This document shows, piece by piece, positions 1 to 64,000 of a stretch of DNA of 64,000 nucleotides (positions are counted from its first letter, which is position 1; every line of letters starts with the position of its first letter). The notes under the pieces were generated by a model. It was not told where the DNA came from and searched no databases. It saw nothing but the letters and a program-made list of their open reading frames with translations. A program made the position numbers and the translations under genes. Source of the DNA: Nocardioides okcheonensis (GTDB lineage Bacteria; Actinomycetota; Actinomycetes; Propionibacteriales; Nocardioidaceae). Location of the stretch: the NCBI RefSeq assembly GCF_020991065.1, contig NZ_CP087710.1, forward strand, positions 2,294,001 through 2,358,000. Direction: 5' to 3'.

Positions 1-230
1 TGTCGGCCAACGGGCTGGAGTTCTCCCCCTCGGAGGCCTCGGGCGGCACGTCGCTGCCCGCCCAGGTCGCGGGGCCGTTCACCGACGCGATGGCCCAGTC
101 GCTGCTCCTGCTCCCGGCGGTGCTGCTGCTCGGCCTGCTCGCCGTGCTGCTCTTCGAGCGCCCGCGCCACTTCGGCGCCGCGCCCGCGCGCGAGGGCGTA
201 CCGGCCGGCGCTGCCGCCGACCCCGCCTGA
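1..230 (+). CDS. C-terminal end of a probable membrane transporter (partial)
   Basis: The reading frame starting at base 3 runs without a stop to TGA at 228-230 and gives 75 residues. A short polar stretch is followed by one strongly hydrophobic segment rich in Leu, Ala and Val (about residues 32-50), then a basic and Ala/Pro-rich tail. A last transmembrane helix followed by a loose cytoplasmic tail is how many MFS drug exporters end, but only this tail is visible, so the family is a guess. The 5' end lies outside the window. Confidence 0.5.
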   Translation, partial: SANGLEFSPSEASGGTSLPAQVAGPFTDAMAQSLLLLPAVLLLGLLAVLLFERPRHFGAAPAREGVPAGAAADPA

Positions 231-267
231 GCCCGCCCCGGGGCGTACCCCCGCCCGCTGGCGAGCC

Positions 268-418
268 GTGCCCCGACGCACGCGAGCGGTGCCCCACCCA
301 CACTCTGGCCTCCGTGAATGTGGGTGAGACACCGCTCGTACGTGCGTCGGCGCGGGGCACGCCGGTGGGCGGTGCGTGACCCACCTTCCGCCGCGGCAAA
401 AGGTGGGTGGGACACCGC
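268..418. repeat. Two tandem imperfect inverted repeats between convergent genes
   Basis: Arms at 268-302 and 319-360 are imperfect inverted copies, and a second hairpin has arms at 369-387 and 400-418. The right arms share an 18-base core (320-337 and 403-420) that differs at one base. The element fills the gap between two converging genes, so it could work as a bidirectional terminator, or it could be a REP-like repeat. No T-tract follows either stem. Confidence 0.6.
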
Positions 419-428
419 TCCGGGGATG

Positions 429-1463
429 TCAGCCGGCGAGCGAGGTGCCCGCGGAGCGCAGGTTCTGGCAGGCCTCGACGATGCGCTCGGCCATGCCGGC
501 CTCCGCGGCCTTGCCCCAGGCGCGGGGGTCGTACTGCTTCTTGTTGCCGACCTCGCCGTCGATCTTCAGCACGCCGTCGTAGTTGGCGAACATGTGGGCC
601 GCGACCGGGCGGGTGAAGGCGTACTGGGTGTCGGTGTCGACGTTCATCTTCACCACGCCGAAGTCGACCGCGTCGCTGATCTCCTGGGCGGTCGAGCCCG
701 AGCCGCCGTGGAAGACCAGGTCGAACGGGCGGGCGTCGGAGCCGAGGCCGAGCTCGGAGGCGGCGGCCTCCTGGGCGGCCTTGAGGATCTCCGGGCGGAG
801 CTTGACGTTGCCGGGCTTGTAGACGCCGTGCACGTTGCCGAAGGTCAGGGCGGTCATGTAGCGGCCCTTGTCGCCGCCACCGAGCGCCTTGATGGTCGCG
901 ATGGCGTCCTCGGGCGTGGTGTAGAGCTGGTCGTTGATCTCGTTGGCGACGCCGTCCTCCTCGCCGCCGACGACGCCCACCTCGATCTCGAGGATGATGT
1001 GGGCCGCGGCGCACTTGGCGAGCAGCTCCTCGGCGATCTGGAGGTTCTCCTCCAGCGGCACGGACGAGCCGTCCCACATGTGCGACTGGAACAGCGGCGC
1101 CTCGCCACGGGCCACGCGCTCGGCGGAGATGTCGAGCAGCGGCCGGACGAAGCCGTCGAGCTTGTCCTTCGGGCAGTGGTCGGTGTGCAGCGCGATGTTG
1201 ACGGGGTAGTTCTTCGCGACCTCGGCGGCGTAGGCCGCGAAGGCGACGGAACCCGTCACCATGTCCTTCACCGACGGGCCGGAGAGGTACTCCGCGCCGC
1301 CGGTCGAGACCTGGATGATGCCGTCGGAGCCCGCGTCGGCGAAGCCCTTGAGCGCGGCGTTGAGGGTCTGCGAGGACGACACGTTGATGGCCGGGTAGGC
1401 GAAGGACTTCTCCTTCGCGGCGTCCAGCATCTGTGCGTACACCTCGGGGGTGGCGATGGGCAT
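429..1463 (-). CDS. fba: Class II fructose-bisphosphate aldolase
   Basis: This zinc-dependent aldolase reversibly splits fructose 1,6-bisphosphate into dihydroxyacetone phosphate and glyceraldehyde 3-phosphate in glycolysis and gluconeogenesis. The 344 residues match the length of the E. coli/yeast-type class II enzymes. HTDH at residues 93-96 carries the metal ligands; FQSHMWDGSS, FHGGSGS and the NVDTDTQ phosphate-binding region follow in the expected order. The ATG at 1463 is chosen over upstream in-frame codons because AGAGGAG lies just before it and the protein then begins with the usual MPIATPEVY. The gene stands alone and converges on the repeat region to its left. Confidence 0.95.
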   Translation of the reverse strand: MPIATPEVYAQMLDAAKEKSFAYPAINVSSSQTLNAALKGFADAGSDGIIQVSTGGAEYLSGPSVKDMVTGSVAFAAYAAEVAKNYPVNIALHTDHCPKDKLDGFVRPLLDISAERVARGEAPLFQSHMWDGSSVPLEENLQIAEELLAKCAAAHIILEIEVGVVGGEEDGVANEINDQLYTTPEDAIATIKALGGGDKGRYMTALTFGNVHGVYKPGNVKLRPEILKAAQEAAASELGLGSDARPFDLVFHGGSGSTAQEISDAVDFGVVKMNVDTDTQYAFTRPVAAHMFANYDGVLKIDGEVGNKKQYDPRAWGKAAEAGMAERIVEACQNLRSAGTSLAG

Positions 1464-1660
1464 CGGGGCTCTCCTCTGAAGCGGTGCGACGAGTGGTCGG
1501 CGAGGTGGCGCAACGGCTGCCACCCGACGCCGCCCACCCTAGTGGCTACCGGCCGGTCGCCCTCGGGCCGAACTGCTCCGCGGTCACTCGGGAGGACAAC
1601 CGAACGGCGCCCGGATCCGTGTCCACCGGTGCGAGACTCACCACGGGGGAAGGACCCAGC

Positions 1661-2599
1661 ATGGACACGCAGATCGACTGGCGCGAGGAGCTCGACTCCT
1701 CCTTCGGCCACGGACCGGACGGCACGGTCGCCGACTACCTCGGGGAGGGCCACCGGGCCGTACGCCGCCGCCGCGCGGCCGTCTCGGTGGCGGGGCTCGC
1801 GGCCGCGGTGGTCGTCGGTGGCGTGGTGTGGTCGCTCGCCCCCGGCGACGCCGCACGCAGCGACGGGGTCCCGGTCGCGACCCAGCCCCCGGCGCTCGAC
1901 CCGACGAGCATCCCGACGAGCAGCCCGACCTCGGCCACGGCGGAGCCGATGAGCAGCCCGACCGTGGCCGCGCTCCCCACCCGGCCCGCCGACGTCAGCA
2001 CCGCCACCGCAGCCCAGCGCGACGAGGTGGCGGGTCCGGTCCCGGCGACCGCGATGGCCGACGGCAGCCTGGTCGTCCAGCGCGGGTGGGTCGTCGAGAG
2101 CGTGGAGGTGGTGGCTCGCACGACCCGCGACGGGGTGGACGAGATGCGGCAGTGGGGGCTCGTCGTCTCGCCGGAGGCGAGTCCCGACGAGGACACCTGG
2201 GTCCTGGTGACCTGGCGCCTCGACGGCGGCATCTCCGCGTCCTCCGACCCGGCCGGGAAGTCGACGGCCGACCTCGACACCTGGATCGCCCAGATGCAGG
2301 CGCTCGAGCAGGGTGACGTGCCGCCGTCCGTCGCCCACACCGAGGGCGGGCGCTTCGTGGCCGACACCGACCTCGAGGTGATCGAGGCCGTCGCGCACCC
2401 GGAGCAGGCCGCCGCGTACGGGCCGGTCGCGGAGGCGGTGGCGGCGAAGGTGCGCCTCGCCGACGGCACGGTGCTCTTCGTGCTCGCCCGCGCCGAGGAC
2501 TCGCTCACCGTCGAGCCGGCCGTCCTGGACGCCCCCACCATGGCGGCGTTCCTGCGCCACCTCGCCGCGCAGGCCGAGTCCGGCGAGGGCGTGCGATGA
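1661..2599 (+). CDS. Single-pass membrane protein, probable anti-sigma or sigma-associated factor
   Basis: A 312-residue protein with a short cytoplasmic N-terminus, a basic RRRR cluster, one transmembrane helix (about residues 35-54), a Thr/Ser/Pro-rich linker and an extracytoplasmic domain of about 180 residues that I do not recognise. A strong purine-rich ribosome site precedes the ATG. The stop overlaps the start of the sigma factor gene by four bases (ATGA), so the two are translationally coupled. That arrangement and the topology suggest it controls the sigma factor. I see no zinc-binding anti-sigma motif (HxxxCxxC), so this role is inferred from context. Confidence 0.65.
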   Translation: MDTQIDWREELDSSFGHGPDGTVADYLGEGHRAVRRRRAAVSVAGLAAAVVVGGVVWSLAPGDAARSDGVPVATQPPALDPTSIPTSSPTSATAEPMSSPTVAALPTRPADVSTATAAQRDEVAGPVPATAMADGSLVVQRGWVVESVEVVARTTRDGVDEMRQWGLVVSPEASPDEDTWVLVTWRLDGGISASSDPAGKSTADLDTWIAQMQALEQGDVPPSVAHTEGGRFVADTDLEVIEAVAHPEQAAAYGPVAEAVAAKVRLADGTVLFVLARAEDSLTVEPAVLDAPTMAAFLRHLAAQAESGEGVR

Positions 2600-3087
2600 G
2601 GCGCGCGGACCGCGACGCAGCGTTCACCGACTTCGTCGCCGCCCGGCAGCGCCACCTGCGCCGCGTCGCGTACGCCCTGTGCGGCGACTGGCACCGGGCC
2701 GACGACCTCCTGCAGACCGCGCTGACCAAGCTCTACGTCGCCTGGCCGCGGATCCGGCACGAGGGCGGCGAGGAGGCGTACTGCCGCCAGATCATGGTGC
2801 GCGCCAACATCGACGAGTCACGCCGACCGTGGCGGCGTGAGCGCCCCAGCGACGCGCTGCCCGACGTCGCTGCCGCCGACCCGGCGCCGGTCGAGGAGCG
2901 CTCGGCCCTCTTCGACGCGCTCCAGGACCTGCCCGAGCAGCAGCGCAAGGTCGTGGTGCTGCGCCACTGGCTCGGCCTGTCGGTGCGCGAGACCGCCCAC
3001 GAGCTCGGCATCGGCGAGGGCACGGTCAAAAGCCACAGCAGTCGCGGCCTCGCCGCCCTGGAGCAGGTGCTGGCCCGCCAGCGCTGA
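2596..3087 (+). CDS. SigE-family extracytoplasmic-function RNA polymerase sigma factor
   Basis: A 163-residue ECF-type sigma factor. Region 2 spans about residues 8-75 with the typical AYALCGDWHRADDLLQTALTKLY, and region 4 spans about 105-155 with a helix-turn-helix (LGLSVRETAHELGIGEGTVKSHS). There is no region 1.1 or 3, as expected for the class. It overlaps the membrane protein upstream by ATGA, so the two are probably co-expressed and the neighbour may hold the sigma factor at the membrane until a signal arrives. The target promoters cannot be told from the sequence. Confidence 0.9.
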   Translation: MRRADRDAAFTDFVAARQRHLRRVAYALCGDWHRADDLLQTALTKLYVAWPRIRHEGGEEAYCRQIMVRANIDESRRPWRRERPSDALPDVAAADPAPVEERSALFDALQDLPEQQRKVVVLRHWLGLSVRETAHELGIGEGTVKSHSSRGLAALEQVLARQR

Positions 3088-3155
3088 GCGAGCGGGCCGC
3101 GCCACGACCAGCGAGGTGGTGGCGCGGCCGCCCGCGGCCACCTAGGTTGCGGGCC

Positions 3156-3896
3156 ATGACACGACGACTCGGGGCCGGTGCCATCGCCGCTGCGCTCCTC
3201 ACGACAGCCCTGACCACCCTCGCCACGTCGACGGCCGCGGGGGCCGCCGACCCGGCCTTCGGTGCGCCGGCGGTCGGCCAGTGCTCGGCCGTCACCGCTC
3301 CCGAGATCGAGCTGCCGAGCTATACCGGGGCGCCGGTGGACTGCGCCGCCGAGCACACCGCCCAGGTGATCGCGGTGGCGCAGATGCCGGCCGACCTGGC
3401 CTACGAGGACAAGGGCCTGGCCCGCTTCGCCCTCGAGACCTGCTACCCGGCGCAGAAGGAGGTCCTCGGCTCGAAGCTCGCCGGCGTGCGGCTGACCGCC
3501 TACGACCTGGCCTACTTCGGCCCCACCGCCGAGCAGCAGGCGGCGGGCGCCCGCTGGCTGCGCTGCGACCTGGTGCTGCGCTCGGACGACACCTTGCTGC
3601 CGCTGCCGGCGAAGCTCGACCTCGGCCGCAAGCCGTACGCCAAGGGCGTCTCCCGCTGCCTGGCCGGACGCGACTTCCACGTCACGGTCTGCTCGGAGAA
3701 GCACACCTTCCGCGCCACCGCCGCGCTGAAGGTGAAGGGCAAGGCCTACCGAAGCAAGAAGGCCTGGACGGAGCTCGGCACCGAGCGCTGCCGCGACGTC
3801 ACCCGCTCGCGCACGTACCGCTTCAGCTGGCCCTCGAAGGTGAGCTGGAAGGTCGGCGACCGCTCGCTGGTCTGCTACACCCAGACCCGCCGCTGA
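3156..3896 (+). CDS. Secreted septum-formation-like domain protein
   Basis: A 246-residue protein with an N-terminal signal peptide (basic MTRR, hydrophobic core, AGA-AD cleavage region near residue 31). The mature part begins with VGQCSAV and contains paired cysteines and the DCAAEHTAQVIAV pattern typical of actinobacterial proteins labelled septum formation. The C-terminal third is rich in Lys and Arg with further Cys residues. The ATG at 3156 follows a TAGGTT hexamer by 7 nt, which suggests a leaderless transcript and rules out the TTG 9 bases upstream. The exact role is unknown. Confidence 0.65.
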   Translation: MTRRLGAGAIAAALLTTALTTLATSTAAGAADPAFGAPAVGQCSAVTAPEIELPSYTGAPVDCAAEHTAQVIAVAQMPADLAYEDKGLARFALETCYPAQKEVLGSKLAGVRLTAYDLAYFGPTAEQQAAGARWLRCDLVLRSDDTLLPLPAKLDLGRKPYAKGVSRCLAGRDFHVTVCSEKHTFRATAALKVKGKAYRSKKAWTELGTERCRDVTRSRTYRFSWPSKVSWKVGDRSLVCYTQTRR

Positions 3897-3902
3897 GCAC
3901 GC

Positions 3903-3933
3903 GACCCCGTCGCCCGCACCGGGCGGCGGGGTC
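3903..3933. terminator. Hairpin between convergent genes
   Basis: GACCCCG (3903-3909) pairs with CGGGGTC (3927-3933), and an inner GCCCG/CGGGC stem lies inside. It sits between two converging genes and touches the stop codon of the minus-strand gene. It probably serves both directions. No U-tract is seen. Confidence 0.5.
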
Positions 3934-4609
3934 AGCCGCGCCAGGCGCCGTCGCCGGTGAGGTCGGCGTGCGCCCGCACCCAGGAGTGCATCGCGATCGC
4001 GGCGGCCGCGCTGGCGTTGATGGACCGCGTCGAGCCGAACTGGGCGATCGAGAAGGTGCCGTCGCACGCCTCCCGCGCGCCCGCGGACAGCCCCGGCCCC
4101 TCCTGGCCGAAGAGGAAGCACACCCGGCGCGGCACCTCCATCGTCTCCAGGTGCGCCGACCCGGGCAGGTTGTCGATGCCGAGCAGCCGCACCGGCCCGC
4201 CGGCGTGGTCGTGCAGGTACGCCGCCAGCGCCTCGGCGTCCGGGTGGTGCCGGACGTGCTGGTAGCGGTCGGTGACCATCGCGCCCCGGCGGTTCCACCG
4301 CCGGTTGCCGACGATGTGCACCTCGGCGGCGAGGAAGGCGTTGGCCGAGCGCACGATCGTGCCGATGTTGAAGTCGTGCTGCCAGTTCTCGATCGCGACG
4401 TGGAAGTCGTGGCGCCGGGTGTCGAGGTCGGCGACGATCGCCTCGAGGCTCCAGTAGCGGTAGCGGTCGACGACGTTGCGCCGGTCGCCCTCGCGCAGCA
4501 GGTCGGGGTCCCAGTGGCTGCCGTCGGGCCACTCCCCGGGCCACGGGCCGACCCCGACCTCGGGCGGGCCGTGGGGCATCGGGTCGTACGGCGCACGCTC
4601 GTCCTGCAT
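3932..4609 (-). CDS. TrmH/SpoU-family RNA 2'-O-methyltransferase
   Basis: A 225-residue methyltransferase of the knotted SPOUT class, which transfers a methyl group from S-adenosylmethionine to a ribose 2'-OH of tRNA or rRNA. All three family motifs are visible: motif 1 NIGTIVRSANAF, motif 2 FLFGQEGPGLS, and motif 3 IAQFGSTRSINASAAAAIAMHSW near the C-terminus. The N-terminal 75 residues carry a Trp/Pro-rich extension. The exact target nucleotide cannot be read from the sequence. The ATG at 4609 is the first plausible start. Confidence 0.9.
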   Translation of the reverse strand: MQDERAPYDPMPHGPPEVGVGPWPGEWPDGSHWDPDLLREGDRRNVVDRYRYWSLEAIVADLDTRRHDFHVAIENWQHDFNIGTIVRSANAFLAAEVHIVGNRRWNRRGAMVTDRYQHVRHHPDAEALAAYLHDHAGGPVRLLGIDNLPGSAHLETMEVPRRVCFLFGQEGPGLSAGAREACDGTFSIAQFGSTRSINASAAAAIAMHSWVRAHADLTGDGAWRG

Positions 4610-4701
4610 GGCGCCACCCTAGGCACCGGCCGCCCGCCGACCGCCCGCCGACCGCCGTCGCGGTTTCTCCCGCCGTCACCCGCGACGACTACTGTGCGCG
4701 G

Positions 4702-5448
4702 GTGATCTCTCTCCCCGATCCCGCCGGGATGCTGACCCCGCTCCTGCTGGGGATCGACTGGATGGACCCGAACTGGCTGCTCGACCGGTTCGGTACCGAG
4801 CTGTTCTGGATCAGCCTGGTCATCGTCTTCGTCGAGTGCGGCCTGTTCTTCCCGATCCTGCCGGGCGACACCCTGCTCTTCGCGCTGGGCCTGTTCATCG
4901 CGACCGGTCAGCTCGACCTGTTCCCGGGACCGCCGTTCGTGGAGGCGCTGATCGCGATGGCGGCGCTGACCGGCGCCGCCTTCCTCGGCAACGTCGTCGG
5001 CTACGAGATCGGGCGGAGGATCGGCCCACCGCTCTACGAGCGCGACGGCCGGATCATCAAGCGCAAGTACTTCGACCAGACGACCGCGTTCTTCGACCGC
5101 CACGGCAACAAGGCCCTGGTGATCGGGCGCTTCGTGCCGTTCGTCCGCACCTACATCACGGTCGTGGCCGGTGTGACGCGCATGGAGCGCCACCGGTTCT
5201 TCCTGTGGAGCGCCGTCGGCGCCGTGCTCTGGGTCGCGCTGATCACGCTGCTCGGCTTCTTCCTCGGCGACGCGTTCCCGCACCTCGGCGAGAGCATCGA
5301 CAAGCTGGTCATCGTGATCGTCGCCTTCTCGGTGATCCCGATCGTCTTCGAGTGGTGGCGCCACAAGCGCACCAACGCCGCCGGCGCCGAGGTCGGGGGC
5401 CACGACGGTGGCCCCGACCGGGACATCAGCGGCCGCGACCTCGACTGA
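4702..5448 (+). CDS. DedA-family membrane protein
   Basis: A 248-residue integral membrane protein of the DedA/SNARE-associated family, which is tied to lipid flipping, envelope integrity and cation resistance. Hallmarks are the reentrant ECGLFFPILPGDTLLF segment (residues 52-67), the second conserved loop GRFVPFVRTYITVVAGVTRM, and several transmembrane helices between and after them. The tail is charged and Gly/Asp-rich. The GTG start at 4702 lies 6 nt after a TACTGT hexamer, in keeping with a leaderless promoter. It converges with pyrE over a 39-base gap. Confidence 0.92.
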   Translation: MISLPDPAGMLTPLLLGIDWMDPNWLLDRFGTELFWISLVIVFVECGLFFPILPGDTLLFALGLFIATGQLDLFPGPPFVEALIAMAALTGAAFLGNVVGYEIGRRIGPPLYERDGRIIKRKYFDQTTAFFDRHGNKALVIGRFVPFVRTYITVVAGVTRMERHRFFLWSAVGAVLWVALITLLGFFLGDAFPHLGESIDKLVIVIVAFSVIPIVFEWWRHKRTNAAGAEVGGHDGGPDRDISGRDLD

Positions 5449-5487
5449 GACCCGGCCGGGTCCGGCAGCGCCTGGGCCCCGGCCCGG

Positions 5488-6015
5488 TCAGCCCTGCGCC
5501 GCGTCGAGCTCGGCGCGGGTCAGGACCGACCGCACCTCGAGCCCCACGTCGGCGAGGGGGTTCTCCCCCGCCGGCGAGCGGTCGATCGCGCAGACCACGA
5601 CCTCGACGGTCGCCCCGGCTGCGCGCAGCTCGCGGGTCGCGTCGCGCACCGCGCCCCCGGTCGTGATCACGTCCTCGATGATCGTGACCCGGCGGCCGGC
5701 CACGTCCGGGCCCTCGGCCAGCTTGCAGGTGCCGTACTCCTTGGCCTTCTTGCGCACGAAGAGCGCGGGCAGCCCGGTCTTCGCCGACACCATCGTGGCG
5801 ATCGGGATGCCGCCCAGCTCCAGGCCGCCGAGCAGCTCGGTGCCGTCGGGCAGCAGGTCCAGCATCCGGGTCGCGACGCGGTCGAGCAGCGCCGGCTGGG
5901 CCTCGAAGAGGTACTTGTCGAAGTAGGTGTCGGCGACCTGGCCGGACCGCAGGGTGAACTCCCCGGTCAGGCGGCAGGCCGCGTCGATGTCGCGTGCGAG
6001 CGTCTCGTCAACCAC
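5488..6015 (-). CDS. pyrE: Orotate phosphoribosyltransferase
   Basis: This enzyme joins orotate to PRPP to make orotidine 5'-monophosphate, a step of pyrimidine synthesis. The PRPP-binding signature VTIIEDVITTGGA is at about residues 110-122, and the loop lysines FVRKKAKEYGT lie before it. The length (175 residues) is normal. The GTG at 6015 is preferred because TAGGCT lies exactly 7 nt upstream, the same spacing seen before other starts here; another GTG at 6033 would add six residues. The gene is not in a pyr operon and faces the aminotransferase gene divergently. Confidence 0.9.
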   Translation of the reverse strand: MVDETLARDIDAACRLTGEFTLRSGQVADTYFDKYLFEAQPALLDRVATRMLDLLPDGTELLGGLELGGIPIATMVSAKTGLPALFVRKKAKEYGTCKLAEGPDVAGRRVTIIEDVITTGGAVRDATRELRAAGATVEVVVCAIDRSPAGENPLADVGLEVRSVLTRAELDAAQG

Positions 6016-6068
6016 GGCCCGCAGCCTAGCCACGACCGGGCGACGGCGCCCGGACTAGTCTCGCGGGC

Positions 6069-7262
6069 ATGCCTGCCACACCTGTCCGCCCCGCCCTCTC
6101 CGCCCGGGTGGCGCAGATCCCGCCGACCGTCTTCTCCGAGATGTCGGCGCTGGCGGTCCGCACCGGCGCGCTCAACCTCGGGCAGGGCTTCCCCGACGTC
6201 GACGGCCCCGCGTCGGTGGTCGCCGCGGCCGAGCAGGCGATGCGCGAGGGCGCCAACCAGTACGCCCCCGGCATCGGCGTGCCGGCGCTGCGCGCCGCGA
6301 TCGCGCGGCACCAGGAGCGGCACTACGGGCTCACCCCCGACCCCGACTCCGAGGTGGTCGTGACCACCGGGTGCACCGAGGCGATCGCCGGCGCGCTGCT
6401 CGGCCTGGTCGACCCGGGCGACGAGGTCGTGGTGCTCGAGCCCTACTACGACTCCTACACCGCGATGCTCGACATGTGCGGCGCCCGGCGGCGGCCGGTC
6501 ACCCTGCGGGCGCCGGCCTTCCGGCCCGACCCCGACGACCTGCGCGCCGCGATCACGCCGGCGACGAAGCTGGTGCTGCTCAACACCCCGCACAACCCGA
6601 CGGGCACGGTCCTCACCCGCGAGGAGCTGCAGCTGGTCGCCGACCTCGCGATCGAGAACGACGTCGTCGTGGTCACCGACGAGGTCTACGAGCACCTCGT
6701 CTTCGACGACGCCCGCTCCGCGGAGGGGCACGTCCCGATCGCCACGCTGCCGGGCATGTGGGAGCGCACGCTGACGCTGTCGAGCGTCGGCAAGAGCTGG
6801 TCGTTCACCGGGTGGAAGGTCGGCTGGGCGACCGGACCCGCCCACCTCGTGCAGGCCGTGCTCGCCGCGAAGCAGTGGCTGACCTTCACCTCGGGCGCCC
6901 CGCTGCAGCCCGCCGTCGCGCACGCCCTCGACCACGAGGCCGCGTGGCCGGCCGCCCTGGCGAAGGACCTGCAGGCGCGGCGCGACCTGCTGTGCGCGGG
7001 GCTGGCCGAGGCCGGGCTGCCGGCACGGCGGCCCGAGGGCACCTACTTCGCGACCACCGACATCAGCCACCTCGGCTGGGAGGACGGGCGCGCGTTCTGC
7101 CTCGCGCTGCCCGAGCGGGCCGGCGTCGTCGCGATCCCCACCCAGGGGTTCTACGACGACGCCGACGCCGGCCGACAGCTGGTGCGGTGGGCGTTCTGCA
7201 AGGAGCCGGGCGTGATCGGCGAGGGCGTACGACGCCTCGCCGCCGCCGACCTGGCCCGGTGA
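6069..7262 (+). CDS. PLP-dependent class I/II aminotransferase
   Basis: A 397-residue fold-type I aminotransferase. LNTPHNPTG is the conserved substrate/PLP region, VVTDEVYEHLVFD holds the PLP-ring aspartate and tyrosine, and SSVGKSWSFTGWKVGW carries the Schiff-base lysine (K242). The C-terminal R-W-AFCK segment would bind substrate carboxylate. The overall look is of the kynurenine/methionine aminotransferase group, close also to actinobacterial N-succinyldiaminopimelate aminotransferases, so the substrate is not settled. TAGTCT stands 7 nt before the ATG, again suggesting a leaderless message. Confidence 0.88.
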   Translation: MPATPVRPALSARVAQIPPTVFSEMSALAVRTGALNLGQGFPDVDGPASVVAAAEQAMREGANQYAPGIGVPALRAAIARHQERHYGLTPDPDSEVVVTTGCTEAIAGALLGLVDPGDEVVVLEPYYDSYTAMLDMCGARRRPVTLRAPAFRPDPDDLRAAITPATKLVLLNTPHNPTGTVLTREELQLVADLAIENDVVVVTDEVYEHLVFDDARSAEGHVPIATLPGMWERTLTLSSVGKSWSFTGWKVGWATGPAHLVQAVLAAKQWLTFTSGAPLQPAVAHALDHEAAWPAALAKDLQARRDLLCAGLAEAGLPARRPEGTYFATTDISHLGWEDGRAFCLALPERAGVVAIPTQGFYDDADAGRQLVRWAFCKEPGVIGEGVRRLAAADLAR

Positions 7263-7263
7263 G

Positions 7264-8079
7264 TCAGCGGTTGGGGTCGTTCGGGTAGTCCGTCGACGAG
7301 CCGGTACCGCCGTCGGCGGGCGGCTGGCCGTAGGGGTCCTGCGACGGTGCCGGGTAGGTGGGTGCGTCGGTCCCGGGCTGCGAGCCGTAGGGGCCGGACT
7401 GCTGGGTCCCGTACGTCGGGTACTGCCCGCCGGTGGAGCCGTAGGAGCCGTAGGAGTCGTGGCCGGCGAGCGCCGCGCTCCGGCCCTTGAACCAGTCGCC
7501 GGCACCGCCGACGAAGAGCAGCACGATCACCGCCACCGCCGCGACCAGCGGGACGACGGACACGCCGCTGCCGATACCGATCAGGGAGAGCAGCGCCGTG
7601 ACGCTGCTGGAGATCACCAGCAGGATGCGCGCCACGTTGGAGCGACGCAGGACGAAGACCGCGAGCACGATCGCGATGAGCGCCCAGACGGCGAAGACGA
7701 GGAAGACCGCCACGATCACGCCGGCCAGCGAGTCGGCGTCGATGTTCACGTCGGTCGTGCCGACGCTCGACTCCATCTCCCGGTCGAACCCTGCGACGAA
7801 CTCGTCGCGCGCGACCACGAAGATCAGCGCGATCACGCCGAACAGCGCCGCGGTGAGGCCGGAGAACACGATCGTGATCCACGCGGCCACCGTCACGGTG
7901 GTGGGTCGACGGTCCGGGTCGACCGCGCCGTAGCCCTGCTGGCCGTAGGGCTGCTGGCCGTAGGGCTGCTGGCCGTACTGGGGCTGCTGGCCGTACGGCG
8001 ACTGGCCGTAGGGCTGCTGGCCCGACGGGTTCGGCTGGCCGTAGGGCGTGTGGGTGGGGCCGGGATCCTGCTCGCTCAT
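7264..8079 (-). CDS. Membrane protein with Tyr-Gly-Gln-Gln-Pro repeats
   Basis: A 271-residue protein in three parts: residues 1-55 made of about six YGQQP-type repeats, then four hydrophobic helices between about 65 and 190, then a Ser/Tyr/Gly/Pro-rich tail with further YGS and YGQ units. Actinobacterial membrane proteins often carry such low-complexity tails. I cannot assign a function. Its first repeats are near-perfect at DNA level (about 7925-8040). It ends 2 bases after the converging aminotransferase gene and may share a transcript with the frameshifted membrane protein gene upstream. Confidence 0.75.
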   Translation of the reverse strand: MSEQDPGPTHTPYGQPNPSGQQPYGQSPYGQQPQYGQQPYGQQPYGQQGYGAVDPDRRPTTVTVAAWITIVFSGLTAALFGVIALIFVVARDEFVAGFDREMESSVGTTDVNIDADSLAGVIVAVFLVFAVWALIAIVLAVFVLRRSNVARILLVISSSVTALLSLIGIGSGVSVVPLVAAVAVIVLLFVGGAGDWFKGRSAALAGHDSYGSYGSTGGQYPTYGTQQSGPYGSQPGTDAPTYPAPSQDPYGQPPADGGTGSSTDYPNDPNR

Positions 8080-8124
8080 GGGGTCATCTCACCATGCCAC
8101 CGGTGACCGCGCGGCGAACGACGC

Positions 8125-9190
8125 TCAGTGCTGCTCGAGGGAGAACCAGCGGCGCACCTCGACACGGCGCAGCAGCGCCACCGTGACGAGGGCCGCGACG
8201 GCCGGGACGAGGACCAGCGTCGTGCTCCCGAGCAGGGCCAGGCTGGCACCCGCGCTCAGGGCGGCCACGACCATCAGGCCGCGCCTGGCCCAGTCGCGGC
8301 GGGCCATCAAGAACCCGGCCAGGACCAGCGCGACCGAGCACCACAGGACGAACCCACCGGCGAGGGCGAGCATCATGCCGCGCACGTCGGCGGCGCTCAG
8401 CCCGGCCTCGGCGAGCTCGGGCTGCTGCTCGTCGATCAACCGCGTCACCAGGTCGGGCGAGAGGCCCACCATCGCGATCCACATCACCGACAGCGCGAGC
8501 AGGCCGCCGGCCATCACCACGGTGAGCACGAACGCGGTGACGACCGCGCCCGGGCGCAGCAGCGGGACGGGGCGCGCCAGCGGTCGCTGCGCCTGCGGCG
8601 GCTGCCAGGGCTGTGGCGGGTGCTCGCCGTAGGGCCGTCCGGCCGCGGCGAACCGACGGCCCCTGCTGCGGCGGGGCGACGGCGCGGGCCACCGCGCTCC
8701 GCGGCGTACGGGCCGGGGCGGGCTCGCGCGGCGGCGGGGGCGTCCAGCGGCCGGTGGCGAACCACTCACGCGCCGGCACCATCCACAGCATCGCCGCACC
8801 GGCGGCGACGAACGACCCGGCGATGGAGCCGGACGGCAGCCAGGCACCGGGCAGCCCGGACAGGAAGACCAGCACCGCGAAGACCGTGAGGCCGAGCCGG
8901 GCGCCCTTGTCGGGTCGCCGGACGTACCAACCGAGGATGCCGGTCGCGCACGCGCAGGCGGCGGCCACGAGCGCCAGGACCCGGACCAGGCCGGTGAGCC
9001 CGTCGGCGTCGAGGCCGAGCGAGGAGACGGGCGGCTCGGACAGCGCGGCCGTGATCGCCTCCTGCGTGTCGAGCGAGCCGAGCGCGGCGACCTGTCCCCA
9101 CGACGAGACCAGGACCACGAGCGAGGACGCGATGACCAGCCCCGAGGCCAGGGTGACCTGGGGCGGACGCGTCTTGATCGGCTCGCTCAC
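8125..9190 (-). pseudogene. Multi-pass membrane protein broken by one frameshift
   Basis: From the GTG at 9190 one frame encodes four hydrophobic helices and a Pro/Ala-rich cytoplasmic stretch down to about 8654. The matching remainder is in another frame, with PYGEHPPQPWQPPQAQR and then four more helices, ending at 8125. Removing one base at 8653 joins the frames into a 354-residue protein. Both halves look like good protein with normal codon use, so the break is either recent or a sequencing error. The function is unknown; the Pro/Gln-rich loop resembles that of the neighbouring membrane protein. Confidence 0.75.
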
Positions 9191-9349
9191 CGGGCCAGTC
9201 TCCCAAACCGCGCCCAACCGCCGCGCACCGCAGGCCCCCCGGAGGCCGCGTAGGGGGCCCGTCCCGGGGTGGGCTCAGGGTCGTCCTCAGGGCGCGACCG
9301 GGTCCGCTCCCCGATGTGGGCGGGGCGCCGGCGCCGCGAGGGTTGACCC

Positions 9350-10255
9350 ATGATCAGCGTCGAGTCCCTCACCAAGCAGTACGGCCCGTTCACGGCCGTC
9401 GACCACGTGTCCTTCACCGCGGCGACCGGCCGCGTCACCGGATTCCTCGGTCCCAACGGTGCCGGCAAGTCCACCACCATGCGCGTCATGGTCGGGCTGA
9501 CCCGTGCCACCTCCGGGACGGTCACCATCACCGGCCGCGACTACCGCGACCTGGTCAACCCGGGCCTCGAGGTCGGCGTCCTGCTCGACGCGTCCGCGCA
9601 GCACGCCGGACGCACCGGCCGCGAGATCCTCACCATCGCCCAGCAGACGATGGGCCTGCCGAGGGCCCGGGTCGCCGAGACCCTCGCCCGGGTCGGCCTC
9701 ACCGACGACGAGGCGGGCCGCCGCGTCCGCGACTACTCCCTCGGCATGCGCCAGCGCCTCGGCATCGCGACCGCCCTCATCGGCGACCCGCAGGTGCTGA
9801 TCCTCGACGAGCCCGCCAACGGCCTCGACCCGGCCGGCATCCGGTGGATGCGCGACCTGCTCCGTGGCTTCGCCGACGACGGCGGCACCGTGCTGCTGTC
9901 CTCGCACCTGCTGCACGAGATCGAGGTGATCGCCGACGACCTCGTGGTGATCGGCCAGGGCGCGATCGTCGCGCAGGGCTCGAAGTCCGAGCTGCTCGCG
10001 GCCGCCGGGACCCTCGTCCGCGCCGCCGACCCCACCCAGCACGACCGCCTCGCCCGTGCGCTGCACGAGGCCGCGGTCGTCACCACCTCGATCGACGGCG
10101 GCCTGCGGGCCGACGCCGACCCCGGGCTCGTGGGCGAGACGGCACACCGTGCCGGCGTCGTCCTGCGCGAGCTGCGCGCCGCCGACGGCGCCGGCCTGGA
10201 GGAGATGTTCCTCGAGCTCACCGCCGAGACCGCCCGCGAAGGAGCAGCAGCATGA
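9350..10255 (+). CDS. ABC transporter ATP-binding protein
   Basis: A 301-residue ATPase. Walker A GPNGAGKST is at residues 35-43, the ABC signature is in the form YSLGMRQRLGIA, and Walker B VLILDEPANGLDP is followed by the switch histidine (SSHLLHE). The C-terminal 80 residues form the extension usual in DrrA/NatA-type exporters. The stop overlaps the permease start by ATGA, so the two make one transporter. Such pairs export drugs, peptides or lipids; the cargo cannot be told here. Confidence 0.92.
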   Translation: MISVESLTKQYGPFTAVDHVSFTAATGRVTGFLGPNGAGKSTTMRVMVGLTRATSGTVTITGRDYRDLVNPGLEVGVLLDASAQHAGRTGREILTIAQQTMGLPRARVAETLARVGLTDDEAGRRVRDYSLGMRQRLGIATALIGDPQVLILDEPANGLDPAGIRWMRDLLRGFADDGGTVLLSSHLLHEIEVIADDLVVIGQGAIVAQGSKSELLAAAGTLVRAADPTQHDRLARALHEAAVVTTSIDGGLRADADPGLVGETAHRAGVVLRELRAADGAGLEEMFLELTAETAREGAAA

Positions 10256-11082
10256 CCACCACGACCCACACCCCGACGGCGGCCGCACCCGTCGCCACCC
10301 CCGCGGGCGCGGACGCCACTCCCCGCGCCGTACGCCCGATCCCGACGGCCCGCCTGGCGAAGGTCGAGCTGCGCAAGATGTTCGACACCCGGGCCGGCTT
10401 CTGGCTGATGGCCAGCGTCGGCATCGTCTCGGTGCTCGCCACGGCGGCGGTGATCCTGTGGGCCCCCGACGGCGCGATCGACCTCGAGACGTTCGCGTCC
10501 GCGATCGGGATGCCGCTCTCGGTGGTGCTGCCGATCATCGCGATCATGTCCGTGACCGGGGAGTACAGCCAGCGCACCGGCCTCACGACCTACACCCTCG
10601 TGCCGTGGCGCGGGCGCGTGATCACCGCCAAGCTGCTGGTCACGCTGGGCATCGGCGTCGCCTCGATGTTCCTCGCGCTCGCCATCGGCGCGGTCGGCAA
10701 CCTCGTCGGGGCGGCGATCACCGGGATCGACCCGGTGTGGAGCGTCACCGTGACCGAGTTCGCCAACATCGTGCTGGCCAACGTGCTCGGCATGCTGATG
10801 GGCTTCATGCTCGGTGTGCTCTTCCGCTCCACCCCGGGCGCGATCGTCGGCTACTTCGTCTACTCCCTCGTGCTGCCGATCGCCTTCGGCACCCTCGCGG
10901 CGCTCCAGTCCTGGTTCGCCGACCTGCAGCCGTGGGTGGACGTGCAGTTCGCCATCACCCGGCTCTTCGACCAGTCGATGACCACCGAGTACTGGCAGCA
11001 GCTCGGCGTCACCACGCTGGTCTGGCTCTGGATCCCGCTGGCCCTCGGGCTGCGCGCGGTCCTGCGCGCCGAGGTCAAGTAG
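10252..11082 (+). CDS. ABC transporter permease
   Basis: A 276-residue membrane subunit with an Ala/Thr/Pro-rich N-terminal tail of about 30 residues, a short VELRKMFDTRAGFW motif typical of ABC-2 permeases, and six hydrophobic segments. It starts inside the stop codon of the ATPase gene (ATGA), which fixes the start and shows translational coupling. Together they form a two-gene exporter. A perfect 30-base palindrome lies 34 bases after the stop and may end the transcript. Confidence 0.88.
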   Translation: MTTTTHTPTAAAPVATPAGADATPRAVRPIPTARLAKVELRKMFDTRAGFWLMASVGIVSVLATAAVILWAPDGAIDLETFASAIGMPLSVVLPIIAIMSVTGEYSQRTGLTTYTLVPWRGRVITAKLLVTLGIGVASMFLALAIGAVGNLVGAAITGIDPVWSVTVTEFANIVLANVLGMLMGFMLGVLFRSTPGAIVGYFVYSLVLPIAFGTLAALQSWFADLQPWVDVQFAITRLFDQSMTTEYWQQLGVTTLVWLWIPLALGLRAVLRAEVK

Positions 11083-11116
11083 CCCACGCTGCCTCGGCCG
11101 CTTGCCGCCCTCGGCC

Positions 11117-11146
11117 CGAGAGTCCCCGGATATCCGGGGACTCTCG
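11117..11146. terminator. Perfect 30-base palindrome after the ABC transporter genes
   Basis: The 30 bases at 11117-11146 equal their own reverse complement, with no loop, and a GC-rich stem of 15 bp is possible. A second, smaller hairpin (GCACCC...GGGTGC region, about 11153-11172) follows at once. It sits between two plus-strand genes, so it could stop transcription of the transporter genes. No T-run follows. Confidence 0.5.
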
Positions 11147-11247
11147 TGCTGTGCACCCGAGACCCGGGGTGCGAAGCACGAGCTCCGGGTGCGAAGCCCC
11201 GCCCGCGGGTGCGCGCCGGCCCGCCGCCGGTCTGACAGGGTGGCGCC

Positions 11248-11799
11248 ATGCACCCGGACGCCTGGCTGGTCGTCGTCGACCCGCAGCGGATCTTCGCCGA
11301 CCCGGTGAGCCCGTGGGGCTCGCCGATGTTCGCCGACATCGTCGAGCCCGTACGCCGTCTCGCCGCCGCGGCGGGCGAGCGCACCGTCGTCACCCGCTGG
11401 GTGCCCGCAGCCGACCCGCAGGGGAGCTGGCGGTCCTACCTCGACGCGTGGCCGTTCGCCGACGTCGCGGCCGACGACCCGCTGCTCGACCTGGTCCCCG
11501 ACGCGGCGGACCTCGGGCGGCACGTCGTCTCGCTGCCGACCTTCGGCAAGTGGGGCCCCGACCTGGAGGCGGTCACCGGGCCGACGCCCCACCTCGTCCT
11601 CACCGGGGTCGCCACCGACTGCTGCGTGGTCTCCACCGCGCTCGCCGCCGCCGACGCCGGGGCCACCGTCACGGTCGTGACCGACGCGTGCGCCGGGTCG
11701 TCGCCGCAGAACCAGCGGGCGGCGCTCGACGTGATGGCGCTCTACCCGCCGCAGATCACCCTCGCGACGACGGCGGACCTGCTCGGGCCGGTCGCGTGA
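11248..11799 (+). CDS. Cysteine hydrolase of the isochorismatase family
   Basis: A 183-residue hydrolase. The family triad can be read as D11 in VVVDPQRIF, a lysine in TFGKWG, and a nucleophilic cysteine in TGVATDCCVVST. Members hydrolyse amides such as nicotinamide, N-carbamoyl compounds, or isochorismate. It overlaps the next gene, a PfkB sugar or nucleoside kinase, by GTGA. A hydrolase paired with a kinase hints at nucleoside or cofactor salvage, but that is inference. CAGGGT stands 6 nt before the ATG. Confidence 0.82.
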   Translation: MHPDAWLVVVDPQRIFADPVSPWGSPMFADIVEPVRRLAAAAGERTVVTRWVPAADPQGSWRSYLDAWPFADVAADDPLLDLVPDAADLGRHVVSLPTFGKWGPDLEAVTGPTPHLVLTGVATDCCVVSTALAAADAGATVTVVTDACAGSSPQNQRAALDVMALYPPQITLATTADLLGPVA

Positions 11800-12752
11800 G
11801 CCGCGTCGTCCACACCGGCCAGGCGCTGGTCGACGTCGTCGTCGAGGTGCCCGACCTGCCCGTGCGCGGCCAGAACGTGATGGCGTCCTCGGCGACCGAC
11901 TACGCCGGTGGCGCGGTCACCGTCCTGCTCGCGGCGGCCCGGTTCGACGCCGAGTGCGTCCACGCCGGCGCCATCGGCACCGGACCCCACGGCGACCTGA
12001 TCCGGGCCTCCCTCGACCGCGAGGGGATCCACGCCTCCGCCCCGGCCGTGCCCGACCTCGACACGGGCATCTGCGTGGTGATGGTCGAGCCCAGCGCCGA
12101 GCGCACCTTCGTCACCACCCTCGGCGCGGAGCGGCACATCACCGAGGAGTCGCTCGCCACGTCCGACCCCCGGCCGGGCGACCTGGTTTGCGTCACCGGC
12201 TTCTCGCTCGCGCTCGACCGCACCCGCGACCCCCTGCTCGCCTGGCTCCCGACCCTCCACCCCGACGTCGTCGTGGTCCTCGACCCCGGCGCGGCCTTCG
12301 CCACCCTGCCCGAGGAGGTGCGGGCGGCGATGCTCGAGGTCACCGACGTGTGGTCGAGCAACGCCGAGGAGGCCGAGGACCTGCTCCGCGAGGTCGGCCA
12401 GGACGCTCCCGCCGACCTCGCCGACCTCACCACGGCGATCGCCCCGCTGCTGCGCGGCGACGCGGTCGCGATCGTCCGCGACGGCCCGCAGGGCTGCGCC
12501 GTCCACACCGCGGAGGGGACGACGTACGTCCCGGGGTTCCCGCAGCCGCCGGTCGACACCAACGGCGCGGGCGACACCCACACCGGCGCGCTGCTCGCGG
12601 AGTTCGCCGCCGGCACGGGCTGGGTGGAGGGCTGCCGGCGCGCCAACGCGGCCGCAGCGATCAAGGTGACCCGTCGCGGGACGCAGTCGGCGCCCACGGC
12701 GGCCGAGGTCGACGACTTCCTGGCCTCGCTGCCCGAGGCCCCGTCCATCTAG
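11796..12752 (+). CDS. PfkB-family carbohydrate or nucleoside kinase
   Basis: A 318-residue kinase of the ribokinase/PfkB fold. The N-terminal substrate region includes DYAGGAVTVLLAAARF, and the second signature DTNGAGDTHTGALLAEF carries the catalytic aspartate and anion hole. The substrate may be a ribose, fructose phosphate or nucleoside. The GTG start overlaps the stop of the hydrolase gene, so the pair is translated together. A 64-base hairpin follows the stop. Confidence 0.85.
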   Translation: MSRVVHTGQALVDVVVEVPDLPVRGQNVMASSATDYAGGAVTVLLAAARFDAECVHAGAIGTGPHGDLIRASLDREGIHASAPAVPDLDTGICVVMVEPSAERTFVTTLGAERHITEESLATSDPRPGDLVCVTGFSLALDRTRDPLLAWLPTLHPDVVVVLDPGAAFATLPEEVRAAMLEVTDVWSSNAEEAEDLLREVGQDAPADLADLTTAIAPLLRGDAVAIVRDGPQGCAVHTAEGTTYVPGFPQPPVDTNGAGDTHTGALLAEFAAGTGWVEGCRRANAAAAIKVTRRGTQSAPTAAEVDDFLASLPEAPSI

Positions 12753-12765
12753 GACCAGCGCCCCC

Positions 12766-12829
12766 GGTATCTGGGGACGTTCTGGTGGGCGAAACGGCGA
12801 TCTGACCCACCAGATCGTCCGCAGATACC
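12766..12829. repeat. Long imperfect hairpin (24-bp arms)
   Basis: Arms at 12766-12789 and 12806-12829 pair at 22 of 24 positions around a 16-base loop. The element lies between the ends of two converging genes. It may be a two-way terminator or a palindromic repeat of the kind seen at several other gene ends in this window. Confidence 0.6.
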
Positions 12830-12861
12830 CGAGGCAGGCAGGCGGGCGGGCGGGCTGGTGC

Positions 12862-13353
12862 CTAGAGCTCGACGGTCTCGTTCGTCGCGGGGAACTTGTC
12901 GGGGTCACCCGTGGCGGCGGCGCGCGCGAGGCCGATCAGCCGGACCACCTTGCTCGACGAGCTCTCCCAGTACTCCGCGGAGTCGGCGTGCACCTTGATC
13001 AGCGCCAGCCCCGGCGTCTCGAGGCCGTCGGGGAACCAGGCCTTCAGCATCGGCGACCACAGCTCCTCGGCCTTCTGCCGGTCGTGCACCACCTCCGCGC
13101 GGCCCGACACCGAGGTCCAGGCGCTCTGCTTCTGGTCGGAGAAGCCGACGTTGACCTGGTCGTGCTCGGCGATCTGCCGCGCCTTGTCGGAGTCGTCGTA
13201 GGTGAAGAACCACAGGTCGCCGTCGAACTCGGCCTCCTGCAGCCCCATCGGACGGCTCACGTGCCGGCCGTCGGACGTCATCGTCGTCATCATGCAGATC
13301 CGTGCGTCGTCCACCAGCTCGGCGACCTTCGCTGCTCCCTCGTCGTGCGCCAC
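12862..13353 (-). CDS. Pyridoxamine 5'-phosphate oxidase-fold general stress protein
   Basis: A 163-residue split-barrel flavin-binding type protein. KVAELVDDARICMMTT begins the fold, then SRPMGLQEAEFDGDLWFFTYDDSDKARQI and NVGFSDQKQSAWTSVSGRAEVV follow as in the general stress protein 26 group. These bind FMN or F420 and may reduce or sense small molecules, but the substrate is unknown. The GTG at 13353 is chosen because AGGAGG lies 6 bases upstream; the longer open frame above it is not protein-like. Confidence 0.88.
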   Translation of the reverse strand: MAHDEGAAKVAELVDDARICMMTTMTSDGRHVSRPMGLQEAEFDGDLWFFTYDDSDKARQIAEHDQVNVGFSDQKQSAWTSVSGRAEVVHDRQKAEELWSPMLKAWFPDGLETPGLALIKVHADSAEYWESSSSKVVRLIGLARAAATGDPDKFPATNETVEL

Positions 13354-13487
13354 GTTCGTCCTCCTGTGTGTCGGGGTGCGGGATGCGGTCCCGTACCCCA
13401 CGGGGCCTGCGCCATTCGGCGGCTCAGCGGACGAGGCAGGGGCGCTCGGGGTCGAAGGCCCAGCCGGGCCCGCAGTACGTTGCCGCC

Positions 13488-14297
13488 ATGACCCCAGACG
13501 TCCTGCTCGTCGGCGCCGGCGACCTCGGCGCGGCCGTCGGGCTGCGGCTCGCAGACCTCGGCCACGACGTGCTCGCGCTGCGCCGCAACGCCGCTGCCGT
13601 GCCGGCACCGCTGGTCGGGCGGTCGGTCGACCTGACCCGCGACGCGCCCGACCTGGCCGGCGTACGCCCCCGCCTCGTCGTCGTCGCGCTGACCGCGCGG
13701 CCGCGCACCGAGGAGGCCTACCGGGCGGTCTACGTCGACGGCATGGCGCGCGCGCTCGACGCGCTCGAGGTCGCCCCCGAACGGGCGGTGCTGGTGTCGT
13801 CGACCGCGGTGCACCCGAGCGGCGACCGCCCCGACCTCGAGGACGAGAGCGTCTCCGCCGCCCCGTCGGACGGGCCGGGACGGATGCTGCTCGCGGCCGA
13901 GGAGGCGTTCCACGCGCGTCTCCCGCACGGGACGGTGCTGCGGCTGTCGGGCCTCTACGGCGGCGACAGCACGCGCCTGGTCGACCAGGTCCGCGAGGGC
14001 CGGGTCACCGACCCCCACCGCTGGACCAACCGGATCCACCGCACCGATGCCGCCACCGCGGTGGTGCACCTGCTGACGATGCCGGCCACACCGGAGCCGC
14101 TCTACCTCGGCACCGACGACGAGCCCGCGCAGATGGGCGACGTGGCGGCCTTCCTCGCGGCACGCCTCGAGGCGCCCGCTCCCCCGCCGGCCGACCCCGC
14201 GCAGGGCCACGGCAAGCGCCTGTCGAACGCGCGGCTGCGCGCCACCGGCTGGGCGCCGACCCTGCCGACCTTCCGGGAGGGCTACGCCGGGGTCTGA
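13488..14297 (+). CDS. NAD(P)-dependent epimerase/dehydratase-like protein
   Basis: A 269-residue Rossmann protein. VLLVGAGDLGAAVGLRLADLGHDV at the N-terminus is the nucleotide-binding turn (GxGxxG). VLVSSTAVHPSGD and the later RLSGLYGGDSTR resemble the catalytic region of extended short-chain dehydrogenases, although the YxxxK pair is not clear. Members of this group act on nucleotide sugars or other small molecules; I cannot choose. TACGTT lies 6 nt before the ATG, in keeping with a leaderless promoter. Confidence 0.78.
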   Translation: MTPDVLLVGAGDLGAAVGLRLADLGHDVLALRRNAAAVPAPLVGRSVDLTRDAPDLAGVRPRLVVVALTARPRTEEAYRAVYVDGMARALDALEVAPERAVLVSSTAVHPSGDRPDLEDESVSAAPSDGPGRMLLAAEEAFHARLPHGTVLRLSGLYGGDSTRLVDQVREGRVTDPHRWTNRIHRTDAATAVVHLLTMPATPEPLYLGTDDEPAQMGDVAAFLAARLEAPAPPPADPAQGHGKRLSNARLRATGWAPTLPTFREGYAGV

Positions 14298-14353
14298 CCC
14301 GGTCCCCGATCCTGGTGATGGACGCGACGGCACCCGGGGCTCGACACTGGGGC

Positions 14354-14782
14354 ATGGCCGTCCTCGACTCCCCGGCGCTCGGAGCGCCGACCACGCGCAC
14401 GCCGCGCGCCGCCTGGGTCGCCCTCGCCCTCGCCCTGGTCGGGGCGACGTCGTACGTCGTCGCGCTGGTCCTGCCCTACTACGCCGCCTCCCTCGACCAG
14501 CGACCCGCGGGCGAGCCCCTCTACGAGCACGAGCTCTCCGGGCTCTGGCCCTACGACTCTCCGTTCGGCGGCGCGGTCGGCCTGCTGGCGATGTGGGCGC
14601 TGGCGGTCGCGCCGTTCGCCGCCGTCGCCGTCGCCGCGTGGTCCGTGCACCGCCTCTGGACGACGCGCGCCGTGGCCGGCGCCCGCGCCGTGACCGTCGC
14701 CGCCCTCGTCGTCTCGGTCGCCACCGTCGGCTGGACCCTCACCCCGCTGCACGCCGAGCTGGTGGTCTGGCTGCTGGACTGA
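14354..14782 (+). CDS. Small three-helix membrane protein of unknown function
   Basis: A 142-residue protein with three clear hydrophobic helices (about residues 20-42, 72-95 and 108-130) and a polar loop between the first two (SLDQRPAGEPLYEHELSG). I do not recognise a family. The ATG at 14354 is the most likely start; a frame extension to about 14315 would add a hydrophilic tail. It ends 12 bases before the converging monooxygenase gene. Confidence 0.6.
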   Translation: MAVLDSPALGAPTTRTPRAAWVALALALVGATSYVVALVLPYYAASLDQRPAGEPLYEHELSGLWPYDSPFGGAVGLLAMWALAVAPFAAVAVAAWSVHRLWTTRAVAGARAVTVAALVVSVATVGWTLTPLHAELVVWLLD

Positions 14783-14794
14783 CGAGCGCCGACG

Positions 14795-16177
14795 TCAGCC
14801 CGTCGCCGCCAGCCGCTCGAGCGCGGCCAGGCCCGGGGCCGTCGCGGCGGCGAGCCGCTCGCGGACGGCGTCGAGCGCGGGCGAGCCGGGGTGCTCGGGC
14901 GGGATCCGGGCCGGGTTGAGCGCGACGCCGTGCGCCCACGCCGCGATGTCCGGCTCCGCCCCGAAGGCCTGCGCCGCGCGGGTGCCGCGGACGTTCATGT
15001 CGGCCCACTGCGCCAGCGAGTTGCCGTAGCGCGAGGGCGGGCACAGCCGGTTCTTCTCCGCGTCGTCGGCGCGGGTCGCCTCGACGTAGCCGGTCAGCGC
15101 TGCGCCGAAGCACGGGAACCCGGCGCGCACCGGCTGGAGGGTGATCGTCACGGGACTCCAGACCGGGACCAGCGGCGGGTTCCGCAGCGCGTCGGCGGCG
15201 CAGTGCACCACGACGGCGTCGTCGGCGACCCGGACGACCGTGCCGTCGGCGAAGACCAGCCGGCCGCGCTCGACGGCCGCGAGGTGCCCGTGGCGCACGA
15301 CGTCCTCGACGGTGCGCAGCAGCGCGAGCTCCCACTCGCCGAGCGTCGGGGCCTTGGCCATCGTCGGCGTCACGGTCCGGTCGATGCGCAGCATCACGCC
15401 GGCGTCCTCGAGCCGCAGGAACACCTCGTCGAGGGTCCGCGACGCCGCGGCGGCCTCGAAGATCTCCGCGGGCACCCCGAGGAACACCTCCGGGTCGGGC
15501 TGGATGAGCGCGCGGTTGAGCATCCAGGGGTCGCGCGGGCGGACCCAGCAGATGGCGTCGGGGTCGACCCCGCGGCCCAGCAGCCACACGCAGGCGTCGG
15601 TGGCGGTCTTGCCCGAGCCGACGACGACGTACTGGCTGGGCGCCTCCTCCAGCCGCACCAGGTCGTTGACGGGGAGCACGCGGGCGCCCTCGCCGACCGC
15701 GAAGGGCGGCGGCGTCTCCACGGGGATGCCGGGCGCGAGGTAGCGCCCGTCGACGAGGCGGCAGGAGTCGGGCACCTCGACACGCCGCCCGGAGACGCGG
15801 GAGACGACCTCGCGCCCGACCACGTCGGCGTTCGTCAGCACCTCCACGCGGCCGGTGTCCTGGAGCCGCTGCGCCACCGCGGCGTAGTAGGCGACGACCT
15901 CGGGCTGCGCGGCCCGGATCTGCAGTCCCGCCTCGGGGCCGCTCTCCTGGAGCCGACCACCGCCGAGCAGCGTCGACGGCACGCCGTAGAAGCAGGACGC
16001 CTGGTGCAGCCGGACGAACGGGTACGCCTCGAGCCAGTGGCCGCCGACGCCGTGGCGTCGGTCCACCAGCGCCACCCGCGCGTCGGAGTGGTCGACCAGC
16101 GCGTCGGCGAAGGCCATCCCCATCGCGCCCGCTCCGACCACGAGGTAGTCCACGTCCAGCTTGTCCGTCACGGGCAC
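14795..16177 (-). CDS. FAD/NAD(P)-binding flavin-containing monooxygenase-like protein
   Basis: A 460-residue flavoprotein. YLVVGAGAMGMAFADALVDHS near the N-terminus is the FAD dinucleotide-binding motif, ending in the acidic residue of the second strand. YVVVGSGKTATDACVWLLGRG at about residue 190 is the second, NAD(P)-binding motif. This two-Rossmann layout fits flavin-dependent monooxygenases and related oxidoreductases. The substrate is unknown. The GTG at 16177 is one of two nearby choices; the other is six bases downstream. Confidence 0.8.
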   Translation of the reverse strand: MPVTDKLDVDYLVVGAGAMGMAFADALVDHSDARVALVDRRHGVGGHWLEAYPFVRLHQASCFYGVPSTLLGGGRLQESGPEAGLQIRAAQPEVVAYYAAVAQRLQDTGRVEVLTNADVVGREVVSRVSGRRVEVPDSCRLVDGRYLAPGIPVETPPPFAVGEGARVLPVNDLVRLEEAPSQYVVVGSGKTATDACVWLLGRGVDPDAICWVRPRDPWMLNRALIQPDPEVFLGVPAEIFEAAAASRTLDEVFLRLEDAGVMLRIDRTVTPTMAKAPTLGEWELALLRTVEDVVRHGHLAAVERGRLVFADGTVVRVADDAVVVHCAADALRNPPLVPVWSPVTITLQPVRAGFPCFGAALTGYVEATRADDAEKNRLCPPSRYGNSLAQWADMNVRGTRAAQAFGAEPDIAAWAHGVALNPARIPPEHPGSPALDAVRERLAAATAPGLAALERLAATG

Positions 16178-16248
16178 ACGGTTTCACTGCACGCACCCGG
16201 CGTCCACGTCGACACACATCGGAAACACCTGCACCGCACCATGGGACG

Positions 16249-16710
16249 GTGCAGATCTCCCGTGCCGACTTCGCCGATCCCCGCCTCGCGGCCTTCCTGC
16301 AGGCGCACCTCGACGACATGGAGCCCACCGCACCTCCCGAGAGCCGGCACGCGCTCGACCTCACCGCGCTGCGCGGCCCGGGCGTACGCCTGTGGGTGGC
16401 CACCGACGCCGACGCGCTCGTGGGCACCGCGGCGCTCGCCGCCCTCGAGCCGCGCCACGAGGAGCTCAAGAGCATGCGGACCGAGCCCCGCGTGCGCGGG
16501 CGCGGCGTCGCCTCGCGGCTGCTCGACCACGTGCTGGCCGACGCGCGCTCGCGCGGCGTCGAGCGGATCTCGCTGGAGACCGGGAGCATGGCGTTCTTCG
16601 CGCCGGCGAGGGCGTTCTACGCCGGGGCGGGGTTCGTGCCGTGCGGCCCGTTCGGCTCCTACGTCGACGACCCGAACAGCACCTTCATGACGCGGGAGCT
16701 GGCTCCGTGA
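16249..16710 (+). CDS. GNAT-family N-acetyltransferase
   Basis: A 153-residue acetyltransferase. MRTEPRVRGRGVASRLLDHVL is motif A with the R-G-R-G-V-A pyrophosphate loop for acetyl-CoA, followed by SLETGSMAFFAPARAFYAGAGF (motif B). The acceptor is unknown. The GTG start at 16249 is taken as the first codon that gives a complete N-terminal strand. Its 3' end overlaps the converging histidine kinase gene by 26 bases, so the two messages would be antisense there. Confidence 0.88.
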   Translation: MQISRADFADPRLAAFLQAHLDDMEPTAPPESRHALDLTALRGPGVRLWVATDADALVGTAALAALEPRHEELKSMRTEPRVRGRGVASRLLDHVLADARSRGVERISLETGSMAFFAPARAFYAGAGFVPCGPFGSYVDDPNSTFMTRELAP

Positions 16711-18541
16711 CGGTCTCGGGCGTGCCGGCGGCCAGGTCCGGGGTGTCGTCCGCGAGGACGTCGGTGTCGGTCCCCCGGGGCAGGACCACGGTCATCGTCG
16801 TCCCGATCCCGAGCTTGGACTCGATGTCGATCCGCCCGGAGTGACGGCGCACGATCCGCTCGACGATGGCCAGGCCGAGCCCGGTGCCCGGACGCGACGT
16901 GGCATCGGGGTTGGTGGAGCGGAAGAACTCCTGGAACAGCCGCGCCTGGTCCTCCTCGGAGATGCCGAGCCCGGAGTCGGTGACGCTGATCCGTACCTCG
17001 CCCGAGTCCTCGACGAGGCGCACGTCGATGTCGGCGCCGTCGTCGGAGTACTTGATGGCGTTGCTCGACAGGTTGGAGAACATCCGGTGCAGCTCCTCGG
17101 GCCGCCCGGCGACGAGGACCGGCGTCTCCGGCACGTCGAGGCGGCAGTTCTGCGAGCGCGCCTGCGCGGCCGGTTGGCACTCCTCGGCCACCTCGAGCAG
17201 CACCTGGCGCAGGTCGACCTGCTCGGGGACGAACTCGCGCTGCGGGTCGGCGATGGCGGCCATGGTGAGCAGGTCGTCGACGACCGAGCGCATCCGGGTC
17301 GTGCCGCGGACGGCAGCGGCGACGCAGCGGCGGTCCTCCTCGCCGAGCTGGTCGGACTCGACCAGCTCGAGGTTCGCGCTGATCGAGAACAGCGGCGTGC
17401 GCAGCTCGTGGGCGAGCGTGTTGACCAGCGAGACCCGGTAGCCGTCGAGGCGGCGCAGCTCCTCGACGAGCGCACGCTCGGCGTCGAGCGCGCGGGCGTT
17501 GGCGACGGCGTGGCCGAGGTCGCGACCGATGTCGAGCGCGGCCTCCTTCTCCATGTCGGTCCAGGCCGGGGTGTCGGAGACCCGCGACAGCGCGAGGAAG
17601 CCCAGGCACTGAGGCCCGGCGCCCATCGGCACGAACAGCACCGAGCCCACGCCGATCCCCTCGAGGAACGTCAGCAGCCGCTCGGCGTCGGCCGACGGCA
17701 GGCCGGGCTGCGTGCTCCGCGCGCGGGAGAAGTGGGCGACGTGCTGGTCGGCCCAGTAGCGGTGGGCCAGGCGCAGCACGACGTCGTCGATGTCGGAGAA
17801 GACCGGCTGGGCGTCGGTGCCGACGGCGTACCAGGCGGTCGTGTCGCCGCCGTCCTCGTCGAACGCGGTCAACCACATGCCGACCGCGCCGAAGCACTCC
17901 GTGACGGCCGAGCGGCAGGCCGCCAGCACCTGGTCGAGGGTCGGCTCACCGAGCGCGCGGCGCACGATCTGCCGCGCCTCGTCGGCCAGCCGGACCCGGC
18001 GGGACAGGTCCTCGCGCTCGAGCGCGAGCAGGACCGACGTGCGGGCCAGGCCGGCGTACTTCTGGAGCAGCGCGAGCTGGTCGGCACCGGGGCGCCGGCC
18101 GTCGCGGGGGCCGTCGACGGACAGCAGGCCGCGCAGCACGCCGTCGTCGTCGTAGACCGGGGCGGTCAGCAGGTCGAGCGGGTGCCAGGCGTCGGGCGCG
18201 TCGAGCTCACCGGCGGCGGGGACGTGGCTGTACTCGAGGACCTCGTCGCCGACCCGGTCGTGCGGCACGAAGCGCCAGGCGTCCCAGTGGTCGGCCTTGG
18301 CGAGCTCGCCCTCGACGACGTGGTGGGGCAGGCGGCGGCCGACGATGTTCTCCACGACCCCTTCGCCGGCTCCGGCGACGACCTCGAACTCGTCGCCGCG
18401 GCGCAGGCTGATGGCGGACTGCTCGAAGCCGGCGAGCACCGCGACGCCCTCGACGAGCACCTGGAGGTGCTGTCTGGTCTGCTCGTCGGACCACGGCTGG
18501 TCCGTGGCCGACGCGTGGTCGTTGGTGGCTGTCGTGTGCAC
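16685..18541 (-). CDS. GAF-domain sensor histidine kinase
   Basis: A 618-residue soluble kinase with no transmembrane segment. Two GAF-like sensory domains lie at about residues 25-175 and 195-345, then a HisKA domain with the phosphorylated histidine in LAHELRTPL (H378), then an HATPase domain with NLSSNAIKY (N box), DSGLGIS (G1) and GTGLGLAIVERIV (G2). It would autophosphorylate in response to a cytoplasmic ligand, light or redox state. No response regulator gene adjoins it, so it is an orphan here. Its end overlaps the GNAT gene by 26 bases. Confidence 0.9.
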   Translation of the reverse strand: MHTTATNDHASATDQPWSDEQTRQHLQVLVEGVAVLAGFEQSAISLRRGDEFEVVAGAGEGVVENIVGRRLPHHVVEGELAKADHWDAWRFVPHDRVGDEVLEYSHVPAAGELDAPDAWHPLDLLTAPVYDDDGVLRGLLSVDGPRDGRRPGADQLALLQKYAGLARTSVLLALEREDLSRRVRLADEARQIVRRALGEPTLDQVLAACRSAVTECFGAVGMWLTAFDEDGGDTTAWYAVGTDAQPVFSDIDDVVLRLAHRYWADQHVAHFSRARSTQPGLPSADAERLLTFLEGIGVGSVLFVPMGAGPQCLGFLALSRVSDTPAWTDMEKEAALDIGRDLGHAVANARALDAERALVEELRRLDGYRVSLVNTLAHELRTPLFSISANLELVESDQLGEEDRRCVAAAVRGTTRMRSVVDDLLTMAAIADPQREFVPEQVDLRQVLLEVAEECQPAAQARSQNCRLDVPETPVLVAGRPEELHRMFSNLSSNAIKYSDDGADIDVRLVEDSGEVRISVTDSGLGISEEDQARLFQEFFRSTNPDATSRPGTGLGLAIVERIVRRHSGRIDIESKLGIGTTMTVVLPRGTDTDVLADDTPDLAAGTPETVTEPAPAS

Positions 18542-18630
18542 CTGCCCGTCCCCCCAGGTCGGCTCGTGTGACTGACGTGCGGGGACAGCCTCTCAGGAGT
18601 TGACGAGTTGTGGGGCCGCTCACACAAATC

Positions 18631-18649
18631 TGTCAAGTATTGGATGACA
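18631..18649. promoter_or_regulatory. Possible operator: TGTCA-N9-TGACA
   Basis: A perfect 5-base inverted repeat with a 9-base spacer lies 85 bases upstream of the FAD-linked dehydrogenase gene, in the least GC-rich stretch of that gap. Short palindromes of this sort bind GntR- or Lrp-type regulators, but so short a match can occur by chance. Confidence 0.25.
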
Positions 18650-18733
18650 TGGCCCGGACGTCGGCACTGGGCGGCCGCGTCCGACCCGCCGTCCGGGTGC
18701 GAGGCTGGGGCCCCCGAACCCCGAGGAGACACC

Positions 18734-20167
18734 GTGTCCGACCTGCTCGACCGCCTGCGCGACGTCGTCGGTGCCGCGCACGTGCTCACCGACGACGCGG
18801 ACGTCGCGGCCCACGAGGTGGACTGGACCGGTGTGCACCGAGGCCGGGCGCTGGCGGTGGTGCGGCCCGCCTCGACCGCCGAGGTGGCCGAGGTGGTGCG
18901 CGCGTGCGCCGCGGCGCGTACGCCCGTGGTCCCGCAGGGCGGCAACACCGGGCTGGTCGGGGGTGGCGTGCCCGACGGCTCCGGCACCGCGGTGGTGCTG
19001 TCGCTCACCCGGATGCGGACGGTGCGCGACGTCGACCCGGTCGCCGGGACGATCACCGTCGATGCCGGCGTCGTGCTCGCCGACGTGCAGGCCGCGGCGG
19101 CCGCGGCCGGCCGGCTGTTCCCGATGTCGCTCGGGTCGGAGGGCAGCTGCACCATCGGCGGCAACCTCGCCACCAACGCCGGCGGCACGGCCGTGCTGCG
19201 CTACGGCATGACCCGCGAGCTGGTCCTCGGGCTCGAGGTGGTGCTTCCCGACGGGCGGGTGTGGGACGGTCTGCGCGGGCTGCGCAAGGACAACACCGGC
19301 TACGACCTGACCCAGCTCTTCGTCGGCTCCGAGGGCACCCTCGGGGTGATCACGGGCGCGGTGCTGCGGCTCTTCCCGGCGACCCCGCGGCACGCGACGG
19401 CGTGGGTCGCGGTCCCGTCGGTCCGGGACGCGGTGTCGCTGCTCGCGCTCGCGCAGCGGGAGGCGGGCGCCCACCTCACCACGTTCGAGATCGCCAACCG
19501 GCAGGCGCTCGACCTCGTCCTGGCCCACCTGCCCGGGGCGGTCGACCCCCTCGAGGCACCCAGCGACTGGTACGTCCTGGTCGAGCTCGCCGGCACCGCC
19601 ACCGACGACGGCCTCGACGACGCGCTCGAGCGGCTGCTGTCCCTCGGGGTCGACGCCGGTGCCGTCACCGACGCAGCCGTCGCGACCGGCCCGGCCCGGC
19701 GCGACGCGCTCTGGGCGCTGCGCGAGGGCATCTCGGAGGTGCAGAAGGTCGAGGGGGCGACGCTCAAGCACGACGTCACGCTGCCCATCGCCCGGCTCGC
19801 CGACTGGACCGAGGCGATGGGCCACCGGCTGCAGGAGGTCCTCCCCGGCGTGCGGCCGGTCACCTACGGCCACGTCGGCGACGGCAACCTGCACTACAAC
19901 CTCAACGCGCCCAGCCCCGACGGCGCGAGCCGCGACGACGACCTCCGCGCCGCGGCCACGGACCTGTCGACCGCGATCCACGACGCGGTCGCCGCCGAGC
20001 ACGGCTCGATCAGCGCCGAGCACGGCCTCGGCCGCACGAAGGCGGCCGCCGCGGCGGCGTACAAGTCCGACGTCGAGGTCGACCTCATGCGCGCGGTGAA
20101 GCACGCCCTCGACCCCGACGGGCTGCTCAACCCGGGCGTCCTGCTGCCCCCTCGGGCGGGGTCCTAG
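18734..20167 (+). CDS. FAD-linked D-2-hydroxyacid dehydrogenase/oxidase
   Basis: A 477-residue flavoenzyme of the glycolate oxidase/D-lactate dehydrogenase group. The FAD-binding PCMH domain shows VVPQGGNTGLVGGGVPDGSG (about residues 57-76) and GSEGSCTIGGNLATNAGG, then KDNTGYDLTQLFVGSEGTLGVIT. The C-terminal cap carries GHVGDGNLHYN and AEHGLGRTK, which hold the metal and substrate in D-2-hydroxyglutarate and D-lactate dehydrogenases. It would oxidise a 2-hydroxyacid to the 2-keto acid. The GTG start has GAGGAG at a good distance. A small DoxX-like gene follows 9 bases later. Confidence 0.9.
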   Translation: MSDLLDRLRDVVGAAHVLTDDADVAAHEVDWTGVHRGRALAVVRPASTAEVAEVVRACAAARTPVVPQGGNTGLVGGGVPDGSGTAVVLSLTRMRTVRDVDPVAGTITVDAGVVLADVQAAAAAAGRLFPMSLGSEGSCTIGGNLATNAGGTAVLRYGMTRELVLGLEVVLPDGRVWDGLRGLRKDNTGYDLTQLFVGSEGTLGVITGAVLRLFPATPRHATAWVAVPSVRDAVSLLALAQREAGAHLTTFEIANRQALDLVLAHLPGAVDPLEAPSDWYVLVELAGTATDDGLDDALERLLSLGVDAGAVTDAAVATGPARRDALWALREGISEVQKVEGATLKHDVTLPIARLADWTEAMGHRLQEVLPGVRPVTYGHVGDGNLHYNLNAPSPDGASRDDDLRAAATDLSTAIHDAVAAEHGSISAEHGLGRTKAAAAAAYKSDVEVDLMRAVKHALDPDGLLNPGVLLPPRAGS

Positions 20168-20176
20168 GCTGGGGGC

Positions 20177-20614
20177 ATGAAGGCCCAGACCCTCGGTCGC
20201 ATCGTGCTCGGTGGCTTCATGGTCACCGCCGGCGTCCTGCACCTCACCACCCAGCGCCAGGAGTTCCAGGCCCAGGTCCCCGACTGGTTCCCGGTCGACG
20301 AGGACCTCACCGTCGTGGCGTCCGGCGTCGTCGAGATCGGGCTCGGCGCGGCGTTCGTCGCGCTCCCGAAGCACCGGCGCACCGTCGGCGCGCTGCTCGC
20401 CGCGTTCTTCGTGGCGATCTTCCCCGGCAACATCGCGCAGTACGTCGAGGGCACCGACGCGTTCGGCCTCGACACCGACCGCGCGCGGCTCACCCGGCTG
20501 TTCTTCCAGCCGGTGCTGGTCCTGGTGGCGCTGTGGGCCGGCGGGCTGCTCGGTCGCCGCCGTCCGGCCGTCGCCGAGGAGCAGCAGCGCGAAGAGGTAG
20601 AGACCGGGGAGTGA
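20177..20614 (+). CDS. DoxX-like membrane protein
   Basis: A 145-residue protein with four hydrophobic segments and the typical opening GRIVLGGFMVTAGVLHLTTQ, like the DoxX/DoxD family of small membrane proteins linked to quinone or redox functions. TAGGCT lies 6 nt before the ATG. Its stop overlaps the start of the MFS gene by GTGA, so the two are coupled. Its own role is not known. Confidence 0.8.
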   Translation: MKAQTLGRIVLGGFMVTAGVLHLTTQRQEFQAQVPDWFPVDEDLTVVASGVVEIGLGAAFVALPKHRRTVGALLAAFFVAIFPGNIAQYVEGTDAFGLDTDRARLTRLFFQPVLVLVALWAGGLLGRRRPAVAEEQQREEVETGE

Positions 20615-21822
20615 GCCGCTCCACCCGCAGCGCCCCCGCGCTGCCGGCGGAGATCCGCGTCCTGCTGGTCGCCGCCTTCCTGATCGCGGTCGGCTACGGC
20701 CTCGTCTCGCCCGTCCTCCCGGCCTACGCCCGCAGCTTCGACGTCGGCGTGGCGGCCGCGTCGGTCGTGGTCTCGGCCTTCGCCTTCTTCCGCCTCGTGT
20801 TCGCACCCGCCGGTGGTGCGCTGGTGCAGCGGCTCGGCGAGCGCCCGGTCTACCTCGTCGGCCTGCTCGTCGTCGCGGCGTCCTCGCTGGCGACCGCGTT
20901 CGCCCAGTCCTACGTCCAGCTGCTGGTGCTGCGCGGGCTCGGCGGCATCGGGTCGACGATGTTCACCGTCTCCGCGATGGCCCTGCTGGTGCGGCTCGCG
21001 CCGCCGGACATGCGGGGCCGGGTGTCGTCGGCCTACGCCAGCGCGTTCCTCGTCGGCGGCATGGTCGGCCCGGTGCTCGGCGGCGCGCTCGCCGGCTTCG
21101 GGCTGCGGACACCGTTCGTGGTCTATGCCGTGGCGCTCGTCGTCGCGGCCGCCCTCGTCGGGGTCCGCCTCGGCGGCACCCGGCTGCGCCCGGCGTCGAC
21201 GGGCGGTCCGGCAGCACCGCCGATGCGGCTGCGCGAGGCGCTCGCCCACCGGACCTACGTCGCCGCGCTGGGGTCGGGCTTCGCCAACGGGTGGTGCAAC
21301 TTCGGGGTCCGGGTCGCGGTGCTGCCGCAGCTGGCCGTGGCCGTGCACGACGACGCGTGGGTCGCCGGTGTCGCGCTCGCGCTGGCCGCCGCCGGCACCG
21401 CGCTCACCCTCCAGGTCTCGGGGCGGATCGCCGACTCGGTCGGCCGCCGCCCGCTGGTGGTGGTCGGTCTCGTGGTCACCGCGCTCTCGCTGGGCCCGTT
21501 GGGGCTCAGCTCATCCCTGACGGTGCTGCTCGTGCTCTCGGTCCTGTCGGGTGTCGGGGCCGGGCTGGTCAACCCCGGCCAGCAGGCCAGCGTCGCCGAC
21601 GTGGTGGGCAGCGGTCGCAGCGGCGGCACCGTGCTGAGCAGCTTCCAGATGTCGCAGGACGCGGGCGCGATCCTCGGTCCGGTGCTGGTCGGGCTGGTGG
21701 CCGACGCCGCCGGCTTCGGGTGGGCGTTCGCCACCACCGCCCTCGTCAGCCTGCTCGCCGTGCCCCTCTGGCTGACCGCCCCTGAGACGCGGCCGGGCGC
21801 GATGTCGGCCACCTCGGGTTGA
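20611..21822 (+). CDS. MFS transporter
   Basis: A 403-residue major facilitator protein with about twelve hydrophobic helices in two halves. The loop between helices 2 and 3 reads GGALVQRLGERPVYLVG, a form of the G-x-L-x-D-R-x-G-R-R motif, and the matching loop in the second half is GRIADSVGRRPLVVVG. It is probably a drug or metabolite exporter driven by proton exchange. The GTG start is fixed by the GTGA overlap with the DoxX-like gene. Confidence 0.88.
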   Translation: MSRSTRSAPALPAEIRVLLVAAFLIAVGYGLVSPVLPAYARSFDVGVAAASVVVSAFAFFRLVFAPAGGALVQRLGERPVYLVGLLVVAASSLATAFAQSYVQLLVLRGLGGIGSTMFTVSAMALLVRLAPPDMRGRVSSAYASAFLVGGMVGPVLGGALAGFGLRTPFVVYAVALVVAAALVGVRLGGTRLRPASTGGPAAPPMRLREALAHRTYVAALGSGFANGWCNFGVRVAVLPQLAVAVHDDAWVAGVALALAAAGTALTLQVSGRIADSVGRRPLVVVGLVVTALSLGPLGLSSSLTVLLVLSVLSGVGAGLVNPGQQASVADVVGSGRSGGTVLSSFQMSQDAGAILGPVLVGLVADAAGFGWAFATTALVSLLAVPLWLTAPETRPGAMSATSG

Positions 21823-21895
21823 ATCAGGCGCACCGAAGGGGTTTGCGCCCTCCGCCCACGGGGAGGAGGGCTCAGGAGAGAAGGGGGACTCCCAC

Positions 21896-23743
21896 ATGTC
21901 CATCAACAGGAAGCTCGCCGGCGTCGCCGGCATCTGCGCGGTCGCGCTGGCCGCCACGACGCCACCGCCGGTGGCCGTCGCCGCGCCCACCGGCGCCGAC
22001 CGTCCGGTCCAGCTGCTCAGCGGGGGCTCGTCGATCGACGCCCGCAGCGCCATCCCGAACGGCGCGGTCCGCTCGCGCCCGACGACGCTCGACGACGCGG
22101 CGCTCGACGCCGCCCGTGCCGGCGACCGGCTCGGGTTCGCGCTCTTCGAGGACGCCGCGGTCACCGCGGTCGTCGACCGCCGCACCTCCTCCGGCGGCGT
22201 CACCGCCTGGGCCGGCCGGCTCGAGGGCGAGAAGGGCACCTTCAGCGCCGTCGAGGTGGGCGGGTTCCGCCACATCACCGTCTCCTCCGCCGAGGACGGC
22301 ACCTACGAGGTCGCCAGCACCAAGGACGGCGACTACGTCGTCACCGAGGCCGGCCCGACGGTCGCCGAGGGCAAGGACGTGGTCGCCCCGCGCGACAGCC
22401 ACGCCGACCACGCCCACGAGGCCGGAGACGCGGTGCAGGCGCGCCCCTCCTCCGGGAGCACCTCCGACGGCGCAGCCGCCGTCGCGAGCGACGCGTCCAC
22501 GACCGTCGACATCGCGATCGTCTACCCCGCCTCGCTGCCCGCCCAGCTCGGCGAGGGCCCGATGCAGGCCCAGTTCGCCCAGGGCATCGCCCAGGCCAAC
22601 CAGGCGTTCACCACGTCGGGCGTCGCGACCCAGCTGCGCCTGGTCGGCACCCGCCAGCTCGCGCAGCCGCAGCTGTCCAGCGTCCGCTCGGTCCTGTTCG
22701 CCATGCAGGACCCCGACGACGGGCTCTACGACGAGATCGCGGGCTACCGCGACGTGGTCCACGCCGACCTCGTCAGCATGTGGCTCTCCGGCAGCGACCC
22801 GGCGCGGGCGACGTGCGGCATCGGCTTCCTCGGCGGGAGCGGCGACGCCGAGAACGACGCGGCCAACGCCTTCACCGCGCTCTACGTCGACGGGTGCGCG
22901 ACCTCGAACCTCACCTTCGCCCACGAGGTCGGCCACAACCTGAGCGCCGGCCACGACGCGGGCGCCTCGGAGGCCCCGCAGGGCAAGCCCTACGCCCGCG
23001 GCTACGTCGACGTCCCCGGCAACACGCTGACGATCATGGCCTACCCCACGACGTGCGACACCTGCGTCCGCACGCTCAACTTCTCCAACCCCAACCTGCT
23101 CGTCAACGGGCGCCCGCAGGGCACCACGGCGCCGGTCAACACGTTCAACGCCCAGGCGATCAACGAGCAGGTCCCGCTCGCGGCCAACTACCGCCAGTCG
23201 CAGATCTACCCCGGCGCGGTGGCGATCGGTGGTGCTGCCCGCTGGAAGGGCAAGGCCAGGGCGGTCACCGGCAGCTGGGCGCCGGCGGTCACGTTCGGCT
23301 ACCAGTGGTTCCTCGACGGCGCCCCGGTCTCCGGCGCGACCTCGAGCACCTTCAAGCTCGGCCGCAAGTCGATCGGCAAGACCCTGAGCCTGCAGGTCTT
23401 CGGCTCGGCGCCGAACTACGCCACCGTCATCGCCGGCACCGCCCCGGTCGTGGTCGGCAAGGCGCAGTTCAAGACCCGCAAGCCCAAGCTCCGCGGCGTG
23501 CCGCGGGCCGGGCGCGTGCTGTCGGTGACGCTCAAGGGCTGGAAGCCCAAGCCGGCCACGAAGAGCGTCAAGGTCCGCTACCAGTGGATGAAGAACGGCA
23601 AGAAGATCAAGGGGGCCAAGAAGGCCACCTACCGCCTCCGGGCCAAGGACCGCGGGAAGAAGATCTCCGTCGTGGTCAAGGTGAAGAAGAAGGGCTACGC
23701 GACGACCAAGCGGTCGTCGAAGAAGGTCAAGGTCCGCCGCTGA
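21896..23743 (+). CDS. Secreted zinc metalloprotease with C-terminal repeat domains
   Basis: A 615-residue exported protein. A signal peptide spans about residues 1-30, then a prodomain-like region, then a metzincin catalytic domain with HEVGHNLSAGHD (H343, H347 and H353 as zinc ligands, E344 as base). A Met-turn candidate, IMAYPTTCDTC, follows. Two Ig-like repeats of about 90 residues close the protein; they share a YQWF/YQWM-x-x-G pattern, and the last is rich in Lys, so it may bind the cell surface. The ATG at 21896 is preceded by purine-rich AGGAGAGAAGGGGG. It would digest outside protein. Confidence 0.85.
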   Translation: MSINRKLAGVAGICAVALAATTPPPVAVAAPTGADRPVQLLSGGSSIDARSAIPNGAVRSRPTTLDDAALDAARAGDRLGFALFEDAAVTAVVDRRTSSGGVTAWAGRLEGEKGTFSAVEVGGFRHITVSSAEDGTYEVASTKDGDYVVTEAGPTVAEGKDVVAPRDSHADHAHEAGDAVQARPSSGSTSDGAAAVASDASTTVDIAIVYPASLPAQLGEGPMQAQFAQGIAQANQAFTTSGVATQLRLVGTRQLAQPQLSSVRSVLFAMQDPDDGLYDEIAGYRDVVHADLVSMWLSGSDPARATCGIGFLGGSGDAENDAANAFTALYVDGCATSNLTFAHEVGHNLSAGHDAGASEAPQGKPYARGYVDVPGNTLTIMAYPTTCDTCVRTLNFSNPNLLVNGRPQGTTAPVNTFNAQAINEQVPLAANYRQSQIYPGAVAIGGAARWKGKARAVTGSWAPAVTFGYQWFLDGAPVSGATSSTFKLGRKSIGKTLSLQVFGSAPNYATVIAGTAPVVVGKAQFKTRKPKLRGVPRAGRVLSVTLKGWKPKPATKSVKVRYQWMKNGKKIKGAKKATYRLRAKDRGKKISVVVKVKKKGYATTKRSSKKVKVRR

Positions 23744-23762
23744 CCGCGCCTCGCCGGGCGGG

Positions 23763-24611
23763 TCACAGGGTCGGCAGCCAGTCGACCCGCCCGGCGAGCA
23801 CGGCGTAGCCCACGAAGGCGCCCACGTCGAGCAGCGTGTGGGCCACCACGAACGGCATCACGCGCCCCCAGCGGCGGTAGAGCCAGCCGAACAGCAGCCC
23901 CATCGCGAGGTTGCCGACGAAGCCACCGAGCCCCTGGTAGAGGTGGTAGCTCCCGCGCAGCAGCGCCGCGAGGCCGATCGCCGCGGTGTCGCCGAAGCCG
24001 AGCTGGCGCAGCCGCACCAGCACGAAGCCGAGGACGACGTACTCCTCGAGCACCGCGTTCTGCGCGGCCGACAGCACCAGGACCGGCACCTGCCACCACT
24101 CGCCCGGCAGCGACTGCGCGACCACGGTGAGGTTGGTGCCGAGGGCGAAGGTCGCGAGGTAGAACACCACGCCGACCGACCCGACGCCGGCCGCCAGCCA
24201 GGCGCCGTTGCCGAGGTCGCGCCACGAGGCCCAGCGTCCGCCCCGGGCCCACACCTCCTGCAGCCGGGTCCCGGAGCGGACCAGCAGGTAGCCGGCGAGC
24301 GCGACCGGCACGAGCGCGAAGGCGATCCGCAGCAGCTGGTAGGTCAGGTCCAGCCACGGCCGGTCCGGGGCGAGGCTGTTGTTGAGGTTGGCCGCCTGCG
24401 ACGACAGGGGTCCGGGGGCGGTGAGCGCGGAGACGATGCTCACCACGGAGTAGATCGCGGACCGGCCGAGCGACACCAGCAGGACGAGCGCGAGCTCGGT
24501 CCACAGCAGGGCCCTCGCCAGCTCCGGGATCCCGCCCGGCACGGGGGTGTCGCGCAGCCGCCACCACGGGCGGGCTGCGTCGGTCGTCGTCGAGGTCACC
24601 TGCCACAGCAT
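23763..24611 (-). CDS. CPBP-family intramembrane metalloprotease
   Basis: A 282-residue membrane protein with about seven hydrophobic helices. The CPBP (CAAX protease/bacteriocin-processing, Abi) motifs are present: NAVLEEYVVLGFVLVRLR with the paired glutamates and downstream Arg, LLRGSYHLYQGLGGF with the second motif His, and PFVVAHTLLD with the last His and Asp. These are thought to be the catalytic residues. The target is unknown; relatives act in bacteriocin self-immunity or prenyl-protein processing. It converges on the secreted metalloprotease gene. Confidence 0.85.
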   Translation of the reverse strand: MLWQVTSTTTDAARPWWRLRDTPVPGGIPELARALLWTELALVLLVSLGRSAIYSVVSIVSALTAPGPLSSQAANLNNSLAPDRPWLDLTYQLLRIAFALVPVALAGYLLVRSGTRLQEVWARGGRWASWRDLGNGAWLAAGVGSVGVVFYLATFALGTNLTVVAQSLPGEWWQVPVLVLSAAQNAVLEEYVVLGFVLVRLRQLGFGDTAAIGLAALLRGSYHLYQGLGGFVGNLAMGLLFGWLYRRWGRVMPFVVAHTLLDVGAFVGYAVLAGRVDWLPTL

Positions 24612-24663
24612 CCCCCAACCGGCTGAGCACCGGCTGAGGGATGCCGCAGAAGTCAGGCAGTGA

Positions 24664-25641
24664 TCAGTAGGTGTCGGCCAGCGTGCCAGCCAGCGACTCC
24701 CACTGCGCGTAGGCGTTCGGGCAGCAGGAGCGCTGCACCGCGTCGGCCGCGAGGGTCTTGCTCATCGACTCCCAGCCGGAGACGTCGAAGAGGCCACGGT
24801 TGGTCGTGTACGCCGACACGCCGAGGAAGCCCTGCGTCGCGTAGGTCGGGTTCACGCAGGCGGTGCCACCGGAGCACCACCCCTGGCTCGGGCGCTGCTG
24901 GAACAGCCCGAGCGAGTCGCGGTCGCCGAACTGGATGTTGCACAGCTTCGACTCCTGCATGGCCGTCATCAGCGCGATGACCTGCGCGTTGCGGTTGCCG
25001 CCGGCGCTGCGGGTGGTGGCGAGGATCGAGCGCACGTTGGTGACCTGCGCCGACGAGAGGCTCGACGCGGTGGTGCCGCCGGTGGAGTAGCAGAGCGTCT
25101 GGTCGCCGGCCTGGCTGTAGCCGAGCAGCTCCTGCCAGGTGGCGGTGTCGACGGTCCCGGTCTGGGACAGCCCGTGCCCGGCCTGGAAGCTGACGACCGC
25201 CGCGCGCGTCCCGGAGCCGAAGACCCCGTCGACGACCAGGTTCGCGCCGTACTTGTTGAGCTGGGTCTGCGCCGCCTTCACCGCGTTGGTGTCGGTCGAG
25301 CCCTGGCCGACGGTGACGACCAGCCGCGGCCAGGTGCCGCTGCCGGCGATCCCGTCGGCCGGGCTGATCCCGGCCGCGGACTGGAAGGCCTTGAGGTTCG
25401 CCGTCGTGCCGCTGCCGAAGGCGCCGTCGGCGGTGGTGGCGTAGCCGCGCGAGGTCAGCAGGTACTGCAGCGCCATCGCGTTGTTGTTGCGGGCCTGGCC
25501 GGCCTTCGTCACCGGCCACGCGCTGGCGGCCTGGGCGGGGGCGGCGCCCAGCACCAGGGCCGCGGCGAGCAGCAGGGCGACGAGGGCGGCGAGCGGCGTA
25601 CGCCCGGCGCGGGCGCGCGCGGGCAGGGTCGGACGATGCAT
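24664..25641 (-). CDS. Secreted peptidoglycan-binding protein with a lysozyme-like domain
   Basis: A 325-residue exported protein. The signal peptide ends near AQA-AS (about residue 39). Two peptidoglycan-binding type 1 domains follow (about residues 50-105, with YGQ-like DGAFGSGT, and 120-180, with DGVFGSGT). The last 130 residues, including ALMTAMQESKLCNIQFGDRDSLGLFQQRPSQGW, resemble a lysozyme-like transglycosylase fold, with E in MQES as the likely catalytic residue. It probably cuts or remodels cell wall. The ATG at 25641 starts a normal signal peptide. Confidence 0.83.
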   Translation of the reverse strand: MHRPTLPARARAGRTPLAALVALLLAAALVLGAAPAQAASAWPVTKAGQARNNNAMALQYLLTSRGYATTADGAFGSGTTANLKAFQSAAGISPADGIAGSGTWPRLVVTVGQGSTDTNAVKAAQTQLNKYGANLVVDGVFGSGTRAAVVSFQAGHGLSQTGTVDTATWQELLGYSQAGDQTLCYSTGGTTASSLSSAQVTNVRSILATTRSAGGNRNAQVIALMTAMQESKLCNIQFGDRDSLGLFQQRPSQGWCSGGTACVNPTYATQGFLGVSAYTTNRGLFDVSGWESMSKTLAADAVQRSCCPNAYAQWESLAGTLADTY

Positions 25642-25699
25642 CGTGGTACTCCCGAGAGAAGGTGCCCGACCATCCCGAGCGGCCGGGCGCGTGGACCGA

Positions 25700-25772
25700 C
25701 TGTAACGCCGGGTTACGCGCGGCACGCACCCCGGTACACGTGGTGGGTACAACCGGCAACCCGGCGTTACAG
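25700..25772. repeat. Inverted repeat with perfect 15-bp arms
   Basis: CTGTAACGCCGGGTT at 25700-25714 is the exact inverse of 25758-25772, with a 43-base centre that is partly self-complementary. The minus-strand gene clpB ends just to the right and the minus-strand peptidoglycan-binding gene starts to the left, so it lies in the latter's upstream region. It may be a terminator for clpB or an operator of unusual length. Confidence 0.5.
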
Positions 25773-25792
25773 CCTGAGCTCCGGGCATGCGG

Positions 25793-28378
<2,586 letters not shown>

Positions 28379-28462
28379 CTCAACTCCTCCGTGTCTGCTG
28401 CGACGGACGGCGCTCGCGCCCCCGTCCGGGTCCACTCTGGTCCCATCTGGTCCAACGCGCGA

Positions 28463-28489
28463 GAAGTTGAGTCGATTCCCCTCAACTTC
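28463..28489. promoter_or_regulatory. HAIR operator upstream of clpB (HspR site)
   Basis: GAAGTTGAG (28463-28471), a 9-base spacer, and CTCAACTTC (28481-28489) form a perfect inverted repeat. It matches the known HspR-associated inverted repeat (CTTGAGT-N7-ACTCAAG) in layout and core. It lies 85 bases upstream of the clpB start. HspR, encoded at 37674-38090, would repress clpB here. Confidence 0.88.
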
Positions 28490-28574
28490 GAGGAGGTGGT
28501 GTCGTCGCGCCCGGCCGGCGGGTTGAGCACCCGTGCTCACCCGTCTCGGTCCCGACGATGCCTAGGTTCGGGGC

Positions 28575-29012
28575 ATGACCACCCTCCCCGGCCGGTCCGT
28601 CTGGACCGCCGCTCTCGCCGCCGCCGCCGCCCTCGTCGCGTGGTCCGGCACCGCCGCCGCGCTCGTCGTCGCCCCGGGCGTCACCCTGCTCGGGGGCGAC
28701 ACCTACGACACCGAGTTCATCGACGGCCCGTTCTACCTCGCGGCAGCACTGCTCTCCCTCGGGCTCGTCGCAGTGATAGCGGCGTGGTCCTGGCGCTGGG
28801 CTGTCGCCGGTCTGCTCGCCAGCGTGGGCGCACTGACGTGGGGAGCCTCCGTGTGCGTCCGGCGCTACGCCGAGTCCGGCTGGGGCGACGGCCTGGAGGT
28901 CCTCGTGTACGTCGTGCCGCTCGGCGTCGCGATCACCGGCCTCGGGCTCGTCGCGCTCATCCGGTGGCTGGGGCGGCGGGGCCGCAAGGTCACTGGAGCG
29001 GCGGGCCGCTAG
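28575..29012 (+). CDS. Four-helix membrane protein of unknown function
   Basis: A 145-residue protein with four hydrophobic helices and a basic C-terminus. The loop after the first helix reads GGDTYDTEFIDGPFY. I do not recognise a family. TAGGTT lies 6 nt before the ATG, so it is probably read from a leaderless message. It diverges from clpB and overlaps the converging kinase gene by four bases at its end. Confidence 0.6.
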   Translation: MTTLPGRSVWTAALAAAAALVAWSGTAAALVVAPGVTLLGGDTYDTEFIDGPFYLAAALLSLGLVAVIAAWSWRWAVAGLLASVGALTWGASVCVRRYAESGWGDGLEVLVYVVPLGVAITGLGLVALIRWLGRRGRKVTGAAGR

Positions 29013-30784
29013 GTCGGTCGCTCCGCTCCACCGTCGCCCAGCGGGATCGACGCCTCGACCGCCCCGCCGTGCGCCGTCGCCCCCGCGGTCAGCGTCCCAC
29101 CGACCTGCGCCGAGCGTTCGCGCATCGACGCCAGCCCCACCCCGGGCACCCACCCTGCCGCCGACGGGCCGTCGTCCCGCACGTCCAGCGTCAGGCGTCC
29201 GGCATCGACGCGGATCGACACCGCGGCACGGGACGCGGCCGCGTGGCGCACGACGTTGGTCAGCGCCTCGACCACGATCCGGTAGGCCGCGACCTCGGTC
29301 GCCGCGGACAGCCTCGGGAGCGGCGCCGGCACGTCGACGGTCACCGGCAGCGGCACGCCCGAGGCCGAGTGGAGCGTCGCGGCGTGCTGCCGGATCGCCC
29401 CCTCGAGCCCGAGCTCGTCGAGCGCCGGCGGGCGCAGTCCCTCGACCAGGCGCCGGATCTCGGTGATCGCGTCCGCGGTCGTCGCGCGCAGCTGGGTGAG
29501 CAGCTCCTCGGCGCGGTCCGGGTCGGAGCGCACCTGGTTGCGCGCGGCGTCGGTCGCGAACGCGACACCGCTGAGCGTCGGGCCGAGGCCGTCGTGCAGG
29601 TCGCGCCGCAGCCGGCGGCGCTCCTCCTCGACCGCCGACACGACCGCCTCCCGCGAGCGCTGGAGGTCGTGGGTCATCTGCTGCGCCCGCAGCGTCTGGG
29701 CCAGCAGCGGGGCGACGATCCGCAGCACGTCCTCGTCGGCGGCCGACAGCGCCAGGTCGCCGGCGCGCAGGCCGACGACGACCTCGCCCACCTCGTCGGC
29801 GCCGAGGCGCAGCGGCAGCACCCGCGTGTGGGTCACCTCGGTGCCCGACGACGCGAGCTCGGCGCCGCCCGAGCGGATGCTGGCGTACGGCAGCACGAGC
29901 GCCTCCCGCACGGCAGCGAGCGCGAGCGTCGGGTCGTCGCCGATCCGGTCCGCGAGCGAGGTCGCCGCGGCCAGCGGGTCGGGCCGGTCGCCGAAGAGGA
30001 GCCGGTCGACCACCCCGCGCAGCAGCACCTGCAGAGGCCGCACCCCGAAGGCCAGCAGGGCGCACAGCACCACGACGGGCGTCACGGCGAGCGGCTCGCC
30101 CTGCAGCGCCTCCGCGGTCGAGGTGAGGCCGAGCGCCACGGACAGGTTCACCACGACCACGCTGGCGGCGACCACCGCCCGCGTGACCAGGCCGCGGACG
30201 TCGACGAGGTCCGGTCGCACCACCCCGACCACCATCGCGACCGGCCCCACCACCACGAGCACCAGGAAGACCACGCCGAGCGCTGCGAAGCTCCCGGCAC
30301 CGGCCGACTCGGCGAGCAGCCCCGCGGCCGCGACCACCACGCCGACGCCGATCCAGGCCAGCGAGCACCATGCCAGCGCCCGCCGGTCCTCGGCGTCGCC
30401 CTGCTCGTAGGCCCACCAGGCGTGCAGCAGCAGCGAGACGACGAGCACGTACGCCATCGGGTCGGCCGCCCGGTCCCACACCACGCTGAGGACGCCGGCC
30501 GCCCCCACCGTGACGAGCAGCACGAACGACACGGGCTCTCGCCACGAGAGGCGGGGGTAGGCCAGCACGGCCAGCGGCAGCAGGAGGAAGGCAGCGAGCC
30601 GGAAGACCGGCGGCGCAGCACCGTCGAGGTCGAGGAGGACCGCCGCGCAGCCGAGCAGGACCGCGACGCCACCGAGCACGAGGCAGCAGGCGGAGGCGCG
30701 CGAGCGCCCCGCCTGCCAGACCATCCAGCCGGCGACCGTCGTCACGACCCCGAGGAGCACGGCGGCAGCGAGCACCGCCGTCAC
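29009..30784 (-). CDS. NarL-type sensor histidine kinase
   Basis: A 591-residue membrane kinase. The first 275 residues hold about eight hydrophobic helices. A GAF-like region follows (about residues 285-370). The HisKA_3 domain has the phosphorylated histidine in RRRLRRDLHDGLGPTLSGV (H397), and an HATPase domain with NVVRHA and GVGLASMRER ends the protein. Its start overlaps the response regulator's stop by four bases (ATGA), so the regulator is read first and the pair is one operon. The signal is unknown. Confidence 0.92.
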   Translation of the reverse strand: MTAVLAAAVLLGVVTTVAGWMVWQAGRSRASACCLVLGGVAVLLGCAAVLLDLDGAAPPVFRLAAFLLLPLAVLAYPRLSWREPVSFVLLVTVGAAGVLSVVWDRAADPMAYVLVVSLLLHAWWAYEQGDAEDRRALAWCSLAWIGVGVVVAAAGLLAESAGAGSFAALGVVFLVLVVVGPVAMVVGVVRPDLVDVRGLVTRAVVAASVVVVNLSVALGLTSTAEALQGEPLAVTPVVVLCALLAFGVRPLQVLLRGVVDRLLFGDRPDPLAAATSLADRIGDDPTLALAAVREALVLPYASIRSGGAELASSGTEVTHTRVLPLRLGADEVGEVVVGLRAGDLALSAADEDVLRIVAPLLAQTLRAQQMTHDLQRSREAVVSAVEEERRRLRRDLHDGLGPTLSGVAFATDAARNQVRSDPDRAEELLTQLRATTADAITEIRRLVEGLRPPALDELGLEGAIRQHAATLHSASGVPLPVTVDVPAPLPRLSAATEVAAYRIVVEALTNVVRHAAASRAAVSIRVDAGRLTLDVRDDGPSAAGWVPGVGLASMRERSAQVGGTLTAGATAHGGAVEASIPLGDGGAERPT

Positions 30785-31425
30785 GACCCACCCAGCCCTT
30801 CCCGCCTCGCCCGGACGATCGCGGCGGAACGGTCGGCGACCGCGAGCTTCACGAAGATCGACGAGATGTGGTTGGCGACCGTCTTCGGGGAGAGGAAGAG
30901 CCGGTCGGCGATCGCCTGGTTGCGCTCGCCGGCGGCCATCAGGTCGAGGACCTGCCGCTCGCGCGCGGTCAGCTCGGGGAAGGGCTCCGCGACCGGCGGC
31001 GGCGCCGCGAAGTAGCCGAGGACGCGCTGCGCGACGCCGGGGCTGAAGATCGCCTCCCCGGCGACGACGGCGCGGATCGCCCGGTCGATCTCGGCCTGGG
31101 ACGCGCCCTTGAGGAGGTAGCCCTGGGCGCCGGCACGCATCGCCCCGAAGACGGTGTCGTCGTCGTCGAACATCGTCAGCACCAGCACCGCGACGCCCTC
31201 GGCCGCCTCACGGATCCGACGCGTCGCCTCCAGCCCGTCGATGCCGGGCATCCGGATGTCCATCAGCACCACGTCCGGGCGGGTCAGCACCACCTCCCGC
31301 ACCCCCGCCTCCCCGTCGACGGCCTCGCCCACGACCTCGAAGTCGGGCAGCGAGTCCAGCAGCGCGCGCAGGCCGCCCAGCACGACCGGGTGGTCGTCGA
31401 CCAGCACGACGCGGATCGGGTCCAT
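30781..31425 (-). CDS. NarL/LuxR-type response regulator
   Basis: A 214-residue two-domain regulator. The receiver domain has acidic pocket D10/D11, phospho-acceptor D56 in VVLMDIRMPG, and the conserved Lys in GYLLKGAS. A LuxR-type DNA-binding domain follows, with LTARERQVLDLMAAGERNQAIADRLFLSPKTVANHISSIFVKL. It is translated with the downstream kinase (ATGA overlap), which would phosphorylate it. Its targets may include the small membrane protein gene that diverges from it. Confidence 0.94.
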   Translation of the reverse strand: MDPIRVVLVDDHPVVLGGLRALLDSLPDFEVVGEAVDGEAGVREVVLTRPDVVLMDIRMPGIDGLEATRRIREAAEGVAVLVLTMFDDDDTVFGAMRAGAQGYLLKGASQAEIDRAIRAVVAGEAIFSPGVAQRVLGYFAAPPPVAEPFPELTARERQVLDLMAAGERNQAIADRLFLSPKTVANHISSIFVKLAVADRSAAIVRARREGLGGS

Positions 31426-31579
31426 GGCCTCATCGTCCTGCCTGGAGGGTGTCCTTGACCCGGTATCCTGCTCCTACCCGAACCAGGATTCCTCCCTGAT
31501 GATGGGGAACGTACGCCGATCCCGGGCGGCGCGCACGGCACGACTCTGGAGGCACCACCACCCGAGAAGGAGTCCGACC

Positions 31580-31975
31580 ATGACCGCCACCGCCGCACCG
31601 ACCGCCTCCGCCCCCGCGACCTGGAGCACGAAGAACAAGGTGGGGCTCGGCCTCGCGCTCTTCTACGCCGTCACGAACCTCCCGGCCGCCTTCATGCCGC
31701 CCGACACCGGCGACCAGGCCGGCCCGCCGATGGCGATCCTCTGGGTCTGCACCGTCCTGTCGGCGATCGCCCTCGTCGCCTGCGTCGTCGCGTGGCGCAC
31801 CGGCAACCGGGCCGCCGCTCGGTTGGCCGTCGGCAGCCTCGTGGTGGTGACGCTGACCTCGCTGCCCGCGTTCTTCGTCGACGTACCGGCCGCGATCAAG
31901 ATCCTCGTGGCCGCCGGCGTGGTGTTCACGCTGCTGTTCAGCGTGCTGGTCCTCTCGCCCGCCAAGCGGGGCTGA
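31580..31975 (+). CDS. Small four-helix membrane protein
   Basis: A 131-residue protein with a Thr/Ala-rich N-terminal tail of about 18 residues, then four hydrophobic helices. GAAGGAG lies 7 bases before the ATG. It diverges from the two-component genes across a 154-base gap, so it may be one of their targets; that is inference from position. A strong hairpin follows its stop. Confidence 0.62.
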   Translation: MTATAAPTASAPATWSTKNKVGLGLALFYAVTNLPAAFMPPDTGDQAGPPMAILWVCTVLSAIALVACVVAWRTGNRAAARLAVGSLVVVTLTSLPAFFVDVPAAIKILVAAGVVFTLLFSVLVLSPAKRG

Positions 31976-31979
31976 CACG

Positions 31980-32024
31980 CGCCGGAGCCCCGGACCTCCG
32001 TGGGGAGGGTCCGGGGCTCCGGCG
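31980..32024. terminator. Strong GC-rich hairpin terminator
   Basis: Arms 31980-31996 and 32008-32024 pair perfectly over 17 bp around an 11-base loop. It lies between the end of a plus-strand gene (31975) and the end of a minus-strand gene (32040), so it could end both messages. Confidence 0.75.
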
Positions 32025-32039
32025 TGGGGCGTTCGTGCG

Positions 32040-32315
32040 TCAGGCCTGCTGGCCGAGGGCGAACTGGATGTTGCCCTCCGCGTCGACGGTGCCGTCGAGC
32101 ACCTTGTCGTCCAGCAGCGCGGACGCCGTCTGGTCGACGAAGACGGTCGCGCCGTCCTGCTCGATGACCTGGTCGTCGGCGACGGCCTGGTCGGCGGGCG
32201 AGACGGAGAGTCCCTGCCCGTCGGGCTCGGCGGCGATCCGGAGCGCCGAGATCTCCGGCACCTCCTGGGTCAGCTGCTTGACGATCTCGGTCACGTTCTC
32301 GGTGAGAGCAAGCAT
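32040..32315 (-). CDS. HesB/IscA-like protein without cysteines
   Basis: A 91-residue protein with the look of the A-type iron-sulfur carrier fold: LALTENVTEIVKQLTQ, then ALRIAAEPDGQGLSVSPAD, and a C-terminal part DGATVFVDQTASALLDDKVLDGTVDAEG that matches the family in pattern. It has no cysteine at all, so it cannot hold a cluster in the usual way. AGGAG lies 5 bases before the ATG at 32315; another ATG 18 bases upstream is possible. The role is unknown. Confidence 0.72.
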   Translation of the reverse strand: MLALTENVTEIVKQLTQEVPEISALRIAAEPDGQGLSVSPADQAVADDQVIEQDGATVFVDQTASALLDDKVLDGTVDAEGNIQFALGQQA

Positions 32316-32403
32316 CGGCTCTCCTTCCGACATGGCGGATGTGTCCCCTCCACCATCGCGCGGACCGCCGCAGGGATCAAACCGGGCACCCGCCGCGAGG
32401 TGG

Positions 32404-32904
32404 TCAGGCGAACGGGTCGGGCAGCGCGCCCGGGAGGCCGGCCAGGAGCTCGCGCGCCTGCGCGACGTGCTTGTTCTCCACCAGCACCTCGTACCGGGTG
32501 GCCACCACCTGGGTGACCGAGGAGAAGTCGCGCTGGCCGCGGGTGAAGGCGTAGCCGATGAGCGCCCACACCAGGCCGAAGGACGCACCCATGAGGGCGG
32601 TGCTCAGCAGCACCGCCAGCAGCGCCTCGTTGGTGAACAGCACGAAGACCAGGCCGATGAAGACGCCGAGCCACAGGCCCGACAGGATCCCGCCGACCGC
32701 GACCTTCGACCAGGTCAGCCGGCCCGTGATCCGCTCGATCCGCTTGAGGTCGGTGCCGACGATCATCACCTGGTCGACGGGGAAGTCCGCGTCCGCGAGG
32801 AAGTCGACGCTCTTCTGCGCCTTGGCGTAGTCGTCGTAGACCGCCAGCGACTGCGGGAACTGCAGCTTGAGCGGGGAGGCGGGGTTCAGGCCCGGGGTCG
32901 ACAT
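32404..32904 (-). CDS. General stress protein 17M-like membrane protein
   Basis: A 166-residue protein. The N-terminal part SLAVYDDYAKAQKSVDFLADADFPVDQVMIVG matches the general stress protein 17M domain found in many actinobacteria, and two hydrophobic helices (about residues 75-120) with Gly-rich turns follow. Some relatives are annotated as magnesium-transport-like, without proof. TATCGT lies 6 nt before the ATG at 32904, the best -10 match in the window for a leaderless message. Confidence 0.75.
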   Translation of the reverse strand: MSTPGLNPASPLKLQFPQSLAVYDDYAKAQKSVDFLADADFPVDQVMIVGTDLKRIERITGRLTWSKVAVGGILSGLWLGVFIGLVFVLFTNEALLAVLLSTALMGASFGLVWALIGYAFTRGQRDFSSVTQVVATRYEVLVENKHVAQARELLAGLPGALPDPFA

Positions 32905-33022
32905 GGGACCACGATACGACCAGGCACACGCCGTGACCCCGCGCGCGACCTTGCCGGAATCCAGCAGCAACCTTGACGCCAGCCACGGAGACCGCCGGCG
33001 GTCCGCGCCCGACAGTGGACGG

Positions 33023-33118
33023 ATGGGGAAGTACGTGTTCGACAACCGGGTCATCGGGGCGCTGTTCGTCGCGCTCTGCGTCGTCAACGCGCTCGCGATC
33101 CAGTACGGCTTCTACTGA
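33023..33118 (+). CDS. 31-residue single-helix membrane microprotein
   Basis: The ATG at 33023 opens a 31-residue frame: a short charged N-terminus (MGKYVFDNRV), one hydrophobic helix (about residues 12-26) and an aromatic end (QYGFY). GACAGT lies 6 nt before the ATG, the same spacing as other presumed leaderless starts here. The gap would otherwise be 250 bases without a gene. Small single-helix proteins like this are often left out of annotations. Confidence 0.5.
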   Translation: MGKYVFDNRVIGALFVALCVVNALAIQYGFY

Positions 33119-33161
33119 GCCGCCGCAGTCGCTGTCGGCGCGACGTGGCAGCATCCGGCGG

Positions 33162-33946
33162 GTGCCGCCTCCCGAGCTGACCTCCGACTGCTCGCGCTGC
33201 TTCGGGCTGTGCTGCGTGCTGATGCCGTTCGCCGCGTCGTCCGGGTTCGGGGTCGACAAGCCCAGCGGCACCCCGTGCCTCAACCTCGCCTCCGACGACT
33301 CGTGCTCGATCCACGCCACGCTGCGTGAGGACGGCTGGCCGGGCTGCACGGTCTTCGAGTGCTTCGGCGCCGGGCAGCAGGTCTCCCAGGTGACCTACGA
33401 CGGCGTCTCGTGGCGCGAGCAGGACAACCTCGGCGAGATGGCGGCCACCTTGTCGGTGATGCGCCAGCTCCACGAGGTCCTCGTCCACCTGGCGGAGGTC
33501 GCCCGACGCTCCCCCGACGCGGACGCCGCCCGGGCGGCCACCGAGGTCGAGGCGCTCACCGCGGCCGCGCCGGTCGACCTCCTCACCTTCGACCTCGACG
33601 GGCTCCACCTGCGCGTCGCGCGCCCTGCTCGGCGCCGCCAGCGCCCGCCTGCGGAGGGGATCCCCGGCGCCGCCGACCGCACCCACGCCGACCTCGCCGG
33701 CCGCGACCTGCGCGGCGACCGGCGGGGCTGGTCGTTCCGCGGGCGCTGCCGATCGCGGCCGATCTGCGCGACGCCGACCTCCGGCTCGCCGACGTCCTCG
33801 GCGCCGACCTGCGCGACGCCGACGTCCGCGGCGCCGACCTGTCCACCGCACTGTTCCTCACCCAGCCCCAGCTCAACGCCGCCCGCGGCGACGGCCGTAC
33901 GCAGCTCCCGGACCACCTCACCCGCCCGCGCCACTGGCGGGCGTGA
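33162..33946 (+). pseudogene. Pentapeptide-repeat protein with a Cys-rich N-terminus, frameshifted
   Basis: The GTG at 33162 (7 nt after CAGCAT) begins SDCSRCFGLCCVLMPFAAS, a Cys-rich domain of about 80 residues with further Cys in DSCSIHA and GCTVFECFG. A region of pentapeptide repeats, A-D/N-L-x-x, then starts (ADLAGRDLRG). At 33741-33743 the repeats move to another frame and go on as ADLRDADLRLADVLGADLRDADVRGADL to the stop at 33946. Adding one G there restores a 261-residue protein. The Cys-rich domain may bind metal; pentapeptide helices can mimic DNA. The break may be an assembly error. Confidence 0.8.
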
Positions 33947-34020
33947 GGTCCGCCACCCCTGCGGGCGGGACTCGCGGACCGGCCGGAATAACGCCCCCGG
34001 CGTGTCGTGCTGTGCCTGGC

Positions 34021-34866
34021 ATGACCGTTCCCAGCATCAAGCTCAACGACGGCACGACGATCCCGCAGCTCGGCTTCGGCGTGTTCCAGATCGACCCCGC
34101 CGACACCGTCGAGGCCGTGACCACGGCCCTCGAGGTCGGCTACCGCCACATCGACACCGCGGAGATGTACGGTAACGAGAAGGAGGTCGGCGAGGCGCTG
34201 CGCTCCTCCGGGATCGCGCGCGAGGAGGTCTACGTGACCTCCAAGCTCAACAACGGCTTCCACCGCCCCGAGGACGCCGAGCGCGCGTTCGAGAAGACGC
34301 TCTCCGACCTCGGCCTGGACAAGATCGACCTGTTCCTCGTCCACTGGCCGCTGCCCACCCGCTACGACGGCGACTTCGTCTCCACCTGGCGCACCATGGC
34401 CTCCTTCGTCGAGGACGGCCGCGCCGCGTCGGTCGGCGTCTCCAACTTCCAGCCCGCCCACCTGCAGCGGATCGTCGACGAGACCGGCGTCGTGCCGGTG
34501 ATCAACCAGGTCGAGGTGCACCCCTACTTCACCAACGAGGAGGTGCGCGCGGCCAACGCCGAGCACGGCATCGCCACCGAGGCGTGGTCGCCGATCGCGC
34601 AGGGCGGCGTCCTCGACGACCCGGTGATCTCCGAGATCGCCGAGGCCAAGGGCAAGTCGACCGCGCAGGTCACCCTGCGCTGGCACATCGAGCGCGGCGA
34701 CATCGTCTTCCCGAAGTCGGTCACCCGCAGCCGCGTGGAGGACAACTTCGACCTCTTCGACTTCTCCCTCACCGACGACGAGGTCGCCCGGATCTCCGCT
34801 CTCGACAAGGGCGAGGCCGGCCGCACCGGCCCGAACCCCGACACGTTCGACTACATCCCCGACTGA
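34021..34866 (+). CDS. Aldo/keto reductase
   Basis: A 281-residue NADPH-dependent carbonyl reductase with a TIM-barrel fold. The catalytic tetrad is D45, Y50, K75 and H108, in GYRHIDTAEMYGNE, VTSKL and DLFLVHWP. The NADPH site SVGVSNF and the late FPKSVTRSRVEDNF segment are present. It matches the 2,5-diketo-D-gluconate reductase group, which acts on many aldehydes and ketones. The ATG at 34021 gives the usual N-terminus. A hairpin follows the stop. Confidence 0.93.
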   Translation: MTVPSIKLNDGTTIPQLGFGVFQIDPADTVEAVTTALEVGYRHIDTAEMYGNEKEVGEALRSSGIAREEVYVTSKLNNGFHRPEDAERAFEKTLSDLGLDKIDLFLVHWPLPTRYDGDFVSTWRTMASFVEDGRAASVGVSNFQPAHLQRIVDETGVVPVINQVEVHPYFTNEEVRAANAEHGIATEAWSPIAQGGVLDDPVISEIAEAKGKSTAQVTLRWHIERGDIVFPKSVTRSRVEDNFDLFDFSLTDDEVARISALDKGEAGRTGPNPDTFDYIPD

Positions 34867-34886
34867 CGCCGGTCAGCGCGGACCCG

Positions 34887-34922
34887 CGAAGGGCCCGGTC
34901 CCCCTGGGGGCCGGGCCCTTCG
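34887..34922. terminator. GC-rich hairpin terminator
   Basis: CGAAGGGCCCGG at 34887-34898 pairs perfectly with 34911-34922, and the middle can pair further. It stands 20 bases after the aldo/keto reductase stop, ahead of the next plus-strand gene. Confidence 0.72.
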
Positions 34923-35018
34923 GCCGTCCTGACCCACCGGTGATGGCTCACCCGCGCAACGCGACCTGAGTGCGCATACGCACGCGCGGCGGCCGGTCGG
35001 TGGCCCAGACTCCGTCGC

Positions 35019-35798
35019 ATGGACACCAGCACCTGGCAGCGGCCCGGTCTCCGCGCCGCACTCCTGTACGCCTTCGCCGCCGGTCTGCTCGGCACCGTCG
35101 TCTCCGCGGTCAGCCGCCTCGAGCTCACCCGCCGCGCCGTCCCCCAGCGCGACCTGCCGGACGGCCCGCTCATCGTGGTCGCCAACCACACCAGCTTCGC
35201 CGACGGCATCCTGCTCGCCCTCGTGGGCCGTCGGCTCGGCCGCTCGCTGAGGCTGATGGCCACCGGCGGCGTCTTCCGCTCCGGCCTCGTCGGACCGGTC
35301 GTGCGCCGGCTCGGCTTCATCCCCGTCCAGCGCGGCACCGCTGCCGCCGCCGGCGCGCTGGACGCCGCGGCCGACGCGCTCGCCGCGGGCGAGGCCGTCG
35401 GGCTGTTCCCCGAGGGCCGGATCACCCGCGACCCGCAGCGCTGGCCCGAGCGGTCCAGGACCGGCGCCGTGCGCCTCGCGCTGCGGACCGGCGCCCCGCT
35501 CGTCCCGGTCGCGATGGTCGGGGCGGAGCGGGTCGTCGACCGCACCGGCATCGTCACCCGGCTGCTGCGCAACACCGTCCTGCGACCGCGGGTCACGGTC
35601 GCCGTCGGCGAGCCCGTCGACGTACGCCGCCTGGCCGGCCTGAACGACGACCGGGCAGGCGACCAGCCCGTCGACGACGCGACGGTGCGTCGGGTCGCAG
35701 ACGAGGTGATGGCGCTGCTGGTGGCGCAGGTCGCCGAGCTGCGCGGAGAGGCCGCGCCCCACCCGACCGGTGTGCCGGAGGAGGCGCTCAGCGCCTGA
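35019..35798 (+). CDS. Lysophospholipid acyltransferase (PlsC-like)
   Basis: A 259-residue acyltransferase that would put a fatty acyl chain on a lysophospholipid such as 1-acylglycerol 3-phosphate. NHTSFADG (H57, D62) is the catalytic HX4D motif, the substrate-binding motif is FPEGRIT at about residue 130, and a VPVAMVGAERV stretch follows. One hydrophobic segment at residues 12-32 would anchor it to the membrane. CAGACT lies 7 nt before the ATG. It converges on the small Cys/His protein gene. Confidence 0.88.
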   Translation: MDTSTWQRPGLRAALLYAFAAGLLGTVVSAVSRLELTRRAVPQRDLPDGPLIVVANHTSFADGILLALVGRRLGRSLRLMATGGVFRSGLVGPVVRRLGFIPVQRGTAAAAGALDAAADALAAGEAVGLFPEGRITRDPQRWPERSRTGAVRLALRTGAPLVPVAMVGAERVVDRTGIVTRLLRNTVLRPRVTVAVGEPVDVRRLAGLNDDRAGDQPVDDATVRRVADEVMALLVAQVAELRGEAAPHPTGVPEEALSA

Positions 35799-35804
35799 GT
35801 CGGC

Positions 35805-36062
35805 TCACGAGTAGCGGTGGCTCTTCGCCGCGTGGCCCTTCTCGCGGGTGCAGGTGCGGCCGCTCATGTTGCGGTGGCCGCACAGCTCGTCCGTCGCCTC
35901 GGCGGCCGCGGGCGCGGCGGCAGGCTTGGCCCGAGCCGCCGGCGTCCGCTCCGCCGGGGGCGAGACCGGGGCCGGCCGCCGCGCGGGCGCCTGAGCCGCT
36001 CGCTTCTGGGCCTCGGCGTAGCGGGCCTCGCGCATCGCGCGCAGGGCGTTCTCCTTGCTCAT
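35805..36062 (-). CDS. 85-residue Cys/His-rich protein downstream of the reverse transcriptase
   Basis: The N-terminus (KENALRAMREARYAEAQKRAA) is a probable charged helix, the middle is a low-complexity Ala/Pro linker (about 28-58), and the last 25 residues hold C61, H63, C71, H77 and H82, in CGHRNMSGRTCTREKGH, which looks like a small zinc-binding fold. TAGGGT lies 17 bases before the ATG. It follows the RT gene by 59 bases on the same strand and may be its partner protein. I know no family that settles its function. Confidence 0.7.
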   Translation of the reverse strand: MSKENALRAMREARYAEAQKRAAQAPARRPAPVSPPAERTPAARAKPAAAPAAAEATDELCGHRNMSGRTCTREKGHAAKSHRYS

Positions 36063-36121
36063 CGCTCACTCACCCCTCGACCCTAGGCGGCCGCACCGAC
36101 AGCCGCGTCGGCAGCCCGGCT

Positions 36122-37432
36122 TCACCGGCTCCAGTCGACCGCGCGGTGGGCCTCCAGCAGCCGGGCGCCGCGCACCGGGTCGTGCTGGGCGACCCACACG
36201 ATCCGGCCGCGGAGGTGGTCCTCGAAGGCGACCACGCCCGCGCGGTTCTGCGTGCTCGGGCCGAAGCGGGCGCAGTTGTGCAGGATCGCGCGCAGCAGGT
36301 CGACCTCCTCCCGGGCGACGCGCGGCGCGTCGTTGACCACGAGCCCGGCGAGCCGCTGGCGCCCGGCCCGGGGCATGACGCCGGTCTTGCGCGGGTTGAG
36401 CCGGAAGCCCTCGTCGCGCACGACCACCTCGACCGCGTCGAGCAGCCGCGACGTCCCCGTGCCCCAGCCCCGCTCTCCCGAGAAGGCCAGGTCGTCGGCG
36501 TAGCGGGTGTAGCGGCCACCCCACGAGCGCGCCAGCGCCGTGAGCCGTACGTCGAGGCCGAACGCCGCGAGGTTGGCCATCGCCGGCGACGTCGGGGCTC
36601 CCTGGGGCAGGTGGGGGGCCGCGAGCCTCCGGCCGAGCCGCCAGTGGGCGTCGAGCAGCGAGTCGTCGGCGGGCCGCGGGACCGACCGCCAGGCCGCGCG
36701 CGGCAGCACGGTGGTCACCAGCCCGGCCAGGGCGTGCGCGACGGGCTCGGGATAGCCGGCGGAGCGCCAGATGCCGTAGACCCGCGAGACCGTCACGCTC
36801 GCGAAGAACGCCTCGAGGTCCAGGCGCAGGACCACGCTGCGTCCGGCGTGGGGCGCGGCGTACGACCGCACGGACCCGCCGGGGCGGAAGCCGCGGGCCG
36901 CGTCGTGGGGTGGGATCCGGCCGGCCAGCTCGCGCAGCAGCCGACGCTGGAGGGCCTTGAGGCGCGGCTTCGGCGCCTCGAGGACCCGGATCGCGCCGCT
37001 GGGAGCCGGGCGGTGGCTGATCCGGTAGTGCTGCAGGGGCACGGCGGACGCGTCGCGGGCGAGCCTGCGGGGGTCGGAGAACCAGTCGAGCTCGGTCGCG
37101 GTCAGGCCGAGGAAGCCGGCGAGGTCGGCGAGGGTGTCGAGCTCCGGCAGCCGCCAGCGGTTCGCCACCATCCGGGTCTGCGCGACCGGCTGGGCCAGAG
37201 GCGCGGCCGCCCCGGCGCGGGCGGCGGCGGGGCGCGACGCGACGTTGGTCGCCAGCTCACGGGGCCGGTCGAGCGGCGGGCGGGGGTAGAGCGCGAGGGT
37301 CTGGCGCGCCAGCGGGCGCAGCCACGCGGGGCGTCGTCCCAGCAGGCCGGCACCGCTCGCCACCAGCCCCGGCTCGGTCCACTCCCCGCCCAGGAAGGCG
37401 GCCGCGAGGGCGCGCGCGAGGTCGGGACTCAC
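36122..37432 (-). CDS. Retron-type reverse transcriptase
   Basis: A 436-residue RNA-directed DNA polymerase. Catalytic parts in order: LRLDLEAFFASV with the first aspartate (D205), LPQGAPTSPAMANL (275-288), and YADD (311-314), then LNPRKTG (345-351). The retron-lineage marks are present in altered form: YAAPH (191-195) where retrons have NAxxH, and LAG (361-363, in RLAGLVVN) where they have VTG, followed by RAILHNC. A 90-residue N-terminal extension precedes the polymerase. There is no maturase or integrase domain. The GTG at 37432 is chosen because the frame above it is not protein-like and an inverted repeat fills that space. Confidence 0.9.
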   Translation of the reverse strand: MSPDLARALAAAFLGGEWTEPGLVASGAGLLGRRPAWLRPLARQTLALYPRPPLDRPRELATNVASRPAAARAGAAAPLAQPVAQTRMVANRWRLPELDTLADLAGFLGLTATELDWFSDPRRLARDASAVPLQHYRISHRPAPSGAIRVLEAPKPRLKALQRRLLRELAGRIPPHDAARGFRPGGSVRSYAAPHAGRSVVLRLDLEAFFASVTVSRVYGIWRSAGYPEPVAHALAGLVTTVLPRAAWRSVPRPADDSLLDAHWRLGRRLAAPHLPQGAPTSPAMANLAAFGLDVRLTALARSWGGRYTRYADDLAFSGERGWGTGTSRLLDAVEVVVRDEGFRLNPRKTGVMPRAGRQRLAGLVVNDAPRVAREEVDLLRAILHNCARFGPSTQNRAGVVAFEDHLRGRIVWVAQHDPVRGARLLEAHRAVDWSR

Positions 37433-37458
37433 GAGCGGGCCGGGACCGACCCGGCGAG

Positions 37459-37629
37459 GTGCGGCAGCGCGCCTCGACCTGTCCCGTCGTGCGCGCGATC
37501 TCCTGCAGCGAAGCGCAGCGCGTCGCGCGCGGTGCTGAGCCCGGACGTACCGGTGGTCCCCGGGGTAGCCCCGGGGAGGCCGACCGATGACGCGCACCGG
37601 TCCGCCGTCTCGAGCTCGCGCTGCCGCAC
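37459..37629 (-). ncRNA. Candidate retron msr-msd non-coding RNA
   Basis: This 171-base segment upstream of the RT gene is bounded by arms 37617-37629 and 37459-37471 that pair perfectly over 13 bp, with a further TCGAG/CTCGA pair (37609-37613, 37473-37477). Read on the minus strand, an AGC follows the first arm, as in retron RNAs that carry the branching G. Inside are a 9-bp hairpin with a 3-base loop (37557-37577) and an 8-bp hairpin whose arms are 37523-37530 and 37491-37498. The RT start lies 26 bases after the second arm. Inferred by layout; not folded with software. A 66-codon frame also crosses it (see rejected items). Confidence 0.6.
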
Positions 37630-37635
37630 GCGGGA

Positions 37636-37641
37636 ACCCTA
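37636..37641 (-). promoter_or_regulatory. -10 element (TAGGGT) for the candidate retron RNA
   Basis: On the minus strand TAGGGT is followed by 6 bases and then G at 37629, the first base of the inverted repeat arm. The same hexamer-to-start spacing is found before presumed leaderless genes in this window, so transcription can be expected to start exactly at the RNA's first base. No clear -35 box is seen. Confidence 0.45.
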
Positions 37642-37673
37642 GCCGCCGGGTCCGACCGCGGTCCGCTGGCGCG

Positions 37674-38090
37674 TCAGCGTCCCCGGCGCCAGACCACCAT
37701 CGACTGGCCGACCGCTTGGTGCAGGACCGGCAGCTTGTTGGCCGTCTGGCCGGGGGCCGAACGGGCGGCCAGCAGGCGGCGCAGGGCGTCGACCTCTGCG
37801 ACCAGCTCGTCGTTGCGCGCCCGGAGCGCGTCGACCTGGTGCTCCAGCGCCATGATCCGGCGCACGCCCTCGATGCCGATGCCGGAGCTGGTGAGGTCGG
37901 CGATCTCGCGCAGCCGCTCGAGGTCGCGGTGGGAGTAGCGCCGACCGCCACCGCCGGTGCGGCCCGGGGCGATCAGCCCCATCCGCTCGTAGGCGCGCAG
38001 GGTCTGCGGGTGCAGGCCGGTGAGCTCGGCCGCCACGCTGATGACGAACACGGCGGCGTCGGGGTCCGGGGTGAACGGCGTCGACGTCAT
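37674..38090 (-). CDS. hspR: MerR-family heat shock repressor HspR
   Basis: A 138-residue repressor. The MerR-type helix-turn-helix reads VFVISVAAELTGLHPQTLRAYERMGLIAP, followed by the wing GGGRRYSHRDLERLREIADL and a coiled coil (about residues 80-112) for dimerisation. In Streptomyces, HspR binds HAIR sites and needs DnaK as co-repressor. It is the last gene of the dnaK operon, 10 bases after dnaJ. HAIR repeats stand upstream of dnaK and clpB in this window, so both are expected targets, including its own operon. Confidence 0.95.
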   Translation of the reverse strand: MTSTPFTPDPDAAVFVISVAAELTGLHPQTLRAYERMGLIAPGRTGGGGRRYSHRDLERLREIADLTSSGIGIEGVRRIMALEHQVDALRARNDELVAEVDALRRLLAARSAPGQTANKLPVLHQAVGQSMVVWRRGR

Positions 38091-38100
38091 CGGCTCGTCC

Positions 38101-39279
38101 TCACGCCTCGAAGAGACCGCTGCGCAGCGGCTTGCCGGCCATCGCCGCCCGGTAGGCCTCGACGGCCTCCCGTGCGGTCGGGTCGAGCTGGGCCGGGACC
38201 TGCACCTCGACGGTCGCCAGCAGGTCGCCCTTGCTGCCGTCGCGGCGGGTCGCGCCCTTGCCGCGCACCCGGAACGTACGCCCGTTGGGCGTCCCCGGCG
38301 GTAGCCGGAGCGTGACCGGTGCGCCGCCGAGCGTCGGGATCTTCACCTCGCCGCCGAGCGCGGCCTCGTCGAAGGAGACCGGCACCTCGAGGGTGAGGTT
38401 GTCGCCGGAGCGGCCGAAGACGCGGTGCGGGGTGACCTTGACGGTGACGAAGAGGTCACCGGCCGGCCCGCCGCCCTCGCCGGCGCCGCCCTTGCCCCTC
38501 AGCCGGATCCGGGCGCCGTCCTTCACCCCGGCCGGGATCCGGGCCTGGATGGTGCGCGCCGAGGTGCCGCGCCCGCTGCCGTGGCAGGTCGGGCACGCCT
38601 CGTCGTAGACCAGCTGGCGACCACCGCAGCCGGGGCAGGTCTCGTTGATCGAGAACGCGCCACCGCTGCCGGCGACGACGAAGCCGGCGCCCTCGCACTG
38701 CGGGCAGACGTGGGGCCTCGTGCCCGGCTTGCCCCCGGTGCCCTGGCACGTCGGGCAGGGAGCGTCGGAGGTCAGCCGGAGCGAGACCGTGACGCCGTCG
38801 AGGGCGTCGGTGAAGCCGATCGTCGCGGTGCTCTCCACGTCGGGGCCGCGGCGCGCGCGGGACTGGGTCCGCGCGCGGCCGCCACCGCCGCCGAAGAGGT
38901 CGCCGAACATGTCGCCGAGCCCGCCACCGCCGCCGCCCCGCTCGCGGAGCAGGTCGTCGAGGTTGAAGCCGCCCCCGCCGAAACCGCCGCCGGTGCCGCC
39001 GCCCATGCCGGGGCCGAAGCCCCCGCGCGACTGCAGCGTTCGGAACTCGTCGTACTTGGCCCGCTTGGCCTCGTCGCCGATGACGTCGTAGGCCTCGGCG
39101 ACCGCCTTGAACCGGTCGTGCTTGGCGTTGTCACCCGGGTTGGAGTCGGGGTGGTTCTCCCGCGCCAGCTTGCGGTAGGCCTTCTTGATGTCGGCCGCGC
39201 TGGCACCCTGCGTGACGCCGAGGACCTGGTAGAAGTCCTTGGTCGCCCAGTCGTTGCGGAAGCCGTCGGTGTCTGCCAC
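38101..39279 (-). CDS. dnaJ: Co-chaperone DnaJ
   Basis: A 392-residue Hsp40 that delivers unfolded protein to DnaK and triggers its ATPase. The J domain holds HPD (within ENHPDSNPGDN), a Gly/Phe-rich linker follows (GFGPGMGGGTGG), then the zinc domain with four CxxCxGxG repeats (about residues 175-235), then the substrate-binding domain. The GTG at 39279 has GAGGAGG 7 bases upstream. It lies between grpE and hspR in the heat shock operon. Confidence 0.96.
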   Translation of the reverse strand: MADTDGFRNDWATKDFYQVLGVTQGASAADIKKAYRKLARENHPDSNPGDNAKHDRFKAVAEAYDVIGDEAKRAKYDEFRTLQSRGGFGPGMGGGTGGGFGGGGFNLDDLLRERGGGGGGLGDMFGDLFGGGGGRARTQSRARRGPDVESTATIGFTDALDGVTVSLRLTSDAPCPTCQGTGGKPGTRPHVCPQCEGAGFVVAGSGGAFSINETCPGCGGRQLVYDEACPTCHGSGRGTSARTIQARIPAGVKDGARIRLRGKGGAGEGGGPAGDLFVTVKVTPHRVFGRSGDNLTLEVPVSFDEAALGGEVKIPTLGGAPVTLRLPPGTPNGRTFRVRGKGATRRDGSKGDLLATVEVQVPAQLDPTAREAVEAYRAAMAGKPLRSGLFEA

Positions 39280-39312
39280 GGGTGAACCTCCTCTCCGTCG
39301 GTGGGTGGTCGG

Positions 39313-39962
39313 TCAGGCGTCGGCGGGGTCGACGACCAGCACCTGGGCGGCACGCACCACCCGGTCACCGATCTTGTAGCCCGCCTTGGCGATGTGCTTG
39401 CAGGTCGGCACGGTCACGTCGGCGTCGGTGCCGAGGTGGCTCAGGGCCTCGTGCAGGTTGGGGTCGAACGCGTCGCCGGGGGTCCCGAAACGGGTGAGGC
39501 CGAGGTTGGCCACCACGCCCTCGAGCTGGTCGGCGACAGCCTTGAAGCCGCCCTCGACCTCACCGTGCTCGCGGGCCCGGTCGATGGTGTCGAGCACCTC
39601 GATGATCGGCGCGAGCACCCGGAAGGTGGCGTTCTCGGCCACCACCTGGCGGTCGCGGTCGACGCGCTTGCGGTAGTTGGCGTACTCGGCCTGGAGCCGC
39701 TGCAGGTCGGCGGTGCGCTCGGCGAGCTGCACCTCCGCGGACGCGGCGACCTGCTCGGTCTCCGCGACGTCCTGCGGCTCGAGCGGGCCGCCCTCCTCCA
39801 GCCAGTTGTCCACGCCGCTGATCTCCTCGGCGTGGTCGTCGGGCGTGGCGTCGGCGTCCGGCTGGCCGGCCGGGGCCGAGGCGCCCTCCACGGGCGCCTC
39901 GACCTCGGTCTCGTTGGCCATCTCGCCGGCCGCGTCCCCGAAGGACTCGCTGCCGGGGCTGG

Positions 39963-39966
<4 letters not shown>
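39313..39966 (-). CDS. grpE: Nucleotide exchange factor GrpE
   Basis: A 217-residue protein that releases ADP from DnaK. An acidic, disordered first 65 residues precede a long helix ([27 protein letters not shown]) and a C-terminal beta domain with [10 protein letters not shown] and [16 protein letters not shown], the GrpE signature. The GTG start overlaps the dnaK stop by four bases (GTGA), so the two are translationally coupled, and dnaJ follows. Confidence 0.95.
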
Positions 39967-41825
<1,859 letters not shown>

Positions 41826-41937
41826 GTGTCTACCTCCTGCTGCGCCCCGGTGGATCCGGGGTCGATGTCTGGGGAACGGGTGCGGGGCACCCGCCGATGA
41901 GACCCATCCTGACGACTGTCGTCCGATCTGGCAAAAC

Positions 41938-41960
41938 AGTTGAGTCGATCTGGCTCAACT
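41938..41960. promoter_or_regulatory. HAIR operator upstream of dnaK (HspR site)
   Basis: AGTTGAG (41938-41944), 9 bases, CTCAACT (41954-41960): a perfect inverted repeat with the same core and spacer length as the one before clpB; the spacers even share their first six bases (TCGATC/TCGATT). HspR would bind here to repress its own operon. Confidence 0.9.
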
Positions 41961-42082
41961 CTCATCACTGGGTTCAACGCATGGCGGCGCGGGATGTTCC
42001 CACCGGGGCCGGGTATTTCTCCCGCAGTGCCCACGGCCCCCCGTTCCGGTCCCCGCCGCGTCCTCGGACGCCGGGGCAGGGG

Positions 42083-42868
42083 TCAGCGGGTCCAGACGTA
42101 CGGCGTGGTGGTGGTGACGGCGACGAGGCCCGAGCGCTCGAGGATCGGGCGCGACATGTCGGTGCAGTCGGAGTGGATCAGGCGGATCCCCCGCTCGAGG
42201 GCGGAGCGGGCGCGGGCGGCGACGAGGGCGCGGTAGATGCCGCGGCCGCGGAGCTCCGGCAGCGTCGAGCCGCCCCAGATGCCGGCGAAGGCGGTGCCGA
42301 CGACCGGGGTGAGCCGCCCGCCGCTGACGACCCGGCCGTCGACCTCGGCGATCCAGAGCTCCGAGCTGCCGGCCTCCAGCTCGGCCAGCGACGAGTCCAC
42401 CGACGGCCCCCGTCCGGTGCCGAACACCGACTCCTGCGCCTCGAGCATCCGCGCCACGTCGGCCGCGGCACCCGGGCCGGGCTCGATGCGGCGTACGACG
42501 ACGCCGGGCGGCACCTCGACGTCGACCGCGAGCAGCGCGGCCTCGCCGACCATCACCGTCTCGCGCGGCTCGGGGACCAGGCCGTGGGCCTCTAGCCGCT
42601 CGCCGAGGTCGGCGGGCAGGTCGTGGCCGCGCGTCTTCCACTCGAACGACGCCACGTCCGTGTCGTCGCGGAAGTGCGCGACGGTGGCCTCGACGAGGGA
42701 GTCGACGGCGTCGCCCTCGGCCCCGCCGAGGTCGCGGTAGGTGACGAACCCGCCGTGGTCGAAGACCGCCCACAGCAGGGGGCCGTGCTCGCGCACGTCG
42801 TCGGCGCGGCCGATCTCGCCCTCGCGCCGGAGCTGCTCGTCGTAGGCCGCCAGCAGGTCGCTCGTCAT
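42083..42868 (-). CDS. GNAT-family N-acetyltransferase (C-terminal domain)
   Basis: A 261-residue protein. The first 125 residues form an extra domain I do not recognise. The second half is a GNAT domain with IAEVDGRVVSGGRLTPV and the acetyl-CoA loop LRGRGIYRALVAARAR, then SDCTDMSRPILERSGLVAV. The acceptor substrate is unknown. The ATG at 42868 has TACGCT 6 nt before it, matching the leaderless pattern seen at other starts in this window. Confidence 0.85.
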   Translation of the reverse strand: MTSDLLAAYDEQLRREGEIGRADDVREHGPLLWAVFDHGGFVTYRDLGGAEGDAVDSLVEATVAHFRDDTDVASFEWKTRGHDLPADLGERLEAHGLVPEPRETVMVGEAALLAVDVEVPPGVVVRRIEPGPGAAADVARMLEAQESVFGTGRGPSVDSSLAELEAGSSELWIAEVDGRVVSGGRLTPVVGTAFAGIWGGSTLPELRGRGIYRALVAARARSALERGIRLIHSDCTDMSRPILERSGLVAVTTTTPYVWTR

Positions 42869-42988
42869 GCCGCGAGCGTAGGGCGGCGGAGCGTCCCGGC
42901 GCGCGCCGATCCGGCCCGCACCCGATGTCGGGGAAATCTCAGGGTCGATCCGGTGACCAGGAGGCGTCCGGCACCCCACAATTGACCC

Positions 42989-43699
42989 GTGCTCCATCGG
43001 GGGAACCTGCGCCGGGTCGTCGGCGCCTCAGTCGTCACCGTGGTGCTCGCTGCCCTCATGGCCTTCTACGTCGCCGACACGGCCGACGCCGGCCAGACCC
43101 GCTGCCGCGACCACCGCTCCGACTCGCGCGCCCGCGCCGCGATCGTCACCGGCACCGGCGCGCCCGTGCTCGTCATCGGCGACTCGTGGTCGGTCGGCCT
43201 CGGCCAGGACGACCTCGCGCGCTCGTGGCCCGCCCGTCTCGAGGGTGAGGTGCACGTGGCCGGCTTCTCCGGCTCCGGGTTCAGCGCCCGCGCGAGCACG
43301 TGCGGCGCCGTGTCGTTCCACGACCGCGCCCCCACCGCCCTCGGCGTCCGCCCGTCGCTGGTGGTGGTCGAGGGCGGGCTCAACGACTTCGACCAGTCGC
43401 CGGCCGCGATCGAGGCGGGCTTCCGTGCCCTCATGGCCGACCTGGCCGGTCAGCACGTCGTGGTCGTCGGCCCGGCCAGCGCACCCGCGCGGGCCACGGC
43501 GGTGCCCCGGGTCGACGGGCTGCTGGCGGGCCTGAGCGGCGAGTACGGCGTGCCGTATGTCCAGACCAGTGACCTCGCCCTGGACTACCTCGACGACGAC
43601 CTCCACCTGACCGCCGACGGCCACGTGGAGTTCGGCGACGCCGTCGCCGACCGAATCGCCGCCGCGACGCCCGCGCGGCCAGCGGTTCTCCTCGACTGA
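42989..43699 (+). CDS. Secreted or membrane-anchored SGNH/GDSL hydrolase
   Basis: A 236-residue esterase-like protein. An N-terminal hydrophobic helix (about residues 10-32) is a signal or anchor. The SGNH blocks are VLVIGDSWSVGLG with the nucleophilic serine, the Gly of AGFSGSGFSA, GGLNDF with the Asn, and DDLHLTADGH with the catalytic Asp and His. It would hydrolyse an ester outside the membrane; candidates are cell-wall or lipid acetyl groups. GTG at 42989 is the likely start. Confidence 0.85.
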   Translation: MLHRGNLRRVVGASVVTVVLAALMAFYVADTADAGQTRCRDHRSDSRARAAIVTGTGAPVLVIGDSWSVGLGQDDLARSWPARLEGEVHVAGFSGSGFSARASTCGAVSFHDRAPTALGVRPSLVVVEGGLNDFDQSPAAIEAGFRALMADLAGQHVVVVGPASAPARATAVPRVDGLLAGLSGEYGVPYVQTSDLALDYLDDDLHLTADGHVEFGDAVADRIAAATPARPAVLLD

Positions 43700-43899
43700 C
43701 CCCTCACTGCGACGGATTCCTGCCGAATGGCCGGATACCGGACGTCCGGCCTCGGGTCGTGCATGTTCTCGCGTTGCACGAACCTGCAGATCGTCGTCCA
43801 TTGACGCCGGATCCGCCGATTGCGAACTTGTGCACTGGTCTGCATCACCCAATCCATCCTCGGTGCCCGTCGGGCCCGAACTCATGATTGGACAACCCA

Positions 43900-45918
43900 G
43901 TGAAAAATCCCCGTCTGGCCGTCCTGGCCGGTCTCGCAGCGACCGCGGTCGCCGCGTCCTTCCTGGCACCGACCGCCACCCCGGCCGATGCCGCCCCCTC
44001 GGTGGCCAACCCCCGCCTCGAGGCCCAGCAGGCGGCCAGCGCCTGGGTGAAGGGCCACGACGGCGCGCTCGAGCGCGCGTCGCAGGACTCCTTCGTGCGC
44101 AGCAACACCTACGCCGGTGACAACGGCATCTACTCGGTGGCCTACGAGCGGACCCACGAGGGCCTGCGCGTGGTCGGTGGCGACTTCGTCGTGCTGGCCG
44201 ACTCCGACGGGCAGGTCGTCGGGACCTCGGTGGCGCAGGAGACCCCGGTCCAGATCGCCAGCACCACCCCGAGGATCAGCACCGCCCGCGCCACCGCCGC
44301 CGCGCAGAAGCTCGCCGACGCGGGTGCGGAGATCTCCTCGCCGGAGCTCGTCATCTGGCACCGCGAGGCCGGCACCAAGCTGGCCTACGAGGTCGAGGTG
44401 CGCGGCACCCACGACGGCGAGGTGTCCTGGCAGCGCGCGTGGGTCGACGCGATGACCGGCAAGGTGCTGGAGTCGCGCGAGCAGATCGCCCACGGCACGG
44501 GCACCGCGGCGTACTCCGGTCCCAACCCGCTCCCCATCGCGACGAGCGGCTCGGGCAGCAGCTTCAGCATGACCGACCCGACGGCGACCACCCTGAGGTG
44601 CCAGGACGCCGCGAACAACACCACGTTCACCGGGACCGACGACGCGTGGGGCAACGGCGTCGCGACCAACCGCGAGACCGGCTGCGTCGACGCGCTCTAC
44701 GCCGCGCAGCAGATGAAGTCGATGATGTCGTCCTGGCTCGGCCGCAACGGCATGAACGGCACCGGCGGCTGGGTGCCGATCCGGGTCGGGCTCAACGACA
44801 TCAACGCCTACTACGACGGCACGCAGGTCCAGATCGGCAAGAACCAGGCCGGCGCCTGGATCGCCTCGATGGACGTGGTGGCCCACGAGTTCGGCCACGG
44901 TGTCGACGACAAGACCCCCGGCGGCATCTCCGGCGGCGGCACGCAGGAGTTCATCGGCGACGCCCTCGCCACCGCGACGGAGTACTTCGACAACCAGTCC
45001 GCGTCCTACGACGGTCCCGACCACACCATCGGCGAGGAGGTGAACCTCGTCGGCCAGGGGCCGATCCGTGACGGCTCGAACCCGGGCAACGTCGGCGACC
45101 CGTCGTGCTACACCAGCTCGATCCCGACCGCGGAGGTGCACGCGGCCGCCGGTCCCGGCGACCACTGGTTCTACCTGCTCTCGCGCGGCGGCGTGTCGAA
45201 GTGCGACGGCACGAGCGTCACCGGCATCGGCGAGCAGGCGGCCATCAAGGTCCTCTACAACGCGATGCTGATGAAGACCTCGTCGTCGAACTACCTGAAG
45301 TACCGCACGTGGACGCTCACCGCGGCCAAGAACCTGGACAGCACCTGCGCCCAGTTCAACGCCGTCAAGAACGCCTGGGACGCCGTCAACGTCCCCGCCC
45401 AGACCGGCGACCCGACCTGCGGTGGCACCACGACGCCGCCCACCACTCCCCCGCCCACCGGCGGCAACCTGCTGGGCAACCCGGGCTTCGAGTCCGGCGC
45501 GACCGTCTGGACCGGCACCGCCGGCCCGATCACCAACAACACCGGCCGTGCGGCCCGCACCGGCTCGTGGAAGCTGTGGCTCGGTGGCAACGGCACCGCC
45601 GGCACCGAGACCGTCAACCAGTCGGTCACGATCCCGGCCAGCGCGACCGCGGCGACGCTGTCGTACTACATCCGCACCGACACCGCCGAGAGCGGCACGA
45701 CGGCCTACGACACCATGCGGGTCCAGGTCGTCGACGGCGCCACGGTGACGACGCTCAGGACCTTCAGCAACGTCGGCACCAACGCGACCTACACGCAGTT
45801 CAGCAGCTCGCTGCTGGCCTACAAGGGGAAGACGGTGACCATCCGGTTCACCGCCACCGAGGACTCCTCGCTCCAGACCAGCTTCGTGGTCGACGACACC
45901 GCGCTGAACGTCTCCTGA
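43900..45918 (+). CDS. Secreted M4-family (thermolysin-like) metalloprotease
   Basis: A 672-residue exported protease. A signal peptide (to about residue 35), then an FTP/PepSY-type propeptide (QASAWVKGHDG... VSWQRAWVDAMTGKVLESRE). The catalytic domain has ASMDVVAHEFGHGVDD with zinc ligands H329 and H333 and base E330, and the third ligand Glu in GGTQEFIGDALAT. A Thr/Pro linker leads to a C-terminal domain of about 150 residues (NLLGNPGFESGATVW) shared with the next gene. GTG at 43900 starts a normal signal peptide (MKNPRLAVLAG). It digests protein outside the cell. Confidence 0.93.
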   Translation: MKNPRLAVLAGLAATAVAASFLAPTATPADAAPSVANPRLEAQQAASAWVKGHDGALERASQDSFVRSNTYAGDNGIYSVAYERTHEGLRVVGGDFVVLADSDGQVVGTSVAQETPVQIASTTPRISTARATAAAQKLADAGAEISSPELVIWHREAGTKLAYEVEVRGTHDGEVSWQRAWVDAMTGKVLESREQIAHGTGTAAYSGPNPLPIATSGSGSSFSMTDPTATTLRCQDAANNTTFTGTDDAWGNGVATNRETGCVDALYAAQQMKSMMSSWLGRNGMNGTGGWVPIRVGLNDINAYYDGTQVQIGKNQAGAWIASMDVVAHEFGHGVDDKTPGGISGGGTQEFIGDALATATEYFDNQSASYDGPDHTIGEEVNLVGQGPIRDGSNPGNVGDPSCYTSSIPTAEVHAAAGPGDHWFYLLSRGGVSKCDGTSVTGIGEQAAIKVLYNAMLMKTSSSNYLKYRTWTLTAAKNLDSTCAQFNAVKNAWDAVNVPAQTGDPTCGGTTTPPTTPPPTGGNLLGNPGFESGATVWTGTAGPITNNTGRAARTGSWKLWLGGNGTAGTETVNQSVTIPASATAATLSYYIRTDTAESGTTAYDTMRVQVVDGATVTTLRTFSNVGTNATYTQFSSSLLAYKGKTVTIRFTATEDSSLQTSFVVDDTALNVS

Positions 45919-45933
45919 CGTCTCGTCGCTCCT

Positions 45934-45968
45934 GACGGGGCGGGGCAGCGATGCTGCCCCGCCCCGTC
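45934..45968. terminator. Perfect hairpin terminator (16-bp stem)
   Basis: Arms 45934-45949 and 45953-45968 pair exactly with a 3-base loop. It lies 15 bases after the M4 protease stop and before the M28 peptidase gene, so the two may be separate transcripts or the hairpin may reduce read-through. Confidence 0.75.
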
Positions 45969-46003
45969 CCCGTTCCCGCACCACCGACCCACGGGAGATC
46001 CCC

Positions 46004-47428
46004 ATGCGCACCCTCCGTACGACCGCCCTGTCGGCCCTCGCCGCGGGCGCCGTCGTCGCCTCGACCCTCGTCGGCACCGGCGGCCCCGCCACCGCGGCGC
46101 CGTCCCCCGACCTCAGCGTCACCAACGTGACCGCCCACCTGCAGAAGCTCCAGGACATCGCCACCGCCAACGGCGGCAACCGCGCCACCGGCCGCCCGGG
46201 CTACAAGGCCTCGCTGGACTGGGTGAAGGCGAGGCTCGACGCCGTCGGCTACACCACCCAGGTCCAGACGTTCTCGACCTCGTCGGGCACGTCCTACAAC
46301 CTCGTCGCGGACTGGCCGGGCGGGGACGCCGAGCACGTCGTCATGACCGGCGCCCACCTCGACAGCGTGTCGTCCGGGCCCGGCATCAACGACAACGGCA
46401 CCGGCTCGGCCGCGGTCCTCGAGGCCGCGCTGGCCTGGGCAGCGAGCGGCAACACCCCGCGCAACCACCTCCGCTTCGCGTGGTGGGGCGCCGAGGAGCA
46501 GGGCCTGCTCGGCTCGAACCACTACATGCGCAACCTGCCGACGGCCGACAAGGACCGCATCGACCTCTACATGAACTACGACATGGTCGGCTCGCCCAAC
46601 CCGGGCTACTTCGTCTACGACGACAACCCGGCCGGCAACGGCGCCCGCGACGCGATGACCGCCTACTACACGTCGAAGGGCATCCCCTGGGAGTACATCG
46701 ACGTGCAGGGCCGCTCCGACCACGCGTCCTTCCGCAGCTACGGCATCCCCACCACGGGCATGTACTCCGGTGGCGAGACCATCAAGACCTCCGCGCAGGC
46801 GTCGAAGTGGGGCGGCACGGCGGGCCAGGCGTTCGACCCCTGCTACCACCGCTCCTGCGACACGATGGCCAACGTCAACACCACGGCGCTCGACCGCAAC
46901 CTCGACATGATCGGCCACATGGTGTGGCTCTACGCCGACAAGGACTACGGCACCACGCTGCCGCCGACCGGCGCCAACCTGCTGGGCAACCCGGGCTTCG
47001 AGTCGGGCGCGACCGTCTGGACCGGCACCGCCGGCCCGATCACGAGCAGCACCGGTCGCCCGGCGCGCACCGGCTCGTGGAAGGCGTGGCTGGGCGGCAA
47101 CGGCAGCACCTCGACCGAGACGATCTCCCAGCAGGTCACCGTCCCGGCGGGGGCCACCGCGGCGAGGCTCAGCTACTGGCTGCGCAGCGACACCGCCGAG
47201 AGCGGCACCACGGCGTACGACACGCTCAGGGTGCAGGTCGTCAGCGGCAGCACCACGACGACGCTGCGGACCTTCAGCAACGTCGGCACCAGCACGACGT
47301 ACGCCCAGTTCAGCCACAGCCTCGCGGCCTACGCGGGGAAGACGGTCACGGTGAAGTTCCTCGCGACCGAGGACTCCTCGCTGCAGACCAGCTTCGTCGT
47401 CGACGACACCGCCGTCACGACGAGCTGA
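46004..47428 (+). CDS. Secreted M28-family zinc aminopeptidase
   Basis: A 474-residue exported peptidase. Signal peptide to about residue 32, then a dinuclear zinc catalytic domain: GAHLDSV with His and Asp, GINDNGTGSAAVLE with the bridging Asp, AWWGAEEQGLLGS with the catalytic Glu pair, the DMVGSP Asp, and a final DPCYHRSCDT with the last His. It would remove N-terminal residues from peptides that the neighbouring M4 enzyme releases. It ends in the same 150-residue C-terminal domain (NLLGNPGFESGATVW) as the M4 protein. Confidence 0.93.
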   Translation: MRTLRTTALSALAAGAVVASTLVGTGGPATAAPSPDLSVTNVTAHLQKLQDIATANGGNRATGRPGYKASLDWVKARLDAVGYTTQVQTFSTSSGTSYNLVADWPGGDAEHVVMTGAHLDSVSSGPGINDNGTGSAAVLEAALAWAASGNTPRNHLRFAWWGAEEQGLLGSNHYMRNLPTADKDRIDLYMNYDMVGSPNPGYFVYDDNPAGNGARDAMTAYYTSKGIPWEYIDVQGRSDHASFRSYGIPTTGMYSGGETIKTSAQASKWGGTAGQAFDPCYHRSCDTMANVNTTALDRNLDMIGHMVWLYADKDYGTTLPPTGANLLGNPGFESGATVWTGTAGPITSSTGRPARTGSWKAWLGGNGSTSTETISQQVTVPAGATAARLSYWLRSDTAESGTTAYDTLRVQVVSGSTTTTLRTFSNVGTSTTYAQFSHSLAAYAGKTVTVKFLATEDSSLQTSFVVDDTAVTTS

Positions 47429-47476
47429 GTCGCACCAGACCCTCTCCAGGGGGACCGGGCCGGTCCTGCTCCGGGC

Positions 47477-49408
47477 TCACTCGGCGAGCCACGTCGCCCA
47501 CGAGTCGAAGGAGTAGGGCCGGCCCAGGAAGTCGGCGACCAGGTCGGCGGCGTCCTTGCGCCCGCCCATCGCGAGCACCCGGTCGCGGTAGGCGAGCGCG
47601 ACCTCGGGGGCGAACAGGTCGTCGGGGTCGAAGGCGGAGAACAGGTCCTTCGCGATGACCAGCGACCACATGTAGGTGTAGTAGCCCGAGGAGTACCCGT
47701 CGAGGTGCCCGAAGGAGCAGTGCATGTGCGCGCCCGCGAGCGGCGGGAAGACGGAGTAGCGGCGCTGCAGCTCGTCGCCGTAGGCGGTGAGGTCGTCGCG
47801 CTGCTCGGCATGGAAGAAGTAGGACCGGGCGGCGTAGGACATCTGCTGGGCCGCGTCGGTGCCCTTGCCGAAGTCGTCGGCGCGCCGCATCGCCGCGACC
47901 AGGTCGGCCGGGATGGTGGCGCCGGACGCGTCGCGCGCGAACGTGGCGAGCACGTCGGCGTCCCAGGCCCACTCCTCGAGCATCTGGCTGGGCGCCTCGA
48001 CGAAGTCCCACTCGGTGGCGACCCCGGAGAAGCGCGCCCACGCGCCCTGGCCGCCGAGCACGTGGTGGACGAGGTGGCCGAACTCGTGGAACAGCGTCAC
48101 GACCTCGTCGTGCTCCATCAGGCCGCGGCTGAAGTTGCACACCAGCACGCCCTCCGGGAGCTGGGCGCCGGCGACGCCGGTGACCAGGTCGAACTGCGCG
48201 GCGTGCTTGTACTTGCCCTCGCGCGGGTGCAGGTCGAGGTGGATCCGGCCGATCCGCCGGCCGTCGAGGTGCACGTCGTAGCTCGCGACCTCCTCGTGCC
48301 AGGCGCCCGCGTCGACCGGCGTCACCGGCGTCCACTCGAGGCCGAAGAGCCGGCCCGTGACGTCGAGCAGCCCCTGGCGCACCTGCTCGAAGGGGAAGTA
48401 CGTCCGCACGACCTGGCCGTCGACGTCGTACTGCTCGCGCCGCACCAGCTCGGAGTAGTAGCGGTAGTCGTAGGTCTCGACCTCGTCCGCGGACGGGTCG
48501 TCGACGCGCTTGCGCTGCAGCAGCACGTCCTTCTCGACCGCGGCGCGCTCGGCGGCCAGCGAGCTGATCCGCTCGATGAACTCCGCCACGGCCGCGCCCG
48601 AGCCGACCATCTTCACCTCGGTGTCGAAGTCGGGCCACGAGTCGTGGCCGAGCAGCGCGGCCGTCTCCCGGCGGACCGCGAACAGGTCCTGCAGGACCTG
48701 GTCGTTGGCCGGCCAGCCGACGTTGGTCTGGGCCAGCGCCAGCTCGCGGCGGGCGTCGCCGTCGGCGCCGAAGGTCATGAACGGGACGAGGTCGGGGTAG
48801 TCGGTCGTGATCGTGACCAGGCCGTCGTCGTCGGCCGGGTGGGCCTCGCGGTAGTCGTCGGGCAGGCCCGCCAGCCGCTCGGGGGCCAGCCGGACCGAGC
48901 GGACGTCGTCGCGGATCGTGCGACCGAAGTCCTGCGACAGCAGCACCGCGCGCTCGCTCAGCTCGCGGAGCCGGTCGCGGGTGGCGTCGTCGCGGTCGAC
49001 GCCGGCCCGGCGGAAGTCGCGCAGGCTGTGCTCGAGGACCCGGCGGGCGTCGTCGTCGAGGCCGTCGGCCGGCAGCGTGTCGAGCACCGCGAAGAGGTCG
49101 CGGTCCTGGCCGAGCTCGGTGACGTAGCGCTGCACCTGCTGGCCGAGGTCGTCGGCGCGGTCGCGGACCGCCTGGTCGGGGTGGACCTCCGACCAGAGCG
49201 ACACGGTGCCGGCGTTGGCGATCGCGGTCTCCGCGTCGTTCCAGGCGGCGAGGACCGTGGCGGCGTCGCCGCCGGCCTTGACCCGCTCGACGTGCCGCGC
49301 CGCCTCGGCGAGCGAGCCCTCGCACCGGTCGGCCACCCAGCCGAGCCAGTCACCGGCGACGGGGAGCTCGAGCGGGGCGGGGGCGTCGGCGTGGAGTTCG
49401 GGGGTCAC
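47477..49408 (-). CDS. M3-family oligopeptidase
   Basis: A 643-residue cytoplasmic metallopeptidase of the thimet/oligopeptidase A family that cleaves short peptides. The catalytic motif HEFGHLVHHVL carries H441, E442 and H445, and the third ligand Glu lies in the following helix (GVATEWDFVEAPSQMLEEW). The mostly helical N-terminal half is normal. No signal peptide is present. It converges with the M28 gene. Confidence 0.93.
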   Translation of the reverse strand: MTPELHADAPAPLELPVAGDWLGWVADRCEGSLAEAARHVERVKAGGDAATVLAAWNDAETAIANAGTVSLWSEVHPDQAVRDRADDLGQQVQRYVTELGQDRDLFAVLDTLPADGLDDDARRVLEHSLRDFRRAGVDRDDATRDRLRELSERAVLLSQDFGRTIRDDVRSVRLAPERLAGLPDDYREAHPADDDGLVTITTDYPDLVPFMTFGADGDARRELALAQTNVGWPANDQVLQDLFAVRRETAALLGHDSWPDFDTEVKMVGSGAAVAEFIERISSLAAERAAVEKDVLLQRKRVDDPSADEVETYDYRYYSELVRREQYDVDGQVVRTYFPFEQVRQGLLDVTGRLFGLEWTPVTPVDAGAWHEEVASYDVHLDGRRIGRIHLDLHPREGKYKHAAQFDLVTGVAGAQLPEGVLVCNFSRGLMEHDEVVTLFHEFGHLVHHVLGGQGAWARFSGVATEWDFVEAPSQMLEEWAWDADVLATFARDASGATIPADLVAAMRRADDFGKGTDAAQQMSYAARSYFFHAEQRDDLTAYGDELQRRYSVFPPLAGAHMHCSFGHLDGYSSGYYTYMWSLVIAKDLFSAFDPDDLFAPEVALAYRDRVLAMGGRKDAADLVADFLGRPYSFDSWATWLAE

Positions 49409-49474
49409 GGTCGGCGAGCCTACGACCCGGCACCCACGCCCGGCACCCGACGAAGGTCGGGTCCTGGGGACGGG

Positions 49475-50701
49475 TCAGCGACCGGAGCCCTTGCGCCACG
49501 CGCTGAACGACCGCACCGACGACGGGCGCGGGCGCACCAGCCACGGCCACGGGTGCTGCTCGACCACCTGGAGCCGCCGCTCGCGACGGGCCCAGCCGGG
49601 CACGGGTGTCCACGTGGCGGCCAGCGGCCGGTCGTCGAGCTCGGCGACCACGTCGCCGCGCCGGACCTCGACCGGGCGGGTCGCCGCGAGCTCGCCGAGG
49701 GTCTCGGCGAGGAAGACCAGCCGCTTGCCCGACAGCCGCAGCCGGGCCAGGAGCGGCTCGTCGAACACGAAGACGGCAGGGCGGGCGGGATCGGCGGCGA
49801 GCGCGGGATCGGAGTCGCCGAGCGACTCGGCGGTCAGCCAGACGACCTCGCCGCCGGCGCCCTCGGGCTCGGCCGGACCGGCCGGGACCGGACCGGACCC
49901 GAGGTCGGGTCCGTCGGCGGCCGGGCCCGCGGTCGCGTCGGGCCAGTCCTGGATCGGGCAGCGGTCGGCGAGCGGGCAGGCGCGGCACAGCCCGGGCGCG
50001 CGCTTCTCGACCTGCCAGCGGCTGAAGCCGTAGGGCTTGCCGCTGCCGGTGCCGACCGTCCACTGCCAGCCCAGCCGGTTGGCCGCGCGGGAGCCGTCGA
50101 GCAGGTGGGTGAACATCTCGTCCTCGCCGCGCCACCAGTCGTGCCCGGCGCGCACGGCCCACTGCGAGGCCAGCCACATCCGGGTCTGGTTGACCAGCCA
50201 GCCGTCGTCCTGGAGCGCGCCGACGACGTGGTCGAGGCACGCCATCTCCCGCGGCCACGGCTCGGTCCACGGCTGCGGGGTCCGGGGCTGTGCGCGGCGC
50301 AGGTCGCGGCCGAGGGCGGGCCCGACGCGGGCGTAGAGGTGGCGGGCGTACTCCTGCCAGAGCAGCTCGTCGCGGTACTTGCGGCGGTCGGGCGCCGGGG
50401 CGTCGGCGACGGCGTCCCAGAGGTCGGGCAGCAGCACGAGGCCGTGGCGGACGTAGGGCGACATCCGGGTCGCGCCCTGCCGCGAGCGCGGCAGCACCTG
50501 GCTGCGGGAGCGGGCGTAGCCCCGGACGTCGACCTGCGCCAGCGCGGCGTCGGCCGCCGGCTGCCCGCCGCGCAGCCCACCGGCCCGCACGCCGTCGGGG
50601 CCCTCGAGGGTCAGGTCGCCGAGGTGGCGGGCGACCCAGGCGACGACGTCGTCGGTCGTGGCACCCTCGCCCGGCGCCGGGGGCGGGGGCAGCTGGGGCA
50701 T
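49475..50701 (-). CDS. Photolyase-like protein with swapped domain order
   Basis: A 408-residue protein. The FAD-binding helical domain of DNA photolyases is at the N-terminus (about residues 60-230), with SPYVRHGLVLLPDLWDAV, LLWQEYARHLYARVG, LVNQTRMWLASQWAVRAG and the GEDEMFTHLLDGSRAANRLGWQW segment. A cysteine cluster C239-x2-C242-x5-C248 follows. The C-terminal part (VVWLTAESLGDSDPAL..., PAVFVFDEPLL, RLVFLAETLGEL) is like the alpha/beta domain that normally comes first. It may repair or sense blue light. The domain order is unusual. Confidence 0.78.
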   Translation of the reverse strand: MPQLPPPPAPGEGATTDDVVAWVARHLGDLTLEGPDGVRAGGLRGGQPAADAALAQVDVRGYARSRSQVLPRSRQGATRMSPYVRHGLVLLPDLWDAVADAPAPDRRKYRDELLWQEYARHLYARVGPALGRDLRRAQPRTPQPWTEPWPREMACLDHVVGALQDDGWLVNQTRMWLASQWAVRAGHDWWRGEDEMFTHLLDGSRAANRLGWQWTVGTGSGKPYGFSRWQVEKRAPGLCRACPLADRCPIQDWPDATAGPAADGPDLGSGPVPAGPAEPEGAGGEVVWLTAESLGDSDPALAADPARPAVFVFDEPLLARLRLSGKRLVFLAETLGELAATRPVEVRRGDVVAELDDRPLAATWTPVPGWARRERRLQVVEQHPWPWLVRPRPSSVRSFSAWRKGSGR

Positions 50702-50751
50702 GCGGTGAGACTAGCCACGGGGTGCGACACCGGCCCGCGTAGCGTGTGCGG

Positions 50752-51963
50752 GTGACCACCTCGGGGGACGTCGCGTTCCGCTTCCGCGACATCGCGCTCG
50801 TCGCCTACGGTCCCTCGGTCGTCTCTGCCGTCGGGCACGGCGCGATCATGCCCGTGCTGGCGCTGCGTGCCCGCGACCTCGGCGCCGACGTGAGCACCGC
50901 GGCCGCCGTGGTCGCGCTGCTCGGTGTCGGCCAGCTGCTCGGCAGCCTGCCCGCCGGGGCGCTGGTCGCCCGGATCGGGGAGCGCCGCGCGCTGATGGCG
51001 GCGGGCGTCGTCGACGCCTGCGCGATGGTCTTCGCGGCCCTCACCGGGTCGGTGGTCGGGCTCGCGGCCGGCGTCCTGCTCAGCGGGGTGTGCTGGACGC
51101 TCTTCCTGATCAGCCGGCAGGGATTCATGATCGACGTGGTCCCGGCGTCGCACCGGGCGCGCGGGATGTCGCTGCTGGGCGGGTCCTACCGGGTGGGCGT
51201 GCTCGTCGGGCCGCTGCTCGGCGCCGGTCTGATCGCGCTCACCGACCTGACCAGCGTGTTCTGGCTCGGCGCGGCGATGTCGGTCTGCGCGGCGCTGCTC
51301 GCCGCCACGATGCCGGACCTCGGTGAGGAGAAGCGCGCCGCGGCCCGCGCGTCCGGCCACCTCGGCGTGTGGACCGTGATCCGCGCGCACGGACGCGTCC
51401 TCGCCACGCTCGGCAGCGCCGTCGTGATCCTCGGCATGAGCCGCTCGCTGCGCCAGAGCCTGCTGCCGCTCTGGGCCGACCACGTCGGGCTCTCCGCCTC
51501 CACCACGTCGCTGATCTTCGCGGGCGCCGCCGCGCTCGACGTCGCGTTCATGTGGCCGGGCGGTTGGTTGATGGACACCCGCGGCCGACGGGTGGTCGCG
51601 GTGCCGGTCGTGCTGTCGATGGCGATCGCCTGCCTCGTGCTGCCGCTCGCGACCTCGGCCGCGTCGGTGGCGCTGGTGATGGCCCTCATCGCCTGCGGCA
51701 ACGGGCTGGGGTCCGGCATCGTCATGACCCTCGGGGCGGACGCCGCGCCGAGCGACGGACGTCCGCAGTTCCTGGGCGCGTGGCGGCTCTGCGGCGACAT
51801 CGGCAACAGCGGCGGGCCGCTGCTGGTCAGCGCCGTCGCCGCCGTCGCGCCGCTGGCCACGGCGTGCCTGGTGGTCGGCGGGCTGGCCCTCGTCGGCACG
51901 GGCTGGGTGGCCCACTGGACCGGTCGGGTGGACCGGGAGCGGGCCGCGCTCAGCCGACCGTGA
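50752..51963 (+). CDS. MFS transporter
   Basis: A 403-residue major facilitator protein with about twelve hydrophobic helices. The loop between helices 2 and 3 reads AGALVARIGERRALMAAG (form of the conserved motif), and the matching loop in the second half is GWLMDTRGRRVVAVP. It is probably an exporter. The GTG at 50752 has TAGCGT exactly 6 nt upstream, so it is preferred over a GTG six bases earlier. Its last 14 bases overlap the converging gene. Confidence 0.87.
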   Translation: MTTSGDVAFRFRDIALVAYGPSVVSAVGHGAIMPVLALRARDLGADVSTAAAVVALLGVGQLLGSLPAGALVARIGERRALMAAGVVDACAMVFAALTGSVVGLAAGVLLSGVCWTLFLISRQGFMIDVVPASHRARGMSLLGGSYRVGVLVGPLLGAGLIALTDLTSVFWLGAAMSVCAALLAATMPDLGEEKRAAARASGHLGVWTVIRAHGRVLATLGSAVVILGMSRSLRQSLLPLWADHVGLSASTTSLIFAGAAALDVAFMWPGGWLMDTRGRRVVAVPVVLSMAIACLVLPLATSAASVALVMALIACGNGLGSGIVMTLGADAAPSDGRPQFLGAWRLCGDIGNSGGPLLVSAVAAVAPLATACLVVGGLALVGTGWVAHWTGRVDRERAALSRP

Positions 51964-52480
51964 CGGTGACCTCGTTGGACGCCGCGTCGGTGTCGGTGTC
52001 GATCACCCGGAACCGGTTCGGTCCGGTGCGGCCGGTCAGGAGGTACGTCGAGAAGGTGCCGCCGCTGACCGACACGGTCACCGGGAAGTCCGACCACGCG
52101 CCGTCCTCGAAGCGCTGCACCTGCAAGATCGCGCCCTCGCCGCCCTGATAGGTGCCGGTGAGGTCGATCTGCTGCATCGGGCTCACCGACTGCTGCGGGG
52201 CCGTCAGCGAGATCCCCTGGGCCGGGCTCGGCGTCTCGCTGCCGGTCTCGGTGGGGCTGCCGGTGTCGGCGGGGGACGGGGCGATGCTGCTGGTGTCGGT
52301 GGGGCGCGGGAGGTTGAAGGTCGCGGACGCGCCGCCGCCGCTGCTGGCGCCGGAGTCCTCGCCGATGCCGGTGGCCCTGACCCCCACCAGGACGGCGAGC
52401 CCGCCCAGCAGCCCGATGACCACGGCGACGCCGACCAGGGCGACGAGCCCGGTCAGGACGGGACGGTTCTCGGTGTCCAT
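51950..52480 (-). CDS. Single-helix membrane protein with Ser/Thr-rich linker
   Basis: A 176-residue protein. A short polar N-terminus, one transmembrane helix (about residues 8-34), a Ser/Thr/Pro/Gly-rich linker of about 50 residues, and an outer domain of about 80 residues (TAPQQSVSPMQQIDLTGTYQGGEGAILQVQRFEDGAWSDF) that looks like a beta-sandwich. Unknown family. The last 14 bases overlap the end of the MFS gene on the other strand. Confidence 0.68.
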   Translation of the reverse strand: MDTENRPVLTGLVALVGVAVVIGLLGGLAVLVGVRATGIGEDSGASSGGGASATFNLPRPTDTSSIAPSPADTGSPTETGSETPSPAQGISLTAPQQSVSPMQQIDLTGTYQGGEGAILQVQRFEDGAWSDFPVTVSVSGGTFSTYLLTGRTGPNRFRVIDTDTDAASNEVTVTVG

Positions 52481-52596
52481 GGGGACCTTTCCACCGGAGG
52501 CAGGGATGCCCCGCCATTGTCCAAGACGGGTGGTGGCATGGCCAACCGGCGGCCCACGGGGCGCGCCACGTCAGGGGCAGCCTGCAGGATGGGGAC

Positions 52597-53382
52597 ATGC
52601 AGTCACCGTTGCGACACGGCAAGGCCGCCCTCGGCACGACCCTCGCCGGAGGGGCCCTGGCCGCGCTGTCCCAGGCGCCCGAGCGTGCGTCCCACCTGCT
52701 CCGCCGCCGCTACCCGACCGTGGCCGTGACGGGGATGACGGGCGTCGGCAAGACCCGCCTCGCGGACCGCCTCACCCGGCGGGCGAGCGCGCAGGCCGAC
52801 GGCCCGGACGTCGGCTCGGCCGTGATGGAGCGCCGCACCCGGCGCAACGCCCGGCTGCGCGGCTACCGCTTCCGCGTGGTTCCGGGCGAGAACGCCGCCA
52901 CCCGCCTCGGCGCCCTCGACGAGGTGTTCCACGACGAGCCGGTCGACGGGGTGCTGCACGTCGTGGCGTACGGCCACGCCACCCCGCGCCGGACCGCCGG
53001 GACCACCGGCAGCGCCGACGCCACCCGGGACGAGCAGCTCGCCGCCGAGCTCGAGGACTGGTCGATCACCGCTCACCGGATCGCCAGCATGGCCGTGCGC
53101 CGCGACCGCCCGACCTGGCTGGTCATCGCCGTGACCAAGGCCGACCTGTTCGCCGACGACGTCGACGCCGCCGTGCGCTACTACTCCCCCGGCAGCGGCT
53201 CCCCCTTCGGCGACAGGCTCGACGAGCTGCGAGCCCTCGCGGGCGGCGCCAAGCTGTCGATCGACGTGCTCCCGGTCTGCGCCCAGGGCGCCGGGAAGCG
53301 GTCGGCGATGACCGACAAGGACTGCACCGACCTGCTCGGCCGCCTCGAGCTGCGGATGGCCCAGCTCTGCGGGCACGTGTGA
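52597..53382 (+). CDS. P-loop GTPase
   Basis: A 261-residue G protein. GMTGVGKTRL at about residues 46-55 is the Walker A/G1 loop, a conserved Arg-rich switch region follows, and WLVIAVTKADLF is the G4 motif (T-K-x-D) that binds guanine. A basic tract and weak hydrophobic N-terminus precede it. Function is unknown. CAGGAT lies 6 nt before the ATG. Its stop overlaps the next gene by GTGA. Confidence 0.72.
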   Translation: MQSPLRHGKAALGTTLAGGALAALSQAPERASHLLRRRYPTVAVTGMTGVGKTRLADRLTRRASAQADGPDVGSAVMERRTRRNARLRGYRFRVVPGENAATRLGALDEVFHDEPVDGVLHVVAYGHATPRRTAGTTGSADATRDEQLAAELEDWSITAHRIASMAVRRDRPTWLVIAVTKADLFADDVDAAVRYYSPGSGSPFGDRLDELRALAGGAKLSIDVLPVCAQGAGKRSAMTDKDCTDLLGRLELRMAQLCGHV

Positions 53383-53888
53383 GCGCACGTCCGGGCCGGG
53401 CCGCGCTGCTCGCGGTCGCGGTCGCGTACGTCGTCGGCCTCGTGGTGGCGGCCCTGGTCCTGCCCGACCAGGTGCCGTCGCACTTCGACGCCGCCGGGCG
53501 CGTCGACGACCGGACGTCGCGCACCGCGATGCTCGCCTTCTGGGTGGCGGTGGGCGTCGTGGTGCTCGTCGGGATCCCGGCCGTGACCCGCCTCGCGGTC
53601 TCGGGCGACGGGACGTGGGTCAACATGCCGCAGCGCTCGAAGGACTACTGGTTCGCCCCGGAGCGGCGCCCCGAGCTCCGCTCGCGCTTCGGCGAAGACA
53701 TGGAGGTCTTCGCCGCGCTCACCGGCGGGCTGCTCCTCGCCGCGCTCGCCGTCACGACCTGGGTGGGCGCGACCGGCCGCGACGGCGCACCGTGGTGGAC
53801 GTTCGTGGCCGGCCTGGCCGCGTACCTCCTGCTGACCGCGGGCTGGACGGTCGCCCTGCTGCGGCGCTACCAGCCGCCGCCGGACTGA
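53379..53888 (+). CDS. Membrane protein with a DUF1648-like domain
   Basis: A 169-residue protein with four hydrophobic helices. The segment LVLPDQVPSHFDAAGRVDDRTSR near the N-terminus matches the DUF1648 pattern found in many actinobacterial and firmicute membrane proteins; NMPQRSKDYWF is also typical. No function is known. The GTG start overlaps the stop of the GTPase gene, so the two are coupled. Confidence 0.8.
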   Translation: MSARPGRAALLAVAVAYVVGLVVAALVLPDQVPSHFDAAGRVDDRTSRTAMLAFWVAVGVVVLVGIPAVTRLAVSGDGTWVNMPQRSKDYWFAPERRPELRSRFGEDMEVFAALTGGLLLAALAVTTWVGATGRDGAPWWTFVAGLAAYLLLTAGWTVALLRRYQPPPD

Positions 53889-53993
53889 CAGGGGACGTCC
53901 CGCAACGTCCGGCGGTCCGGACCGCGGGTGCGAGGTCGTTCACAACTTCACCACTCCTGGTTTCGACCCCGTCCACCGGGGCATGAGACCGCC

Positions 53994-54314
53994 ATGAGGC
54001 CGATCGCGATCAACCAGCGGGCGCTGCGGGCCGCCCGGGAGGAGCTCTCCTCCGCGAGGGAGGACCTCCGTGCCGCGCTCGGCGACGTCCAGCACCCCGC
54101 CGACGACTTCCCCCAGCGGGACCTGCTCGTCGAGGGCGTGCGCAGCCTGGTCGAGGACGCCGAGCAGGTCGCCCGGAAGTGCCGGACCCTCGCGGCCGCG
54201 ATCGACGACTCGGTGCTCGACTTCGACGAGCTCGACGTGATGGTCGGCCAGGCGGCGACCTTCGCCGCCCAGCTCGACCAGGTCGGCGGGCACGACGTGG
54301 TGGGACCGCGATGA
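53994..54314 (+). CDS. Small all-helical protein, partner of the downstream WXG-like gene
   Basis: A 106-residue protein predicted to be almost all helix, with an internal heptad pattern (AREELSSAREDLRAALGDVQ and VRSLVEDAEQVARKCRTLAAAI). Size and texture fit small helical-hairpin proteins of the WXG100 class or their chaperones, but the WxG motif is not there. Its stop overlaps the next gene by ATGA. Role not known. Confidence 0.6.
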   Translation: MRPIAINQRALRAAREELSSAREDLRAALGDVQHPADDFPQRDLLVEGVRSLVEDAEQVARKCRTLAAAIDDSVLDFDELDVMVGQAATFAAQLDQVGGHDVVGPR

Positions 54315-55314
54315 CCCGCGTGCAGGCCGACCGGCTCGAGGCGGTCGAGGACGGGCTCGCGTTCGGCGACCCGATCGGCTGCGGCTACCACTGGACCGAG
54401 CCCGACGAGGTCGACGCCTACGGCGACTCCGTGCGACGGCTCGCCTCGAGGGTGGAGCTCGCGGTCGACGCGTTCGAGCGCACGGCCGGGCTGTCGGAGG
54501 AGGTGTTCGCGGGCGAGGCCGCCGACACGCTGCGCCACCGTGCGGGCAAGCGCCACGAGGAGTCCGCGCTGGTGCGCGACAACCTGCGCGGCCTCGGACG
54601 CGCCGTCAACGCCTACTCCGACGCGCTGCGCCGCCACCGCGACGGCCTGGAGCAGCTGCGCACGTACGCGGTCGGGCGGGGCCTCGACGTGCGGGGAGCC
54701 ACGATCTGGCCCCCGGTGGAGACCCTGCCGGGTGACGCCACCCAGAAGCAGGCCGACGCCTGGGAGGCGGACTGGAAGTCCTACCAGGCCTGCTTCGAGG
54801 CGAGGATCGAGCTGCGCGACGCCCGCCGCGCCGGCACCCGAGACCTGGTCCGGGCGCTCGCGGAGTTCGCCGACGTCCACCCCGACGAGGACCGCGCCAC
54901 CCTCGTCGCGGCCAACGCCCAGCAGGTCGAGTTCGGCGAGCTGCGCCGCGCCGCCGCCGAGGAGGCGCTCGAGGCCGTGCAGGCGGGCGACGCGGCGGAG
55001 GCCGCGCGCCACACCGTCGAGGTGCTCAGGCGTCGCGAGCAGGGCGCCCTCGGCACCCTCGAGGAGCTCGTCACCGCCGACCGTCCGCCGGAGGAGGTCA
55101 ACGCGCAGGCCGAGAAGGTCGCCGCGCTGCACCGCGAGCTCGCGCAGGCGCGCGCCGAGGCCAGCGAGGCCGCGGCCACGCTGACCGCGAGCAGGCGGAG
55201 GCCAATCGGGCCGCGCGGTCGCTCGCGGCCGCCGAGGACGGCCGTCCGCGCCTCGTCGCAGAGCCCGCCGTGGGTGAGGTCCGGCCGGGCGACCTGCGCG
55301 ACCGGCTCGGCTGA
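54311..55314 (+). pseudogene. Type VII secretion substrate-like helical protein, frameshifted near its end
   Basis: Residues 1-120 (PDEVDAYGDSVRRLASRVEL, FAGEAADTLRHRAG, LRGLGRAVNAYSDALRRH) look like the N-terminal helical domain of putative type VII-secreted proteins. Then a long coiled coil rich in Glu, Ala and Arg runs to about 290. At 55187-55189 the frame must shift: adding one base restores EQAEANRAARSLAAAEDG and a stop at 55312-55314, giving 334 residues. Without that, the frame runs on into the converging gene. No toxin domain is seen at the end. ATGA overlap with the gene upstream. Confidence 0.7.
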
Positions 55315-55336
55315 GCGAGGCCGGCCCGGGGTCCGG

Positions 55337-56629
55337 CTAGGACGGCTCCGCGGCGGCTGCCCGCCGCGCCCGCTCGGCGACGGCGTGCGGGTCGGTGCGC
55401 GCGTCGTAGGACCAGAAGTCGCGCAACGCGGCGGCGGTGAGCAGCACCCCGCCGACGCAGGCCACGCCGCCGCTGACGACCGCGCCCCGGACCGACCAGG
55501 CGTCGGCCACGAACCCGGCGCGCGTCGCCCCGGCCATCGGGCCGACGGAGTAGGACAGCATCTCGATGCCCGCCAGCCGCCCGCGCATGGTGTCGGGGAT
55601 GGTCTGGTTCCACACGGTCGCGCGGAAGACCCCGGAGACCATGTCGGCGGCGCCCGCGAGCGCCAGGAACACGCACGCCAGCCAGAACGACGGCATCAGC
55701 CCGGCGAGCGCGATCATCGCGCCGTAGGCGCTGGCCGCCACCACGATCGCGCGGCCGTGGTGGTGCACCCGGCCGACCCAGCCGCTCAGTCCGGTGGCGA
55801 CCATCGCGCCGACCGTCTCGGCCGAGTAGAGCAGCCCCAGCAGCTCGGGCCGTGAGAACACCTCCTCGGCGAGGGCCGGGAACAGCACGACCGGGATCGC
55901 GAGCACCATCGCCGCGATGTCGACGACGTACGTCCCGAGCAGGTCGCGGCGACGCAGCGCGTAGGTCAACCCCTCCCCGATGCCGCGCAGGCTCGGCGGC
56001 GTGGTCTCGCCGTCGTGCGGGTGGGGTCGCATCGCGGCGAAGAGCAGCGACGCGACGACGTAGCCGACCATGGCCGCGAGGAAGCACCAGCCCGCGCCGG
56101 CGTAGGCGACGAGCAGGCCGCCGAGGAGCGGGCCCAGCAGGACGCCGAGCTGCATCGCGAAGCTGCTGAGGGCATTGGCTGCGGCGATCTGGTCGTGGCG
56201 CACGGTGCGGGGCTCGAGGGCCTCGCGCGACGGGCGCTGCAGCGAGCTGGTCGCGGCGTAGAGCCCGGCGAGCACGAAGACCAGCCATACCTGCGGGTCG
56301 GGCAGGAAGGCGTTCCAGGCGAACACGCCCATCAGCCCCACCTGCGCGACGCCCGACCAGACCAGCAGCCGCCGGCGGTCGACGTGGTCGGCGAGCGCGC
56401 CGCCGTAGAGACCGAACACGACGAGCGGTCCCAGCTCGACGAGGCCGACCAGGCCGACGAGGAGGTTGGACCCGGTGAGGTCGTAGATCGTGAACGGCAC
56501 GGCGACGTAGGCGACCATGCTGCCGAGGTAGAACACGCTTCCGGCGGTGAACAGCAGCCGGAAGTCGCGGGAGTCGCGCAGCGGCGAGGTGTCCATCCGC
56601 AGGGCACGCAGGCGTTCTCTCCAGCTCAC
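55337..56629 (-). CDS. MFS transporter
   Basis: A 430-residue major facilitator protein of the enterobactin/drug-exporter type, with about twelve hydrophobic helices. The conserved loop reads GGALADHVDRRRLLVWSG. A basic, Ala-rich tail ends the protein. The GTG at 56629 has GAGACT 8 nt upstream and gives the start SWRERLRALR; another GTG 18 bases upstream would add six residues. Confidence 0.86.
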   Translation of the reverse strand: MSWRERLRALRMDTSPLRDSRDFRLLFTAGSVFYLGSMVAYVAVPFTIYDLTGSNLLVGLVGLVELGPLVVFGLYGGALADHVDRRRLLVWSGVAQVGLMGVFAWNAFLPDPQVWLVFVLAGLYAATSSLQRPSREALEPRTVRHDQIAAANALSSFAMQLGVLLGPLLGGLLVAYAGAGWCFLAAMVGYVVASLLFAAMRPHPHDGETTPPSLRGIGEGLTYALRRRDLLGTYVVDIAAMVLAIPVVLFPALAEEVFSRPELLGLLYSAETVGAMVATGLSGWVGRVHHHGRAIVVAASAYGAMIALAGLMPSFWLACVFLALAGAADMVSGVFRATVWNQTIPDTMRGRLAGIEMLSYSVGPMAGATRAGFVADAWSVRGAVVSGGVACVGGVLLTAAALRDFWSYDARTDPHAVAERARRAAAAEPS

Positions 56630-56679
56630 GACGGGCCAGTCTCGCACCCGGTCCGTGCGGCGCGCACCGGGTTTCGGGC

Positions 56680-57435
56680 TCAGTCGTCCGCGACCTCGTA
56701 GCGGGTGGTGCCCTTGACCTTGTCGTCACCGCACGACTGCCGGCGGACCGGTCCCGGCACGGCCACCAGCGCGGCGTCGGGGTCGCCGCCGGCCAGCCGG
56801 TGCAGCTCGCGGGCCTGCTCGATCCCGGGGCGTCCGGCGCGTCCGCGGGTCCACTCCAGCGGGACGTCGCCGCGGACCACGGACTCGCAGGCCGCGAGCG
56901 CGTCCGCGGTCGACAGCCGGCCGAGGGTGAGCCCGCTGGGGAGGGCGAGCAGGGTGGCGGAGAAGCGGTGGCCGCCGAGGTGGGTCGTCTCCCAGGTGCC
57001 GTCGGGCCAGCGGTCGGCGAGCAGGGCGGCGACCGGGCGGCCGAGCTCGGCGCAGCAGCGGTCGCGCTTGCCGTTGGTGCAGACCAGCCAGAGCGGGCCG
57101 TCGTGGGCCGGGAGGGCGTCGAGGTCGAGGTCGACGAGGTCCTCGGGACGCCCGACGACGGTGCCGCGGACGAGGAAGCCGTCGGGGGTGGCGGTGGCGC
57201 GGTAGACGTGGGTGCCGGGACCGGCGCCCCCGTCGGGCCGGCGCAGGAGGAGCACCAACAGGTCGAGGGACGCGAGGTGGGTGCGTACGACGTCGGGGAG
57301 CCGGTTGTCGGCCACGGCGTCGCGTCCCCACGGCCCGGGCGCCTCGACCAGCAGGACGTCGCGGTCGGTGGGGGCGGTGCCGGCCATCGGCTCGCCGTCG
57401 GTCAGGCTCGCGAGCGCGCACCGGAAGTCAGTCAC
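56680..57435 (-). CDS. Sucrase/ferredoxin-like protein
   Basis: A 251-residue protein of the sucrase/ferredoxin-like family, a thioredoxin-fold group. Marks are LVCTNGKRDRCCAELGRPVAALLADR with a C-x7-CC pattern that could hold an iron-sulfur cluster, and WETTHLGGHRFSATLLALPSGLTLGRL. A late cysteine lies in RRQSCGDD. The role is unknown in bacteria. GAGACT lies 7 nt before the GTG at 57435. Confidence 0.82.
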   Translation of the reverse strand: MTDFRCALASLTDGEPMAGTAPTDRDVLLVEAPGPWGRDAVADNRLPDVVRTHLASLDLLVLLLRRPDGGAGPGTHVYRATATPDGFLVRGTVVGRPEDLVDLDLDALPAHDGPLWLVCTNGKRDRCCAELGRPVAALLADRWPDGTWETTHLGGHRFSATLLALPSGLTLGRLSTADALAACESVVRGDVPLEWTRGRAGRPGIEQARELHRLAGGDPDAALVAVPGPVRRQSCGDDKVKGTTRYEVADD

Positions 57436-57540
57436 GCGCGCCAGTCTCCCCGACGGCCTGCCGGCGCGCGCCGTCGTACCCCCGCGGTGGCGGTCGCTGT
57501 CCACACCCACCCCCGGGGTCGCCGTCCACACCCACCCCCG

Positions 57541-57601
57541 GTAGTCCGCTGCGATCGGCCGGTCGCGGGGCGTTCGGGACCGGCCGATCGCAGCGGACTA
57601 C
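57541..57601. repeat. Palindromic element, copy 1
   Basis: Arms 57541-57564 and 57578-57601 are perfect inverse copies (24 bp) with a 13-base centre. The left arm differs from that of copy 2 (60932-60955) at one base of 24. Direct repeats of CCACACCCACCCCCGG stand just before it (57501 and 57525 regions). It lies between the ferredoxin-like gene and the end of the LuxR-type gene. Confidence 0.85.
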
Positions 57602-57662
57602 CTCGGGGCGGGGCGCTGGGCTGTGGATCCGCGACGCCGGACGGCCGGGCCGGCGGCGTGGC

Positions 57663-60609
57663 TCAGAGCAGGCCGCGGCGGCGGGCGACGGCGGCGGCCT
57701 CGGTGCGGGACGCGGCGTCGAGCTTGGCGAGGATGTTCGAGACGTGCACCGACACCGTCTTGGTGCTGATGAACAGCTGCTTGCCGATCTCGCCGTTGCT
57801 GCGGCCCTCGGCGACCAGCGCGAGGATCTCGGTCTCGCGCGGGGTGAGGGACGCCGCGTCCGCGGTCGCGGGCGCGGGCGCCGACCCGAGCGCGGTGAGC
57901 TCGTCGAGCATCGGGCGGGCCCGCATCGCCTGGGCGGCCGCGCGGCGAGGTCGCCGACCGTACGGGCGCCCGCCGTGTCGCCCGTGGCGCGCAGCACCCC
58001 GGAGAGCCGGACCCGGACCTGCGCGAGCTCGGGCACGCTGCCGTAGGCGACGGCCGCCTCCTCGGCCGCCCGCCAGGCGGCGACCAGCTCGTCGGCCGAC
58101 GGCGGGTCGACCTGCGCCAGCCACCGCCACCGCAGGTGCTCGGCGCTGCGGCGGGCGACCCACATCCGGTACTCCGGGCCACGGCTGGCCTCGTAGCGGG
58201 CGTAGAAGTCCATCACCCGGCCGCCGTCGGAGACCAGCCGCTCGACCGCCGCCCGGTCGGCGGCCCGCTCGTCGGCCGAGCGGTGCACGGCGGCGCTCGC
58301 GAAGCAGCCGACGACCAGCGTCGCGAGGCGCAGCCGCGCCTGGAACCACTCGTGCCACAGCGGCACGACGCTGGCCACGACGTCGTCGTAGGTGGCGAGC
58401 GCCGCCCCGGGGTCGCCCGCTGCCGCCGCCTGGAGGATCTCGGCCGAGCCGGCCGTGATCGCGGTGAGGCCGTCGGAGCCCCAGTGGTCGCGCAGGCGCG
58501 CGAGCGCGTTGTCGCTGTGGGGCCTCGCGCGCAGGCCGTACTGGATCAGCACCTGCTGGGCGAAGTAGAGCCACTCGTAGACGACCGGCGGGTGCTGGCC
58601 GCTGACGTCGAGCAGCCGCCACGCGTCGCTCAGCCGGCCGCGGTGGGTCAGCGCGACGGCCATCATCAGCCGCGCCTCGGCCGGGAACGGCGACCACGCC
58701 AGGCCGCCGACCTCGCTGCGGTCGAGCAGCTCGCGGTAGACGTCGCAGGCGCCGTCGAGGTCGCCGCGGTCGTGGAGGAGCCGGCCGAGGAAGTAGAGGG
58801 CGCGCAGCTCCGGCTCGAGGAGGCCGGCCGCCCGCGCCCGCTCGGCCGCGGCCCGCCAGCCGGCCCCCGCGTCGGCACCACCGGCCGGGTCGAGCCCGGC
58901 GAGGGTGGTGTGGAGCTCGACGGCCAGGCTGGTCAGGTCGTTGCGCTCGGCGAGCTCGAGGGCCTCGAGCGCCGCGGTGCGGGCCTCGTCGGCGTGCCAG
59001 TTGCCGAGGGTCTCGGCGTGGACGAACAGGGCGCGGGCGAGCAGCTTGGGCGGCCCGTCGCGGAGCAGCTCGACGGCCTCGGCCGCGACGTCGCCGGGCG
59101 ACTCGGTCGTGTCGGTGAGCATCAGGGCGGAGGCGAGCGCGGTGAGCAGCTGGCCGCGGTCGACGGGCGCGACCCCGGCGGGCAGCGTCGCGAGCCGCGC
59201 CCGCAGCACCTTGACCGCCTTCGGCACCCGGCCGGAGGCGACCAGCGCCTCGGCGCAGCGGCGGACCAGGGCGAGTGAGTCGAGGTCGGCGGGCGGGGTG
59301 CGGGAGGTGTCGACGAGCTCGAGGGCATCGAGGAAGTGGGTGGCTGCCTCGGCCGGCCGCCGACCGCCATCGCCTCCTCCCCGCCTCGATCGGCGCGCGG
59401 ATCGCGACCGGGCGGGTCGTCGGCGCGGCGGGCGTGCTGGGCGAGCTCGGCGGCGGTGCCGCGCGCGCGGCCCTCGCCGAGCGCGGCGACGAAGTCTGCG
59501 TGCAGCCGCGCCCGCTCGCCGGGCAGCAGGTCGTCGTAGACCGCCTCGCCGAGCAGCGCGTGGCGGAAGGCGTAGGTGCCGCCGCGGGAGGCGACCAGCA
59601 CGTTGGCCTCGACGGCCGAGCGGAGCGCCCCCTCGAGCTCGGCGGTGGGCAGGTCGGAGACGGCGGCGAGGAGGTCGTGGCTGACCTGGCGGCCGGCGAC
59701 CGACACGATCCGCACGACCTGGCGGGTGGTGTCGTCGAGCCGGTCGAGGTGGACCAGCAGCACGTCGGCGAGCTCGCCCGGCACCGACCCCGACCAGGCG
59801 GCGCCGACGAGCTCCTCGACGAAGAACGGGTTGCCCTCGGCGCGGTCGACGATGGAGACGTACTCCGCCTCGGAGAACGTGCCGGGGCGCAGCGCCCGGA
59901 CCAGCTCGCGCACGTCGTCGTCGGGGAGCGGCTCGAGGGCCAGCCGGTCGACCCCGCGAAGCCGCATCCACTCCGCGGCCTGGCGGCGCAGCGGGTGGCG
60001 GCGGTGGAGGTCGTCGGAGCGGTAGGACACGACGAGCGCGACGCCGGGCACCGGCCGGGAGAAGAGGAAGCTGAGCATGTCGCGCGTCGACTCGTCGGCC
60101 CAGTGGGCGTCCTCGACGACGACGAGCACCGGCGCCTGCTCGGCGAGCGCCGCGAGGAGGTCGCTGACCGCGTCGTAGACGTTGCCGCGGTCGAGGGCCT
60201 GGTCGCCCGACGCGGTCTCGCTGCTGCGGACCCGGCGGCCGGGCTGGAGCCGCGCGAGGGTGGGGTGCTGGTCGAGGACGCGGGAGGCCACCGCGGGCTC
60301 GTCGGCCATCACCCGGCCGAGGATCTCGGAGAAGGGGAGGTAGGGCAGGGAGCTGTCGGCGAGGTCGAGGCAGTGGCCCGCGACGACCTGCCAGCCGGCG
60401 TCGAGGGCGGCGTCGCGCAGCGACATCAGCACGCGGGTCTTGCCGACCCCCGCCTCGCCGGCCACGAGCATCGCGCGGACGGTGGGGTCACCCCCGGACG
60501 CACGGATGCCGAGCTGGGCACTCAGCTGCTCCAGCTCGGCATCGCGTCCGATCAGGTCGGTGGTCCGCAGCGCCGGCACGCACGACATTGTGTCGTGCAG
60601 GTCCGACAT
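57663..60609 (-). pseudogene. LuxR-family ATP-binding regulator, multiply frameshifted
   Basis: The intact layout would be about 982 residues: an ATPase domain with Walker A AGEAGVGKT (from 60609), Walker B VLVVVEDAHWADE, a long helical repeat region, and a LuxR DNA-binding domain (LTPRETEILALVAEGRSNGEIGKQLFISTKTVSVHVSNILAKL) at the end. Net one-base losses near 59357-59410 and at 57942-57943 break it into three frames. Near 59350-59410 three separate indels fit best. Codon use is normal on both sides of each break. Sequencing error or recent decay. Confidence 0.85.
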
Positions 60610-60632
60610 CTGCGGCTCGACGGCGCTGCGGG

Positions 60633-60752
60633 TCACTTCGTCGTCGGGTCGCTCGCCCGGACCCGGGTCCAGCGGCGCACGCCGTAGTCCTTGCGGATCC
60701 TGTCCTGTCGGTAGGCGATCTCGGCACCCAGGAAGCTGTCGGTGGTGAACAT
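60633..60752 (-). CDS. 39-residue basic small protein
   Basis: GAGGAG lies 6 bases before an ATG at 60752 that opens a 39-residue frame ending in TGA at 60633-60635. It begins MFTTDSFLGAEIAYRQDRIR and is rich in Arg, Lys, Tyr and Asp with no hydrophobic segment. It lies just upstream of the LuxR-type gene, on the same strand, so the two may be co-transcribed. Strong ribosome site and normal codon use favour a real gene; many actinobacteria carry short basic proteins of this kind. Function unknown. Confidence 0.6.
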   Translation of the reverse strand: MFTTDSFLGAEIAYRQDRIRKDYGVRRWTRVRASDPTTK

Positions 60753-60808
60753 GGCCTTCTCCTCTGCTCCACGGTCCTGGCTGGACCGTGGGAAGAGAGT
60801 CCGTCGGT

Positions 60809-60903
60809 GAGGTAGGCCGCGACATCGGGCGGGTGCCCTATCCGCGAGCGCCCGGCTACCTCAGATGCGCGCGTCGAGGGCGTACGGCACCGGTCTGAGG
60901 TAG
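60809..60903. repeat. Overlapping inverted repeats built on GAGGTAG
   Basis: GAGGTAG at 60809-60815 pairs with CTACCTC at 60856-60862, and CTACCTCAGA (60856-60865) pairs perfectly with TCTGAGGTAG (60894-60903). The middle arm can thus pair with either side, giving two alternative hairpins. The stretch lies between the hut genes and the small gene; it could be a regulatory or repeat element. Confidence 0.55.
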
Positions 60904-60931
60904 CGCCCGCCCGTCTCCACAGCCTCGCCGG

Positions 60932-60992
60932 GTAGTCCGCTGCGTTCGGCCGGTCGACGGGCCCCGAACACCGGCCGACCGCAGCGGACTAC
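60932..60992. repeat. Palindromic element, copy 2
   Basis: Arms 60932-60955 and 60969-60992 pair at 22 of 24 positions around a 13-base centre, just as in copy 1 (57541-57601). Outer arms CCACAGCCTC and GAGGCTGTGG (about 60917-60926, 61009-61018) extend it. It lies after the hutI stop. Confidence 0.85.
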
Positions 60993-61027
60993 TGGGGGAG
61001 GGGGCGGGAGGCTGTGGACAGGCCGGG

Positions 61028-62203
61028 TCAGCGGGAGACGACGGGGCGGCCGGACTGCCACACCCCGGCCACGAGCGGGACGCCCGGGCGGTAGGCGAGG
61101 TGGACGTACGACGGCGCGTCGAGCAGGACGAGGTCGGCGACCTTGCCGGGGGCGAGCACGCCGACGTCGTCGCGGTCGAGGGCGGCGGCACCCGTGGCGG
61201 TGGCGGCGTGCAGCGCCTCGGCCGGGCTCATCCGCATCTCCCGGACCGCGAGCGCGATGCAGAGCGCCATCGAGGAGGTGAAGCAGGAGCCCGGGTTGCA
61301 GTCGCTGGCGAGCGCGACGCGGACGCCGGCGTCGAGGAGCCCGCGCGCGTCGGGGTAGGGCTGGCGGGTGGAGAACTCGACGCCCGGCAGCAGGGTCGCG
61401 ACGGTGCCGCTGTCGGCGAGGGCGGCCACGTCGGCGTCGGCGAGGAAGGTGCAGTGGTCGACCGCGACCAGGCCGAGCTCGCAGGCCAGCCGCACCCCGC
61501 CGCCGTACGTCAGCTGGTTGGCGTGGAGCCGTCCGCGCAGGCCGCTGCCGGACCCCGCGGCGAGGATGGTGCGTGCCTGGTCGACGTCGAAGGCGCCGTC
61601 CTCGCAGAACACGTCGATCCACCGGGCGTGCGGCGCGGCGGCGGCGAGCATGGGGCCGGTGACCAGCTCGACGTAGTCCTCGGGCGTCGTCCCGGCGGGC
61701 ACCACGTGGGCGCCGAGGAAGGTGGTCTCGTCGGTGAACTGGCTCGCGACCGCGAGGCTCCGCGCCTCGTCGTGGACCGACAACCCGTAGCCGCTCTTGA
61801 TCTCCACCGTCGTCGTGCCCTGGGCCCGCATCTCCGCGACCAGCCGCGCGACTGCTGCGGTGAGCTGCTCGTCCGTCGCGGCCCGGGTGCGGGCGACGGT
61901 GGTGCGGATGCCGCCGGCCGAGTAGGGCTCGCCGGTCATCCGGGCCTCGAACTCCGCCGAGCGGTCGCCGGCGAAGACGAGGTGGCTGTGGGAGTCGACG
62001 AAGCCGGGGACGACCGCGCGCCCGCCCGCGTCGACCTGCACGTCGGCCGCGGGCGCCTGCGCGGCCGGGCCGACCCACGCCACGCGCCCGCCCTCGAGCA
62101 CGACCGCGGCGTCGCGGACCAGCCCGAGCAGACCACCCTCCTCGGCGCGGGCCTGGTCGTTGGTGGCCAGCTCGGCGATGTTCGTGATGACCGTCGTCGT
62201 CAT
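61028..62203 (-). CDS. hutI: Imidazolonepropionase
   Basis: A 391-residue amidohydrolase that opens 4-imidazolone-5-propionate to N-formimino-L-glutamate, the third step of histidine breakdown. Metal and substrate residues: [17 protein letters not shown] with the first Hx[25 protein letters not shown], and [16 protein letters not shown] with the late Asp. The start overlaps the hutF stop by four bases (ATGA). It follows hutF, which takes its product. Confidence 0.94.
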
Positions 62204-63504
62204 GCCCAGATCCTCTCGATGACCTCGTCGAGCTCGCGCCCGATCGCGGCGCGGTCGCCGTCCTCGACGACCCAGCGGCCGTCGACCATCACCCGGCGCA
62301 CGTCCTCGGCGACGGCGGCGAAGACGACGGTGTTCTCGTCGCGGCCGGTGCCGGCCGTGCGCGGCGTCGCCGGGTCGAGCACGACGAGGTCGGCGCGCTG
62401 CCCGACCGCGATCGCACCCGCGTCGTCCCAGCCCAGGGAGGCGTGCCCGTCGACGGTCGCGGCGGCGAGCAGCTCGCCCGCGGTCCAGTGGCCGCGCCGC
62501 TGGGTGGCCAGCCGCTCGTCGAGCTCGACCGCGCGCATCTCCTCGAAGAGGTCGACGACCGCGTGGCTGTCGGAGCCCAGCGTGAGCCGGGCGCCGGCGT
62601 CGTGGAGCGCCCGCGAGGGCCCGATGCCGTCACCGAGGTCGCGCTCGGTCGTCGGGCAGAACGAGGCGTACGCCCCGGCGCGCCCGATCAGCGCGACGTC
62701 GTCGTCGGTGAGGTGGGTGGCGTGCACCAGCGACGTGGTGGACCGCAGCAGCCCGTGGTCGTCGAGCAGCCGCGCGGGCGTCACGCCGTACGCCGCGCGG
62801 CACCCGTCGTTCTCGGCGACCTGCTCGGAGAGGTGGACGTGGAAGGGCCGCTCACCGACCCGGTCCGCCACGGCTCCCAGGTCGTCCGCGGGCACGGCCC
62901 GCACGGAGTGGACGGCTGCCCCGACGCGCGCGTGCGGTCCCGGGACGAGTGCGCCCGCCCGGGCGGTCCACGCGTCGACCGACCCGTCGCTGTAGCGGAC
63001 CTGTGCACCCTCGGGCGGCGCGCCGAAGCCGGAGGAGAGGTAGAGCGTGTCGAGCAGGGTGACCCGGATCCCGGCCTCGCGCGCGGCGTGGACGAGCGCG
63101 TGACCCATCTCGTTGGGGTCGGCGTAGGGCGTGCCGTCGGGCTGGTGGTGCAGGTAGTGGAACTCCCCGACGCACGTGATCCCGGCCGCCGCCATCTCGC
63201 GGTAGGTGGCCCGCGCGAGCGCGACGTACGTCTCCGGGTCGAGCGGGGCCGCGACGGCGTACATCTGGTCGCGCCAGGTCCAGAAGCTGCCGCGCCCGCG
63301 CTGGGTGCGACCGCGCAGCGCGCGGTGGAAGGCGTGGCTGTGGGTGTTGGCCAGGCCGGGCACCACCAGCCCGCGCACCGGCACCGCGCGCGGCGGGTCG
63401 CTGTCGGGCACCACGGAGGTGAAGCGGCCGTCCTCGACCTCGACCAGCACGTCGTCGCGGACCGCGCCGTCGACCCACGCGCGCTCCAGGAGGTACGCCG
63501 TCAT
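62200..63504 (-). CDS. hutF: Formimidoylglutamate deiminase
   Basis: A 434-residue amidohydrolase that turns N-formimino-L-glutamate into N-formyl-L-glutamate and ammonia. It has [19 protein letters not shown] (metal HxH), [27 protein letters not shown] and [10 protein letters not shown], in the family order. Its presence shows that histidine is degraded by the HutF branch, not by direct hydrolysis to formamide. Both ends overlap their neighbours by four bases (ATGA), so the genes are one operon. Confidence 0.93.
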
Positions 63505-64000
63505 GCGAGCAACCCGGGGCCCGCCAGCTCGGCCAGCACGTCGGCGAGCGCGTCGACGCCGGCCAGGCAGTCGGCGGTCTCGGCGTGCTCGTCGGGCGAG
63601 TGCGAGACGCCGGTCGGGTTGCGGACGAAGACCATCGCGGTCGGGATGCCGGCGTCGGACAGGATGCCGGCGTCGTGACCGGCCTGGGTCGCGATGACGG
63701 GCCAGCCGTGGAGGCCGGCGAGACGCCCGGCCAGGTCGGGGTCGAAGGCGACCGAGCCCGACACCGACTCCGCGGTCACCGTCAGGGCGGTGCCGTCGCG
63801 CCCGGCGCGGTCCTCGGCCTGGCGCGCGATGGCGGCGACCAGCTCGGCGAGGGCGTCGTCGGAGGACGCGCGGGCGTCGAGCCAGGCGGTGACGAGGGAC
63901 GGCACGGCGTTGGTGCCGTTGGGCTCGACCGCGACCCGGCCGAAGGTCGCGCGCTGCGCGGAGAGGCGGGCCTGCTTGTTGGCCGCCAGCGCGGTCATCG
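63501..64000 (-). CDS. M20-family amidohydrolase, C-terminal part (allantoate amidohydrolase-like)
   Basis: The visible 166 residues are the C-terminal end of an M20-type zinc hydrolase of the carbamoylase/allantoate amidohydrolase group: AVEPNGTNAVPSLVTAWLDARA with the conserved DxR start of the small domain, ATQAGHDAGILSDAGIPTAMVFVRNPTGVSHSPDEHA with the His and late SHSPxE metal-site motif. It overlaps the hutF start by four bases (ATGA), so it belongs to the hut operon and may take the place of HutG in splitting N-formylglutamate. The 5' end is outside the window. Confidence 0.85.
   Translation of the reverse strand, partial: MTALAANKQARLSAQRATFGRVAVEPNGTNAVPSLVTAWLDARASSDDALAELVAAIARQAEDRAGRDGTALTVTAESVSGSVAFDPDLAGRLAGLHGWPVIATQAGHDAGILSDAGIPTAMVFVRNPTGVSHSPDEHAETADCLAGVDALADVLAELAGPGLLA

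Follow-up and report, generated by a model that had tools for sequence, protein, structure and literature searches.

The DNA analysed here, called the window throughout, is a 64-kb stretch of the Nocardioides okcheonensis genome; all coordinates are positions within it, and the retron features lie on its minus strand. The gene in question (36122..37432, minus strand) encodes a retron-type reverse transcriptase (RT) of 436 aa and is intact, with an RVT_1 domain (PF00078, E 1.4e-17) and the motif YADD; Pfam identified RVT_1 and no further domain in this protein. The top PADLOC models for the RT were RT_other (PDLC02949, 558.8 bits) and RT_outgroup (PDLC03740, 525.8 bits), both near full-length. 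These two are its best family matches, and the PADLOC hit table gives neither an RNA nor a partner for them. When the RT was compared with the PDB by sequence, the nearest solved structures were retron RTs, with the Ec86 RT in first place (E about 3e-28). The domain, PADLOC and PDB matches together place the RT, with its catalytic YADD, in the retron group; retron NCBIfam models also match it, at scores below their curated cut-offs. A phage origin of the RT was considered and found no support, the best viral-contig match being 34%.

Of 294 genomes searched in the family, 41 carry the RT, including 32 with a full-length gene (71-100% identity), two with a fragmented one and seven with remote partial matches. 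In G044 and G271 the RT is split into pieces; in G044 (L033, L052) there are two pieces, and the retron RNA upstream of them seems intact by eye. Thirty same-genus RT loci were fetched, the window locus among them, where "same genus" refers to the genus label attached to the genomes (Nocardioides).

Upstream of the retron, and outside it, lies a gene for a MerR-type regulator (37674..38090, minus strand), which follows genes read by eye as dnaK, grpE and dnaJ and which we take, by its position, to be hspR. The downstream neighbour (35805..36062, minus strand) encodes an 85-aa protein with a conserved C-terminal CGHRN.SGRTCTRE.GHAAKSHRYS motif; roughly half of the 30 loci have it next to the RT, and its spacing to the RT stop changes mostly in threes. 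This gene was rejected as a retron partner, because it is a common gene of the family, occurring in 136 of 294 genomes as against 41 of 294 for the RT (counts from equal-sized genome draws, with the same genomes where listed). Examination of the RT and of the gene that directly follows it revealed no partner or effector gene beside the RT.

The msr-msd RNA and its conservation

Upstream of the RT lies a 171-nt stretch (37459..37629) which an earlier note on this DNA had read as the msr-msd RNA of a retron. It is bounded by arm a1 (37617..37629, GTGCGGCAGCGCG) and arm a2 (37459..37471), which are perfect complements of each other over 13 nt; the first three bases of a1 are the GTG of a leader frame described below, and a2, in pairing with a1, covers this GTG. 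A 5-bp inner extension of a1 (37610..37614) has its partner at 37473-37477. Enclosed by the arms are an msr hairpin of 10 pairs (helix 2, 37578..37606), a 9-bp hairpin with a 3-base loop (37557..37577), which is the most widely conserved element, an msd hairpin of 8 bp and 6 bp with an internal loop (37491..37530), and a small hairpin before a2 (helix 8, 37475..37489). The 5-bp extension and helix 8 share bases and are therefore mutually exclusive.

The 13-bp repeat, its 5-bp extension and the 9-bp and 8-bp hairpins all lie where the earlier note had placed them. That note had taken the length and placement of the arms as its main support. When the 400 nt ahead of the RT were dinucleotide-shuffled 2000 times, 27 of the shuffled sequences contained a 13-bp inverted repeat of this span, so the arms alone are weak and the homologues decide. 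The 64-kb window as a whole contains five arm-like inverted-repeat pairs at four places. The single-sequence fold of the RNA, in which the leader start codon is paired (a point against the reading favoured below), is modestly better than that of shuffled sequences (z -2.36, with 3 of 200 as good). Rfam returned no match in the window, and the RNA is single-copy in its genome.

In all 30 same-genus loci, a homologue of the 171-nt RNA sits directly upstream of the RT, without insertion or deletion. The consensus fold comprised 55 pairs, and the 13th arm pair was then added for scoring. Paired cells reached 98.2%, against 96.4% in shuffles and at most 48.6% with a slid partner. Nine pairs were changed on both sides (5.0 in shuffles, at most 4 when slid), as were 35 cells (10.9 in shuffles, at most 12 when slid), while one of the five covariation measures, that of further pair types, was not clearly above the shuffles (26 against 23.7, a value reached by 58 of 500). 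Helix 2 has four pairs changed on both sides, and the 9-bp and msd hairpins are likewise drawn from the consensus fold and its covariation. Helix 8 belongs to the consensus fold and never varies, and it therefore offers no covariation evidence; neither does the 5-bp extension, which is paired in 98.6% of cells, because its changes are one-sided only. Among the 29 distinct sequences, at least 28 retain each of 12 arm pairs, and the 13th forms in 16. Since ten of the 13 arm pairs are invariant in the genus, the proof of arm pairing comes from distant loci. Covariation in homologous loci beside close RT relatives, which the earlier note had proposed as a check, is thus present, and with the homologue in 30 of 30 loci and its covarying helices, the identification of the 171-nt stretch as a retron template RNA is supported at the level of sequence comparison.

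PMC6868368 describes retrons that share with this locus a retron-group RT, the order 5'-msr-msd-3' followed by the RT, and paired 5' and 3' arms. Also in common are msr hairpins of about 7-10 bp, an RT-Eco3-like hairpin of 9 bp with a 3-base loop, and an msd hairpin, and a 9-bp stem with a 3-base loop is given there as the binding site of RT-Eco3. The earlier note had regarded an AGC after the first arm as a further mark of this layout; AGC is not conserved, occurring at 37616-37614 in two of the 30 sequences. Directly after the AGC position, TCGAGACGG is invariant in the 30 loci. The invariant CGAGA (G at 37609) resembles the CAGA and GAGC variants of the TAGC-like priming motif, and the 5-bp extension ends immediately before its second G. 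According to PMC6868368, the priming guanosine is either part of the arm or its last base. Because AGC is unconserved and CGAGA invariant, and given the end of the extension and this arm rule, the guanosine at 37609 is the more likely candidate, and we predict it to be the priming (branch) position from the invariant columns together with the position rule of PMC6868368.

A reading frame through the RNA

The earlier note overlooked an open frame that coincides with the RNA and ends on the RT start codon. This leader ORF (37429..37629) runs for 66 codons from GTG to TGA. The G of its GTG is the first base of the RNA (37629), the frame is open through the whole RNA, and its stop overlaps the RT start in the sequence GTGA (37432-37429). 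The leader stop overlaps the RT start in all 30 same-genus loci, as NTGA in 28 and as TGATG in two (L008, L017). A -10-like box of the form TANNNT (TAGGGT, 37636..37641) precedes the RNA at a distance of 6 nt, and in the 30 loci such a box invariably lies 6-7 nt before the GTG; a promoter role of the box would agree with PMC3898074. According to that study, 73% of the primary start sites of M. tuberculosis have a TANNNT motif whose centre lies 7-12 bp ahead of them, about a quarter of the genes are leaderless, and ATG and GTG are similarly frequent in leaderless and other genes. The earlier note had held that homologues keeping a protein frame here instead of the RNA would refute its reading; a frame is indeed kept, but alongside the RNA and not in its place.

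An open leader is in itself little evidence, because the DNA is GC-rich and the other two frames through the RNA have stops in only 8 and 5 of the 30 loci. Ten different distances occur between the starts of the RNA and the RT, with at least 17 changes on the RT tree (one FastTree protein tree, midpoint-rooted), none of which shifts the phase. On the same tree, the gap between box and GTG toggles between 6 and 7 nt with at least seven changes. The spacer between the RT stop and the next gene, used as a control in 16 loci, showed at least 10 changes, 8 of 10 by threes, with two phase changes. Arguments from phase only are weakened, because this control spacer is also more phase-keeping than expected; with the mod-3 control unclean, the frame argument leans more on the rule of box plus handover with its shuffles (below), frame contrasts, fusions and box-gap changes.

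A rule drawn up after the pattern had been noticed requires an ATG or GTG that has a TANNNT 4-9 nt ahead of it and a frame that stops on an RT start codon or fuses to the RT; the start codons considered in the frame analysis were ATG, GTG and TTG. The rule was applied to 111 loci (36 same-genus and 75 others), 65 of which came from an 80-locus wider set and 46 of which were further ones. The counts leave out 15 of the 80 wider-set loci (match past residue 20, or contig end too close), as well as L033, L048, L050, L051 and L052, and L001 and L213-L229 (repeat places or other searches). Leader frames seen by eye in L034, L043 and L050 were not confirmed by the script and were excluded from the counts. 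Three of the 36 same-genus loci (L053, L055, L056) are apparent second records of L008, L006 and L027. In L034, an order-level relative, tandem repeats of about 18 nt, GGGGAGTGTCAGGCTGAC, were seen by eye between the retron RNA and the RT.

The rule held in 35 of the 36 same-genus loci, where shuffles gave 0.8 on average and 3 at most, and in 20 of the 75 loci outside the genus, where they gave 1.8 on average and 5 at most; the failure of the other 55 counts against the leader reading. The control consisted of 60 runs with the stretch from -400 to -95 shuffled. The sole same-genus miss, L057 (Nocardioides sp. B-3), has its overlap start one base off the aligned RT frame, perhaps through a frameshift in the RT start region. 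Handover in the right frame was counted at 35 same-genus loci, against 1 and 0 in the two wrong frames, and at 16 other loci, against 1 and 1, and fusion in the right frame at four, against 0 and 0. With looser boxes the handover counts for the other loci became 25 against 3 and 1 and those for fusion 7 against 0 and 1; with the loosest boxes they were 27 against 5 and 2, and 8 against 0 and 4. Records of Myxococcus, Archangium, Labilithrix, Arthrobacter (L082), Frigoribacterium, Agreia, Microbacterium, Pseudonocardiales and Acidimicrobiia were among those positive by the rule, and none of the tested loci of Acidobacteria (8), Planctomycetota (7) and Burkholderia/Paraburkholderia (5) satisfied its strict form; looser boxes recover L066, L076 and L102 among these three groups. 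Stop-start overlaps are ordinary in operons, which counts against a special leader reading. In a control of RT loci on viral contigs, 11 of 79 had a boxed ORF ending on a start in the RT frame (0 and 1 in the wrong frames), so that such overlaps also arise otherwise; those in the viral control come perhaps from ordinary upstream genes.

Arms, hairpins and gene layouts in distant relatives

Arms of at least 12 nt within 3 nt of the leader start were found in 15 of 21 distant loci, whereas 40 shuffle runs gave 1.0 such loci on average and never more than 4. This search was confined to mismatch-free arms within 3 nt of the leader start, and the arms of the fused loci escaped it. The distant arms differ in sequence yet pair, at 12 of 12 positions in L069, 14 of 14 in L068 and L045, and 15 of 15 in L060. 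The arms of L082 form 17 Watson-Crick pairs out of 19, and L075 and L083 have arms of 8 nt only. In four fused loci the arms pair at 16 of 17 positions, with one mismatch and G-U pairs allowed. The pairing of arms that is characteristic of retrons is thus seen in the genus pairs, in the distant arms and in the fused loci.

In 61 of 65 loci of the wider RT set, a script detected a stem of 7 bp or more closed by a 3-base loop, a number that includes at least two non-homologous hairpins (L059, L094). The recurrent hairpin, with a stem of 8-9 bp, is mostly of the CTCCGGGG-NNN-CCCCGGGG type, with compensated changes, and its hosts belong to Actinomycetota, Acidobacteriota, Planctomycetota, Myxococcota, Burkholderia and others. 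Standing before nearly all tested RTs of the clade (L053-L132), the CTCCGGGG-NNN-CCCCGGGG hairpin is a candidate for a new RNA family.

The leader is coupled to the RT, either by a stop overlapping the RT start or by fusion, in three layouts. In the first, as in the window, the handover lies past a2. In the second, it lies within the RNA: the leader of Dactylosporangium L060 and L062 ends in TTGA, 85 nt before the a2 end, and the RT frame then runs through the remainder of the RNA, a2 included. L083 resembles this layout and has weak arms. In Actinoplanes L090, the leader TGA is directly followed by a GTG in the RT frame, and in L081 the RT frame opens with TGA-TTG, the leader from the RNA start having stopped 19 nt earlier. 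These Dactylosporangium and Actinoplanes loci (L060, L062, L081, L090) have an RT frame that opens in the middle of the RNA, with a2 inside the RT coding sequence.

The third layout is a fusion, in which the RT shares one reading frame with the GTG that opens the RNA; it was found in the Curtobacterium-type loci L120, L123, L125 and L132, whose fused ORF has 494-497 codons, the first 54 covering the msr-msd. Beyond this GTG, the frame of L120, L125 and L132 offers its next ATG, GTG or TTG only at 249, 90 and 90 nt past aligned RT residue 1, which corresponds to RT codons 84, 31 and 31 and leaves none in codons 1-30 (counted from the place aligned with residue 1 of the window RT); L123 has an alternative TTG at -42 and a GTG at +9. 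The translated hairpin (SPGxPRG) forms the N-terminus of 42 of the best 120 among 5630 relatives of the fused protein, at nine different distances from the RT domain; these N-termini are gene-caller predictions, and other listed relatives are annotated from later starts.

A probable dual role as template RNA and message

The combination of box, frame and arms suggests that this RNA, the msr-msd of a retron of the RT_outgroup clade, is probably both the template and a leaderless mRNA started from TANNNT, with a handover of ribosomes to the RT, a peptide that appears to have no function of its own and a putative switch formed by the arms. Alternatively, it might be an ordinary retron RNA whose RT starts independently at 37432, the leader frame being a by-product of a GC-rich RNA free of indels. 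In favour of this, the leader lacks any third-position excess, and the spacer before the RT seldom has a stop in any frame. Relatives in other phyla also manage without a leader frame. A loose Shine-Dalgarno scan was positive at several loci (e.g., L056, L069, L072, L077, L111 and L115), including some with overlapping RT starts (L056, L069, L077), and Arthrobacter L113 has, by eye, a purine-rich stretch before a possible RT start. However, an independent start does not account for the phase held through at least 17 length changes, for the contrast between right and wrong frames, or for fused loci that have no other usual start codon, and we regard it as unlikely.

Whether the peptide is selected was judged from three sources. 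In the window's genus, the differences per site at codon positions 1, 2 and 3 were 0.135, 0.107 and 0.106 in the RNA, compared with 0.095, 0.070 and 0.378 in an 80-codon segment of the RT; the third-position excess that marks a selected protein product is absent from the leader in this genus. In the window's genus the shared hairpin has the first base of its loop at codon position 2, in Curtobacterium at position 1, which puts the leader frames of the two genera one base apart. In an AlphaFold2 model of the fused protein, the prediction was poor for residues 1-51 (pLDDT about 35) and good for most of the RT (mean 80.6, pTM 0.57). The codon positions, the frame difference and the predicted disorder speak against the leader as a functional peptide, a reading that was rejected; what is conserved is the RNA structure with a frame held open, and the leader peptide itself appears to be without function. 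On the same grounds it is very improbable that the 171 nt are a small protein gene instead of an RNA, encoding a leader protein that works with the RT. A frame open in 30 of 30 loci and coupled or joined to the RT would suit such a gene, but codon-position differences that are near even, unlike those of the RT segment, a frame that is off by one base in the shared hairpin, a disordered N-terminus in the fused protein and the covariation of the RNA do not. Hardly any credence can be given to a decayed retron with its RNA or RT inactive by now, for although the RNA is single-copy, no adjoining partner gene was found, and the spread is patchy (41 of 294 genomes, with the RT in pieces in G044 and G271), the 436-aa RT is intact with its YADD and shows a strong purifying pattern, and the RNA covaries.

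In the favoured reading of the RNA as both template and message, transcription from the TANNNT promoter would start at or next to the first base of a1. As the 5' end of the transcript carries an RTG start codon, it would also be a leaderless mRNA. Ribosomes would start at the GTG, read through the whole msr-msd and reach the RT via the stop-start overlap; in the Curtobacterium type, they would continue straight into the RT and make a single protein. Pairing of a1 with a2, or binding of the RT, would bury the start codon and shut translation. Because arm pairing closes the start codon, template folding and RT synthesis are proposed to exclude each other. The arms would thereby form a switch between a translated RNA, from which the RT is made, and an arm-paired RNA, which is the substrate of the RT; RT synthesis would in this way be tied to unused template, and RT and template would be kept in balance. 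We lean slightly towards a wider version, in which the template of many actinobacterial and some myxobacterial retrons is a leaderless mRNA, ribosomes have to traverse the entire msr-msd before RT is made, folding and RT synthesis are mutually exclusive, and the Curtobacterium-type msr-msd lies inside the RT coding sequence.

A related arrangement is known from group II introns, where the intron-encoded protein LtrA binds the RNA at the start site of its own reading frame and acts as a repressor of its own translation. In both cases the RT message and the structured RNA bound by the RT are one molecule. The ORF of group II introns sits in a loop of the ribozyme, whereas the frame described here spans the whole structured RNA. 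With the leaderless mRNAs of actinobacteria (PMC3898074), the locus shares a TANNNT at start-site distance before ATG or GTG; it differs in having a structured template RNA as its leaderless coding part and a peptide that is unconserved. The accessory ORFs of retrons in the available text of PMC6868368 sit between the msr-msd and the RT, or past the RT, and an ORF through the msr-msd itself is not described in that text. Here, in contrast, the first base of the RNA belongs to a start codon, the frame ends on the RT or continues into it, and no adjoining accessory gene was found. A search of titles and the starts of abstracts, with most subscription papers and preprints outside its coverage, found no description of a translated msr-msd, a result that speaks only weakly for novelty.

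Retrons usually serve in defence (PMC8934634). If a retron RNA is translated, RT and template would be made in a fixed exchange, with feedback built in. This could explain why the RT start is annotated inconsistently in the Curtobacterium group, where starts upstream of, inside and downstream of the RNA all occur. In editing tools built on such retrons, detaching the RNA from the RT could cost the RT its start codon. An aligned, covarying RNA is also now available for this retron clade, which stands in the PADLOC hit table with no RNA of its own.
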